Shown: positions 1-43,868 of the stretch, piece by piece
How the letters are laid out: every line of letters begins with the position of its first letter
Numbering within the stretch: the stretch's first letter is position 1
Source of the DNA: Lachnospiraceae bacterium
Lineage (GTDB): Bacteria; Bacillota; Clostridia; Lachnospirales; Lachnospiraceae
Reading direction: 5' to 3'
Length of the DNA stretch: 43,868 nucleotides
NCBI GenBank assembly: GCA_017556805.1
Contig: JAFYMC010000006.1
Location: forward strand, 1 to 43,868
The notes under the pieces: model-generated
What the model was told of the DNA's origin: nothing
Seen by the model: only the letters and a program-made list of their open reading frames with translations
Database searches by the model: none
Program-made: the position numbers and the translations under genes

Positions 1-93
1 CCACAACGTCCGGGGGACGTTGGTCCTGGACCGACCGAGGCGAAGCCGAGACCTTGAACCTCAGGTTTACCGTCTCCACATGCGGGTGACAGG
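1..93 (-). repeat. Left-edge copy (unit A) of the 95-bp tRNA-Leu-associated repeat
   Basis: The first 67 bases are identical to 96-162, giving a tandem repeat with a 95-bp period; this copy is cut by the window edge. It holds a 53-base remnant of the insert (1-53) ending in a GGACCG...GAGACC box (28-53), then TTGAACCT, a decayed inverted repeat (48-76, three mismatches relative to unit B), and at 81-93 a 13-base exact copy of the tRNA-Leu 3' end (TGCGGGTGACAGG, as at 225-237). It therefore carries part of tRNA-Leu but is not a functional tRNA gene. Its purpose is unknown. Confidence 0.8.
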
Positions 94-171
94 GTCCACA
101 ACGTCCGGGGGACGTTGGTCCTGGACCGACCGAGGCGAAGCCGAGACCTTGAACCTCAGGTTCAAGGTCTC
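94..171 (-). repeat. Unit B: 55-nt hairpin/box insert within a tRNA-Leu T-loop copy
   Basis: Bases 94-148 form a 55-nt insert between a copy of the tRNA-Leu 3' end (81-93) and the T-loop sequence TTGAACCT (149-156). In the real tRNA gene only two bases separate these blocks. The insert has a hairpin (CAACGTC 99-105 pairing with GACGTTG 111-117), then a 26-nt box starting GGACCG and ending GAGACC (123-148). The box runs into a perfect inverted repeat, 14 bp on each side of one base (143-171). The same architecture and length recur at 21236-21290 behind tRNA-Met. Confidence 0.8.
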
Positions 172-176
172 CACTC

Positions 177-224
177 GCATTAAGAAGAGGACCCTGGGCA
201 TCTTGCCCAAGGTCCTCTTCTTAA

Positions 225-227
<3 letters not shown>
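177..227 (-). terminator. Long hairpin immediately 3' of tRNA-Leu
   Basis: A 17-bp perfect stem (177-193 with 211-227) plus, after one mismatch, six more pairs and a 3-base loop. The outer three pairs overlap the acceptor end of tRNA-Leu. The descending arm on the transcribed strand is pyrimidine-rich (CCTCTTCTTAA), so it probably ends the seven-tRNA transcript, although there is no clean U-tract after the stem. Confidence 0.6.
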
Positions 228-304
<77 letters not shown>

Positions 305-319
305 TTATTCATCTTTTCG

Positions 320-392
320 TGAGCCACGCGGGACTCGAACCCGCGACACCTTGATTAAAAGTCAAGTGCTCTACCGCCTGAGCTAGTAGCCC
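320..392 (-). tRNA. tRNA-Lys (anticodon TTT)
   Basis: A 73-nt cloverleaf on the reverse strand with anticodon stem CTTGA/TCAAG around CTTTTAA (anticodon TTT), a normal GGTTCGAGT T-arm and discriminator A. It is the sixth gene of the cluster in transcription order. Confidence 0.95.
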
Positions 393-437
393 ATCACCGA
401 CGTGTCGGTACAGACGGTCCTATGCGGAAACCGTCAG

Positions 438-509
438 CTGGGGTAGCTGGATTCGAACCAGCGGATGCAGGGATCAAAACCCTGTGCCTTACCGCTTGGC
501 GATACCCCA
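438..509 (-). tRNA. tRNA-Gln (anticodon TTG)
   Basis: A 72-nt cloverleaf on the reverse strand. It begins TGGGGTA, which pairs with TACCCCA, and has discriminator G. The anticodon stem CAGGG/CCCTG surrounds TTTTGAT (anticodon TTG). The U1-A72 pair is typical of tRNA-Gln. Confidence 0.95.
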
Positions 510-595
510 ATGTCCCCCCATACTCCTATGGGAGCGTTTGCTTCAAAATACCCCATGAAGCAAAAAAGCCTAATGCTTACGCAATAGACTTTCAA

Positions 596-670
596 GGTGG
601 ATACAGGGATTCGAACCCTGGGCCTCCAGAGCCACAATCTGGCGCGCTAACCAGCTGCGCTATATCCACC
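596..670 (-). tRNA. tRNA-His (anticodon GTG)
   Basis: The reverse strand gives acceptor GTGGATA/TATCCAC and anticodon stem CCAGA/TCTGG around TTGTGGC (anticodon GTG). The span includes the extra G(-1) at 670 opposite discriminator C at 596, the hallmark of bacterial tRNA-His. Confidence 0.94.
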
Positions 671-694
671 ACAGTATTGTCTGCCTAAGCAGAA

Positions 695-768
<74 letters not shown>

Positions 769-840
769 ACATTTTGTCGCCCCTTACGGGAAGCAAAAAA
801 ATTAGGCGATTGTCGCCTTTGAAAATCTGGGATTTTCAAA

Positions 841-911
841 AGCGGGTGATGGGAATCGAACCCACGTATCTAGCTTGGAAGGCTAGTGTTCTACCATTGA
901 ACTACACCCGC
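841..911 (-). tRNA. tRNA-Gly (anticodon TCC)
   Basis: A 71-nt cloverleaf on the reverse strand: acceptor GCGGGTG/CACCCGC, discriminator T, anticodon stem CTAGC/GCTAG around CTTCCAA (anticodon TCC). Confidence 0.95.
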
Positions 912-934
912 ATGCCTTATATGAAGTCACGGAA

Positions 935-1009
935 TCGGGGTGACAGGATTCGAACCTGCGACCTCTTGATCCCAAATCAAGCACTCTAGCCAAACTGAGC
1001 CACACCCCG
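935..1009 (-). tRNA. tRNA-Pro (anticodon TGG)
   Basis: A 75-nt cloverleaf on the reverse strand: acceptor CGGGGTG/CACCCCG, discriminator A, anticodon stem CTTGA/TCAAG around TTTGGGA (anticodon TGG). It is the first gene of the cluster, about 45 bp downstream of the promoter. Confidence 0.95.
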
Positions 1010-1053
1010 GTCAGAGTTTTGGAACCGAGATTCCTTTTCGTGACGCAAGACAT

Positions 1054-1082
1054 ATTATATATGACGTTCCTTGAATTGTCAA
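1054..1082 (-). promoter_or_regulatory. Consensus sigma-A promoter of the tRNA cluster
   Basis: On the reverse strand a perfect TTGACA (1082-1077) and a perfect TATAAT (1059-1054) are separated by exactly 17 bp. The start point would fall near 1047, ahead of tRNA-Pro. The rest of 1010-1153 is AT-rich and holds nothing else I can name. Confidence 0.9.
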
Positions 1083-1153
1083 CAACTTTTTTAAAAATTT
1101 GAAAGATTTTTCTGTCCGGCCTCCGTAAGACCTTTTTTCCTTAAAATACGACG

Positions 1154-1636
1154 CTACTCCGAATACTTTATCTCCCAGGTAACCTTTCCCCCGGGCGCGG
1201 TTTCCAGCACAATGTAGGTCGGTCTGCGATTTGGCTGCCGAGGCTCCGATACACTGCCCGGGCAAAGCACAATCACACCGTACCTCTCATCTGCCGAAGG
1301 AATGTGAGAATGGCCGTGTACCGCAATGTCCGCGCCCAAATTCTTTGCAGCCCGCGCAAGAGTCTCCTTTTCTACCTTTACCGCATGACGATGACCATGG
1401 GTCAGAAAGATGCGATGACTGCCGAAGGGTACCATAACCTCCTGCGGGAAGTCACCGGACCAGTCACAATTGCCCTTTACCACATACACCGGACAACCGG
1501 CCCATTCTTCGATACGTCCTGCGCCACCCTGAATGTCACCCGCGTGAAGAAACACATCAAAGGGCGCTTCCCGTTCTATGATGTCCTGAATCCCACCGAA
1601 GCGTCCGTGGGAATCGCTTACAATAACTGCCTTCAC
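1154..1636 (-). CDS. MJ0936/YfcE-family metallophosphoesterase
   Basis: A 160-residue calcineurin-like phosphoesterase, probably acting on phosphodiesters in the cytoplasm; the substrate is unknown. The full metal-binding set is visible: DSH at 8-10, GD at 33-34, GN(C)D at 55-58, THGH at 79-82 and HGHSH at 107-111. Length is normal for the family. The start is GTG, preceded by GGAG eight bases upstream inside the end of the RdgB gene; the two genes are one base apart and surely co-transcribed. The rdgB-phosphoesterase pairing is common in Firmicutes. I see no strong terminator after the stop codon. Confidence 0.9.
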   Translation of the reverse strand: MKAVIVSDSHGRFGGIQDIIEREAPFDVFLHAGDIQGGAGRIEEWAGCPVYVVKGNCDWSGDFPQEVMVPFGSHRIFLTHGHRHAVKVEKETLARAAKNLGADIAVHGHSHIPSADERYGVIVLCPGSVSEPRQPNRRPTYIVLETAPGGKVTWEIKYSE

Positions 1637-1637
1637 C

Positions 1638-2219
1638 TTAAAACTCCTTTTTCATCTCCCGTAACGCTTTGGCACGGTGGCTGATTTCATTCTTCTCTTC
1701 CATGGAAAGCTCCGCCGTGGTCTTACCGTACTGCGGCACATAGAAAATCGGGTCATAACCGAAGCCGTTTTCTCCCGCAGGTGCCTTCGCCAGCTCACCC
1801 TCAATGGTAGCACGGCACACCTTGCTCTTTCCGTCCGGCCATACGCAGGCAATGGCACAAACGAACCGTGCGGAACGGTCGCTGCCCTCCACGCCGGCAA
1901 GCTGATCGATTAAGTATTGGTTCTTAATGTCATAGGACGTGTCCTCTCCCAAAAAGCGTGCGGAGTAAATCCCCGGCGCCTTATCGAGATAATCCACCTC
2001 AAGACCTGAATCATCTGCCATAGCGATTTCTCCCGTCAGTTCCGCAATGTTCTTCGCCTTAATCATGGCATTCTCTTCAAAGGTGGTGCCGTCCTCTACA
2101 ATATCCGCAGTCACCCCTGCCTCCTTCATAGAAACCACTTCGTATGGCAAATCACTTAAAATCTCTCTGATTTCTTTCATCTTTCCGGCATTTCCGGTTG
2201 CAAAAATAATTCTCGGCAT
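1638..2219 (-). CDS. rdgB: RdgB/HAM1 non-canonical purine NTP pyrophosphatase
   Basis: This cytoplasmic house-cleaning enzyme hydrolyses dITP, XTP and ITP to the monophosphate plus PPi, keeping deaminated purines out of nucleic acids. Visible motifs are the N-terminal nucleotide loop TGNAGK (8-13), ADDSGLEVDYL (68-78, catalytic Asp), GFGYDPIF and SHRAKAL near the C-terminus. The 193-residue length is typical. I place the start at the ATG at 2219 because AGGAG lies just upstream; a longer in-frame reading to 2261 would add a lysine/arginine-rich tail with no ribosome binding site. It sits directly upstream of the phosphoesterase gene. Confidence 0.95.
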   Translation of the reverse strand: MPRIIFATGNAGKMKEIREILSDLPYEVVSMKEAGVTADIVEDGTTFEENAMIKAKNIAELTGEIAMADDSGLEVDYLDKAPGIYSARFLGEDTSYDIKNQYLIDQLAGVEGSDRSARFVCAIACVWPDGKSKVCRATIEGELAKAPAGENGFGYDPIFYVPQYGKTTAELSMEEKNEISHRAKALREMKKEF

Positions 2220-2288
2220 CTTTCTTCTCCTCTTATCTTTCTTCTGTTCGCCCGTCACCACTTCCCGGCCCGGAGAACATCTCAGTGC

Positions 2289-3491
2289 TTACTCCTCCAG
2301 TACCCGGTACGCCTCTTCAATGGAGCGGTAAATACCTTCCGCACAGGCTCTCTGGGCCGCCTCCGTTGTAATCACGGCCAAATCCTTCCGGTTGGACATA
2401 TAACCGAATTCAATGAGTGCCATCGGCATCTTACAATACTTAATAATATGAAGATTAGCGGAGCGCTCCACCAACGGCCGTTCCTTTAAGCCGGTGGCCT
2501 CCGTAACATATTCGCTGCAAAGCCCCGCCAAATATCTGGAATTAAACGTATCCTCAGCACCCTGTACTTTACTGTAAAGCACCTCTACACCGTTTACCAC
2601 GCTGACCGGATTGTGATTACAGTGTACACTGATTAGCATATCCGCATGCAGGGCATTGGCAAACTCCACACGGGTAGACAAATCCGGAAGAGTATTATTC
2701 AATCTGGTGTAATACACCTTCCAGTCTTCCCGTTCATCCAACAGTTCTTTTAAGTACTTCACTACCGCAAGATTTATGGAAGCTTCCGTATACCCGCCGC
2801 CGCTGGTTCCGATGTCGATTCCTCCGTGCCCCGGATCAATCACTATAATCTTATCATACTTTTCATGAGGGCGTATGAGACTGAAGTATAAAAATTCCTC
2901 GTCCTCCGTTACCGCCACCTCGTACACGGAATTAAACTCGAATACCGCTTCCGTCGTTCCGTCCTTCTCCGTCAATTCCAAGGCAAGAAGCAAATCCTCT
3001 TCCGGCGCCTTCGGTTCTCTGACAAGCGGTACATTTTTTTCTTCCTCCGGAATAATCATCGTCGGAGTCTCCGGCATCCCCACATACAAGCAATCTCCGG
3101 ATACCCGGTAAATATCTTCTGCAGTTAAGGCGCCTTCTACCGATACCGTCACCTTCCGGTAGACCATTTCCTCCGTGATATTTCCCAACGTACTGCCGTT
3201 TTTCTTAATCAGCAGGCAGGTATCTCCCTGTTGCTTAACGATTTCCGGCAGACTTGTACCGAACAACCGGGACCAGGCAGAGCTTTCCACCACGGAGTTC
3301 CCGTGACCGCCGCCGATTTGAATCAGCTGTCCTCCCTCTGTGAGCGCATCTTCGATTCCAGGAACATTTTCCGCATTTGCCTTCCGCACGCCGGTCCTTT
3401 CCTGAACCGTATATACGCCAAAGAATACAAGGCAAAGCACCATGACAGAAATCATATACTGCCGTATCTTTTTAATTTGTTTGTCTGCCAT
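2289..3491 (-). CDS. Membrane-anchored N-acetylmuramoyl-L-alanine amidase (Amidase_3)
   Basis: A 400-residue peptidoglycan hydrolase that cleaves the MurNAc-L-Ala bond. Residues 12-28 form a signal anchor or uncleaved signal peptide; 40-210 is a poorly conserved region, probably beta-rich; 214-400 is the zinc amidase. Catalytic residues are visible: His222 (DPGHGG), Glu236 (YTEAS), His290 (SVHCN) and Glu361 (IEFGYMSN). GGGAGG lies eight bases before the ATG. It is in the same minus-strand run as the DUF5717/DUF5716 genes, 26 bp behind the coiled-coil protein, which hints that the run works at the cell envelope. Confidence 0.92.
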   Translation of the reverse strand: MADKQIKKIRQYMISVMVLCLVFFGVYTVQERTGVRKANAENVPGIEDALTEGGQLIQIGGGHGNSVVESSAWSRLFGTSLPEIVKQQGDTCLLIKKNGSTLGNITEEMVYRKVTVSVEGALTAEDIYRVSGDCLYVGMPETPTMIIPEEEKNVPLVREPKAPEEDLLLALELTEKDGTTEAVFEFNSVYEVAVTEDEEFLYFSLIRPHEKYDKIIVIDPGHGGIDIGTSGGGYTEASINLAVVKYLKELLDEREDWKVYYTRLNNTLPDLSTRVEFANALHADMLISVHCNHNPVSVVNGVEVLYSKVQGAEDTFNSRYLAGLCSEYVTEATGLKERPLVERSANLHIIKYCKMPMALIEFGYMSNRKDLAVITTEAAQRACAEGIYRSIEEAYRVLEE

Positions 3492-3517
3492 CCTCTCAGC
3501 CTCCCATTACCCTATAC

Positions 3518-4678
3518 TTACATCTTCTGCAGCAACCGGTACCGTTCAATAAGACCCTTGGCCTCCTCCGCGTACTCCGGATGTTCCTTAATAAACTGTA
3601 TGATTGCCGTTTCGTTCTTTTCTTTTTGCTTCATATTGTAGTCAATATGCTCTCGCAGCTTCTGCCGTCTCACATTCAGACTATGACGAACCTCTACCAT
3701 TTCCTTTTTATCGATTAATGCCTGAGGCTGCAATACCCAGATTCCCGTATCCACAACTCCTACACGACGCAGTTCCTTAATAATCGCACTGCGGTGCACC
3801 TCCTGCTGCCGTTCGTTCTTCCGGTTTGCTTCTTCCTCGGCGCGAATCCGCATATACTCCTTCCACATGCCTTCCAGATGCACGGAGCTGGAGGTATGAT
3901 ACTTTTCATAAGCATACTCGATTCCCCAGGTACAATTCACAAACCGAAGCTTAATCCTGTTTTCGATGGCAATGACTTTATTGCGCTTTATCTCCGCCAC
4001 CTTCATGTTGTAGATATTTTTCCTCGTAGCTACCACCACATACATGGCAAACAACAATGCCACAATTACCGTAAGTAAAAACGGAATCCGCAAATCCTTC
4101 CCCGTTTCTTCCCCGATGTAGAAAAATAGCACAAGAAAGACTACCACACCTACACTGATACCGATCATCAGCTTCTTCAAAAATTCGTTGCGATTCAGGC
4201 ATTCCTCCTGTTCCACCTGATAAGTCGCCTTCTCTCCTGCCAAAAAGCGCATCTTCCCTTCGATTTCTCTCTGGTGCTCTTCCTCGCCCCGGAGCCACTG
4301 TATGGTCTTCGGAATCTCCGCTTCATGCAATGCCAGAAAGCCTTTCTGGGCTTCACTGATGGATGGCTCCTTGGTACGAATCCGCTCTTTTTCCTTTTCC
4401 AAAGCAATCAGATTCCTTGCCGCAGCCTCTACCTCTGCCCGACCCTCTCCGGTCATGGTCTCGATTTTCTGTACATCCGCCAGATAGGTGGTAACCAGAC
4501 CGTACTCGTTCTTAGCCTGTTCGCTTTGCAATACCGCCTCGTCAATCAGTTCGCTGCATTCCGCATAAAACGCCTGACGTACTCCGCTGTCTTCTATATT
4601 TCCCGATACCCCGGCCTGTCGTACCTCTTCCGCCCGGGAGGTCTTCTTTTTCTTTTTCAACCATGAAAACAAGCCCAT
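3518..4678 (-). CDS. Coiled-coil protein with a central two-helix membrane hairpin
   Basis: I do not recognise a named family. The 386 residues begin with MGLFSWLKKKKK, followed by long charged helices rich in Glu, Lys and Ala (about 35-165, predicted coiled coil). Two hydrophobic segments follow (about 169-188 and 198-217), then another helical charged region to the end. Short loops and Lys/Arg flanks suggest both long arms are cytoplasmic and the membrane hairpin is the anchor. It lies 19 bp after the TPR gene in the DUF5717/DUF5716 operon and could be its membrane scaffold; this is inference from context. Confidence 0.8.
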   Translation of the reverse strand: MGLFSWLKKKKKTSRAEEVRQAGVSGNIEDSGVRQAFYAECSELIDEAVLQSEQAKNEYGLVTTYLADVQKIETMTGEGRAEVEAAARNLIALEKEKERIRTKEPSISEAQKGFLALHEAEIPKTIQWLRGEEEHQREIEGKMRFLAGEKATYQVEQEECLNRNEFLKKLMIGISVGVVVFLVLFFYIGEETGKDLRIPFLLTVIVALLFAMYVVVATRKNIYNMKVAEIKRNKVIAIENRIKLRFVNCTWGIEYAYEKYHTSSSVHLEGMWKEYMRIRAEEEANRKNERQQEVHRSAIIKELRRVGVVDTGIWVLQPQALIDKKEMVEVRHSLNVRRQKLREHIDYNMKQKEKNETAIIQFIKEHPEYAEEAKGLIERYRLLQKM

Positions 4679-4697
4679 ATCAATCCCTCATCATTCG

Positions 4698-5534
4698 CTA
4701 CATATTGTCTAACCGGTACTGTCTCTTAAACTCATCCAGAAGCTGGCGGGTAGCCTCCCGGTACTCCTTTAACTGTCCTTCCGAAAACAGCTTCTTAATC
4801 CGGACCAGTTCCTGATATTCCGGCGCCTCCGCAGCTTCTACCATGCACTCAAACATCTGTGCATCCATTTCTGTTTTTAACAACTCCGATACCTCATACC
4901 GTTCCAATGCGGTCAGGTATTCGTTATCCTTCTGTGCCAGCCGGAGTGCCATCAGATAAGAACGAAGCGACTCCTGACTGCGGTTCTTCTCATAGGCATC
5001 CGCAAAATGTCCGGCGGCAGTTCCCGCACCGCTGATATGCAATTCACAAATTGCCAAATTGTGATATACATTTCCGGCAGTCACCTCCGGCATGTCGTTA
5101 TCCTTACGGTTCCGGAGCAGCTGCTCATACTGCAGCATCGCGTCCCGGTAGTTTCGATGTGCCAGATAGGTATCCGCCTTCGCCTTTTGCTTCTGCCAGC
5201 CCTTTAACTCCTGCAGGCGCTCTAACTCCGCCATATACTCCCCAATCTCCTCAGCGGTATACATTCCGGTGGCCCCGAACACCACCGTCACATATTCCTT
5301 AACCGTCGCCTCGGAGGCCTTTAACACACGGAGACGTTCCGCCACCGACGGTAAGCAAAGCTCCTTCTCATAAAACTCTGCCAGGGCATTCTCCGTAATG
5401 TAATCCTCAGCCGTAGACGCATGATGATACAAATAATAGCAAATCTCTTCGGCGGAATACAGCTCTCTGTTTACATTATGCAGGCGCAGGGGAACCCTGC
5501 TTCTTCTGCCGGCACACAGTACCACTCTTGCCAT
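4698..5534 (-). CDS. TPR-like protein of the DUF5717/DUF5716 operon
   Basis: A 278-residue soluble protein. The N-terminal part (1-105) starts MARVVLCAGRRSRVPLRL and has an all-helical region (YSAEEICYYLYHHA) I cannot place in a named family. Residues about 110-215 look like two or three tetratricopeptide helices (KADTYLAHRNYRDAMLQYEQLL, then VYHNLAICELHI), the type of repeat that binds partner proteins. An AAAGGAGGGGG site six bases before the ATG fixes the start. Its position 30 bp after the Hsp70-fold gene suggests a co-chaperone or adaptor role, which is inference. Confidence 0.82.
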   Translation of the reverse strand: MARVVLCAGRRSRVPLRLHNVNRELYSAEEICYYLYHHASTAEDYITENALAEFYEKELCLPSVAERLRVLKASEATVKEYVTVVFGATGMYTAEEIGEYMAELERLQELKGWQKQKAKADTYLAHRNYRDAMLQYEQLLRNRKDNDMPEVTAGNVYHNLAICELHISGAGTAAGHFADAYEKNRSQESLRSYLMALRLAQKDNEYLTALERYEVSELLKTEMDAQMFECMVEAAEAPEYQELVRIKKLFSEGQLKEYREATRQLLDEFKRQYRLDNM

Positions 5535-5564
5535 ATGATTCCCCCTCCTTTCGTACTTCTGTCT

Positions 5565-6830
5565 CTATTGTTCCCATCGGGAAAAATCCAGTAACTCCTC
5601 GTAAATCCGGTAGGTCTCCGGATAAAATGCACCAAAGCCGGTCTCCTTCATCTGAATTACCATCAAGTCCCGCTTTGCAAAAAATACTCTTATCTCATAC
5701 CGGCTGGTACGGTCACCTCTAAGCTCCGGTAAATTCGGCGCAATCCGGACCGCTCTCGGTATCGTCTCTCCCACCGGAAGAATCTGAAAGGTCAGCTTAT
5801 CGGTGGCATCCAGAATCACCTCTGCCCGGGCTGCCACGCTACGATAATTCTCCCCCGCATTTACAAGAAGCACTCTTTCCTCCTGCTCCTCATTCTCCGC
5901 CAGCAAAAAGACATCTACCGTCACCTGCTCCGGTGTTACTATGGAAAAGTCCACATTCTGTTCTCCTCGGAACAGCTCTGCCCCCGCATAACAAGCACCC
6001 TGCGTATATAGATTCTGTCCCCGGAACACCCGGCGTCCGGTGGATAAGAAACGTAACACATCGGACACCCAGTCTCCTTCAAAGCCGCGACCGGTAACAA
6101 ACAGGGACGCCGGCTTTTGCCTCATAGCTTCTCCCGCCAGTCGCTCAAAGATCAATGCTCCCTGACCGCCGTCTCCGTGAGTAACGAAGTCCGGTCCGAT
6201 CACCTCGGAATAATCCTTATAATCCGACGTAAACAACCGTCTGCCGTTGGCCAGACGACACTCCATATAATAAAACAACAGTCCATCGGTGGCATAATCA
6301 AATACCGCCGAACCATCCTTCCAAAGTCCTTCTTCCTGACGAATGATGAAATGTAAAAAGGCTTCCAAATGGCTGAGTACCGTACAACGTCCTCTATAGC
6401 CCTCACCCTCTTCAAACATCTCGCGCAATATTTCACGGGCTGCTTCTCCGTCCTTTGCCTCTTCACAGGTAACTGCAAGAAAGCTGATTTCCTGCCCTTC
6501 AAACCGTTGCATTATCTTTTGCATCAAAAGAGCGATATAACGACCAAGAAGCTCCTTCGCGGAATAGGCAGTATCTCCGAATACCACCGTTTCTCCCATT
6601 ACCGCCGCCCGAAAAAAAGGCGGCAATACCGTAGCGTCCGGCGCAACGGATTCCCCGATGCTCCATACTCCGTCCTGCCCCAGGCAAAGAAGCGTCGGCA
6701 AAAACTCCTTTCTTGTACGGGCATCAAAACAAACCGCATCCGGTTCCGCCGCATGCGGGCGCATCACTGTTACCTGCGTAATATCGTCACACAAGTCGAT
6801 TCCCAAAACAAGTTTTCCGGTCTCCTGCAT
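5565..6830 (-). CDS. DUF5716-type protein with Hsp70/actin-like ATPase fold
   Basis: A 421-residue cytoplasmic protein that I match to DUF5716 from memory. Its layout follows the Hsp70/actin ATPase fold. The phosphate-1-like strand turn is GIDLCDDITQV (9-19). A phosphate-2-like segment is VFDYATDGLLFYYM in mid-protein. An adenosine-like motif, FVTGRGFEGDWV, is followed by a QGACYAGA helix, comparable to the GG...PDEAVAYGAA end of Hsp70. There is no classic substrate-binding domain; the last 120 residues look beta-rich. AAAGGAG lies seven bases upstream and the gene starts four bases after the DUF5717 stop, so the two are translationally coupled. ATPase activity is inferred. Confidence 0.85.
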   Translation of the reverse strand: MQETGKLVLGIDLCDDITQVTVMRPHAAEPDAVCFDARTRKEFLPTLLCLGQDGVWSIGESVAPDATVLPPFFRAAVMGETVVFGDTAYSAKELLGRYIALLMQKIMQRFEGQEISFLAVTCEEAKDGEAAREILREMFEEGEGYRGRCTVLSHLEAFLHFIIRQEEGLWKDGSAVFDYATDGLLFYYMECRLANGRRLFTSDYKDYSEVIGPDFVTHGDGGQGALIFERLAGEAMRQKPASLFVTGRGFEGDWVSDVLRFLSTGRRVFRGQNLYTQGACYAGAELFRGEQNVDFSIVTPEQVTVDVFLLAENEEQEERVLLVNAGENYRSVAARAEVILDATDKLTFQILPVGETIPRAVRIAPNLPELRGDRTSRYEIRVFFAKRDLMVIQMKETGFGAFYPETYRIYEELLDFSRWEQ

Positions 6831-6834
6831 GTTA

Positions 6835-9800
6835 CTACTCCTTTATAGGCGCAAACAAACGATTCATGGTATACTCCATGCGATAATAGTTTTCCAACAT
6901 ATCCATGGTAGTCTTTTCATCCTTCATATCCTGCGCCGTCAAAATCAAATTAATCTGTCCGTACTTTGTGGTTTCATCGTGCATCTTCACCGCATCCAGC
7001 TGACGATAAAAGCTCTCGGTAATCCGGGCCTCTCCGTTCCGTTCCTCGGTAATATAATACTGCAACACTTCCTCGTAAAACAGAATAAACTCTTTCACAA
7101 AGATACCGTATCCCACATGACGCATCTCTTCTTTGACAAAGCGCTCTTCTCCCGCACCGTCAAACAAATAAGAAATGGATACTCTGCTCTCCGGGTCGGT
7201 CTGGTACTCCACATACAGTTTATCTGCCATACACGGCGGTAGCTCCGCCTTTCCTTCAAAACCGGAAAAGAACGGGAAAATCATATCCTTTTCCGCAAAC
7301 ATCCGCATACTCTGCTCCGCAAAGCGCACCTGCTCCGGGGTAAGCGCGTCCTGCTCGGAAAAATACTTTAACACCGCCAGACGGCAAATCTCACTGTCTT
7401 CCTCCGCCTCTTCGTATAACAGTCCCAACAATTCCTCCGGCATATCGCATCCCAAAATAAAACAGCGATAGGCCGACTGGGAAAGGTACGCCCGTATCAG
7501 CTTCGGATTGCCCTTCTTTTTCCGGTAGCTTAAAAATACATGATATGCCTCCGGCACATAACTACCGGCAAATAAAATCTGTCCCAGTAACCGCTCTTCG
7601 ATGTGCTCGGTCGGCAATTGGAATTCCGACGCACACTGCCAGATACGATACATTTCATCAGTGGTTCCGTAAAAATAATTCTCGAGATACTGCACAATGC
7701 TTTCGTCATACTTTCCTTCAAAAAACACCTGCCTGCATAAAAGTAACAGCATGTCGTTTTGCTCTCCGCCGCATTGCAACAGCATTCTCTCGCACAACCT
7801 CATCAGCCGCTTGGAGGCCACGCCCTCCATCCCGTACTTCTTTAACGCATCCAACGCCAAATCATACCGACCCCGCACAATCATAAGCTCTATCATACGG
7901 TTCCGTTCTTCCTTGTCCGGATAGTCCAGATTCAGTTTTGAAAGATATCCGTCCAACAGCTCTCCCTGGTAATTATCGTAACAGTACCGGATTAAGGAAA
8001 GGATTTCCCCTTGACGGAACTCTTCCAGCAAACCGTCCACATGTACAATCCGCTTGCTCAGTTCCGTAGCGTCTACTTCTACCGTACGGAAATTATGTAC
8101 CTTTTCCAAAAGATTTAACAATAAAATGCGGTTTTCTCCCGCCAGTTCGTAACAACGATAAATCAGTTCTTCCTCATGCAGCAATCTGGAAATATGACAG
8201 TCGGTGCCCGGCAAATAACGATTGCCTTCCCCATCCGTCAATACCAGCTTGGCATCCTCCGTATACATGCAGACAACCGCAGCACCGTTCGTTAACGGAA
8301 CCACGCACTCCTGCTCTTCCTCCTTGTGCAATACGGAAACCGCCACCATTTCCTTGTTATCACACTCCACGTAATAGCTGAAAATCAATTTCGGAAGGAC
8401 TGCCGCCAGTTCTCCGTCCAACAAAGAGCTGCGAAGCACTTCGCCGTAAACCGTGGCCAGGTTCTTATCAATCCGGCCGCTCTTTATACTGTTCACCGCG
8501 TACTGCTCCATCCGCTTTAAGTAGGTCCGGTAAAAAGAGCTTAAAGACTCCTGATTCCGCACAATATACGCATACAAAAACGCGCAATACGGCTCCTCCA
8601 GTTCGTTTCCGTAAATGAAATAAAGCAATACAGACTGGTCGATCTTTGTCTGAGAGCCGCACTCACAGGTATAAATGTAATACTCCTGCAACAACGGAAT
8701 CCGCAGTTGCAAGGAACATGCCTCCGCAAAATACGTATGATATTTCTTATCCCGGATTCCCTGCATAATCAAAAGGGAGCACAACGCCTGTAAGGTATCC
8801 CGCTGCCCGTACTGCTTATACGCAAGACAAAGACAACAAAGCAACAACCGGGAACATTCTTTACTCTGCAATGCCAGAATAGAAAATTGCAGTACCGTCT
8901 CCTTCTGCAACATTCCGCTCTTTAATCCGAACCGCAACACCTGCAGTTCATAAGCGCCTAACGTCCGCAACAGTGCCGGTTCCTCATTCCACAGCATCGC
9001 TGTTTCAAAATACAACAACGGGCTCCGGTTTCCTCTGCGATACCGGTCTTCCAGTTCCTCCAAAAGCATGGCTCTGCCGTTCTCGCTGCGCTTATCCGTA
9101 TACAGCCGGAACCACAAAAGCAAACCGCTTTCTTTATAGCGCTCGGATAACAGCTTAATCTGCGCCGCGTATGCCTTCACATCCTCCGCGTTCTTTTGCC
9201 GCATAGCTTCCAGATACTGCATAGCTCCCAAAAGCTCCGCGTCGGCGCCTTCCCGCTCCAAACGCTGTTTTACCTGTACAAATTCGCTCTCCGCAAACTT
9301 TTCCTTCTTCCCTATCAGTGCCAGATACGCACGATACATCTGATAGGTCAATTCCTTTTTCCGACGCGCACCGTCGTCAAATATCCCGTCCTGCAGGCGA
9401 AGAAGTAACAATTCCACCAGACTTTCCGCCTCCGCAATATAGCTGCCCGCCTTTATCTTTCCGAGACGAAAATCAAAATAGCGCTGAAACAGCTTGCATT
9501 CCGTCTCGTGAAAAGCTCGACGCTTCCGTTCCTCTTCCCTTGCGGTACGCTCGCAAATACATTCCACATCAATGCGAATCTTCTGCCGCGGTGTTTTTAG
9601 CACAATCCGGCCGAAGTGATTCCCTTCTGTCAGCGTAGCTCCGTCCACCGCCACCTCCAGGGCGCAACGATTGCCGTTGAAGCTCTCGGATAACAGCTTC
9701 TTGGAAGATACCATAAAGAACTCTCCCTCGGTCTCCACTGTCACATCCGTATGTCCCCAGGTATCTCTGGACACCGTAATCCGCTCCATCACCGCCTTAT

Positions 9801-10416
9801 CTCCCGGCTCGAAACGCAATACGGACTTATCCGCCTTTATCTGAATCGGTGCTTTCTTTTTCGTATATACCAAAAACTCTTCCAAGGCCCGGTCTACGGA
9901 ACGACTCTTCCGTAGCTGGCGATATACGGTAGTCTCCTCCTCCCGGTCTCTTAATACCGTAGTTGCAAAACTGTTCTCCGCAAACAACCGCTTTGCTTCA
10001 AACCAATCGCTCTGAGCCAGACCCGCAAATTGAAACAAATCCCTGATTTCACCCTCGGAAGACATACAGGAAAGCGGTACCACCTTAATCACAAACGGAA
10101 TCTCTATTTCTCCGCATTCACTGACCACGGTAATGACACCCTTGTGTACTTCTCCCGGTACGGCATACTCTCCGTGTACCGTATAATGAATCTCATTCTC
10201 GGTACCGACAAACTGGTGCTCCTCCAACACCAAAAGCTCGTTGGAAGAATAAAGCACGCCTTTCATAACACTCAGCTTCCGATTGCGCACGGAAAATTTG
10301 CCGCAAAAAGTCTCTCCCGCAGAAACCTCTACGGAAAGTGACTCCTCCGACACCAATATATCCGTCGGCTCATATTCAAATATTCCTTTTGCCAATCGTT
10401 CTACTTTATCCTTCAC
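6835..10416 (-). CDS. DUF5717 family large protein
   Basis: A 1193-residue protein that I match to DUF5717 from memory; function unknown. There is no signal peptide or clear membrane segment, so it is probably cytoplasmic. Residues about 1-115 and 190-290 look like beta-sandwich (Ig-like) modules with alternating hydrophobic strands. The rest is almost entirely helical, with many Leu/Tyr/Glu-rich pairs resembling a long TPR-type solenoid. The start is GTG with AGGTGG upstream. The following DUF5716 gene begins four bases after the stop, the strongest evidence that the two act together. Confidence 0.85.
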   Translation of the reverse strand: MKDKVERLAKGIFEYEPTDILVSEESLSVEVSAGETFCGKFSVRNRKLSVMKGVLYSSNELLVLEEHQFVGTENEIHYTVHGEYAVPGEVHKGVITVVSECGEIEIPFVIKVVPLSCMSSEGEIRDLFQFAGLAQSDWFEAKRLFAENSFATTVLRDREEETTVYRQLRKSRSVDRALEEFLVYTKKKAPIQIKADKSVLRFEPGDKAVMERITVSRDTWGHTDVTVETEGEFFMVSSKKLLSESFNGNRCALEVAVDGATLTEGNHFGRIVLKTPRQKIRIDVECICERTAREEERKRRAFHETECKLFQRYFDFRLGKIKAGSYIAEAESLVELLLLRLQDGIFDDGARRKKELTYQMYRAYLALIGKKEKFAESEFVQVKQRLEREGADAELLGAMQYLEAMRQKNAEDVKAYAAQIKLLSERYKESGLLLWFRLYTDKRSENGRAMLLEELEDRYRRGNRSPLLYFETAMLWNEEPALLRTLGAYELQVLRFGLKSGMLQKETVLQFSILALQSKECSRLLLCCLCLAYKQYGQRDTLQALCSLLIMQGIRDKKYHTYFAEACSLQLRIPLLQEYYIYTCECGSQTKIDQSVLLYFIYGNELEEPYCAFLYAYIVRNQESLSSFYRTYLKRMEQYAVNSIKSGRIDKNLATVYGEVLRSSLLDGELAAVLPKLIFSYYVECDNKEMVAVSVLHKEEEQECVVPLTNGAAVVCMYTEDAKLVLTDGEGNRYLPGTDCHISRLLHEEELIYRCYELAGENRILLLNLLEKVHNFRTVEVDATELSKRIVHVDGLLEEFRQGEILSLIRYCYDNYQGELLDGYLSKLNLDYPDKEERNRMIELMIVRGRYDLALDALKKYGMEGVASKRLMRLCERMLLQCGGEQNDMLLLLCRQVFFEGKYDESIVQYLENYFYGTTDEMYRIWQCASEFQLPTEHIEERLLGQILFAGSYVPEAYHVFLSYRKKKGNPKLIRAYLSQSAYRCFILGCDMPEELLGLLYEEAEEDSEICRLAVLKYFSEQDALTPEQVRFAEQSMRMFAEKDMIFPFFSGFEGKAELPPCMADKLYVEYQTDPESRVSISYLFDGAGEERFVKEEMRHVGYGIFVKEFILFYEEVLQYYITEERNGEARITESFYRQLDAVKMHDETTKYGQINLILTAQDMKDEKTTMDMLENYYRMEYTMNRLFAPIKE

Positions 10417-10443
10417 GTTTATCCACCTGTCTGCAACCGTACT

Positions 10444-11268
10444 TTATCGCTTAATAAACTCTCCCGTGATATCGTCCTTCCCGTAAACGGCGCTGCCGTC
10501 CAATGCTACATAGAAGGTTCCGCGGAATCTCTGTTTTCCGTTTACATTTTCAAAGAAATTGATGCCATAGCATTCCACTCCGTTTGCATTGGTGGTCCAG
10601 TCATCCACCGTCATTTCGTAGCTTGCGGTATCCTTTGCCAGCCCGAGACGCTCTCCGGAATAGCCCGCGAGCAACTGCTTGGCTTCCTCTATCGTAAACG
10701 TCTTATCTCCCTCGTTTCCGGTCTCCGTCTTATCAAGCGGGAACTTCTCAATGGAAGCTACCACACCGGACAAATCATAGCACCACAGCTTGCCTTCTTT
10801 CTTTTCCACAATCAAAAGAGGCTCCATGGCAGCTCCGTTTCCGTCGTTAATGCAGAAGGAGTAGTACTCCGCACCGTCAATCATCAAATGGTCATCCAAC
10901 AGCTCCACACTATAGGTGTCTAACTGGATAATCTCCCTGACAATACGCTCCGCTTCCTCTCTGGACAATACCGGCTCCTCCGTCGGAGTCGGTGCTTCCG
11001 GGGTAGGCGTATCCGTAGTCCCTTCCGGTACCTTGGTCGGAGCAACCACTTCCTGTGTTGCTTCCGGAGTAGGCGTATCCGGAACCACAGCCTCCGTTAC
11101 CGGAGCTCCTCCGGTAGGCTGTCCCGCTTCACTGCCTTCCTGCTCTTTCTTATACTTGGTAACCAGAACTATCACCAAAACCACCGCAATCAATACCACC
11201 ACAACGGTTAATAAATCCGGTCCCTGAGACCCTTTATTCTTAGAATTATTCTTCTTTTTCGTTGCCAT
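10444..11268 (-). CDS. Membrane-anchored extracytoplasmic protein with Pro/Thr-rich stalk
   Basis: First gene of the eight-gene run. The 274 residues comprise a Lys/Asn-rich cytoplasmic tail (1-17), one hydrophobic helix (18-37) and a Pro/Thr/Glu stalk with repeated TPTPE-like units (about 50-98). After the stalk come two similar modules of about 75 residues, each opening with a helix (LSREEAERIVREI and FTIEEAKQLLAGY) before beta strands. The outer part is probably on the cell surface. I do not recognise the family; PepSY-like folds would look like this but I cannot confirm it. AGGAGGG lies six bases before the ATG. Confidence 0.8.
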   Translation of the reverse strand: MATKKKNNSKNKGSQGPDLLTVVVVLIAVVLVIVLVTKYKKEQEGSEAGQPTGGAPVTEAVVPDTPTPEATQEVVAPTKVPEGTTDTPTPEAPTPTEEPVLSREEAERIVREIIQLDTYSVELLDDHLMIDGAEYYSFCINDGNGAAMEPLLIVEKKEGKLWCYDLSGVVASIEKFPLDKTETGNEGDKTFTIEEAKQLLAGYSGERLGLAKDTASYEMTVDDWTTNANGVECYGINFFENVNGKQRFRGTFYVALDGSAVYGKDDITGEFIKR

Positions 11269-11316
11269 ATGATCCCTCCTATTTTATCCTTTTGTGAATC
11301 GTCCATACGCCTTTTC

Positions 11317-11345
11317 AGTATATCATATTTTCCGATTTTCCGCAA
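11317..11345 (-). promoter_or_regulatory. Putative promoter of the eight-gene DUF5717/amidase run
   Basis: On the reverse strand TTGCGG (11345-11340) and TATACT (11322-11317) are 17 bp apart, about 50 bp before the start codon at 11268 and just after the pyruvate kinase terminator. Confidence 0.55.
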
Positions 11346-11357
11346 TGGAGAACGCAG

Positions 11358-11409
11358 AAAAAAGTGTGCATGAATTCCGCCCGAAACAAGCAGAATCCCG
11401 CACACTTTT
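11358..11409 (-). terminator. Rho-independent terminator of pyk
   Basis: On the reverse strand AAAAGTGTGC (11409-11400) pairs with GCACACTTTTTT (11369-11358), enclosing a G/C-rich imperfect stem and ending in six T residues. It lies 19 bp after the pyk stop. Confidence 0.8.
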
Positions 11410-11427
11410 CCTCTTCTATATCATTTC

Positions 11428-12849
11428 TTACATTCTGTCGCCCTTTACAGTCTGTACCTTTAACACATCGGTGACGCCCTCGGCTCCCGCCGCAATGACT
11501 ACTCTGTCGTTTTCCGAAAGCAGACCGTACCGCTTGCCGCAAGCCACCGCATGATCAAAGAGTACGTTAGCATCCGGCTGATACAATGCCGTTACCGGAT
11601 ATACGCCCCAGGAAAGAGCCAGCTGATGGAAGGTCTTTTCGTTCGGTGTTGCCGCAATAATGAGCTGCAACGGACGGAACTTTGACATACGACGTGCGGT
11701 ATAACCGGACATAGTAACCGCAATAATAGCCGTCGCCTTAACATCCTTGGCCGTGGTACATGCCGCGTCACAAATCGCATTAGTGGTATCGTTGGTATCA
11801 TTCTCGTACTGTGCCCAACGGTATACATCCATTTCGAAAGCATCCCGTTCCGCCTGCTCCGCAATCTTGGCCATTACCTCCACTACCAAGGCCGGATGGT
11901 CTCCCGCTGCGGTCTCTCCGGATAGCATAATTGCGGAAGTACCGTCAAATACCGCGTTTGCCACGTCGGTAATCTCTGCTCTGGTCGGTGTATTGTTGTG
12001 AATCATAGACTCTAACATCTGGGTGGCCGTAATTACCATCTTACCGGCCTGATAACACTTCTTGATAAACTTCTTCTGAAGTCCCGGAAGCTTCTCATAT
12101 TCAATCTCAACGCCCATATCACCACGGGCTACCATAATACCGTCGGAATGCTCCAATATCTCGTCAAAGTGCTCTACGCCCTCAATATTTTCAATCTTGG
12201 AAATAATTTTTATGTCATAACCACCGTAATAATCCAGACAGTTGCGGATGCCGATGACATCCTCCTTGGAACGTACAAAAGACGCTGCCACAAAATCCAC
12301 ATTCTGCTCTACACCAAAGCGCAAATCCGCCTCGTCCTGCTCACTTAAATGCGGAAAATCCAAATGTACATTCGGCACATTCACACCCTTATGATTGGAA
12401 ATCGTACCGCCGTTTATTACCTTACAAAGAATGTCCGTATCCGTCACTTCCGTTACACGAAGTAACAACTTTCCGTCATCTACCAGAATGTCGTTTCCCG
12501 GGGACAATTGCTTCGGGAGCTCCTTATAAGAAATCCCTACCTCTGTCTCATTCCCTTCCGTTTCTCTCGTAGTAAATGTAAACGTATCTCCGGCCTTTAA
12601 GGTTACAGCGCCGTTTTTAAAGTTTCCCACTCTGATTTCCGGCCCTTTGGTGTCTAACATAATTGCGGCCGGCATCTTAAGCTCATCCCGCACCTTACGG
12701 AACATTTCAATATTGGCCTTATGATATTCATGGGTCCCATGGGAAAAATTCAAACGTGCTACATTCATTCCGTTTTTCAACATTTGCGCCAAGGTCTGCT
12801 CATTGTTGCACGCCGGTCCCAGCGTACATACAATTTTGGTTCTTCTCAT
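11428..12849 (-). CDS. pyk: Pyruvate kinase
   Basis: Catalyses PEP + ADP to pyruvate + ATP, the last step of glycolysis. The 473-residue chain opens RRTKIVCTLGPAC and has the substrate-site elements ARLNFSHG (32-39), DTKGPEIR, KIENIEGV (catalytic Lys), ARGDMGVEI and TATQMLESM. It lacks the extra C-terminal PEP-utilizer-like domain found in Bacillus enzymes. Its GGAG ribosome site overlaps the last codons of the upstream response regulator (stop six bases before the ATG), so the gene is read through from a KdpDE-like two-component pair. Most pyruvate kinases need K+, which may explain that linkage. Confidence 0.97.
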   Translation of the reverse strand: MRRTKIVCTLGPACNNEQTLAQMLKNGMNVARLNFSHGTHEYHKANIEMFRKVRDELKMPAAIMLDTKGPEIRVGNFKNGAVTLKAGDTFTFTTRETEGNETEVGISYKELPKQLSPGNDILVDDGKLLLRVTEVTDTDILCKVINGGTISNHKGVNVPNVHLDFPHLSEQDEADLRFGVEQNVDFVAASFVRSKEDVIGIRNCLDYYGGYDIKIISKIENIEGVEHFDEILEHSDGIMVARGDMGVEIEYEKLPGLQKKFIKKCYQAGKMVITATQMLESMIHNNTPTRAEITDVANAVFDGTSAIMLSGETAAGDHPALVVEVMAKIAEQAERDAFEMDVYRWAQYENDTNDTTNAICDAACTTAKDVKATAIIAVTMSGYTARRMSKFRPLQLIIAATPNEKTFHQLALSWGVYPVTALYQPDANVLFDHAVACGKRYGLLSENDRVVIAAGAEGVTDVLKVQTVKGDRM

Positions 12850-12855
12850 ACTTTC

Positions 12856-13563
12856 TTAATCTCCTTCAATCATTCGATATCCTACGCCGACTTCCGTAAA
12901 AATATACTTCGGCTCTGCCGGATTCTCCTCGATTTTCCTTCGGATGTTCGCCATGTTTACGCGAAGAATCTGGTTATCCCCGTTGGTATTCGGTCCCCAA
13001 ATCTCACGAATAATGAAGTCATAGGTCAACACCTTCCCCGCATATTTACCGAGAAGACTAATAATCTTGAATTCATTCTGTGTCAGGCCCGCATCGTTTC
13101 CTGCCACAAATACACGGTATTTTTCATAATCAATGGTAAGTTCTCCTGCCGTAAACTTTCCGTTCTGTGCCACATCACGGTTCGCTCCTGCGGTTCTTGT
13201 ATGACGAAGTGCCATACGAATACGAGCAAGCAATTCCGCCGTTCCGAACGGCTTTGTAATATAATCGTCTGCTCCCATGTCCAAGGCCTCCACCTTGTCC
13301 CTTTCGTTCGTCCGCGCCGAAACTACAATAATCGGCAAAATCGACCACTTACGTACCGCTTTAAGAACTTCCATGCCATCCATATCCGGAAGCCCCAAAT
13401 CAAGTATAACAATATCCGGGCAGCAAGAGGTAATCAGGCTGTATGCCTCCTGACCGGTTCTTGCCGTAACTACATCATAATTGTTTGCATTCAAAATTGC
13501 AACTATAAAATTGCTGATGCTCTTTTCGTCCTCCACTACCAGAACCTTATTCTTTACCGGCAT
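12856..13563 (-). CDS. OmpR/KdpE-family response regulator
   Basis: A 235-residue DNA-binding regulator. The receiver domain (1-120) has the acidic pair at 11-12, phospho-acceptor Asp55 (VILDLGLPD) and the conserved Lys in YITKPF. A winged-helix DNA-binding domain (about 135-232) ends in TEVGVGYRM, typical of the OmpR class and closest by eye to KdpE. It begins one base after the kinase stop and overlaps the pyk ribosome site. No kdpFABC genes are in the window, so K+ control is only a guess. Confidence 0.9.
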   Translation of the reverse strand: MPVKNKVLVVEDEKSISNFIVAILNANNYDVVTARTGQEAYSLITSCCPDIVILDLGLPDMDGMEVLKAVRKWSILPIIVVSARTNERDKVEALDMGADDYITKPFGTAELLARIRMALRHTRTAGANRDVAQNGKFTAGELTIDYEKYRVFVAGNDAGLTQNEFKIISLLGKYAGKVLTYDFIIREIWGPNTNGDNQILRVNMANIRRKIEENPAEPKYIFTEVGVGYRMIEGD

Positions 13564-13564
13564 G

Positions 13565-14644
13565 TTATCCCTCCTTTATCGGTAACGAAAACTCCAACAC
13601 AGCGCCGCCTTCCTTTCGATTATAGGCTTTTACGATTCCGCCGTGGGCGCGGATAATACTTTGACAAACCGTAAGACCGATTCCCATATTACGCTTTCCG
13701 TCAATATTTTCGCTATTTTCTCTGTAAATACTTTCGCTTAAAATTCGCGGTAAAACCTCTTTTGCAATACCGACTCCGTCATCCTCTACAAAAAAATAGG
13801 CATACTCGCCTTCCGGTCTTACTTTAAGAAGAATTTCGCTGACAACACCTCCGTGCAACACCGCATTCTCCATCAGATTACACAAAACCTGTTCGATTAA
13901 CATCGCATCCATCGGAACGAACAGTGCCTCCTCCGGCATTTCAATCTTTACAGGCGCTCCCGGAAAACGTTTCTTAAACTTTGCGACCGATTCCCCGAAG
14001 ACCTCCTCTACCAGTTCCGGCGCCTTCGTTATCTTTGCGGAATCTGCGTCAATTCTTGTAACCAGAAGCAAGTTTTCCACAACACGTACCAGCCACTGGG
14101 CTTCTTCCTTCACATCACCCAGCAAAGACAACGTCTTTTCTTCGGACAGTTTATCATGATTTTCCGCCACTGCGGATACTGCCCCTACAATAGAGGTTAA
14201 CGGTGTACGGATATCATGGGAAACCGCGCGCAACAAATTCGCACGCATCTGCTCCTTTTCGATTTCCGTACGTATTTTTTCCTGTTGCTTAATCTGGGTA
14301 GTCAGCATGCTTACCACTATAGACACGGAAAACATCGCAACAAACGTCAGCGGATAGCCGCTGAGCGTAAAGTTAAAATGAAAGTACGGATAGGTAAATA
14401 TGTAATTCACTTCGACTACGGCAATAATCGATGCAAACATACCGTAAAAATAACTGTTTGTAAACCGTGAAATCAACAGAATTGCCAACACAAACAAGAG
14501 CGGCGCATGGTTATTTGCCTGCTCCCCGTTATGCATCAGGAAACAACACCCGGTAGCAAGCGCCAATATTCCAACGGTTATCAACGTATCCTTCCATGTC
14601 AGCGCTACAAATGATTCTGTTTTTTGTCCGGCTGTTTGTTTCAT
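13565..14644 (-). CDS. KdpD-like sensor histidine kinase without the N-terminal sensor
   Basis: A 359-residue membrane kinase. Four hydrophobic segments (about 20-115) match the DUF4118 transmembrane module of KdpD. A HisKA helix follows with phospho-acceptor His143 (RAVSHDIRTPLTS), then an HATPase_c domain with LCNLMENAVLHG (N box), EDDGVGI (G1) and MGIGLTVC (G2). The cytoplasmic KdpD sensor and USP domains of full-length (about 900 residue) KdpD are missing, so the signal probably enters through the membrane part. It is paired with the regulator one base downstream. Confidence 0.9.
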   Translation of the reverse strand: MKQTAGQKTESFVALTWKDTLITVGILALATGCCFLMHNGEQANNHAPLLFVLAILLISRFTNSYFYGMFASIIAVVEVNYIFTYPYFHFNFTLSGYPLTFVAMFSVSIVVSMLTTQIKQQEKIRTEIEKEQMRANLLRAVSHDIRTPLTSIVGAVSAVAENHDKLSEEKTLSLLGDVKEEAQWLVRVVENLLLVTRIDADSAKITKAPELVEEVFGESVAKFKKRFPGAPVKIEMPEEALFVPMDAMLIEQVLCNLMENAVLHGGVVSEILLKVRPEGEYAYFFVEDDGVGIAKEVLPRILSESIYRENSENIDGKRNMGIGLTVCQSIIRAHGGIVKAYNRKEGGAVLEFSLPIKEG

Positions 14645-14698
14645 CTGACTGCCCTCGTCTTTTCTCCATCATACCTTAAACCTAAATCCTCAGCATGC

Positions 14699-14707
14699 AG
14701 TATACCA
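14699..14707 (-). promoter_or_regulatory. Putative extended -10 promoter of the KdpDE-like/pyk operon
   Basis: On the reverse strand TGG precedes TATACT, an extended -10 element. I see no good -35 box. The kinase start codon is about 55 bp downstream. Confidence 0.45.
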
Positions 14708-14780
14708 TATTTCCTTGTTAAATAGTCGTTAAGGTTTTCTTGTCCGCAGAAATTATCTGCGGAATTCTTTCTATTTTCAC

Positions 14781-14822
14781 AAAAAAGAGCCTTTGCCGCA
14801 AACTACGACACAAGACTCTTTT
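14781..14822 (-). terminator. Terminator after the 246-residue membrane protein gene
   Basis: On the reverse strand AAAAGAGTC pairs imperfectly with GGCTCTTTTTT across a 20-base interior, ending in a T-run. It lies directly after the stop codon at 14827. Confidence 0.65.
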
Positions 14823-14826
14823 ATTT

Positions 14827-15567
14827 TTATTTAACGGTTACCTCATCCTTTACCGTCTCACGTCCCATCAAATACCGTACAAACGCCGTTGCGTTATCTG
14901 CACGTTTGGAATTTCCCACAATGGCAAGAACAATCTGTTCTCCGTAATACGGACTGGTTTCCGCATACTCCCCGATATAAAAACCGTAAGGCAGTTCTTC
15001 TCCTACATTACCGTCCTCGTCCACTGCTCTCGCATAGCAATATTTATCGGAAAGTGCTTCATACAAATCCGCCGGAATCTGAGCCGACAACGGGCGCAAA
15101 TAATATCCCGCATACTCCTTTATCAAACCCTCTCTGGCAATGATAATATCGATATCTCCGACAAACGCATGGGCCGTAAACTTCTGTGCCGAAGTCGGGT
15201 CCGACTGATTGGAAACCATAATCGTATTATCAAAATACACGTCCTGGGTTTTCTCATCCAAAGAAATATACTCTTTGTAACCGGCCTGAAGCTGCTCCAT
15301 CTCTCCGGTCTGTACTACCGTATCCAGAATCGCCACATACAACATCCTCTCCGGGTCCGGCGCAACCATCTCATAGATTGCATAGCCTGCAAAACCGATT
15401 ACACATGCCCATATAAATACCTTTAACAAATAGTATGCCTTAAAATGCTCCCATTTTGCCTTAAAACCTTTTAATTCCTGCCACTTCTGCTTATCTGTCT
15501 TTTCCTCTCTTTGTTGATAAATAGATGCGGAATCATCCAAGGTTGTTTTTTTCTCCGAAATATCCAT
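14827..15567 (-). CDS. Single-pass membrane protein of unknown function
   Basis: A 246-residue protein that I do not recognise. The first 45 residues are highly charged (Gln, Lys, Glu) and probably cytoplasmic. One hydrophobic helix (about 47-66) is followed by an extracytoplasmic domain of about 180 residues with alternating beta segments (LYVAILDTVVQ, DIDIIIAREGLI, QIVLAIVGNSK). This domain reminds me of a periplasmic-binding or von Willebrand-like alpha/beta fold, but no motif settles it. An AGGTGAGGTG site precedes the ATG. It has its own probable promoter and terminator. Confidence 0.75.
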   Translation of the reverse strand: MDISEKKTTLDDSASIYQQREEKTDKQKWQELKGFKAKWEHFKAYYLLKVFIWACVIGFAGYAIYEMVAPDPERMLYVAILDTVVQTGEMEQLQAGYKEYISLDEKTQDVYFDNTIMVSNQSDPTSAQKFTAHAFVGDIDIIIAREGLIKEYAGYYLRPLSAQIPADLYEALSDKYCYARAVDEDGNVGEELPYGFYIGEYAETSPYYGEQIVLAIVGNSKRADNATAFVRYLMGRETVKDEVTVK

Positions 15568-15600
15568 ACGTCACCTCACCTGTCTCATCTTTCCCGAAAC

Positions 15601-15609
15601 AGTATAGCA
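15601..15609 (-). promoter_or_regulatory. Putative extended -10 promoter of the membrane protein gene
   Basis: On the reverse strand TGC precedes TATACT about 35 bp before the start codon at 15567. The -35 region is poor, so confidence is low. Confidence 0.4.
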
Positions 15610-15672
15610 TTTGTTTCCTTCAAAAGGAAGAAAATATTTATAAAATTTCAAAAAAATCCTCTAAAACAGCCT

Positions 15673-17901
15673 CTATTCTTCCTCGTCCTCCGGGAATTTT
15701 TCGCGTAGCTTCACCCACAACAAACCGGTGATGCAGATGGAAGAATACGCTCCGCAAATTATACCTGCCATAAGCGGAATTGCAAACTCCTTGATTGCAC
15801 TTACACCGAAAATAACCAACGCTGCCACCATAAAGAACGTGGTCAGGGAAGTATAGATATTTCTGGAGAAGGTCTGTGCGATACTCTTATTTACAATATC
15901 AATATAGGTCTCCTTCTTTAAACGCTCCTTCAAATTCTCTCGGATACGGTCAAAGACGACAATCGTCGCATTAATGGAATAACCCACAATGGTAAGCATA
16001 CATGCGATAAAGGTATTTCCCACGCCGATTCGTGCCACCGCATATACCGCCAGTACAACCAACACATCATGAACGAGTGCCAGTACCGCACTTGCCGCAA
16101 AGGACAAGTTAGAGAACCGGAACCAGATATAAATCAACATACATACCGTCGCCACAGCCACCGCGAGAATCGCATCCTTTTTCATCTCGCCGCTGACCGT
16201 ACCGCTGATGCTCTGTATCTCAACTTCGCTCTCGGCTACACCGTATGTTTCCTCCAAATAATTCATCAGTGTATTACGGGTATCCTCGGAAAGCTCCTTT
16301 GTCTTAATGGTGGCCGCATTGGCATCTCCCACAAGATTAATCGTTGCCTTCTCCCCGATAGCCTCCTGTACCGCCTTTTCCAACTCCTTGATGGTCGGTT
16401 CCGTTCCCTCCGGGAAAGTAACGGTCATTGCCGTACCACCCTTAAAATCCAAACCGTAGGCCAGAATCTCGCCGGTACTTACCTTGCCTGCCACCATACC
16501 GATTACGCCGGCAAGAATGAGTACACAGGAAATCAACGCAAACTTCTTTCCGTGCTTCGTAAACTCGAACATCTTGTACTCTTTTACCTGACCGTAATGC
16601 TTTTCCTTATCAAAGCCCATATCATAGAAAGTGTATAAAATGAACTTCGTTACAAACAATGCCGTAAACATGGAAAGCACAATACCCAGTGCAAGAGTTG
16701 TTGCAAAGCCCTTTACCGTACCGGAGCCTAACGCATACAATACCACCGCAGCAATCAACGTGGTAATATTGCCGTCAATAATTGCGGAAAATGCCTTGGC
16801 AAATCCAAGCTTAATGGAGGAATTTACCGTTTTACCCACACCGATTTCCTCCTGAATACGGGAGAAAATAATAACGTTGGCATCCACCGCCATACCGATG
16901 GACAGGATAATACCCGCAAGGCCCGGAAGGGTCAGGGTAATCTCCAATAAATTCAAACATACTACCATCAATCCGGTATAAATAATCAATGCAAGGTCTG
17001 CCGCAATACCCTGGATACGATAACGGATTGCCATAAACAAAAGCACCAGAACCAAACCGATTGCAGCCGCAATCAAGCTGGTCTTCACCGCTTCCGCACC
17101 GAGACTTGCTCCTACCACATTGGAACGAAGCTCCTTAAGCTCTAACGGCAACGCTCCGACACGAATGGTGGTTGCCAGATTCTCCGCTTCTTCTGCGGTA
17201 AAACTACCGGAAATCTGTGCTTTACCCTCCGTCAATGCCTGCTGTACCACCGGCGCACTGACGATTTCACCGTCATATACAATCGCAATCACCTCGTTCA
17301 CGTGCTTGCTGGTTGCATCCGCAAATTTTACTCTTCCGGAATCGTTCAAGGTCAAATCAACTACATACTTATTTACACCGTACTCGCTGTACCAGCCTGC
17401 GTCAGCCCCCTGAATATCGGCTCCGTCCAAAATAATGTCCCCGGACGCCTTAATCTCCTCCCAGGATTTTAAAAATGCGTACTCATACGCTCCTGTTTCC
17501 GCATTCTGTCCCAACAGCTGCACATTATTCGTACCAAGGATAAAGAAAATCTCTCCCATGCGTCCCAACTCTTTTAAGGTTGCTTCCGCATCGGTCGCAC
17601 CCGGAATATCGATATTAATCCGGTTTTCGCCCTCCAGATACACATCCGCTTCCGTCTGTCCGCTGGCGTCCACACGCTTACGAATCCGGTGCTTTGTATC
17701 TTCCATTTCCTGCTCCGTCGGACTCTCTTTCACTGCCTCATAGGTAACACTGACACCGCCCGCCAGATCAAGTCCCAAGCGAATGCCCTTTGCACTACCC
17801 TTCTTATTCTCTCCGACACCGCATAATGCTACAAACAGAACCGCTGCAGCCACAAGCAATGTCAAAACCAATTTTCCGAAACCTTTTACCTTGTGGTTCA
17901 T
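15673..17901 (-). CDS. secDF: Fused protein translocase subunit SecDF
   Basis: An accessory subunit of the Sec channel that uses the proton gradient to help pull exported proteins out of the cell. The 742 residues hold a complete SecD half (N-terminal helix about 10-26, DLAGGVSVTYEA, an external domain, then five helices) and a complete SecF half beginning near MFEFTKHGKKF (LDFKGGTAMTV, then five helices). That makes about twelve membrane segments. Conserved GLAGIILSIGMAVDANVIIF and IVGYSINATIVVFDRIRE stretches mark the two halves. Fused SecDF is normal in many Firmicutes. It has its own promoter region, shared divergently with degV. Confidence 0.96.
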   Translation of the reverse strand: MNHKVKGFGKLVLTLLVAAAVLFVALCGVGENKKGSAKGIRLGLDLAGGVSVTYEAVKESPTEQEMEDTKHRIRKRVDASGQTEADVYLEGENRINIDIPGATDAEATLKELGRMGEIFFILGTNNVQLLGQNAETGAYEYAFLKSWEEIKASGDIILDGADIQGADAGWYSEYGVNKYVVDLTLNDSGRVKFADATSKHVNEVIAIVYDGEIVSAPVVQQALTEGKAQISGSFTAEEAENLATTIRVGALPLELKELRSNVVGASLGAEAVKTSLIAAAIGLVLVLLFMAIRYRIQGIAADLALIIYTGLMVVCLNLLEITLTLPGLAGIILSIGMAVDANVIIFSRIQEEIGVGKTVNSSIKLGFAKAFSAIIDGNITTLIAAVVLYALGSGTVKGFATTLALGIVLSMFTALFVTKFILYTFYDMGFDKEKHYGQVKEYKMFEFTKHGKKFALISCVLILAGVIGMVAGKVSTGEILAYGLDFKGGTAMTVTFPEGTEPTIKELEKAVQEAIGEKATINLVGDANAATIKTKELSEDTRNTLMNYLEETYGVAESEVEIQSISGTVSGEMKKDAILAVAVATVCMLIYIWFRFSNLSFAASAVLALVHDVLVVLAVYAVARIGVGNTFIACMLTIVGYSINATIVVFDRIRENLKERLKKETYIDIVNKSIAQTFSRNIYTSLTTFFMVAALVIFGVSAIKEFAIPLMAGIICGAYSSICITGLLWVKLREKFPEDEEE

Positions 17902-17953
17902 AATTTCCCTCTTTCCGTAACTACCTTTATTGGACTTTCGTCCCTAAGCCATA

Positions 17954-17962
17954 AGTATACCA
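17954..17962 (-). promoter_or_regulatory. Putative extended -10 promoter of secDF
   Basis: On the reverse strand TGG precedes TATACT, about 55 bp before the secDF start. A weak TTTCTT could be the -35. Confidence 0.45.
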
Positions 17963-18000
17963 CACAGCGTCTCCGAAAGAAAGACTTTTTTATCTTTTAC

Positions 18001-18029
18001 TTGCACTTTTCCGCGTTTTATTATAAAAT
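18001..18029 (+). promoter_or_regulatory. Putative promoter of the DegV gene
   Basis: TTGCAC (18001-18006) and TAAAAT (18024-18029) are 17 bp apart. A second possible -10 (TATACT) lies near 18059, so the exact start point is uncertain. Confidence 0.5.
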
Positions 18030-18094
18030 AGTTTTGAAAACTATGTGCGACATCTTTCTATACTATATTTTGTCGTTTTAAATAAGGAGGTCCT

Positions 18095-18955
18095 ATGAAA
18101 TACATTATTTCAACCGATTCCACCGCCGATTTACCGGCATCCTATGTAAAAGAGCACGGCATTGCCGTTCAATTTCTTTCTTACGCATTCGGAGACACCG
18201 TCTACGGTTTAGATAACCAGCTGGACCCACATGATTTTTACGAGCGGATGCGTTCCGGCGAAATGCCGACTACCAATGCCTGCATTCCGGACGAAGTACA
18301 GAATAGTTTCGAAGTATACCTGAAGGAAGGCTATGACATCCTTCATATCAGCTTTTCTTCCGGACTCAGCGCCAGCTACAACAATGCCCGCATTGCGGCA
18401 AACGAACTGGCAGAGCAGTACCCGGACCGCAAGATTATTTTGGTTGATTCCTTATGTGCTTCCCTCGGACAGGGTCTGTTTGTCCACTATGCGGTTACCA
18501 TGAAGGAGCAGGGAAAGTCCTTAGAAGAGGTTGCCGCTTGGCTTGAGGAAAACAAACTTCATCTTTGCCATCAGTTTACGGTAGACGATTTGTTCCACCT
18601 GCATCGCGGTGGCCGCGTATCCAAAGCCACTGCAATTTTGGGTACCATGATTAATATAAAGCCGGTACTTCACGTAGATGATGAAGGACATCTTACTTCC
18701 GTCTGCAATGTACGCGGCAGAAAGAAAGCATTACTTAAGCTAGTCGAGCATATGGGCGAGCAAATTGAAGGCTACCGGAACGATATTATCTTTATCAGCC
18801 ACGGCGATTGTCCGGAGGATGCGGAGTTTGTAGCCGCTCAGATAAAGGAACGTTTCGGCATTCAGGATTTCCTGATTGATTATGTCAGTCCGACCATCGG
18901 AGCCCATTCCGGCCCGGGTACCGTCGCATTATTCTATCTGGGAAAGAATCGCTAG
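18095..18955 (+). CDS. DegV family (FakB-like) fatty-acid-binding protein
   Basis: A 286-residue cytoplasmic protein of the DegV fold; family members bind a fatty acid and present it to the FakA kinase for phosphorylation. Seen here: DSTADLP near the N-terminus, SSGLSASYN (lipid head-group site), HRGGRVS (loop after the lid helices) and GAHSGPGTVALF at the C-terminus. Length is typical. AAGGAGG lies four bases before the ATG. It is one of the few plus-strand genes, divergent from secDF and ended by its own terminator. No fakA gene is nearby. Confidence 0.93.
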   Translation: MKYIISTDSTADLPASYVKEHGIAVQFLSYAFGDTVYGLDNQLDPHDFYERMRSGEMPTTNACIPDEVQNSFEVYLKEGYDILHISFSSGLSASYNNARIAANELAEQYPDRKIILVDSLCASLGQGLFVHYAVTMKEQGKSLEEVAAWLEENKLHLCHQFTVDDLFHLHRGGRVSKATAILGTMINIKPVLHVDDEGHLTSVCNVRGRKKALLKLVEHMGEQIEGYRNDIIFISHGDCPEDAEFVAAQIKERFGIQDFLIDYVSPTIGAHSGPGTVALFYLGKNR

Positions 18956-19007
18956 TCTGTCACTTACGGATTCCTTTCCCGTTTTCACAAAAGAACATAC
19001 AACAGCA

Positions 19008-19046
19008 AGAGCCGATGCATCGTTTCCGTGCACCGGCTCTGTTTTT
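19008..19046 (+). terminator. Terminator between degV and the SGNH hydrolase gene
   Basis: AGAGCCG-A-TGCA pairs with TGCA-C-CGGCTCT, followed by GTTTTTAT on the plus strand. The A-run before the stem may let it also act weakly for the converging minus-strand gene. Confidence 0.85.
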
Positions 19047-19063
19047 ATCCGTATACAGTTTGT

Positions 19064-20770
19064 TTATTGTAAGGTGTATCCGAAGCCCAAAATCGTAAAG
19101 GCCTTCCCCTCATCTCCCTTAACCATGGAAATCTCGATCTCATGCTCCGCTGCCGTATCGCTTTCATACACCACATAAGCGGTACAATGGTTCCAACCCA
19201 CCTCTAACGGATCAATCACGCGGGTAACCTTACCGTCCACCCGCACTTCTGCCTTTCCGAAGCTTGTATCTCCGCTGTCCTTATACACCAGCAATAAATC
19301 TTTGCAATACAGCGTCATGGAAAATGCTTCTCCAGAGGCTTCCGGTCCCTTCATCCAGTTGTCCGGGAATTCCGCCGTTGCCTGCGGGTTGTCATCCTTT
19401 TCCACATACTGCAGTACTCCGTCCGTCTCAAAAAATACACCCTCCGACAATTTTTTGACCGCCGGATGTTCCGTATAATTGCTACGGTCAAAAGCCCATA
19501 AGGCACGATATGTTTCTCCGATGGCCGGTACGGAATCAATCACCGCATCTGCGTCTTCCTTCGGCGCTGCTGCTGCCCTCTCCCAGAAATAATCGATGCA
19601 ATCCGCCATAATACGGTGTCCGTCATTGCTCGGATGGAATAAATCGTAGAAATACTGCCGCTTGGTAATCACCGGCGTATCATCCGTAAACTGCGGGGTT
19701 ACCGCATTCTTCAGACTAATCATTGCCGTTTTACAACGTTCTCCCACCGGAATCATCCGCTCCTGCAAATTAAAATCATCCATAAACACGGAAAACAGCA
19801 ATATCACTGCCGGCTGTCCCGGTCCGTCCATCGCCATACGAACCAGGCTTTCAAAGCATACACCGTCGGTCTCGTCTCCCGCATCGTTCACCGCGTATTC
19901 CAAAAATACGATATCCGGAACTACCTCTCCCCGGCGAAGTACATCCATTTCGTAGCGGGTCAGTCCAAGCTCCGAACAGGTACCTCCCGCCCCCGCCTTG
20001 ATGAATTTCACATTTTCACCATTGTCTTTGCCGAAGCGATTCTTAAACGCCAGATACGAACGATACGCATAGCATTCCGTATGAATCGGCTTTGCTCCCG
20101 CTCCCTGGGTAATGGATCCTCCCAAATAGGCAACTACTACTTCTTCGCCGTTTTGCGCCTTTTCTATGGCTTTTTGTACACGATACAGATTACCGGTCTG
20201 AATCAGGGAACGTTCTATCATTTCACGATACCGCGGTGATTCGAACTCCACCGGCGCATCCGGCACCGGCTCCGGCGCTGTGTATCCGTCATTTAAGTAA
20301 AAGCACACCGTAAGTTTTGCCGTCTCATGGGACGGAAATGTGGTCACAAAGGAGCCGAGCAATCCATCCGCCGGATTCTCCGGATAGTCCGCTACCGTAA
20401 TCTTTACTTCCTGCCCGTTACACGGCACCTCAGCCTTATAACAGGTGCCATCTGTCCCCGGTACCGTCGAAAGACAATTTAACGTAAACTCAACCGACAT
20501 TTCCTGTAATTCTTTTTTGGTCGCCAGCACCGTAACTCCGATGCTGTGAACCAGCCGTCGGAATCCCTCACTCCCCGGTACCGAATCCAAAATCTCTTTC
20601 GGCATGTCATTACACAAAATAGAAATCTTTTGTGCAATTCTTCCGTTCAAGTAACAAATATCCTGAAACTTTCCGTTTCCTCGCGGACTCCCTTCGATTA
20701 CGGAATCCACCATCACATATACCGCCGGTCGCTTTGCTACCGGGTCCTTCGGTGCTTTCGGTCCTCTCAT
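19064..20770 (-). CDS. Three-domain SGNH/GDSL-type esterase
   Basis: A 568-residue protein without signal peptide, so probably cytoplasmic. Residues about 1-170 form a beta-rich N-terminal domain and about 195-405 the SGNH hydrolase. The four blocks are visible: nucleophile Ser219 (GGSIT), Gly block (GAGGTCS, 260-266), Asn295 (AVNDAG) and Asp376/His379 (DLFHPSNDGH). Residues about 410-568 are a second beta domain. The family removes acyl groups, often acetyl from sugars; the substrate is unknown. I start at 20770 because AGGAGG lies six bases before that ATG; an in-frame ATG 24 bases upstream lacks one. Confidence 0.85.
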   Translation of the reverse strand: MRGPKAPKDPVAKRPAVYVMVDSVIEGSPRGNGKFQDICYLNGRIAQKISILCNDMPKEILDSVPGSEGFRRLVHSIGVTVLATKKELQEMSVEFTLNCLSTVPGTDGTCYKAEVPCNGQEVKITVADYPENPADGLLGSFVTTFPSHETAKLTVCFYLNDGYTAPEPVPDAPVEFESPRYREMIERSLIQTGNLYRVQKAIEKAQNGEEVVVAYLGGSITQGAGAKPIHTECYAYRSYLAFKNRFGKDNGENVKFIKAGAGGTCSELGLTRYEMDVLRRGEVVPDIVFLEYAVNDAGDETDGVCFESLVRMAMDGPGQPAVILLFSVFMDDFNLQERMIPVGERCKTAMISLKNAVTPQFTDDTPVITKRQYFYDLFHPSNDGHRIMADCIDYFWERAAAAPKEDADAVIDSVPAIGETYRALWAFDRSNYTEHPAVKKLSEGVFFETDGVLQYVEKDDNPQATAEFPDNWMKGPEASGEAFSMTLYCKDLLLVYKDSGDTSFGKAEVRVDGKVTRVIDPLEVGWNHCTAYVVYESDTAAEHEIEISMVKGDEGKAFTILGFGYTLQ

Positions 20771-20811
20771 ACAACGCCTCCTATGTAGTCCCATTCTTAA
20801 TTAATAATCAT

Positions 20812-20840
20812 AGTATAACGCTTTCCCGTCAAAAAGGCAA
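20812..20840 (-). promoter_or_regulatory. Putative promoter of the SGNH hydrolase gene
   Basis: On the reverse strand TTGCCT (20840-20835) and TATACT (20817-20812) are 17 bp apart, about 40 bp before the start codon. The remaining 20841-20914 is A-rich with no other recognisable feature. Confidence 0.6.
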
Positions 20841-20914
20841 CGCATCAAAAAAAATAAACAAGATAACAAAAACAATAAAAAAACAAAAATTACTGAAAAA
20901 AGAAAAAATACCGC

Positions 20915-20943
20915 TTGACAAACCCAATATTATTTAATATAAT
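20915..20943 (+). promoter_or_regulatory. Consensus promoter of the tRNA-Val/tRNA-Met operon
   Basis: Perfect TTGACA (20915-20920) and TATAAT (20938-20943) with a 17-bp spacer, ending 32 bp before tRNA-Val. Confidence 0.9.
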
Positions 20944-20975
20944 ATCAAACGTACCGTTCGAGCAAGGAAAACCTT

Positions 20976-21048
20976 GGGGTCTTAGCTCAGCTGGGAGAGC
21001 ATCTGCCTTACAAGCAGAGGGTCATAGGTTCGAGCCCTATAGGCCCCA
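20976..21048 (+). tRNA. tRNA-Val (anticodon TAC)
   Basis: A 73-nt cloverleaf: acceptor GGGGTCT/AGGCCCC, anticodon stem TCTGC/GCAGA around CTTACAA (anticodon TAC), T-loop GGTTCGAGCC and discriminator A. Confidence 0.95.
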
Positions 21049-21073
21049 TTCCGAACGGACACTAACTTCATAT

Positions 21074-21147
21074 GGCGGAATAGCTCAGTTGGCTAGAGCA
21101 CACGGTTCATACCCGTGGTGTCGAGGGTTCAAATCCCCCTTCCGCTA
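21074..21147 (+). tRNA. tRNA-Met (anticodon CAT), elongator type
   Basis: A 74-nt cloverleaf: acceptor GGCGGAA/TTCCGCT, anticodon stem CACGG/CCGTG around TTCATAC (anticodon CAT), T-arm GAGGGTTCAAATCCCC and discriminator A. The acceptor begins with a G-U pair rather than the unpaired end of initiator tRNA, so elongator Met is favoured. A CAT anticodon could also be a lysidine-type Ile tRNA, but the body looks like Met. Its 3' third is partly duplicated at 21222-21305. Confidence 0.9.
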
Positions 21148-21190
21148 CTATCGCAAAAGGGAATCCAAAAGGATTCCCTTTTTGTGATAG
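21148..21190 (+). terminator. Terminator of the tRNA-Val/Met operon
   Basis: A stem of about 19 bp (21148-21166 with 21171-21190) with an AAAA loop and a TTTTT stretch within the descending arm, starting right after the tRNA-Met discriminator base. Confidence 0.85.
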
Positions 21191-21214
21191 TAATGAAAAA
21201 GAAACTGAACACGA

Positions 21215-21305
21215 GACACCACGTGGTGTCGAGGGGCGCTGGAGGTCCGGTGGACCTCCGTTTAGCGCGGACCGTAGCGGAGCGGAGACCAAATCCCCCT
21301 TCCGC
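21215..21305 (+). repeat. Rearranged partial tRNA-Met copy with a 55-nt hairpin/box insert
   Basis: A perfect 16-bp palindrome (GACACCACGTGGTGTC, 21215-21230) leads into CGTGGTGTCGAGGG (21222-21235), identical to tRNA-Met 21114-21127. A 55-nt insert (21236-21290) follows, then AAATCCCCCTTCCGC (21291-21305), identical to tRNA-Met 21131-21145. The insert thus replaces TTC of the T-loop. It consists of a nested hairpin (GCGCT and GGAGGTCC arms, 21236-21268) and a box that starts GGACCG and ends GAGACC (21269-21290). The layout and length match the insert at 94-148 near tRNA-Leu. Confidence 0.82.
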
Positions 21306-21317
21306 GGTCCTCACAAT

Positions 21318-22256
21318 TTACGGTTTTTTCGCAACCTCCTTCAAACGCTCCACAAACATCTCGAAACGCTCGTCCGTGCGCAAAACATCAAATTCTTCCT
21401 CCAATAGCCAATTAAGCGTCATCTGCGAAGTGTTTCCTACCGCTTCCGGAATAAATCCTCCGTCGGAGTAACCGCGAAGAACAGGGGAAGTATGCTTTCC
21501 TTCAAAATCATAGGTATCCATATGAATTGCAAAATCAGCACATTTTTCCAACCACTTCCATGCATTTTCCAAATCATTGTTTCGAAGAAAGAGTCTCCCC
21601 ATGTGCATGCAAGCCATCCACCCCACCTGAGCTACATTCTGATAGTCTTTCTCAGGAAACAGAAGTTCCAGCAGGTCTACCTGAAGCTTATGGAGCCTCA
21701 TTCTGTCTTCCGGCGCGAAAAACATGGTACCGTCATCATGACGATGAACTCCGGCAGCACCGATGGCCGAAACCAATTGATAGATTAAATAGTGAATAAA
21801 CTCTTGCTTTTTGGCAAAATCTGCATCGCCTTCCCAAATCCAAAGCATACAACTTTCATAAGAGATCATCGATTTCGGCATTTCTTCCGCAACTCTTAAC
21901 ATCTCTTCTTTTTTTCCCGCATAATCGTATGCGTAAACAAGTGTCTGCGTTGCTTCGTAGCGAGTTGTGCTATCGGTGCACTCCGCAAGCACCCGGTTAC
22001 AAAGGGAAAACACCTCCTCGTACTCTTTCACACCCTTTCGGGAGTAAACATTTACCAAGGCATTGGCAAGCTTCTGCATAATCTGATAGGATCTTGGAAA
22101 TTTTCCCAGTGCTTCCCGTAAAATCTCCACCTCTTTTTCAAAATTTCCTTCCCAATCCGCCTTGTGAGCCTCTTCCAAATAACTCTTGATACGCTCCTCA
22201 TTCTTTTCCACATCGATTCCCAGCAGAACATCCGAGGAAACATCAAAGATAATATA
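21318..22256 (-). pseudogene. TPR effector part of an XRE-type regulator, HTH domain lost
   Basis: The readable part from a GTG at 22211 codes 297 residues of helical repeats (SYLEEAHKADWEGNFEKEVEILREAL, later WKWLEKCADFAIHM) typical of the C-terminal region of Lachnospiraceae XRE-family regulators. Reading further upstream in frame gives ...FDVSSDVLLGID before a TGA at 22257-22259. That is the end of an HTH_XRE domain, whose DNA-binding helices are gone. The break lies next to the HD-GYP terminator hairpin. No good ribosome site precedes the GTG. A functional stand-alone TPR protein is possible but less likely than a 5'-truncated remnant. Confidence 0.7.
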
Positions 22257-22275
22257 TCATGAAATGTATGAATAC

Positions 22276-22309
22276 AAAAAAGACATGTTCAAAGCCGAAC
22301 ATGTCTTTT
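22276..22309 (-). terminator. Terminator after the HD-GYP gene
   Basis: On the reverse strand AAAAGACATGTTC pairs with GAACATGTCTTTTTT around a short GGCTTT loop. It begins just after the stop at 22314. Confidence 0.88.
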
Positions 22310-22313
22310 CGTT

Positions 22314-23945
22314 TTATTCCACCGCTTCTATCTCTTCCAAACTCTCCAGGAACACTTCCACCAGCTCCGGGTCAAACTGTGTCCCGGACTGTTCCGCAAT
22401 AATACGTCGTGCCTCCTCCTTGGAATAAGCTTCCTTATAACTACGCTCCGAACGCAACGCATCATATACATCCGCAATCGCCATAATTCTGGCGCTGAGC
22501 GGTATTTCTTCTCCCTTCAAGCCTCGCGGATAACCGGTACCGTCCCATTTCTCATGATGGCAATACGCCATCTCCCTCGCCGTAGCCAAATAATCACTGC
22601 TTTCCGTTTCCGCCAAAACCGTATCAATAATCTGAGCACCCAATTCCGGATGACTTTGAATTGCTTTTAATTCTTCCGGTGTCAGAGAACCCTCTTTTCG
22701 CAGAATGGAATCTTCAATGGATATCTTCCCGATATCATGAAGCGGAGCCGCCTCATGCAATACCGACACATACGAATTTGAAATAATCTCCCGGTACTTC
22801 GGTTTTTTCTTTAATGCATTGGCCAAAATTTCCACATAGCTGCTGGTATGTTTGACATGTAACCCCGTTGTACCGTCTCTTGCCTCTACCATATTGGCAA
22901 GACTCACCACCAGCGCGTGGTGGGAATTGAACAGTTCAAATGTTTTGTCTCTTACCTCCTGCTCCAACTTTGTTGTATAGTTGTAGCTATCGGTTACATC
23001 CTGAAGGTAAAACATAATACCTCGCATGCTCTCCTTTTGAAGAATATCCTGGGTGGTAACCTTGTACACCCTACCATCCTTGTGGAGCCGCTTTCCTTTC
23101 TGACAGTACTTGGCAATCTCTTCTACCGCTTCTCCGTATTCCTTTTCGTTTAACTGCGGAAACAAGCGTAAAGCCGGAGCGTTGGCATAGACAAACTGTC
23201 CCTGGGTTCCCAATACAACCAAACCGTCCGAAAGATTCTCCACCACATAGTTCTTTGCAAGATTTACCGTATCAAAAAAGTCATGTCGGAAAATCGACAC
23301 CATCAATACAATGCCCGACAGCACGTAGCTTACCGCCGTTGCGTCGTATTCCTTGGTAATTCCGGTCAAATACAATACCAATCCCAAAACCGGCAAAAGC
23401 ACAATCATGGACAGGTATGCCACCTTATTCCGTTCCTCCTGCTCGGCCCTCCTGTAATGATAGATACAAACTGCCATCATTACAATCGCATAACAAAGAA
23501 TCAGCGCGGTATGCCCCACATAAACCGGACCGTGTAAATGCTCCAAGTGCGGGAACAATCCGTCTTTCTCATAGTCAAGCGTAGTATAAAACAAATCCTG
23601 ATATTCACAAGTCAATACCAATATAAGTACTGCCGTATGCACAACCGCAATGACCGCTCCCAGCCATTTCGGTATCTTTATCCTGCAATAGTGCAGTACG
23701 AAAAAGAATGCGAGCGGCGGAATATACACCTTTCCCACATAGCTGAGTTTTGTTGCCATCAATGCGGTCTCCAGCGATGTCGCGGTAATCTCAAACAAAT
23801 ATCCGACCGAATTCACAAGCATTGCCAATCCCAAAAACAGCATAAAAGACTGCGGTCTTGACGGCCACTGTTGCAACAGATACATCAAACCGAGTACTGT
23901 CATTATGATTCCGATATACTGGATTACAATACAAAATACATACAT
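22314..23945 (-). CDS. Membrane HD-GYP phosphodiesterase with 7TM sensor
   Basis: A 543-residue protein. Residues 1-225 contain about seven membrane helices of the kind found at the N-terminus of some histidine kinases (HisKA_7TM type). Residues about 230-325 form a PAS-like domain (GLVVLGTQGQFVYANAPALRLFP). Residues about 340-530 form the HD-GYP domain, with HDIGK (403-407) and the HHEKWDGTGYP signature (463-473). HD-GYP enzymes hydrolyse cyclic di-GMP or related dinucleotides, so this likely turns an external signal into second-messenger breakdown. AGGAAGAG lies six bases before the ATG. It follows topB by 12 bp. The hybrid kinase at 34463-37075 carries a similar 7TM module. Confidence 0.92.
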   Translation of the reverse strand: MYVFCIVIQYIGIIMTVLGLMYLLQQWPSRPQSFMLFLGLAMLVNSVGYLFEITATSLETALMATKLSYVGKVYIPPLAFFFVLHYCRIKIPKWLGAVIAVVHTAVLILVLTCEYQDLFYTTLDYEKDGLFPHLEHLHGPVYVGHTALILCYAIVMMAVCIYHYRRAEQEERNKVAYLSMIVLLPVLGLVLYLTGITKEYDATAVSYVLSGIVLMVSIFRHDFFDTVNLAKNYVVENLSDGLVVLGTQGQFVYANAPALRLFPQLNEKEYGEAVEEIAKYCQKGKRLHKDGRVYKVTTQDILQKESMRGIMFYLQDVTDSYNYTTKLEQEVRDKTFELFNSHHALVVSLANMVEARDGTTGLHVKHTSSYVEILANALKKKPKYREIISNSYVSVLHEAAPLHDIGKISIEDSILRKEGSLTPEELKAIQSHPELGAQIIDTVLAETESSDYLATAREMAYCHHEKWDGTGYPRGLKGEEIPLSARIMAIADVYDALRSERSYKEAYSKEEARRIIAEQSGTQFDPELVEVFLESLEEIEAVE

Positions 23946-23957
23946 AAATTTCTCTTC

Positions 23958-26069
23958 CTATTTTCTGTAAAATCCTGCCACTTCAGAAAATCTTCCGTGC
24001 AGTACACTTTGGTTATTCAATCCCTTTACTCCATCGGTCATACGTCTGACAAAGCTCTCCAGCTTTCCCATATACTCATCACTACCGATGCTTCCCTCCG
24101 CCACATAAGTCAAACCCTTTTCCCAACTGGCGGTCAATTCCGCATTTAGCAGCGAGCGAATGGAGGCGCTTACCACCTCAAAAACGATCTCTCCCAAAAG
24201 CGTAGGTGTAATAATCTGTGTCTTTTTATTTAATGCCAGATATTCTATCTTTACCAGCTTATTTAAAATTTCCGCTCTTGTTGCACTGGTTCCGATACCG
24301 CTTCCTTTTATCTGGGCCCGCAATTCCTCGTCCTCAATCAATTGTCCCGCATTTTCCATGGCCAGAATCAGAGAACCGGAATTGTAACGCTTCGGAGCTG
24401 CAGTCTCTCCCTCCCGGATAGAAAAGAGCGACACAGGAAGCTTGCTTCCTTTCTTCATATCCTTCAGTGCTTCCAGCATTTCTTCTCCGCAGGTCAGCTC
24501 GCCGTCGGCATCCTCCGTTCGTTCTCCCTCAGCTTTTCCGTCTCCGACCTTATCTTCCTTGTCGGCGCCGTCAGAATTTGTCGCCGGTTTCCGGTACAAT
24601 ACAAGGTATCCCTCCTCCGCCAGTACTTTAAAGCTGGCAAAGAATGCTTCCTCGCCGATTTTCACCGTAAGCGCCACCTTCCGGTACACCGCCGGCGGAT
24701 AAAAAATACTTAAGAAACGCTTTACAATCGTCGCATAGACACGCTTCGCCGTGGTAGATACGGAGGACAAAGCTCCGATTCCCTGTCCTGTCGGAATAAT
24801 GGCATAGTGGTCGGTAATCTGTTTATCATTCACATACCGGGTCTTTTCCAACCCCTTATAGCTTCCGCTCTGCAGTACCTGTTCCGCAAAGCCCGCAGCC
24901 GGCGTGTATTGCTTCAGACCGCTGATATTTTTATAAATTTCCTTCGCCACCGCCGTGGACAATACTCTGGCATCGGTACGCGGATAAGAAACCAGCTTCT
25001 TTTCGTACAGCTCCTGTACGATTTTCAACGTCTCATCCGGACTGATTTTAAACAGCTTGGCACACTCATTCTGAAGTTCCGCCAGATTAAACAAAAGCGG
25101 TGCGTTCTTCTTTTCCTGCTTCTTTTCTATTTGTTCCACCACAGCGACAAGGCCTTCTGCCGCACGCTGGGTCGTAATCTGCTTGTCCTTCTCGGCAATC
25201 TCCTCAAAAGGCATCTCTCCCGAAACGTTTAACGCCGTAATAAGCGCCATGGCGTCTTCCTTTTTCCGGAACCCGTTCTCCTTATAAAGCTTCGGCGAAT
25301 CCTCATACTTTGAGCCTTTTACCGCGCGGAATTCCGCCTCAAATACAGCCTCACCGGCAGACAATTTGGATATTACTCTATAAAACGGAGTCTTTACAAA
25401 GGCTCGGATTTCCCGTTCTCTCCGCACGACCATACCGAGTACACAGGTCATTACCCTACCTACGGAAATTGCCTGGCTTTTTTCGGTTTTTAAGAAATTC
25501 CGAACCGCGTTTCCGTACTTTAATGTAAGTACACGGGAAAAATTTATTCCCATGAGATAATCTTCTTTCGCACGAAGATACGCCGCATCACTGAGTGCAT
25601 CATAGGCCTCCAAAGGCTTTGCTTCCTTAATTCCTCGTAAAATCTCCTCTTCGGTCTGGGAATCAATCCAAACGCGACGACGTTCCTTGTCCTTCGGAAC
25701 CTCCGCCATCTGATCTACCAACCGGTATATGTATTCTCCCTCACGTCCGGAGTCGGTGCACACATAAATACAATCCACATCTTCCCTGCAAAGCAGACCC
25801 TTTACAATCTGAAACTGCTTTGCCACCCCCGGAATCACCTCGTACCGAAACTTTTCCGGTAAAAAGGGTATGGTTTCCAAACGCCACTGTTTCAGTGCCG
25901 GGTCATAGACCTCCGGATAGCTCATAGTTACCAGGTGTCCCACGCACCAGGTCACCACCGCCTCCGGTGCCTCCATATATCCGTCCTTGCGTGAAAACTG
26001 GTACGGAAGTGCCTTCGCAAACTCCTGTGCCACGCTCGGTTTTTCCGCAATAAATAAACTTCTTCCCAT
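23958..26069 (-). CDS. topB: DNA topoisomerase III (type IA)
   Basis: Relaxes negatively supercoiled DNA and decatenates DNA by single-strand passage. The 703 residues show the TOPRIM domain (IAEKPS at 7-12, TDSGREGE at 105-112), the type IA core (RVMT; LFNLAELQ) and the active-site Tyr362 in LVSYPRTDAR. A strongly acidic, low-complexity insertion lies at about 515-545, and there is no C-terminal zinc ribbon. The start at 26069 is supported by homology (MGRSLFIAEKPSVA); the ribosome site is weak. It follows the ASST-like gene by 16 bp, so the three genes 27828-22314 are probably co-transcribed. Outside mobile elements topB is a normal second type IA enzyme in Firmicutes. Confidence 0.95.
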   Translation of the reverse strand: MGRSLFIAEKPSVAQEFAKALPYQFSRKDGYMEAPEAVVTWCVGHLVTMSYPEVYDPALKQWRLETIPFLPEKFRYEVIPGVAKQFQIVKGLLCREDVDCIYVCTDSGREGEYIYRLVDQMAEVPKDKERRRVWIDSQTEEEILRGIKEAKPLEAYDALSDAAYLRAKEDYLMGINFSRVLTLKYGNAVRNFLKTEKSQAISVGRVMTCVLGMVVRREREIRAFVKTPFYRVISKLSAGEAVFEAEFRAVKGSKYEDSPKLYKENGFRKKEDAMALITALNVSGEMPFEEIAEKDKQITTQRAAEGLVAVVEQIEKKQEKKNAPLLFNLAELQNECAKLFKISPDETLKIVQELYEKKLVSYPRTDARVLSTAVAKEIYKNISGLKQYTPAAGFAEQVLQSGSYKGLEKTRYVNDKQITDHYAIIPTGQGIGALSSVSTTAKRVYATIVKRFLSIFYPPAVYRKVALTVKIGEEAFFASFKVLAEEGYLVLYRKPATNSDGADKEDKVGDGKAEGERTEDADGELTCGEEMLEALKDMKKGSKLPVSLFSIREGETAAPKRYNSGSLILAMENAGQLIEDEELRAQIKGSGIGTSATRAEILNKLVKIEYLALNKKTQIITPTLLGEIVFEVVSASIRSLLNAELTASWEKGLTYVAEGSIGSDEYMGKLESFVRRMTDGVKGLNNQSVLHGRFSEVAGFYRK

Positions 26070-26085
26070 ACCCGGACTCTCTTTC

Positions 26086-27828
26086 TTACTTCTTTTCTGT
26101 CGTTTCCTCTACCGGAACTTCCGTTTCGTCTTCGGCAAAAAAGAAGCCCTTAAAATCATACTTGAATACTCTCTCCAAATGCTCCGGACCGGCTGCCGCA
26201 TACTTACGAAGGAGATTACGCTCCCCGTCAAACTCACTGTAAGCAAGTCGTCCTGCCGTAACCGTAATCAAATGCCCATCCTCTGTCACCTGGACGCTTC
26301 CGTAATAACCGGAATAATCCAACGGAACCGCCTCTAACAATTCCCAAGTCCGTGCTGTCTCATTTACCAGATACCTGCAGAAATAGGAAGCGGTACCCTT
26401 CTTTAAGGAACTGCCCAAATCCTCTGCCATCTCACTGTAATCAAACTCCGGACGGCTGTCCGTTCCCGCGATATGATTATCATACAAGTAAAACTCGTAC
26501 ACACCGGCCGGCATCATTTCTTCTTTTACACAGGTAAACGTATTCGCTCCCACAAAGGCCTCGAAATCATCGGTCTTTGTCAGAACATACTCCTCATATC
26601 CGGTCCCTTCAAACATCGGCATTTCCCCGATAATATACTCTAACATCGGAATTCCGTAAATATCCTTTATTTTAAAGGCCGCCGACGGCTCTCTCGCCCC
26701 CAACAGTACTCCCGTACCGTTACACATCTGTACGGAATTCAGTCCCAGCCAGTCCAGTACGCCTTCGTCGTTCTTTTTACAAATGGCCTTGTACTCCCGC
26801 AACAAAACTCCCATGTCTAAAAGTTCCTCTGCCTCTCCGGAAATCAAATCTACGGAAAGGAGCCTGTCGTCTATGGAAGGAGTCTTTTCCTCCGGTTGTA
26901 TCTTACTTGCCAATACAAGAAGCTTCCGTGCCTCCTCGTCCACACAGTAGTCCTTACCGATGGTATATCCCTCCAGAGTATAAACGCTTTTTACCTTACC
27001 GTAACGGTCCAGGGCAACCATCCGATTATCGGAGCAATTAAAATATACGGCATCCTCAAAAAACAGAAAACGCTTTGCACTGCCTTCCAGCACCGGAAAC
27101 TCGCTCCGCAATACCCCTTCATTGTCATACAGCTGGATTGCTTCTTTGTTGCCGGTCACATTTCCGAAATGTACAAACAGTCCGTCGGAAAGTCCGGTGG
27201 TCCCCGCACTCTTTGTTACATCCACCTTCTCCTTTGCAATCCCGTACTGTCCCTCCGTGGTTACATAAAAGGTTCTGACGGAGGAATTGCCCTCCGCATC
27301 CTCCAAAACCATGGAAATCCGATTTGTCTGTGCCGCAGTAAGACCGATAAGCAAATACTCATGCTCCGTGGAATATCCGTCTGCGGTAGGACATTGTGCC
27401 GCAAAGGTCGGAATCCCCTCCGCCTGCACCGTCACACGATAGGACACCTTTACCGGCGTATCCGTTTTAAAATACACATAAACGGAATTGGCATTTACTC
27501 CGTACGGGTTATATACAAGTAATGGGTTGTCCTTTGTATAGCCGCCGTCCCGCTTTAACGCCTCGATGCGCTCGTATACCTCCGTATGTCTCTTCGGGTC
27601 GTACAACTCCTCTGCAGACTCCGTCACGGAAAAGTCCCCATATACCTTCGGTGCAATGGTCTTTGTATCCGTATTGCGCTCATCGTACCGGTCCTGAAAC
27701 TCTTTTAGCTTAGAAACGGTTTCCCCCTTACCGTTTCCTTTTTTTAACATTAATCCAAGAAGCAAGCATAAAAAAATGCTGCTGATAATTGTCATACTAA
27801 GTAAAACCTTCAATGCTGTGTTTTTCAA
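26086..27828 (-). CDS. Arylsulfotransferase (ASST)-like beta-propeller protein, probably inactive
   Basis: A 580-residue signal-anchored extracytoplasmic protein. A hydrophobic helix (about 4-27) is followed by a beta-sandwich resembling the ASST N-terminal domain (about 100-192; YVYFKTDTPVKVSYRV) and a propeller-like domain to the end. ASST-like landmarks are present (DWLGLNSV at 359-366, GAREPSA, FYLYDN, ITVTAGR), but histidines expected in the catalytic positions (DW.H.N and a QH before FDN) are Gly and Asn here. I start at TTG 27828 because AAGGAGG lies seven bases upstream; a GTG at 27852 would place that site inside the gene. The family call is moderately confident. Confidence 0.65.
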   Translation of the reverse strand: MKNTALKVLLSMTIISSIFLCLLLGLMLKKGNGKGETVSKLKEFQDRYDERNTDTKTIAPKVYGDFSVTESAEELYDPKRHTEVYERIEALKRDGGYTKDNPLLVYNPYGVNANSVYVYFKTDTPVKVSYRVTVQAEGIPTFAAQCPTADGYSTEHEYLLIGLTAAQTNRISMVLEDAEGNSSVRTFYVTTEGQYGIAKEKVDVTKSAGTTGLSDGLFVHFGNVTGNKEAIQLYDNEGVLRSEFPVLEGSAKRFLFFEDAVYFNCSDNRMVALDRYGKVKSVYTLEGYTIGKDYCVDEEARKLLVLASKIQPEEKTPSIDDRLLSVDLISGEAEELLDMGVLLREYKAICKKNDEGVLDWLGLNSVQMCNGTGVLLGAREPSAAFKIKDIYGIPMLEYIIGEMPMFEGTGYEEYVLTKTDDFEAFVGANTFTCVKEEMMPAGVYEFYLYDNHIAGTDSRPEFDYSEMAEDLGSSLKKGTASYFCRYLVNETARTWELLEAVPLDYSGYYGSVQVTEDGHLITVTAGRLAYSEFDGERNLLRKYAAAGPEHLERVFKYDFKGFFFAEDETEVPVEETTEKK

Positions 27829-27864
27829 AGCAACCGCCTCCTTTACAAACACTTACTCATTCTT

Positions 27865-27893
27865 ATTTTATCAATTATTACGCCACTTTGCAA
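27865..27893 (-). promoter_or_regulatory. Promoter of the ASST-like/topB/HD-GYP operon
   Basis: On the reverse strand TTGCAA (27893-27888) and TAAAAT (27870-27865) are 17 bp apart, 37 bp before the TTG start. Confidence 0.65.
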
Positions 27894-27912
27894 CCTTTGT
27901 TCAAAAATACAT

Positions 27913-27941
27913 TGCACTTCTTTTCATTGTGAGGTAAACTG
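27913..27941 (+). promoter_or_regulatory. Putative promoter of the LUD-domain gene
   Basis: TTGCAC (27913-27918) and TAAACT (27936-27941) with 17-bp spacing, about 48 bp before the start codon; divergent from the preceding promoter. Confidence 0.4.
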
Positions 27942-27988
27942 GATACAGAATGTAATTCCTATGATTTGTTTACAGAAGGAGGAAGCCT

Positions 27989-28627
27989 ATGGCAACACCG
28001 AAACAACAAACCTATGAAAACCTTGCCGAGAGCTTAATCGAAGCATTTAACCGCCGCGGAATCGAGGGTTATTATTGTGCGGATAAGGAAGAAGCACTTT
28101 CCACTGCCCTGCGTTTTCTGACTCCGGGTTGCAGTGTCTCCTGGGGCGGTTCCATGTCCTGCACGGAAATCGGCTTATTTGATGCGCTGAAAACCTCCGA
28201 CTGCGTGTTATACGACCGCAGTACCGCAAAAACACCGGAGGAGCAGCGGGAGCTTTATGCAAAAACCGTCACCGCCGATTATTATTTCATGAGCAGTAAT
28301 GCAGTGACCTTGGACGGAGAACTGGTCAATATCGACGGCAACGGCAATCGTGTGGCTTGTCTCATCACCGGACCGAAAAACGTCATTCTGATTGTAGGTA
28401 TGAATAAAATCGTTCCGGATGTAAGATCCGGTTTTGACCGCGTCCGTAATATGGCCGCACCGCCCAACGGCGTTCGTTTAGGTCTGTCCACTCCGTGCTC
28501 CAAATACGGAAAATGCCACGACTGCTACTCTCCGGACTGCATGTGTTGCGAATTTGTCGTCACACGCAAATCCCGCATACCGGGCCGCATTAAGGTCATT
28601 TTGGTCGGCGAAGAGTTAGGTTACTAA
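27989..28627 (+). CDS. LUD-domain (LutC/YkgG-like) protein with Cys-rich tail
   Basis: A 212-residue cytoplasmic protein with the LUD (DUF162) fold: CSVSWGGSMSCTEIGLFDAL (48-67), DYYFMSSNAVTLDGELVNIDGNGNR (97-121) and NVILIVGMNKIV (131-142). The C-terminal stretch 170-187 holds six cysteines (170, 176, 179, 184, 186, 187) that could bind a metal or iron-sulfur cluster. LutC-type proteins belong to lactate oxidation, but lutA and lutB are absent here, so its role is open. AGAAGGAGG lies upstream of the ATG. It is a single-gene plus-strand unit. Confidence 0.9.
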   Translation: MATPKQQTYENLAESLIEAFNRRGIEGYYCADKEEALSTALRFLTPGCSVSWGGSMSCTEIGLFDALKTSDCVLYDRSTAKTPEEQRELYAKTVTADYYFMSSNAVTLDGELVNIDGNGNRVACLITGPKNVILIVGMNKIVPDVRSGFDRVRNMAAPPNGVRLGLSTPCSKYGKCHDCYSPDCMCCEFVVTRKSRIPGRIKVILVGEELGY

Positions 28628-28639
28628 ATTCCACTGTAC

Positions 28640-28671
28640 AAAAAAGGCTGACGCATCACCTGCGTCAGCCT
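28640..28671 (-). terminator. Terminator after the DUF4340 gene, shared with the LUD gene
   Basis: An 11-bp perfect stem AGGCTGACGCA/TGCGTCAGCCT with a TCACC loop. On the reverse strand it is followed by TTTTT, making a good terminator for the ABC operon; on the plus strand the tail (AAAATTTTA) is poorer. Confidence 0.88.
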
Positions 28672-28677
28672 AAAATT

Positions 28678-29691
28678 TTATTCCGGAAGATATTTCTTTG
28701 CCTGTGCCTTCATCATGATATAGACAAAGTCGCTTTCGTCCACACGCACGAAATAATTGTCGCTAACCGTCTTGTCACCGATTTCCAACTTCATGGTACA
28801 AGGCTCTCTGGTCAACAATCCGCCATCGGTAAATACATACCCCAGATAATCAATCGTTACCGTCACATACGGATTATCCAGTCCGTACTGTGCAAAATCC
28901 GTACAATTATACTCCTGAACAGTGGAAGCAACAAATCGTACGCTGTCGTAGTAAATCGGAGGGATGGTTTTCGTCCCGTCCTCCGCCACTTCCGGTACAT
29001 AGGATACGGTCTCTCCGTCTCTCACCTCAATGCGAAGTTCCGTAATCGACTCCGGCTCCGCACTTGGGAAAGTTTCTCCCTGTACCAGTTTGATTTCCTT
29101 GGTAGTCAGCTGGGTATGAATACTTGAGGATACCACATACACCTCTCCCGTATTCTCATACAACAAATAATAGCCCGCATCGTAGGGTGCTTTGTCACCG
29201 ATACAAAAGCTGTGCTCCGTACCGTCTGTCAGCGTTAACTTCATTGTCAACCTTGCATCCCGAAGTCCGTAATTCGCCGGATCAATGTCATCCAAAAGCA
29301 TTTTGGACGTGCCTTCCAGCTCACAAAAAACTCCGATTATTGTCTGCAGTTTTTCCTCGTTGGTCGGGAAATCCTCCTCTCCCTGTCTGACCCAACTACC
29401 GTATTCACCTTCCTCTACCCATACAAAATGATAGGAGGAATCTTCCGTGGTAAATTCTGCCTCATTTACGTCATTTAACAAAAATCCCGTTATCTTCGAC
29501 TTTTGATTACGGGCAGCCTCCTGCTCCGCCTTCTTTTGTGCTTCCTCAGCGGCAAGCTTTGCCTTGCGGTCCGTGATAAACCAGTAACCGCCTCCCAGCA
29601 AGCCAAGTACCGCCACCAAAGCGATCATTGTAAACATTCTTTTGCGTTTCAATCGTTTCAAACGCAGTTCTCTTGCTTCTCTTTCTTCCAT
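28678..29691 (-). CDS. DUF4340 domain membrane protein
   Basis: A 337-residue single-pass protein. A basic N-terminus leads into a helix (about 19-39), a Lys/Ala/Glu-rich linker (43-65) and an extracytoplasmic beta-rich domain that matches DUF4340 as I recall it (GSWVRQGEEDFPTNEEKLQTII; NYGLRDARLTMKLTLTDG; YYLLYENTGEVYVV). DUF4340 commonly follows GldG-type genes in ABC operons, as here. The ATG follows GGGAGGG. It is the last gene of the operon; the function of the system in Firmicutes is not established. Confidence 0.85.
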   Translation of the reverse strand: MEEREARELRLKRLKRKRMFTMIALVAVLGLLGGGYWFITDRKAKLAAEEAQKKAEQEAARNQKSKITGFLLNDVNEAEFTTEDSSYHFVWVEEGEYGSWVRQGEEDFPTNEEKLQTIIGVFCELEGTSKMLLDDIDPANYGLRDARLTMKLTLTDGTEHSFCIGDKAPYDAGYYLLYENTGEVYVVSSSIHTQLTTKEIKLVQGETFPSAEPESITELRIEVRDGETVSYVPEVAEDGTKTIPPIYYDSVRFVASTVQEYNCTDFAQYGLDNPYVTVTIDYLGYVFTDGGLLTREPCTMKLEIGDKTVSDNYFVRVDESDFVYIMMKAQAKKYLPE

Positions 29692-29704
29692 GAAACCCTC
29701 CCGA

Positions 29705-31183
29705 TTAACGATTCTTTCTACGGAGCATTACATAAATACCGCATAAAATCAATGCAACAGGCACTGCAATTACAAGAACAATCGCAATGGTATTGGCCTG
29801 CGCCGCATTAATCGTCAGCATCTCCTCCGTCTCAAAGGAAAGGGTACGGATGTTAGACATGTTATCCATGCCCGCCAGATAATTCACACTACCGGTTAAC
29901 AGGCTGGCATTCGCATAGTTACTCAGCGTTGTATAATTGTTGCTGAATACATATCCTCCGGAGATTACCACTGCTTCGGACTTTGTCTCCGTATTCTTTA
30001 AATACATACCTACCGTAAACGGTCCTACCGGATCATCATTCGTTTTCGTCGATGAAATCTTACCGTTTTCCACGTTCTTCGCATAAGCCGCCTCAGAGGT
30101 GTACAGCAATCTGGAAGCAGTAATCTCATGCTCCGTATCTTTTACCAGCGTCAATGAATATGCATATATGAGCGGCAAATAATTTGCTCCGGACAAATTC
30201 TTTGTAATGTCATGCGTCGTGTCAATAAACGGATACAACTCCGCCTGACTGGCCGGATTGTGGCGGGAAGAATCTCCTTCCAGAATTACACGATTCTCGG
30301 CCTGTACACCGCAATATGCCAGCAATCTGTCATAATTAGGTACATTCGCCTGCTTCTCCGCAAGAATCAGAAAATCGCCGCCTCTGTCCGCATAGGCCTT
30401 AAACATCTCCAACTCCGCATCGCTATAATCTTTATTCGGCACGGTAACAAACAAAATGTCACAGTCATCCGGTACCTGTGCGGCTGTCATGGACTCAAAG
30501 GCATTGTAGGTAATATTTGCCTTACCCAACAAATTCGTTGCTTCGCTTTCCATCTCCTTTTCTCCGTGACCGGAAACCGCATATAATTTCGTCTGCTGTC
30601 CGCTCACAACATAGCGGATGGCACCGTTTATCTGTCCCTCGATATCAAGACCTACCGGCACCTCCTTGTATTGAAAGGTCTCGGAATCCATCGTCAGCTC
30701 CGTCAGCACCATGTCCTGTACGGAGATATACTTGCTCAGCTTTGTTGCCTCGTTTACTACAATCAAACTACACTGTACTACCGTCTTGTCTGTATACTGC
30801 TCCGCAAACTTCGGATTCAGCAACAAATCCACCGTCTCAAAGGTAATTTTATCACTGGCATCCTCATACAAATCAATATACATCTCATAATAAGACTCCA
30901 AACCGGTCGAAGAACCGTCTTTCGTCAAATAATAACAAGTAACATCCGTATCCAATCCGGCCAGTAACTCTTTCGTTTCCTCCGTCAGAGACTTTTCCCC
31001 GGTGGAGGTTAAATCCTTTTGTACTCCTATCGCCGAAACAATAAGATTTGCAATCACTACCGCCACAATTACCAGCACACTGGTCACTGCTGCGTACAGA
31101 CCGGAGCGAAATCCCTTACGTTGAAAGGAGGCTCCGATTTTATTGAAAAAGGACATCGATTTCTTGTCATTCTTCTTTTCCAT
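29705..31183 (-). CDS. GldG-family ABC transporter auxiliary protein
   Basis: A 492-residue membrane protein: a membrane helix near the N-terminus (about 30-52), a large extracytoplasmic domain with TSTGEKSLTEETKELL, VVSGQQTKLYAVSGHGEKE and CDILFVTVPNKDYSDAELEMFKAYADRGGDFLIL, and a C-terminal helix (about 462-485). This is the GldG / ABC_transp_aux architecture. I start at 31183 because AGGAGGAG lies seven bases upstream; in-frame codons upstream to 31243 overlap the permease end and lack a site. It is between permease and DUF4340 genes with short gaps (14 and 13 bp). Confidence 0.88.
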   Translation of the reverse strand: MEKKNDKKSMSFFNKIGASFQRKGFRSGLYAAVTSVLVIVAVVIANLIVSAIGVQKDLTSTGEKSLTEETKELLAGLDTDVTCYYLTKDGSSTGLESYYEMYIDLYEDASDKITFETVDLLLNPKFAEQYTDKTVVQCSLIVVNEATKLSKYISVQDMVLTELTMDSETFQYKEVPVGLDIEGQINGAIRYVVSGQQTKLYAVSGHGEKEMESEATNLLGKANITYNAFESMTAAQVPDDCDILFVTVPNKDYSDAELEMFKAYADRGGDFLILAEKQANVPNYDRLLAYCGVQAENRVILEGDSSRHNPASQAELYPFIDTTHDITKNLSGANYLPLIYAYSLTLVKDTEHEITASRLLYTSEAAYAKNVENGKISSTKTNDDPVGPFTVGMYLKNTETKSEAVVISGGYVFSNNYTTLSNYANASLLTGSVNYLAGMDNMSNIRTLSFETEEMLTINAAQANTIAIVLVIAVPVALILCGIYVMLRRKNR

Positions 31184-31197
31184 TTTATATCTCCTCC

Positions 31198-32061
31198 TTA
31201 ACTGTATCTTCTCTTGCGTATATTCTGATACGTTAAGAAACAAAATACAAACGCAATACTCAAATAGTAGACCGGCATACGCAATTCAAACACTCCGCCG
31301 ATTGTCTGTCCGTATACATTCAAAATTGCCAGGGAACCGAGCACGTTTTCTACCGTTCCTTCCAAAAGTGTCCCCTTTAACAAATACACTACCGACAAAA
31401 TACTCTCACCGATTGCAAACACCAGTAAGCCCACTGTAGCATTCTTCATAACACGCCACATCCATACGGAAATCAAAATCCAAAGTACGGAGTAGGTAAT
31501 CCATGCCGCCTTTGCCGTCGGCGGAATCAGATTTGCAATACCGTCGGCAAGACATGTAAGCAACACTACGATAAAGGTCATAACCGCAGCGAATGCCTGA
31601 GACTCGGTTAAACTGGAAATAAACAAACCGATGGCAAGATATGCACAGCTTACCATAAACAATCCCAAAATTGCCGTATAAGACATGCCGAAATTCACAA
31701 TTCCGAACCGTGCCAATATCAACGGATATACGCAAATAGACAGCATACCGATTCCGGTAAGTGTCACCATTGCCAAATACTTACCCAGTACGATTTTCCA
31801 AATAGAAATCGGTGCGGTCAAAAGCAACTGATCCGTCTTCTGACGTTTCTCCTCCGCCACAATACGCATGGAAACCATCGGTACCAATAAAATAAATACA
31901 AAATTAATGCTGGACAACGCATAACCGATATACGAATATCCCTGCCTCATATTGTAAAGATATACGTAAACTCCAACAAACGCAAGGAAGAACGCCAAAA
32001 ACAGCCAACCGATTAACGAGTTAAAGTAAGCGCGTAATTCCTTTTTATAAATCGCTAACAT
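31198..32061 (-). CDS. GldF-like ABC-2 transporter permease
   Basis: A 287-residue integral membrane protein with six hydrophobic segments. It begins MLAIYKKELRAYFNSLIGWLF and has VPMVSMRIVAEEKRQKTDQLLLTAPIS, the ABC-2 cytoplasmic loop, after the second helix. It is the channel half of the transporter encoded with the neighbouring ATPase. AAGGAGGAG precedes the ATG at 32061, so the gene overlaps the last 17 bases of the ATPase gene and is translationally coupled. An ORF extension to 32136 would be an Arg-rich artefact. Confidence 0.9.
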   Translation of the reverse strand: MLAIYKKELRAYFNSLIGWLFLAFFLAFVGVYVYLYNMRQGYSYIGYALSSINFVFILLVPMVSMRIVAEEKRQKTDQLLLTAPISIWKIVLGKYLAMVTLTGIGMLSICVYPLILARFGIVNFGMSYTAILGLFMVSCAYLAIGLFISSLTESQAFAAVMTFIVVLLTCLADGIANLIPPTAKAAWITYSVLWILISVWMWRVMKNATVGLLVFAIGESILSVVYLLKGTLLEGTVENVLGSLAILNVYGQTIGGVFELRMPVYYLSIAFVFCFLTYQNIRKRRYS

Positions 32062-33079
32062 CCGTTGACTCCTCCTTCTCTTCCTGTTCTCCCACAACCG
32101 TCTCATCCGCAAACGTGCCGGACTTCTCGTCCTCATCCTCCGCTAATGTCCATGTATCGGAGGTTGCCTCAAGGAAAATATCCTCTAATGTCTTTGTGTT
32201 ACGCACCAGTTTAATAAGCGGAAGCTTAGCCTTGGCAAACGCACCGAACAGCGCCTCCCGGCTGTCCTCCGTGCTCTTAATACGCACAGCAACACTACCC
32301 TCTTTTTCGCCTGCAATCTCTTCTATATCCAAACCGTCGGCAACCGAACAAAGCACTTGCACAACCTGCTCCTTCGTTCCCAACGCCTCGATTTCCAAAT
32401 TAATACCCTGATTTGCCTTTTGCTGTAACTCCTCCGGGGTACCGGAAAGTACCAGCTTTCCGTGGCTGATAATCATAATATGGTCACATACCGCACTGAT
32501 TTCCTGCATAATGTGAGAACTGAGCAATACCGTATGTTCCTTGGCAAGTCCCTTCATCAAATCACGAATCTCGATAATCTGCTTCGGGTCCAAACCTACC
32601 GTCGGCTCATCCAGAATGATTACTTCCGGGTTTCCTACCAGTGCCTGGGCAATGCCCACGCGTTGGCGATAGCCCTTGGAAAGATGCTGTATCAGGCGGT
32701 TACGCATCGGCTCCAACTGGGTCATGCCGATAACACGGTCCACCTCCGCCTCACGCTCCTTCCGCGGTACTTTCTTTAACTCTGTTACAAACTGTAAATA
32801 TTCTTCTACCGTCATATCCGGATACACCGGTGGCTGTTCCGGCAAATAGCCGATACTCTTTTTCGCCAGTTCCGGCTCCTCAAGCATATCGTAGCCATTT
32901 ACCAAAATCGTTCCTTCCGTTGCGGATATGTAACCGGTTAACATATTCATGGTTGTGGACTTACCGGCTCCGTTCGGTCCCAAAAAGCCGAGAATTTGTC
33001 CTTTTTCTACTGTAAAATTCAAGTGATCCACGGCAATATGGTCGCCGTACTGCTTCACCAAACCAATGGCTTCAATCAC
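32045..33079 (-). CDS. ABC-2 type transporter ATP-binding protein
   Basis: A 344-residue ATPase powering the ABC-2 permease. Walker A is GPNGAGKST (34-42), the signature is LSKGYRQR, Walker B is VIILDEP, and the switch His lies in LLSSHIM. After the nucleotide domain (about 1-225) comes a C-terminal region and an acidic, Glu-rich tail (about 305-344) longer than usual. The start is GTG after AAGGAGGG. It is first in the operon ATPase-permease-GldG-DUF4340. Confidence 0.93.
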   Translation of the reverse strand: MIEAIGLVKQYGDHIAVDHLNFTVEKGQILGFLGPNGAGKSTTMNMLTGYISATEGTILVNGYDMLEEPELAKKSIGYLPEQPPVYPDMTVEEYLQFVTELKKVPRKEREAEVDRVIGMTQLEPMRNRLIQHLSKGYRQRVGIAQALVGNPEVIILDEPTVGLDPKQIIEIRDLMKGLAKEHTVLLSSHIMQEISAVCDHIMIISHGKLVLSGTPEELQQKANQGINLEIEALGTKEQVVQVLCSVADGLDIEEIAGEKEGSVAVRIKSTEDSREALFGAFAKAKLPLIKLVRNTKTLEDIFLEATSDTWTLAEDEDEKSGTFADETVVGEQEEKEESTDVSDL

Positions 33080-33111
33080 TTTTGTGCCCTCCTTTTTTTT
33101 GCTTCTCTCCT

Positions 33112-33140
33112 ACCATACCACATCTTATTCTACATTGCAA
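33112..33140 (-). promoter_or_regulatory. Putative promoter of the ABC/GldG operon
   Basis: On the reverse strand TTGCAA (33140-33135) and TATGGT (33117-33112, preceded by TGG) are 17 bp apart, about 33 bp before the ATPase start. Confidence 0.6.
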
Positions 33141-33198
33141 CCATGAAGAGTATTTGTTCTGTTTGTGAAAAAAATGTGAAGCCGTTATCCGGTAACAC

Positions 33199-33567
33199 CT
33201 ATAAGCCCAACGCCGCCTCGATTTTAGAAATCAACAGTTCGGAATCCGCCGGTTTTACCACATACCCGTGCACGCCGCTGGTAATCCCCTTGATTACCTT
33301 GTCTTTATGTCTGGTACCGGTCAGGATAATAATCGGTAAATCCTTCAATCTTTCACGTTGTCTGATGGAAGTCAGCGTCGCAAACCCGTCCATCACCGGC
33401 ATCTCAATATCCAACAATACCAAATCAAAAGGTTCACTATCCAGACGTTTTAACCCTGCCAGCCCACTGGTTGCACCGGCAAACTCAAACTTCTTTTCCA
33501 GAATATTCTGAAGCTGCTTCAGCGCAATAATGCTGTCATCAATTGCAAGAATTCTCTTCTTTACCAT
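33199..33567 (-). CDS. Single-domain response regulator (CheY-like)
   Basis: A 122-residue stand-alone receiver. It has acidic residues 10-11 (AIDDS), phospho-acceptor Asp53 (LLDIEMPVMDG), Thr in ILTGTR and Lys in VVKPAD. No output domain. I start at 33567 (CAGGAGGG eight bases upstream) rather than an ATG at 33630, which overlaps the previous gene. It lies 16 bp after the REC-HPt gene and is likely the end receiver of this phosphorelay. The motif spacing is normal for CheY/Spo0F-type proteins. Confidence 0.92.
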   Translation of the reverse strand: MVKKRILAIDDSIIALKQLQNILEKKFEFAGATSGLAGLKRLDSEPFDLVLLDIEMPVMDGFATLTSIRQRERLKDLPIIILTGTRHKDKVIKGITSGVHGYVVKPADSELLISKIEAALGL

Positions 33568-33583
33568 ATCGTTACCCTCCTGT

Positions 33584-34459
33584 TTATGAATACATTTGTT
33601 TAAAATATTTCGCAGTCTTATCTCCCTCACTCATTACCTTTGCAAACCCCTTTTCTACGGCTTCCGCATCCTCTGCCTTTGCCTGCAGTTCCTGGGCATA
33701 GGCCAGTTCCCCGAGGCCTTCCGCACCCAAAGTCCGTGCATCTCCCTTTATGGCATGAATCAAAATTGCGTACTCCGGCATGTTCTCCTCCTCTAAAAAC
33801 TGCCGTAGTTGCTCCTTTCTCTCTTCCCATAAATCAGCAAACAATACGAGTGTTTCCCGGTATACCTCTTCATTTCCGTCAAAATTCGTCAATCCCTTCC
33901 GGTAAGAAAAGTCCGCCGGTTGTTCATCCTTCTCCTCCTTTGGAAGCAACCGGGCTAAGATTTCATTGAAACGATTCTCCTGCAACGGCTTCCCGAGACA
34001 AGCCGCATAGCCTTTCCCGCGATACGCTTCCTCATGCTCTTTCCTAACGGTAGAACCGACCGCAACCACCGGCACATCGACAGATACGCCGCCTCGTTCT
34101 CTTAGGTACTGCAATGTTTCGTCTCCGTTCATCCCCGGCATGTGCTGATCGATAAAAATCAAATCAAAGGAATGCTCTTTGACAAGCCTCAGGCTTTCAG
34201 CCCCGCTTCCCGCTTCAAAGATATCCAACTCATGCCTTGCCAAAATTTCTCTCATTACGGTTCTGCTAAGCTTACTGTCATCGACCAAAAGTACACTCGT
34301 TCCGTTCGGACAATGTTCCGTACGCTCCGGCTTTACGTCTTTTTTCGATTCTGCACCTCGTTCTTCTTTATACTGTTTTATTTTCCCGGAAAAAGCAATA
34401 CTTCCCACCAGTATAGATGCCGCACAGCCGCACCAAAAGCCAATCAGAAATTGCACCAT
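33584..34459 (-). CDS. Membrane-anchored REC-HPt phosphorelay protein
   Basis: A 291-residue protein: N-terminal membrane helix (3-24), a receiver domain (about 54-172) with DD at 60-61, Asp104 (IFIDQHMPGMNG) and Lys157, then an HPt domain (about 190-290) with the phospho-acceptor His235 in ILIHAIKGDARTLGA. It could receive phosphate from the hybrid kinase and pass it through His235 to the single-domain receiver. The start is three bases after the kinase stop, so coupling is tight. A receiver and HPt together without a kinase is an intermediate-relay layout. Confidence 0.9.
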   Translation of the reverse strand: MVQFLIGFWCGCAASILVGSIAFSGKIKQYKEERGAESKKDVKPERTEHCPNGTSVLLVDDSKLSRTVMREILARHELDIFEAGSGAESLRLVKEHSFDLIFIDQHMPGMNGDETLQYLRERGGVSVDVPVVAVGSTVRKEHEEAYRGKGYAACLGKPLQENRFNEILARLLPKEEKDEQPADFSYRKGLTNFDGNEEVYRETLVLFADLWEERKEQLRQFLEEENMPEYAILIHAIKGDARTLGAEGLGELAYAQELQAKAEDAEAVEKGFAKVMSEGDKTAKYFKQMYS

Positions 34460-34462
34460 ACG

Positions 34463-37075
34463 CTAGCAGTCCTCCTCCTTTACATTATCAAATAATGTTT
34501 TATAACACTGGGCAACCCGTTGATACTCCTCCGAAAGCAACCCGAACTTATCTTTGAGGAACGATAAGTTACCTTCCTTTCCGAGTTTTTCCTGTTCTCT
34601 GGCCAACTTTGTAAGCTCCGATGCCCCCAACTGTCTGGCCTCATTTTTCAATTCGCGCAACAATGCGGCATATGCCGGAACATCTTCTTTACGAATATAT
34701 TCATGAAGCAGGCGAAGGCGTTCCTCACATAAGGCAGCAAAGTGCATTGCCCTGTTGCGATACTGTTCCAGCTGTCCGTCCAAACGTTCCAGACTACCCG
34801 CCATGTCGATTCCTTCCTTTTCCAAGGCATCGCGGATTTCCTCCGGTCGAAAGCCCTCCTGTTTGCCGTTTATCACATTAATCCCTTCCGAAACCTCACG
34901 TTTAACCACCAGGTGTTCCGGGAGATATTTTAACAGCATCTCTTCCAGCAGCCTTCCGCCGATCGGTTTACTCAGGTAATCGTCAAAGCCCTCATGCAAA
35001 TAAACATCTTTCACACCGACCACCGCATTGGCAGTAAGAACAATCACTGTTGTCTCCTTGTTCGCACCGTCCTGTTCCCGTAACCGGTGCAATGTTTCTA
35101 CGCCATCCATTCCCGGCATCATATGGTCCATCAGTATAATATCGTAATGCGTATCCTTTGTCTTCTTCAAGCATTCCTCGCCGCTTTCCGCCTCTTCGAT
35201 TTGAAGCAAGGTTTGCTTTAACAACCCCTTTACTACCACACGGTTCATGAGATTGTCATCTACCACCAGCAGCTTCGCCTTCGGTGCCGTAAACGTCTCC
35301 CGTCTGCTATTTTGTATCTGCATCTGCTTCGTATAGTTGTATCCGCCCATCGGAGTCGCATCCACAATTGTCTGCGGAATCTGAATTCGGAACTCGGAGC
35401 CGAAACCGTATTTGCTCTTTACAAAAATCTCACCGTTCATCAATTCCAGCAACTGTGCGGTAATATTCATGCCAAGACCGGTACCTTCGATTTTACTGTT
35501 ACGTTCCGCATCAAACCGTTTGAATTGTTCAAAGATATCATCCAAATCCTCTTCTTTGATCCCGATACCGCTGTCCTTTACCGTAATTGAAAGTAATGCG
35601 GTTTTGTTGTCTTTTGTCGACCATTCGACAAACAAACCGATTTCTCCCCGCTCCGTATACTTTACGGCATTGCTTAACAGGTTACTGAGAATCTGTTTTA
35701 TCCGGATTTCGTCACCGCGTAATACGGAAGGAATATCCTCTTCTGTCTCTACCTTTAACTCCAGTCCCTTTTCCTCCGCTTTCAGAGAAAACATGGCAAC
35801 CACATCATGTAACAAGGACGAGAGACCGTATTCCGTTTCCGTCAGTTCCATTTTACCCGATTCAATCTTAGAGAAATCAAGCAAATCATTGATCAAAGAC
35901 ATCAGTGTCTTTCCTTCGTTCTTTATGTTTTGTGCATATTCGATTACGTTGATATTATGAGCTTCCCGCAAAATCAATTCATCCATACCCAGTATGGTAT
36001 TAATCGGCGTCCGTATCTCATGAGACATATTGGCAAGGAAATTACTCTTCGCCTTATTCGCCGCCATTGCTTCCTGATGAAGCTCCTTTAACTGGTTCTC
36101 TTTTTCCTTGGTTAATGTCATATCGATAAAGCACCAGGTCTTACCCTTTACCCGGTCACCCTCGTATACCTCCGATTCGGTCACGGCATAATAGCAGTCT
36201 CCTACCAAAAACTCGCCTTCCTCTGCCGGAACCATCTGCCGCATCACTTCCGAAATCGATTTTACCTCTCTGCGATTTAAAATCTCCCGCATTCGTTCAT
36301 TTCTGTACAAAATGTGCCCGTCCTCATCACATACGAGAATTCCTTCCTCCAGTGTTTCCAACACTTCGGTTTTTGCACTTTCCGCCACGTCAAAATAACG
36401 GAAATAATATAAAATCAGGATGAAGAACGCATTGGTCCAGAACAACCCAAACGGAATCAAGTCATAATCCTTTAAGTTCTCCACCAGACGAAAGGCCCAG
36501 CACACTACCGGAAATATTGCCGCAAGAGCAAGGAACAGATACTTTTTATAGTTCTCTTTCCACTTTAAATCCCGGATCCATGCATAAATAATTACGCCCA
36601 CACACGTGGAAAGAAAAATTAAAGTCATCACCGAATGAACCACATAATACGGTCCCGGCGTCATACGGAATATCGCTACATACTTATGCTGCTCCAATGC
36701 AGCGGTTTTATAATGCAAATGATGATACTCGTTTGTGGTTATGACAATACAGGAGAAAATAAAGCACCCTATCATCGCCCCCTGTATCCATTTTTTTAAG
36801 TTCACATGGAATAATTCACAGACAAATAACACCGCGGAAATCGTAGCCGTACAAAGACCGATGTATTCAAACCGAATGGCCATTAAGGTCTCCTCGATTA
36901 CTCCGCTGTGTAGTTCGAAGGTATAGGCCAACCCATTCATCCATACACCCAGAGAAAACATCAACAGATAGCTACACAAAGCTGACCTTTTTTGATGTGC
37001 CACAAAGGCAATAAAAAAGAAAGATAGCAAGACCGAAATATATTGCAAGCCGAGCACCAGGATATCCATATCCAT
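34463..37075 (-). CDS. Hybrid sensor histidine kinase (7TM-PAS-HisKA-HATPase-REC-HPt-like)
   Basis: An 870-residue membrane kinase. About seven helices (5-230) form a HisKA_7TM-type sensor. A PAS-like domain follows (about 235-325), then HisKA with His352 (NMSHEIRTP), HATPase_c (LSNLLSNAVKYTE; DSGIGI; EGTGLGM), and a receiver (about 600-715) with Asp650 (LMDHMMPGMDG). The C-terminal helical domain resembles HPt, but its phospho-acceptor position is Arg807 (ALLRELKNEARQLGA) where the downstream protein has His235. I start at 37075 because GAGGAGAAGGGGG precedes that ATG; an in-frame ATG at 37129 has no site. Confidence 0.92.
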   Translation of the reverse strand: MDMDILVLGLQYISVLLSFFFIAFVAHQKRSALCSYLLMFSLGVWMNGLAYTFELHSGVIEETLMAIRFEYIGLCTATISAVLFVCELFHVNLKKWIQGAMIGCFIFSCIVITTNEYHHLHYKTAALEQHKYVAIFRMTPGPYYVVHSVMTLIFLSTCVGVIIYAWIRDLKWKENYKKYLFLALAAIFPVVCWAFRLVENLKDYDLIPFGLFWTNAFFILILYYFRYFDVAESAKTEVLETLEEGILVCDEDGHILYRNERMREILNRREVKSISEVMRQMVPAEEGEFLVGDCYYAVTESEVYEGDRVKGKTWCFIDMTLTKEKENQLKELHQEAMAANKAKSNFLANMSHEIRTPINTILGMDELILREAHNINVIEYAQNIKNEGKTLMSLINDLLDFSKIESGKMELTETEYGLSSLLHDVVAMFSLKAEEKGLELKVETEEDIPSVLRGDEIRIKQILSNLLSNAVKYTERGEIGLFVEWSTKDNKTALLSITVKDSGIGIKEEDLDDIFEQFKRFDAERNSKIEGTGLGMNITAQLLELMNGEIFVKSKYGFGSEFRIQIPQTIVDATPMGGYNYTKQMQIQNSRRETFTAPKAKLLVVDDNLMNRVVVKGLLKQTLLQIEEAESGEECLKKTKDTHYDIILMDHMMPGMDGVETLHRLREQDGANKETTVIVLTANAVVGVKDVYLHEGFDDYLSKPIGGRLLEEMLLKYLPEHLVVKREVSEGINVINGKQEGFRPEEIRDALEKEGIDMAGSLERLDGQLEQYRNRAMHFAALCEERLRLLHEYIRKEDVPAYAALLRELKNEARQLGASELTKLAREQEKLGKEGNLSFLKDKFGLLSEEYQRVAQCYKTLFDNVKEEDC

Positions 37076-37143
37076 TTTTGCCCCCTTCTCCTCATAGTTC
37101 CTCAATTTACTATTATACGTGGAATTCATACATACCCTGTATT

Positions 37144-37172
37144 ATTTTAACACAATTCGCTCCAATTTTCAA
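37144..37172 (-). promoter_or_regulatory. Promoter of the hybrid kinase operon
   Basis: On the reverse strand TTGAAA (37172-37167) and TAAAAT (37149-37144) with a 17-bp spacer, about 70 bp before the chosen ATG. Confidence 0.7.
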
Positions 37173-37204
37173 CATTCTTCTCACAAAAACCTTTTGAAAT
37201 AGCA

Positions 37205-37245
37205 TAAAAAAAGGAATTGCAATTGATACACAATTACAATTCCTT
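37205..37245 (-). terminator. Terminator of guaB
   Basis: On the reverse strand AAGGAATTG-T-AATTG pairs with CAATT-G-CAATTCCTT, then TTTTTTT. It lies just after the guaB stop at 37259. Confidence 0.88.
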
Positions 37246-37258
37246 CTGTAATATCTAC

Positions 37259-38817
<1,559 letters not shown>

Positions 38818-38840
38818 GCTATAATTGAAGAAATATTAAG

Positions 38841-38872
38841 AAAAAGGGCCACGCATCCCCTGCGACAGCCCC
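38841..38872 (-). terminator. Terminator after the DUF6106-type gene
   Basis: On the reverse strand GGGGCTGTCGCA pairs imperfectly with TGCGTGGCCC, followed by TTTTTCTT. Confidence 0.75.
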
Positions 38873-38882
38873 AACATTTTGT

Positions 38883-39386
38883 TTAGTACTCCGACACCTT
38901 GCGCGGTGCCTTCTGCTTGATATAGGAAATCATTTTCTCATTCGGTTCGAAATATACCAAAGTCTGTATATCCCCGGAGGACTCAACAATACAATATACC
39001 TTGCGGTCCTTTTCCAAAGAAGTAAAATCCAGCTTCTTCGCCGCCGGATTACTCTTGTAACCATCCAGTGCATGGGAATTGGCCGGAGCCATAATTAACA
39101 CCCGGTCAAAATCCAGACGATACATATGCTTTCTTTTCTCGCCCGCCATAATCTTGTCGAAATCCAACTGTCCGTCACAAAAGATATACTCATAAGTTAC
39201 GTTTAAGAGCGGCAAAAAATAGTATGCAAAAAAGGCACCGAATACCCCGAGAATCGTAATCAGCTTATTGGTCAAAAAGCCGCCCAGAATCAAGCCGGCT
39301 ATGAGTACGACCATAACCACCTTAATCAAGGTATCCGTCACGGTTACTTTCTTCTTTACACTTGCTTCCGTATACAAATCGTTCAT
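38883..39386 (-). CDS. Small two-helix membrane protein, probably DUF6106
   Basis: A 167-residue protein. A charged N-terminus (MNDLYTEASVKKKVTV) is followed by two adjacent hydrophobic segments (about 18-36 and 41-62) and a cytoplasmic-looking domain with YEYIFCDGQLDFDKIMAGEKRKHMYRLDFDRV and APANSHAL. This matches DUF6106 as I remember it; function unknown. The ATG at 39386 is chosen over an upstream one at 39431 because AAGGAG and AAGGTG lie shortly before it. It lies 84 bp after groEL and may be read through from the chaperonin operon. Confidence 0.8.
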   Translation of the reverse strand: MNDLYTEASVKKKVTVTDTLIKVVMVVLIAGLILGGFLTNKLITILGVFGAFFAYYFLPLLNVTYEYIFCDGQLDFDKIMAGEKRKHMYRLDFDRVLIMAPANSHALDGYKSNPAAKKLDFTSLEKDRKVYCIVESSGDIQTLVYFEPNEKMISYIKQKAPRKVSEY

Positions 39387-39470
39387 CCTATTCACCTTCT
39401 CCTTTACAATACGCAGATACCCCGGCGGCAAAACTGCCCCCGAGGTCCTGCATTTTATCGTACGATTAAA

Positions 39471-41404
<1,934 letters not shown>

Positions 41405-41457
41405 GATGAATCCTCCTTCTATTTTGCGCGGACCTTCCCGCTTTCTGTCAGTTTTTG

Positions 41458-41484
41458 TTAGCACTCCTCTTACCCGAGTGCTAA
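41458..41484. promoter_or_regulatory. CIRCE operator (HrcA binding site) of groESL
   Basis: A perfect inverted repeat TTAGCACTC-N9-GAGTGCTAA located between the promoter and the groES start. This is the canonical operator for the HrcA heat-shock repressor; hrcA itself is not in the window. Confidence 0.97.
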
Positions 41485-41495
41485 CCGATATCCAT

Positions 41496-41524
41496 ATATT
41501 ACATACTCGGGAAAAAAGTTGCAA
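41496..41524 (-). promoter_or_regulatory. groESL promoter
   Basis: On the reverse strand TTGCAA (41524-41519) and TAATAT (41501-41496), 17 bp apart, 12 bp upstream of the CIRCE element so that HrcA binding would block early transcription. The remainder up to 41621 shows nothing further. Confidence 0.8.
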
Positions 41525-41621
41525 GTTTTTCCCTCGGAGCAATCCGTGTCATTTTATAAGCATTCAAACACATACTCCGATATACTCTATTATTCTAAGT
41601 TTTCCTCAATTATTCTCCATT

Positions 41622-42335
41622 TCACTCCACATCAACACTATTGGTCTTAAGAAGTGTTCGCGGCAAAGCATCCTTGGAGTTCTTCCACGGAGCATCCGCA
41701 TTACGGTAATCAAACTTATCGGTAAACCACTCCAAATCATCCCGTACCCGCTTCATATTGGAAAGGTACACTTCGTTTAACATATCGATAAACTCCTGCA
41801 AATCCTTTCCCGACAGTTGCATGGGAGCCTGCTCGTACAAAAGCGCGTAATGCTCGTTACAAAAGCCCTTGCTCTTTGCTAACTTCTCCCGGAACTCTCC
41901 GTCCCTTTCATATAAGTAAAAGACGGTGGCAATATACCGTTCAAACACATTCTCTACTCTCTCACAGATAAAGCAGGAACGATTCAGTTTCTTCATATAC
42001 TCCACCACCGGGGCATCGGACTTTTTCTTAAACAGGCCACCGCCCATCACCGGTCCCTTGGATAAACGTTCCACATCCTTGATGGTACGGTCCATATGGG
42101 TCTTTAAAATCAATGCCAGACCGAGACGATTTTGCTGTCTGTAAAGCTCCTTTGCATGGGCCCCGCAAAATCCCGCCTTATCCGTCACCATCCGGATATC
42201 ATCCTCCATATAACTCGGTCCTAACGTATACTCTAAAGACGCCTTCTCCAATTCCTGCCGCATAGCACAAACCGGACATTCGCACTCCTTTTCCAATGCC
42301 TCACTGACCGGTATCGTATACAATTGCTCCTTCAT
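41622..42335 (-). CDS. DUF6062 family Cys/His-rich protein
   Basis: A 237-residue soluble protein I match to DUF6062 from memory. It has two similar Cys pair plus Cys-His arrangements: CPVC with FCGAH in the first half and CFIC with FCNEH in the second. This suggests two zinc-binding sites in a duplicated helical module. Function unknown. The ATG at 42335 has AAAGGAG upstream; a longer in-frame reading to 42359 has none. It lies 60 bp after the DUF2225 gene, separated by a GC-rich hairpin that may partly terminate transcription. Confidence 0.85.
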   Translation of the reverse strand: MKEQLYTIPVSEALEKECECPVCAMRQELEKASLEYTLGPSYMEDDIRMVTDKAGFCGAHAKELYRQQNRLGLALILKTHMDRTIKDVERLSKGPVMGGGLFKKKSDAPVVEYMKKLNRSCFICERVENVFERYIATVFYLYERDGEFREKLAKSKGFCNEHYALLYEQAPMQLSGKDLQEFIDMLNEVYLSNMKRVRDDLEWFTDKFDYRNADAPWKNSKDALPRTLLKTNSVDVE

Positions 42336-42360
42336 CCGAACCTCTCCTTTCCAAGACAAA

Positions 42361-42380
42361 GGCGCCGGTGAACCGGCGCC
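42361..42380 (-). terminator. GC-rich hairpin between the DUF2225 and DUF6062 genes
   Basis: A perfect 8-bp stem GGCGCCGG/CCGGCGCC with TTCA loop (reverse strand), followed by TTTGTCTT. A weak or partial terminator. Confidence 0.6.
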
Positions 42381-42395
42381 GAATCCTTGTTCTTT

Positions 42396-43247
42396 CTACT
42401 TATTGGCCTTTCCCATATCTTCCACAATCAATTCCTTAATCTCCCTGGCCTTGTTTTTGATACGTTCCGAAGCATTCCGGGAAACAATCACGCGGGATAT
42501 GAGTCGCGCCGCCTCATCATAGTGGCCGACTCTCCGGCCGATATCCGCCAGCATACAAAACATGGTGTTCTCATCCATACCGCAAATCGGGTAGTTTTCC
42601 TTGGACATTGCTTCATTAAAACCGTCATACGCATTACTTAAAAACTCCAGCTCCTGGGCATGTAACGCTGCCTTATCCTTCTCCTCCGTCACCGGATCCT
42701 CCTGCTTTGCCCGGAGAAGCCACGCGGTCTTAAGACAGGTATAGGCTCTTTCGCTGAGCTTCCCGCGCTTTACCACCGCACTGGCCAGCGCCAGACGATG
42801 GAACAAAATCGCGTCGTCGTAGGAATACACCCCGTCCAACTTCAACACAGCATTAAACTTCTTGGAAATCTGCTCCATAACCAGCTTCGCCTGAGGCGTG
42901 GTAATCGTGGTAAAGAAACGATTTACTCCCGCATAACCGCACCGCGGACAAACAATGACGTCGTACTTTAACGGGTCGATTCCCTGATACCGCGGACGTA
43001 AATCCGTATCGGTCCCGATAAGTTTTGCCTTACCCGTACGCACCGCGCTGCTCTTAAACTCCTCGTCGCATACCGGACAGGTATGCGTCTTCTCAAATAA
43101 ATAATCTATCTCCGTCTTCTCATGCTGTTCAACCTCAGCATTTTCCTTCTTTTCTCGTTTCGCCTTGGTCTCAACATCCTCGTAAACCTCCATGTCGCTT
43201 ACGCCGCCGAGTCCCAACGCCTCTAATCCGGACAGTAAATTGCTCAT
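42396..43247 (-). CDS. DUF2225 family protein with zinc-ribbon-like motif
   Basis: A 283-residue cytoplasmic protein. It carries CPVCDEEFKSSAVRTGKAKLIGTDTDLRPRY (from about residue 57) and VIVCPRCGYAG (about 98-107), which together make a four-Cys zinc ribbon. The rest is helical and TPR-like. This matches DUF2225 as recalled; the function is unknown. GAAGGAGG precedes the ATG. The gene is divergent from the deacetylase at the right edge. Confidence 0.87.
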   Translation of the reverse strand: MSNLLSGLEALGLGGVSDMEVYEDVETKAKREKKENAEVEQHEKTEIDYLFEKTHTCPVCDEEFKSSAVRTGKAKLIGTDTDLRPRYQGIDPLKYDVIVCPRCGYAGVNRFFTTITTPQAKLVMEQISKKFNAVLKLDGVYSYDDAILFHRLALASAVVKRGKLSERAYTCLKTAWLLRAKQEDPVTEEKDKAALHAQELEFLSNAYDGFNEAMSKENYPICGMDENTMFCMLADIGRRVGHYDEAARLISRVIVSRNASERIKNKAREIKELIVEDMGKANK

Positions 43248-43342
43248 TTATTCCTCCTTCGAACATACACCTGACACTTATCGAAACTGCGCTTCAATAA
43301 GTCTTAAAACAACCGAATTATCAAAAAAATCTTTCTCCTTCC

Positions 43343-43371
43343 ATCATACGATACTTTCTCCCTTTTATCAA
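43343..43371 (-). promoter_or_regulatory. Putative promoter of the DUF2225/DUF6062 unit
   Basis: On the reverse strand TTGATA (43371-43366) and TATGAT (43348-43343), 17 bp apart, about 95 bp before the start codon. The longish leader contains no structure I can name. Confidence 0.65.
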
Positions 43372-43430
43372 GCATTATTTCAGAAAAAAGGCCATACATT
43401 ATACGAAGCACTACATACACGAGGTATGCC

Positions 43431-43868
43431 ATGAACCTTGACGAATCCCCAACCAAAGTCTACCGCATCGTAAAATACTCCCTGTTTCTCTTCTCCCTGG
43501 CCTTTTTCCTCTTTGCGGGAAGCAAACTTTTAAACGACACCATCCCAACCGCCGGTAAAGCGAAAAAACTGCCGATTTACTGCGTGGATACGGAGGAGAA
43601 GAAGGTGGCGCTCTCTTTTGATGCTGCGTGGGGGAATGAAGACACCCGCAACATCCTCGCCATCCTGAAAAAACATAACGTCCGCGTCACCTTCTTTATG
43701 ACCGGAGAATGGATGAACAAATATCCAGAGGATGTGAAAGCGATCCTTGCCGACGGCCACGACCTGGGCAATCACAGCGAGAATCACAAACAAATGTCCC
43801 AGCTATCAAGGGAACAGTGCCGCACGGAGCTTCAGAAAGCCCATGACCGTATCAAAGAACTGACCGGG
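43431..43868 (+). CDS. Polysaccharide deacetylase (CE4), 5' part only
   Basis: The window ends inside this gene; 146 residues are visible. After a short cytoplasmic start there is a membrane helix (about 17-33). The NodB-like domain then begins, with motif 1 ALSFDAAWG (metal/catalytic Asp) and motif 2 GNHSENH (two metal-binding His). The FDAAWG form is typical of the PdaB-type branch seen in sporulating Firmicutes. Such enzymes remove N-acetyl groups from cell-wall sugars. The start at 43431 follows GAGG seven bases upstream. No strong promoter is visible, and the C-terminal half cannot be judged. Confidence 0.9.
   Translation, partial: MNLDESPTKVYRIVKYSLFLFSLAFFLFAGSKLLNDTIPTAGKAKKLPIYCVDTEEKKVALSFDAAWGNEDTRNILAILKKHNVRVTFFMTGEWMNKYPEDVKAILADGHDLGNHSENHKQMSQLSREQCRTELQKAHDRIKELTG

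Follow-up and report, generated by a model that had tools for sequence, protein, structure and literature searches.

A split tRNA-Met copy

The stretch of DNA analysed here, which we call the window, comprises 43,868 nucleotides of contig JAFYMC010000006.1 from a Lachnospiraceae bacterium. About halfway along it, an intact tRNA-Met gene is followed by a terminator-like hairpin and then by two partial copies of its own 3' half, the first inverted and diverged, the second direct and exact. The direct copy is split by an insert, which we call element E, and related units lie beside a tRNA-Leu gene at the very start of the window. The features are as follows; bit scores refer to R1, a covariance model described in the next section.

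1-53, + strand: element E, Leu copy 2, lacking its 5' part because the contig starts at base 1 (R1, 64.6 bits)
93-148, + strand: element E, Leu copy 1, antisense to tRNA-Leu, within a partial tRNA-Leu copy (R1, 76.3 bits)
225-304, - strand: intact tRNA-Leu (TAG), from tRNA gene calling and Rfam
21074-21148, + strand: intact tRNA-Met (CAT), from tRNA gene calling and Rfam
21155-21182, + strand: palindromic hairpin resembling a terminator, after the intact tRNA-Met and before the split copy (12-nt arms, 100%)
21206-21223, - strand: inverted, diverged copy of the tRNA-Met 3' half, palindromic together with the direct copy (18 nt, 83% complementary)
21222-21235, + strand: 5' piece of the partial tRNA-Met copy (variable loop and T-stem), left flank of E (identical to 21114-21127; 14 nt, 100%)
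21235-21290, + strand: element E, Met copy (R1, 76.5 bits; 56 positions including 1 flank base)
21236-21240/21264-21268, + strand: outer stem of the Met copy (R1 match)
21241-21248/21252-21259, + strand: inner stem of the Met copy (R1 match)
21269-21290, + strand: box of the Met copy, with the mini-hairpin at 21277-21283 (R1 match)
21290-21305, + strand: 3' piece of the partial tRNA-Met copy, running from the T-loop (3' side) to the acceptor and flanking E on the right (identical to 21130-21145; 16 nt, 100%)

A preliminary description of this DNA had reported a tRNA-Met copy interrupted in its T-loop by 55 nt, and repeat comparison, with both flanks at 100%, bears this out: 55 inserted nucleotides split the partial copy (21222-21305), and 2-4 nt of the T-loop are absent, depending on where the boundary is drawn. 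The two repeated tRNA pieces had been given as 14 and 15 bases; the first length is right, and the second is 16. The exact box pattern has a single match in the window, at 21269-21290, and none in 100 shuffles, so the Met insert is not a chance resemblance. The Leu array consists of two E units 95 nt apart, in the opposite orientation relative to the tRNA. The layout that the Met and Leu inserts had been said to share is indeed common to both when each is read on the + strand; with respect to the tRNAs, the Leu insert is antisense and the Met insert sense. Their hairpins had been called unrelated, which they are not: both fit one covariance model, keep a loop-proximal core (TCC-RGK-GGA), and differ by compensatory substitutions in the stems.

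The inverted tRNA-Met copy at 21206-21223 is absent from the preliminary description. Inverted and then direct partial copies of a tRNA 3' half, together palindromic, are found behind several tRNA terminators (window 1-232 and 21150-21235; L298 around 6900-7060; L212 around 1980-2090), and the palindrome of the tRNA-Leu terminator extends into the end of the tRNA itself, with 29-nt arms matching at 93%. An inverted downstream copy scoring at least 28 accompanies 8 of 40 tRNAs that have E downstream versus 8 of 130 that have not, two of the latter (L061, L071) being E loci under a second identifier. Inverted copies are thus a feature of some cases and not a general one. Elsewhere in the window, ARAGORN calls a tRNA-His at 14737-14813 that has no Rfam match and is possibly false.

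A dispersed family of elements

The insert appears to be a single copy of a very small mobile DNA hairpin that is common among the gut bacteria of Lachnospiraceae. DNA searches find dispersed relatives on several contigs of its own genome, and R1, built from an alignment of 13 copies, matches 22 stretches there and 132 across the genus, with all ten genomes represented (E-value at most 0.01). At E-values of at most 1e-8, R1 matches 61 of 150 sampled genomes of the family, as judged by record names, and has no match in the other 89. Across the order, 13 of the 196 sampled genomes have a match; 11 belong to the same family and 2 lie outside it (f8 with 1 copy, f17 with 5). G105 has 5 copies, G106 has 8, G003 has 14, and G006, the genus genome with the most, has 31. 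These counts are possibly low, as at most 150 candidates were scored per genus genome, and fewer, under stricter filters, for the family and order.

An earlier pattern search gave up to 11 matches, versus at most one per strand and genome for a reversed-pattern control, and a pattern scan of named genomes, which may omit the window's own record, found at least 117 stretches. Among the 80 matches listed, most carry the name Lachnospiraceae or that of a genus of the family, including isolates of Butyrivibrio, Roseburia porci, Coprococcus catus, Oribacterium and Parablautia intestinalis; a few carry other labels ('Sarcina sp. DSM 11001', 'Eubacterium sp.', a soil Bacillota MAG). The plasmid sequences searched yielded no match, the phage sequences one record (79% of the query covered), and viral contigs two stretches. 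The profile scan that the preliminary description proposed has therefore turned up many further copies, and its guess of a small non-autonomous mobile element gains support from these, from the empty counterparts, and from the preference for tRNA sequence described below.

Anatomy of the element

E is about 55 nt long and consists of a two-part hairpin of 14 bp followed by a conserved box that contains a mini-hairpin. Among 108 copies from 88 chosen sources, aligned by fitting to R1, 97.2% of pair cells hold standard pairs, both sides have changed in 13 of the 16 pairs, and the covariation score is reached by none of 500 shuffles. A 13-row MAFFT alignment agrees (94.7% paired; 0/500 shuffles). 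In the same 108 copies the box is nearly fixed, with each base of GACCG at 0.99-1.00 and an AGA close to the 3' end, and the mini-hairpin within it has two covarying pairs (GC-GRA-GC) around a G-R-A loop (G 0.99, A 1.00). DNA mini-hairpins with GNA loops and at least two G-C pairs are described, in passages of PMC4686876, as extraordinarily stable, d(GCGAAGC) melting at 78 °C. The mini-hairpin of E is of this type, which fits a single-stranded DNA form of the element. Folded as DNA, the two window copies have z-scores of -2.56 (Met) and -2.24.

E has no terminal inverted repeats: its ends, GG.. and ..AGAC, are not mutually inverted. A GTAG in the Met box had been likened to the motifs used by REP/HUH transposases. 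The comparison is not supported, since the T of this motif is present in 8% of the 108 copies, and the motif is internal instead of terminal. There are also relatives of E in which a longer box hairpin (GAGCCGG..-type) replaces the mini-hairpin, often in the same arrays as E (L029:502-556; L026 around 801-846; L251:1693-1747).

Sites of insertion

The 280 distinct copies of E were collapsed to 149 independent contexts, those with fewer than 54 nt of E being dropped. Upstream of E, G stands at -1 in 0.67 of the contexts, and A or G at -2 in 0.90. The element itself begins with GG in about 0.97 and ends with AGA in about 0.97, followed by C in 0.74. Empty counterparts, a check that the preliminary description had called for, were sought within the collected sequence, allowing at most 2 mismatches per 14-nt flank, and were found for 32 of the 149 contexts and not for the remaining 117; they are paralogous or come from other genomes. 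E replaces 1-5 nt of the empty site, the commonest loss being 2 nt in 12 contexts, 4 nt in 10, 3 nt in 8, and 1 and 5 nt in one each. The commonest lost string starts with G in 30 of the 32, part of which may reflect shared letters, because E itself starts with GG. None of the 32 shows a target duplication.

E is found in tRNA-derived sequence, in other copies of E, in Clostridiales-1-like and other palindromic repeats, and in some protein genes. Within E it enters the loop (GA being lost between GTG and CGTC), the box, or the junction left by an earlier E; a simple pattern rule finds a nested-type junction in 29 of the 280 copies, an uncontrolled count. In Clostridiales-1-like repeats it lies just 3' of a helix, and further hosts are CCTTCCCC-type repeats, in Butyrivibrio and others, and TGTCATTCTGAGC-type repeats. 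At six places in one genome that are otherwise unrelated (L201-L206, G077), both E and the flank on its right are identical, and in five of them the left flank is similar as well, being of TTGTCATTCTGAGCGAA type. E thus seems also to be carried along within some other dispersed repeat. T-box leaders just under the gathering score occur beside Clostridiales-1-like repeats at L030:1-216 and L035:751-1001.

In some protein genes an open frame runs through E: a PolC-like gene (L229), a QueA-like gene (L253) and a gene for a DUF6056 protein (L258), as judged at the sequence level with Pfam. E lies inside the Queuosine_synth (QueA) match in L253, ahead of the matched domains in L229, and just upstream of the best-matched stretch in L258; other copies are at gene ends. 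In these three loci and in L323, E is in frame inside a palindromic repeat of CCTTCCCC type, and long open frames continue through this repeat as well.

The flanks of E fold more stably (mean -24.9 kcal/mol) than random windows of the same loci (-15.0) or shuffles (-19.9). The junction is enclosed by pairs in 0.75 of cases, versus 0.73 and 0.77 in the controls. There being no excess, we do not claim hairpin loops as a targeting signal, and the idea that such loops are targeted as such was set aside.

tRNA sequence as a target

Both flanks match one and the same tRNA in 24 of the 149 contexts, versus 2 of 790 control junctions. The tRNAs so split are Gly (8), Leu (5), Arg (4), Pro (3), Met (2), Lys (1) and Ser (1), and E is antisense in 18 of the 24 and sense in 6. 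A stricter test, with longer ungapped flanks, gives 9 of 149 versus 3 of 546, in a control from which tRNA genes themselves were not excluded. By copies, 51 of 277 are of the tRNA type, one of which (tRNA-Cys) resembles a chance match, and an intact tRNA lies within 400 nt of E in 43 contexts, which is an uncontrolled count. Particular sites recur. In the sense orientation these are AGG-GT-TC in the tRNA-Met T-loop and GAG-GT-CG in the tRNA-Pro variable loop; antisense copies in Gly, Leu and Arg share a TC, read as GA along the strand of E, on the 3' side of the T-loop. The preliminary description anticipated copies at other tRNAs, and these exist: besides Met and Leu, the contexts counted above include Gly, Arg, Pro, Lys and Ser. 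It was too narrow in holding that E targets T-loops: tRNA-Pro and tRNA-Val are hit in the variable loop, and 125 of the 149 contexts failed the tRNA test.

It had also proposed that a tRNA 3' end is regenerated by the insert. This is not supported: the window, L324 and L298 each have a separate intact gene, and E occupies surplus tRNA copies. L324 has a complete tRNA-Met with E in it, between a tRNA-Val and an intact tRNA-Met; its aligned flanks are 97% identical to the intact twin, and GT has been replaced. In L298, a tRNA-Pro-like gene with two copies of E stands before an intact tRNA-Pro. With E in redundant copies, the idea of 3'-end regeneration is not needed.

Two loci have split genes without an intact twin nearby, L223 (Pro CGG), where ARAGORN calls a 94-nt tRNA-Pro that overlaps E, and L232 (Val GAC). 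Pro(TGG) is present and intact Pro(CGG) absent among the 39 tRNA genes (of 43 RF00005 matches) of G174, and Val(TAC) is present and intact Val(GAC) absent among the 32 (of 36) of G175. An intron-like role for E was considered for these two genes. Their T-arms look degenerate by eye, and decay of dispensable isoacceptors fits best, though not decisively.

How E might move

E, then, is dispersed, with conserved ends, empty counterparts, nested copies, one polarity with respect to a short target motif, and a constrained structure. It inserts mostly after G and replaces a few nucleotides, most often two and usually G-initial, with no target duplication. On balance we incline to regard it as a non-autonomous interspersed mobile element of Lachnospiraceae, about 55 nt long, that an enzyme supplied in trans copies or moves in the form of folded single-stranded DNA. 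The enzyme and the single-stranded form are what we infer; the latter is favored by the DNA-type mini-hairpin, the absence of target duplication, and the DNA folding. The putative enzyme would recognize the hairpin and box of the folded strand, and the 5' side of E would be joined after RG and its 3' AGAC end to a base a few nucleotides beyond. Genes for tRNAs and palindromes would be favored because of their G-rich target motifs and their folding when single-stranded. In the window, E would have entered a redundant partial copy of tRNA-Met, inverted and direct, that follows the intact gene. The split copy would be decaying, with the function presumably left to the intact gene.

Which enzyme might this be? 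The preliminary description advised a search for a co-occurring transposase or integrase, and none of the candidates accompanies E throughout: several E-bearing genomes lack Y1, several lack reverse transcriptase, several lack IS110, and two lack PDDEXK_2. Y1_Tnp (PF01797) has a match in only 2 of the 10 genus genomes and 17 of 41 relatives, and none in G006, the genus genome richest in E. Of 13 E-bearing genomes, RVT_1 has a match in 10, above the cut-off in 9; G003, G105 and G106 have none, and the genome of the window has a match below the cut-off. IS110 exceeds the cut-off in only 5 of the 13, and both enzymes were rejected as universal mobilizers. PDDEXK_2, considered because E in L226 lies near the end of such a gene, occurs in 8 of the 10 genus genomes and 21 of the 41 relatives, and was rejected as it has no match in G001 and G002, both of which have E. 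The genus genomes are 72-97% complete and most genomes are incomplete or fragmented, so the absence of an enzyme is not proof. Neighboring frames of 90 aa or more, up to 2.5 kb from E at 207 loci (1969 in all), were clustered; one example from each of the 25 largest clusters was viewed by eye, and no recombinase was recognized.

Other explanations deserve attention. E might be a SINE-like retroelement, a small structured RNA inserted by a reverse transcriptase through target-primed reverse transcription. This process can leave small target deletions, eukaryotic R2 having a 2-bp target loss; E likewise shows a small target loss without duplication, and its conserved, covarying fold is RNA-like. 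The gaps in the distribution of RVT_1 speak against it, as do the two orientations at tRNA sites and the intact 5' ends: target-primed copies are often 5'-truncated, whereas 5' GG is kept almost throughout, in contexts from which those with E below 54 nt were dropped. We consider a SINE-like origin unlikely.

Still less probable is a REP-type element mobilized by a Y1 (RAYT/IS200-like) transposase. E is a small hairpin repeat without target duplication, as such an element would be, and one copy, the sole such case noticed, abuts the end of a Y1_Tnp (IS200-like) gene (L318:7078-7614). It lacks a GTAG tag, however, and Y1_Tnp is without a match in 8 of the 10 genus genomes, which also leaves the REP/HUH link suggested earlier without support. 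We give a slender chance, too, to spread without any enzyme, by template switching during replication or by gene conversion between palindromes. The stable folding of the flanks would suit this, and so would the inverted and direct tRNA copies around E in the window, but the ends conserved over 149 contexts, the repeated target rule, and the clean insertions in tRNA-Met and tRNA-Pro genes would not.

That E is not selfish but an RNA module whose function selection preserves, at tRNA loci and elsewhere, agrees with its strong structural conservation; its scattered and nested positions, its insertions in tRNA and protein genes, and its lack of a match, at the threshold applied, in 89 of the 150 family genomes make this very improbable. 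Remnants of the attL/attR ends of one integrative element would account for partial tRNA copies downstream of intact tRNA genes, and can be dismissed: several different tRNAs are split, in both orientations and in two loops, many sites are not tRNA at all, the empty counterparts found differ by E plus a few nucleotides, and L324 contradicts the idea outright.

Relation to known repeats

Rfam 15 has no family reaching the gathering score at the positions of E examined, in the window and in 10 loci; matches with E-values up to 1, at those 10 loci and at 21150-21330 of the window, are far below it. Nothing recognized as describing E was found in the open-licence literature, at the level of titles and abstracts. 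To this extent the earlier remark that no named family has such a layout stands. With its dispersed copies and empty sites, E is a small interspersed mobile repeat, and we place it among the small palindromic mobile repeats as a family of its own, new and unusual in both target and anatomy.

The Rickettsia palindromic elements (RPE), small structured repeats described in passages of PMC2229807, measure 105-146 bp and have 12-bp terminal inverted repeats. They lie between genes, are fused in frame into protein genes, and occur in the genes of two RNAs (tmRNA and RNase P RNA). E resembles them in having open frames through protein genes, at the sequence level (L229, L253), and copies in tRNA genes (L324, L298). 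It differs in length, about 55 nt, in its unlike ends, in its box and mini-hairpin, and in lying often in tRNA sequence. Bacterial MITEs such as Correia, ERIC, RUP and YPAL/RU-2 are, like E, non-autonomous and both intergenic and intragenic, and the targets of YPAL span or adjoin dyad symmetry, according to the same passages; most MITEs have terminal inverted repeats and target duplications, neither of which is seen in E. The GTAG- and CGTC-tagged REPs, to go by parts of PMC3733652, are short palindromic repeats with many copies, as E is, and a RAYT cleaves single-stranded REP DNA; E has no terminal GTAG tag and is seldom accompanied by Y1 in its genus (2 of 10 genomes). The text of PMC3733652 makes no mention of 'Firmicutes', 'Clostridi' or 'Lachnospir'.

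The Clostridiales-1 RNA of Rfam (RF01699) is also a structured repeat of Clostridiales, and matches to it below the gathering score often host E. Its consensus has no counterpart of E, which by our reading sits at the 3' side of one helix. The small dispersed repeats of cyanobacteria are very small mobile repeats as well, reported in structural-RNA genes; they are shorter than E and are not known to be related to it in sequence.

What E may represent

It is conceivable, although we rather doubt it, that E is the founder of a new minimal class of mobile DNA: a folded single strand of 55 nt with an exceptionally stable DNA mini-hairpin, served by a putative enzyme that is neither Y1, nor reverse transcriptase, nor IS110, inserting at RG/GW sites with the loss of about 2 nt, preferring tRNA genes, and fragmenting redundant ones throughout the family.

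Lachnospiraceae are among the common bacteria of gut and rumen, and E is a family-wide mobile repeat that lies within their tRNA genes or next to them. It accounts for partial tRNA copies that annotation software may mistake for genes, as at L223. With its ends, fold, target preference and empty counterparts known, E offers a clean case for how the smallest mobile DNAs move.
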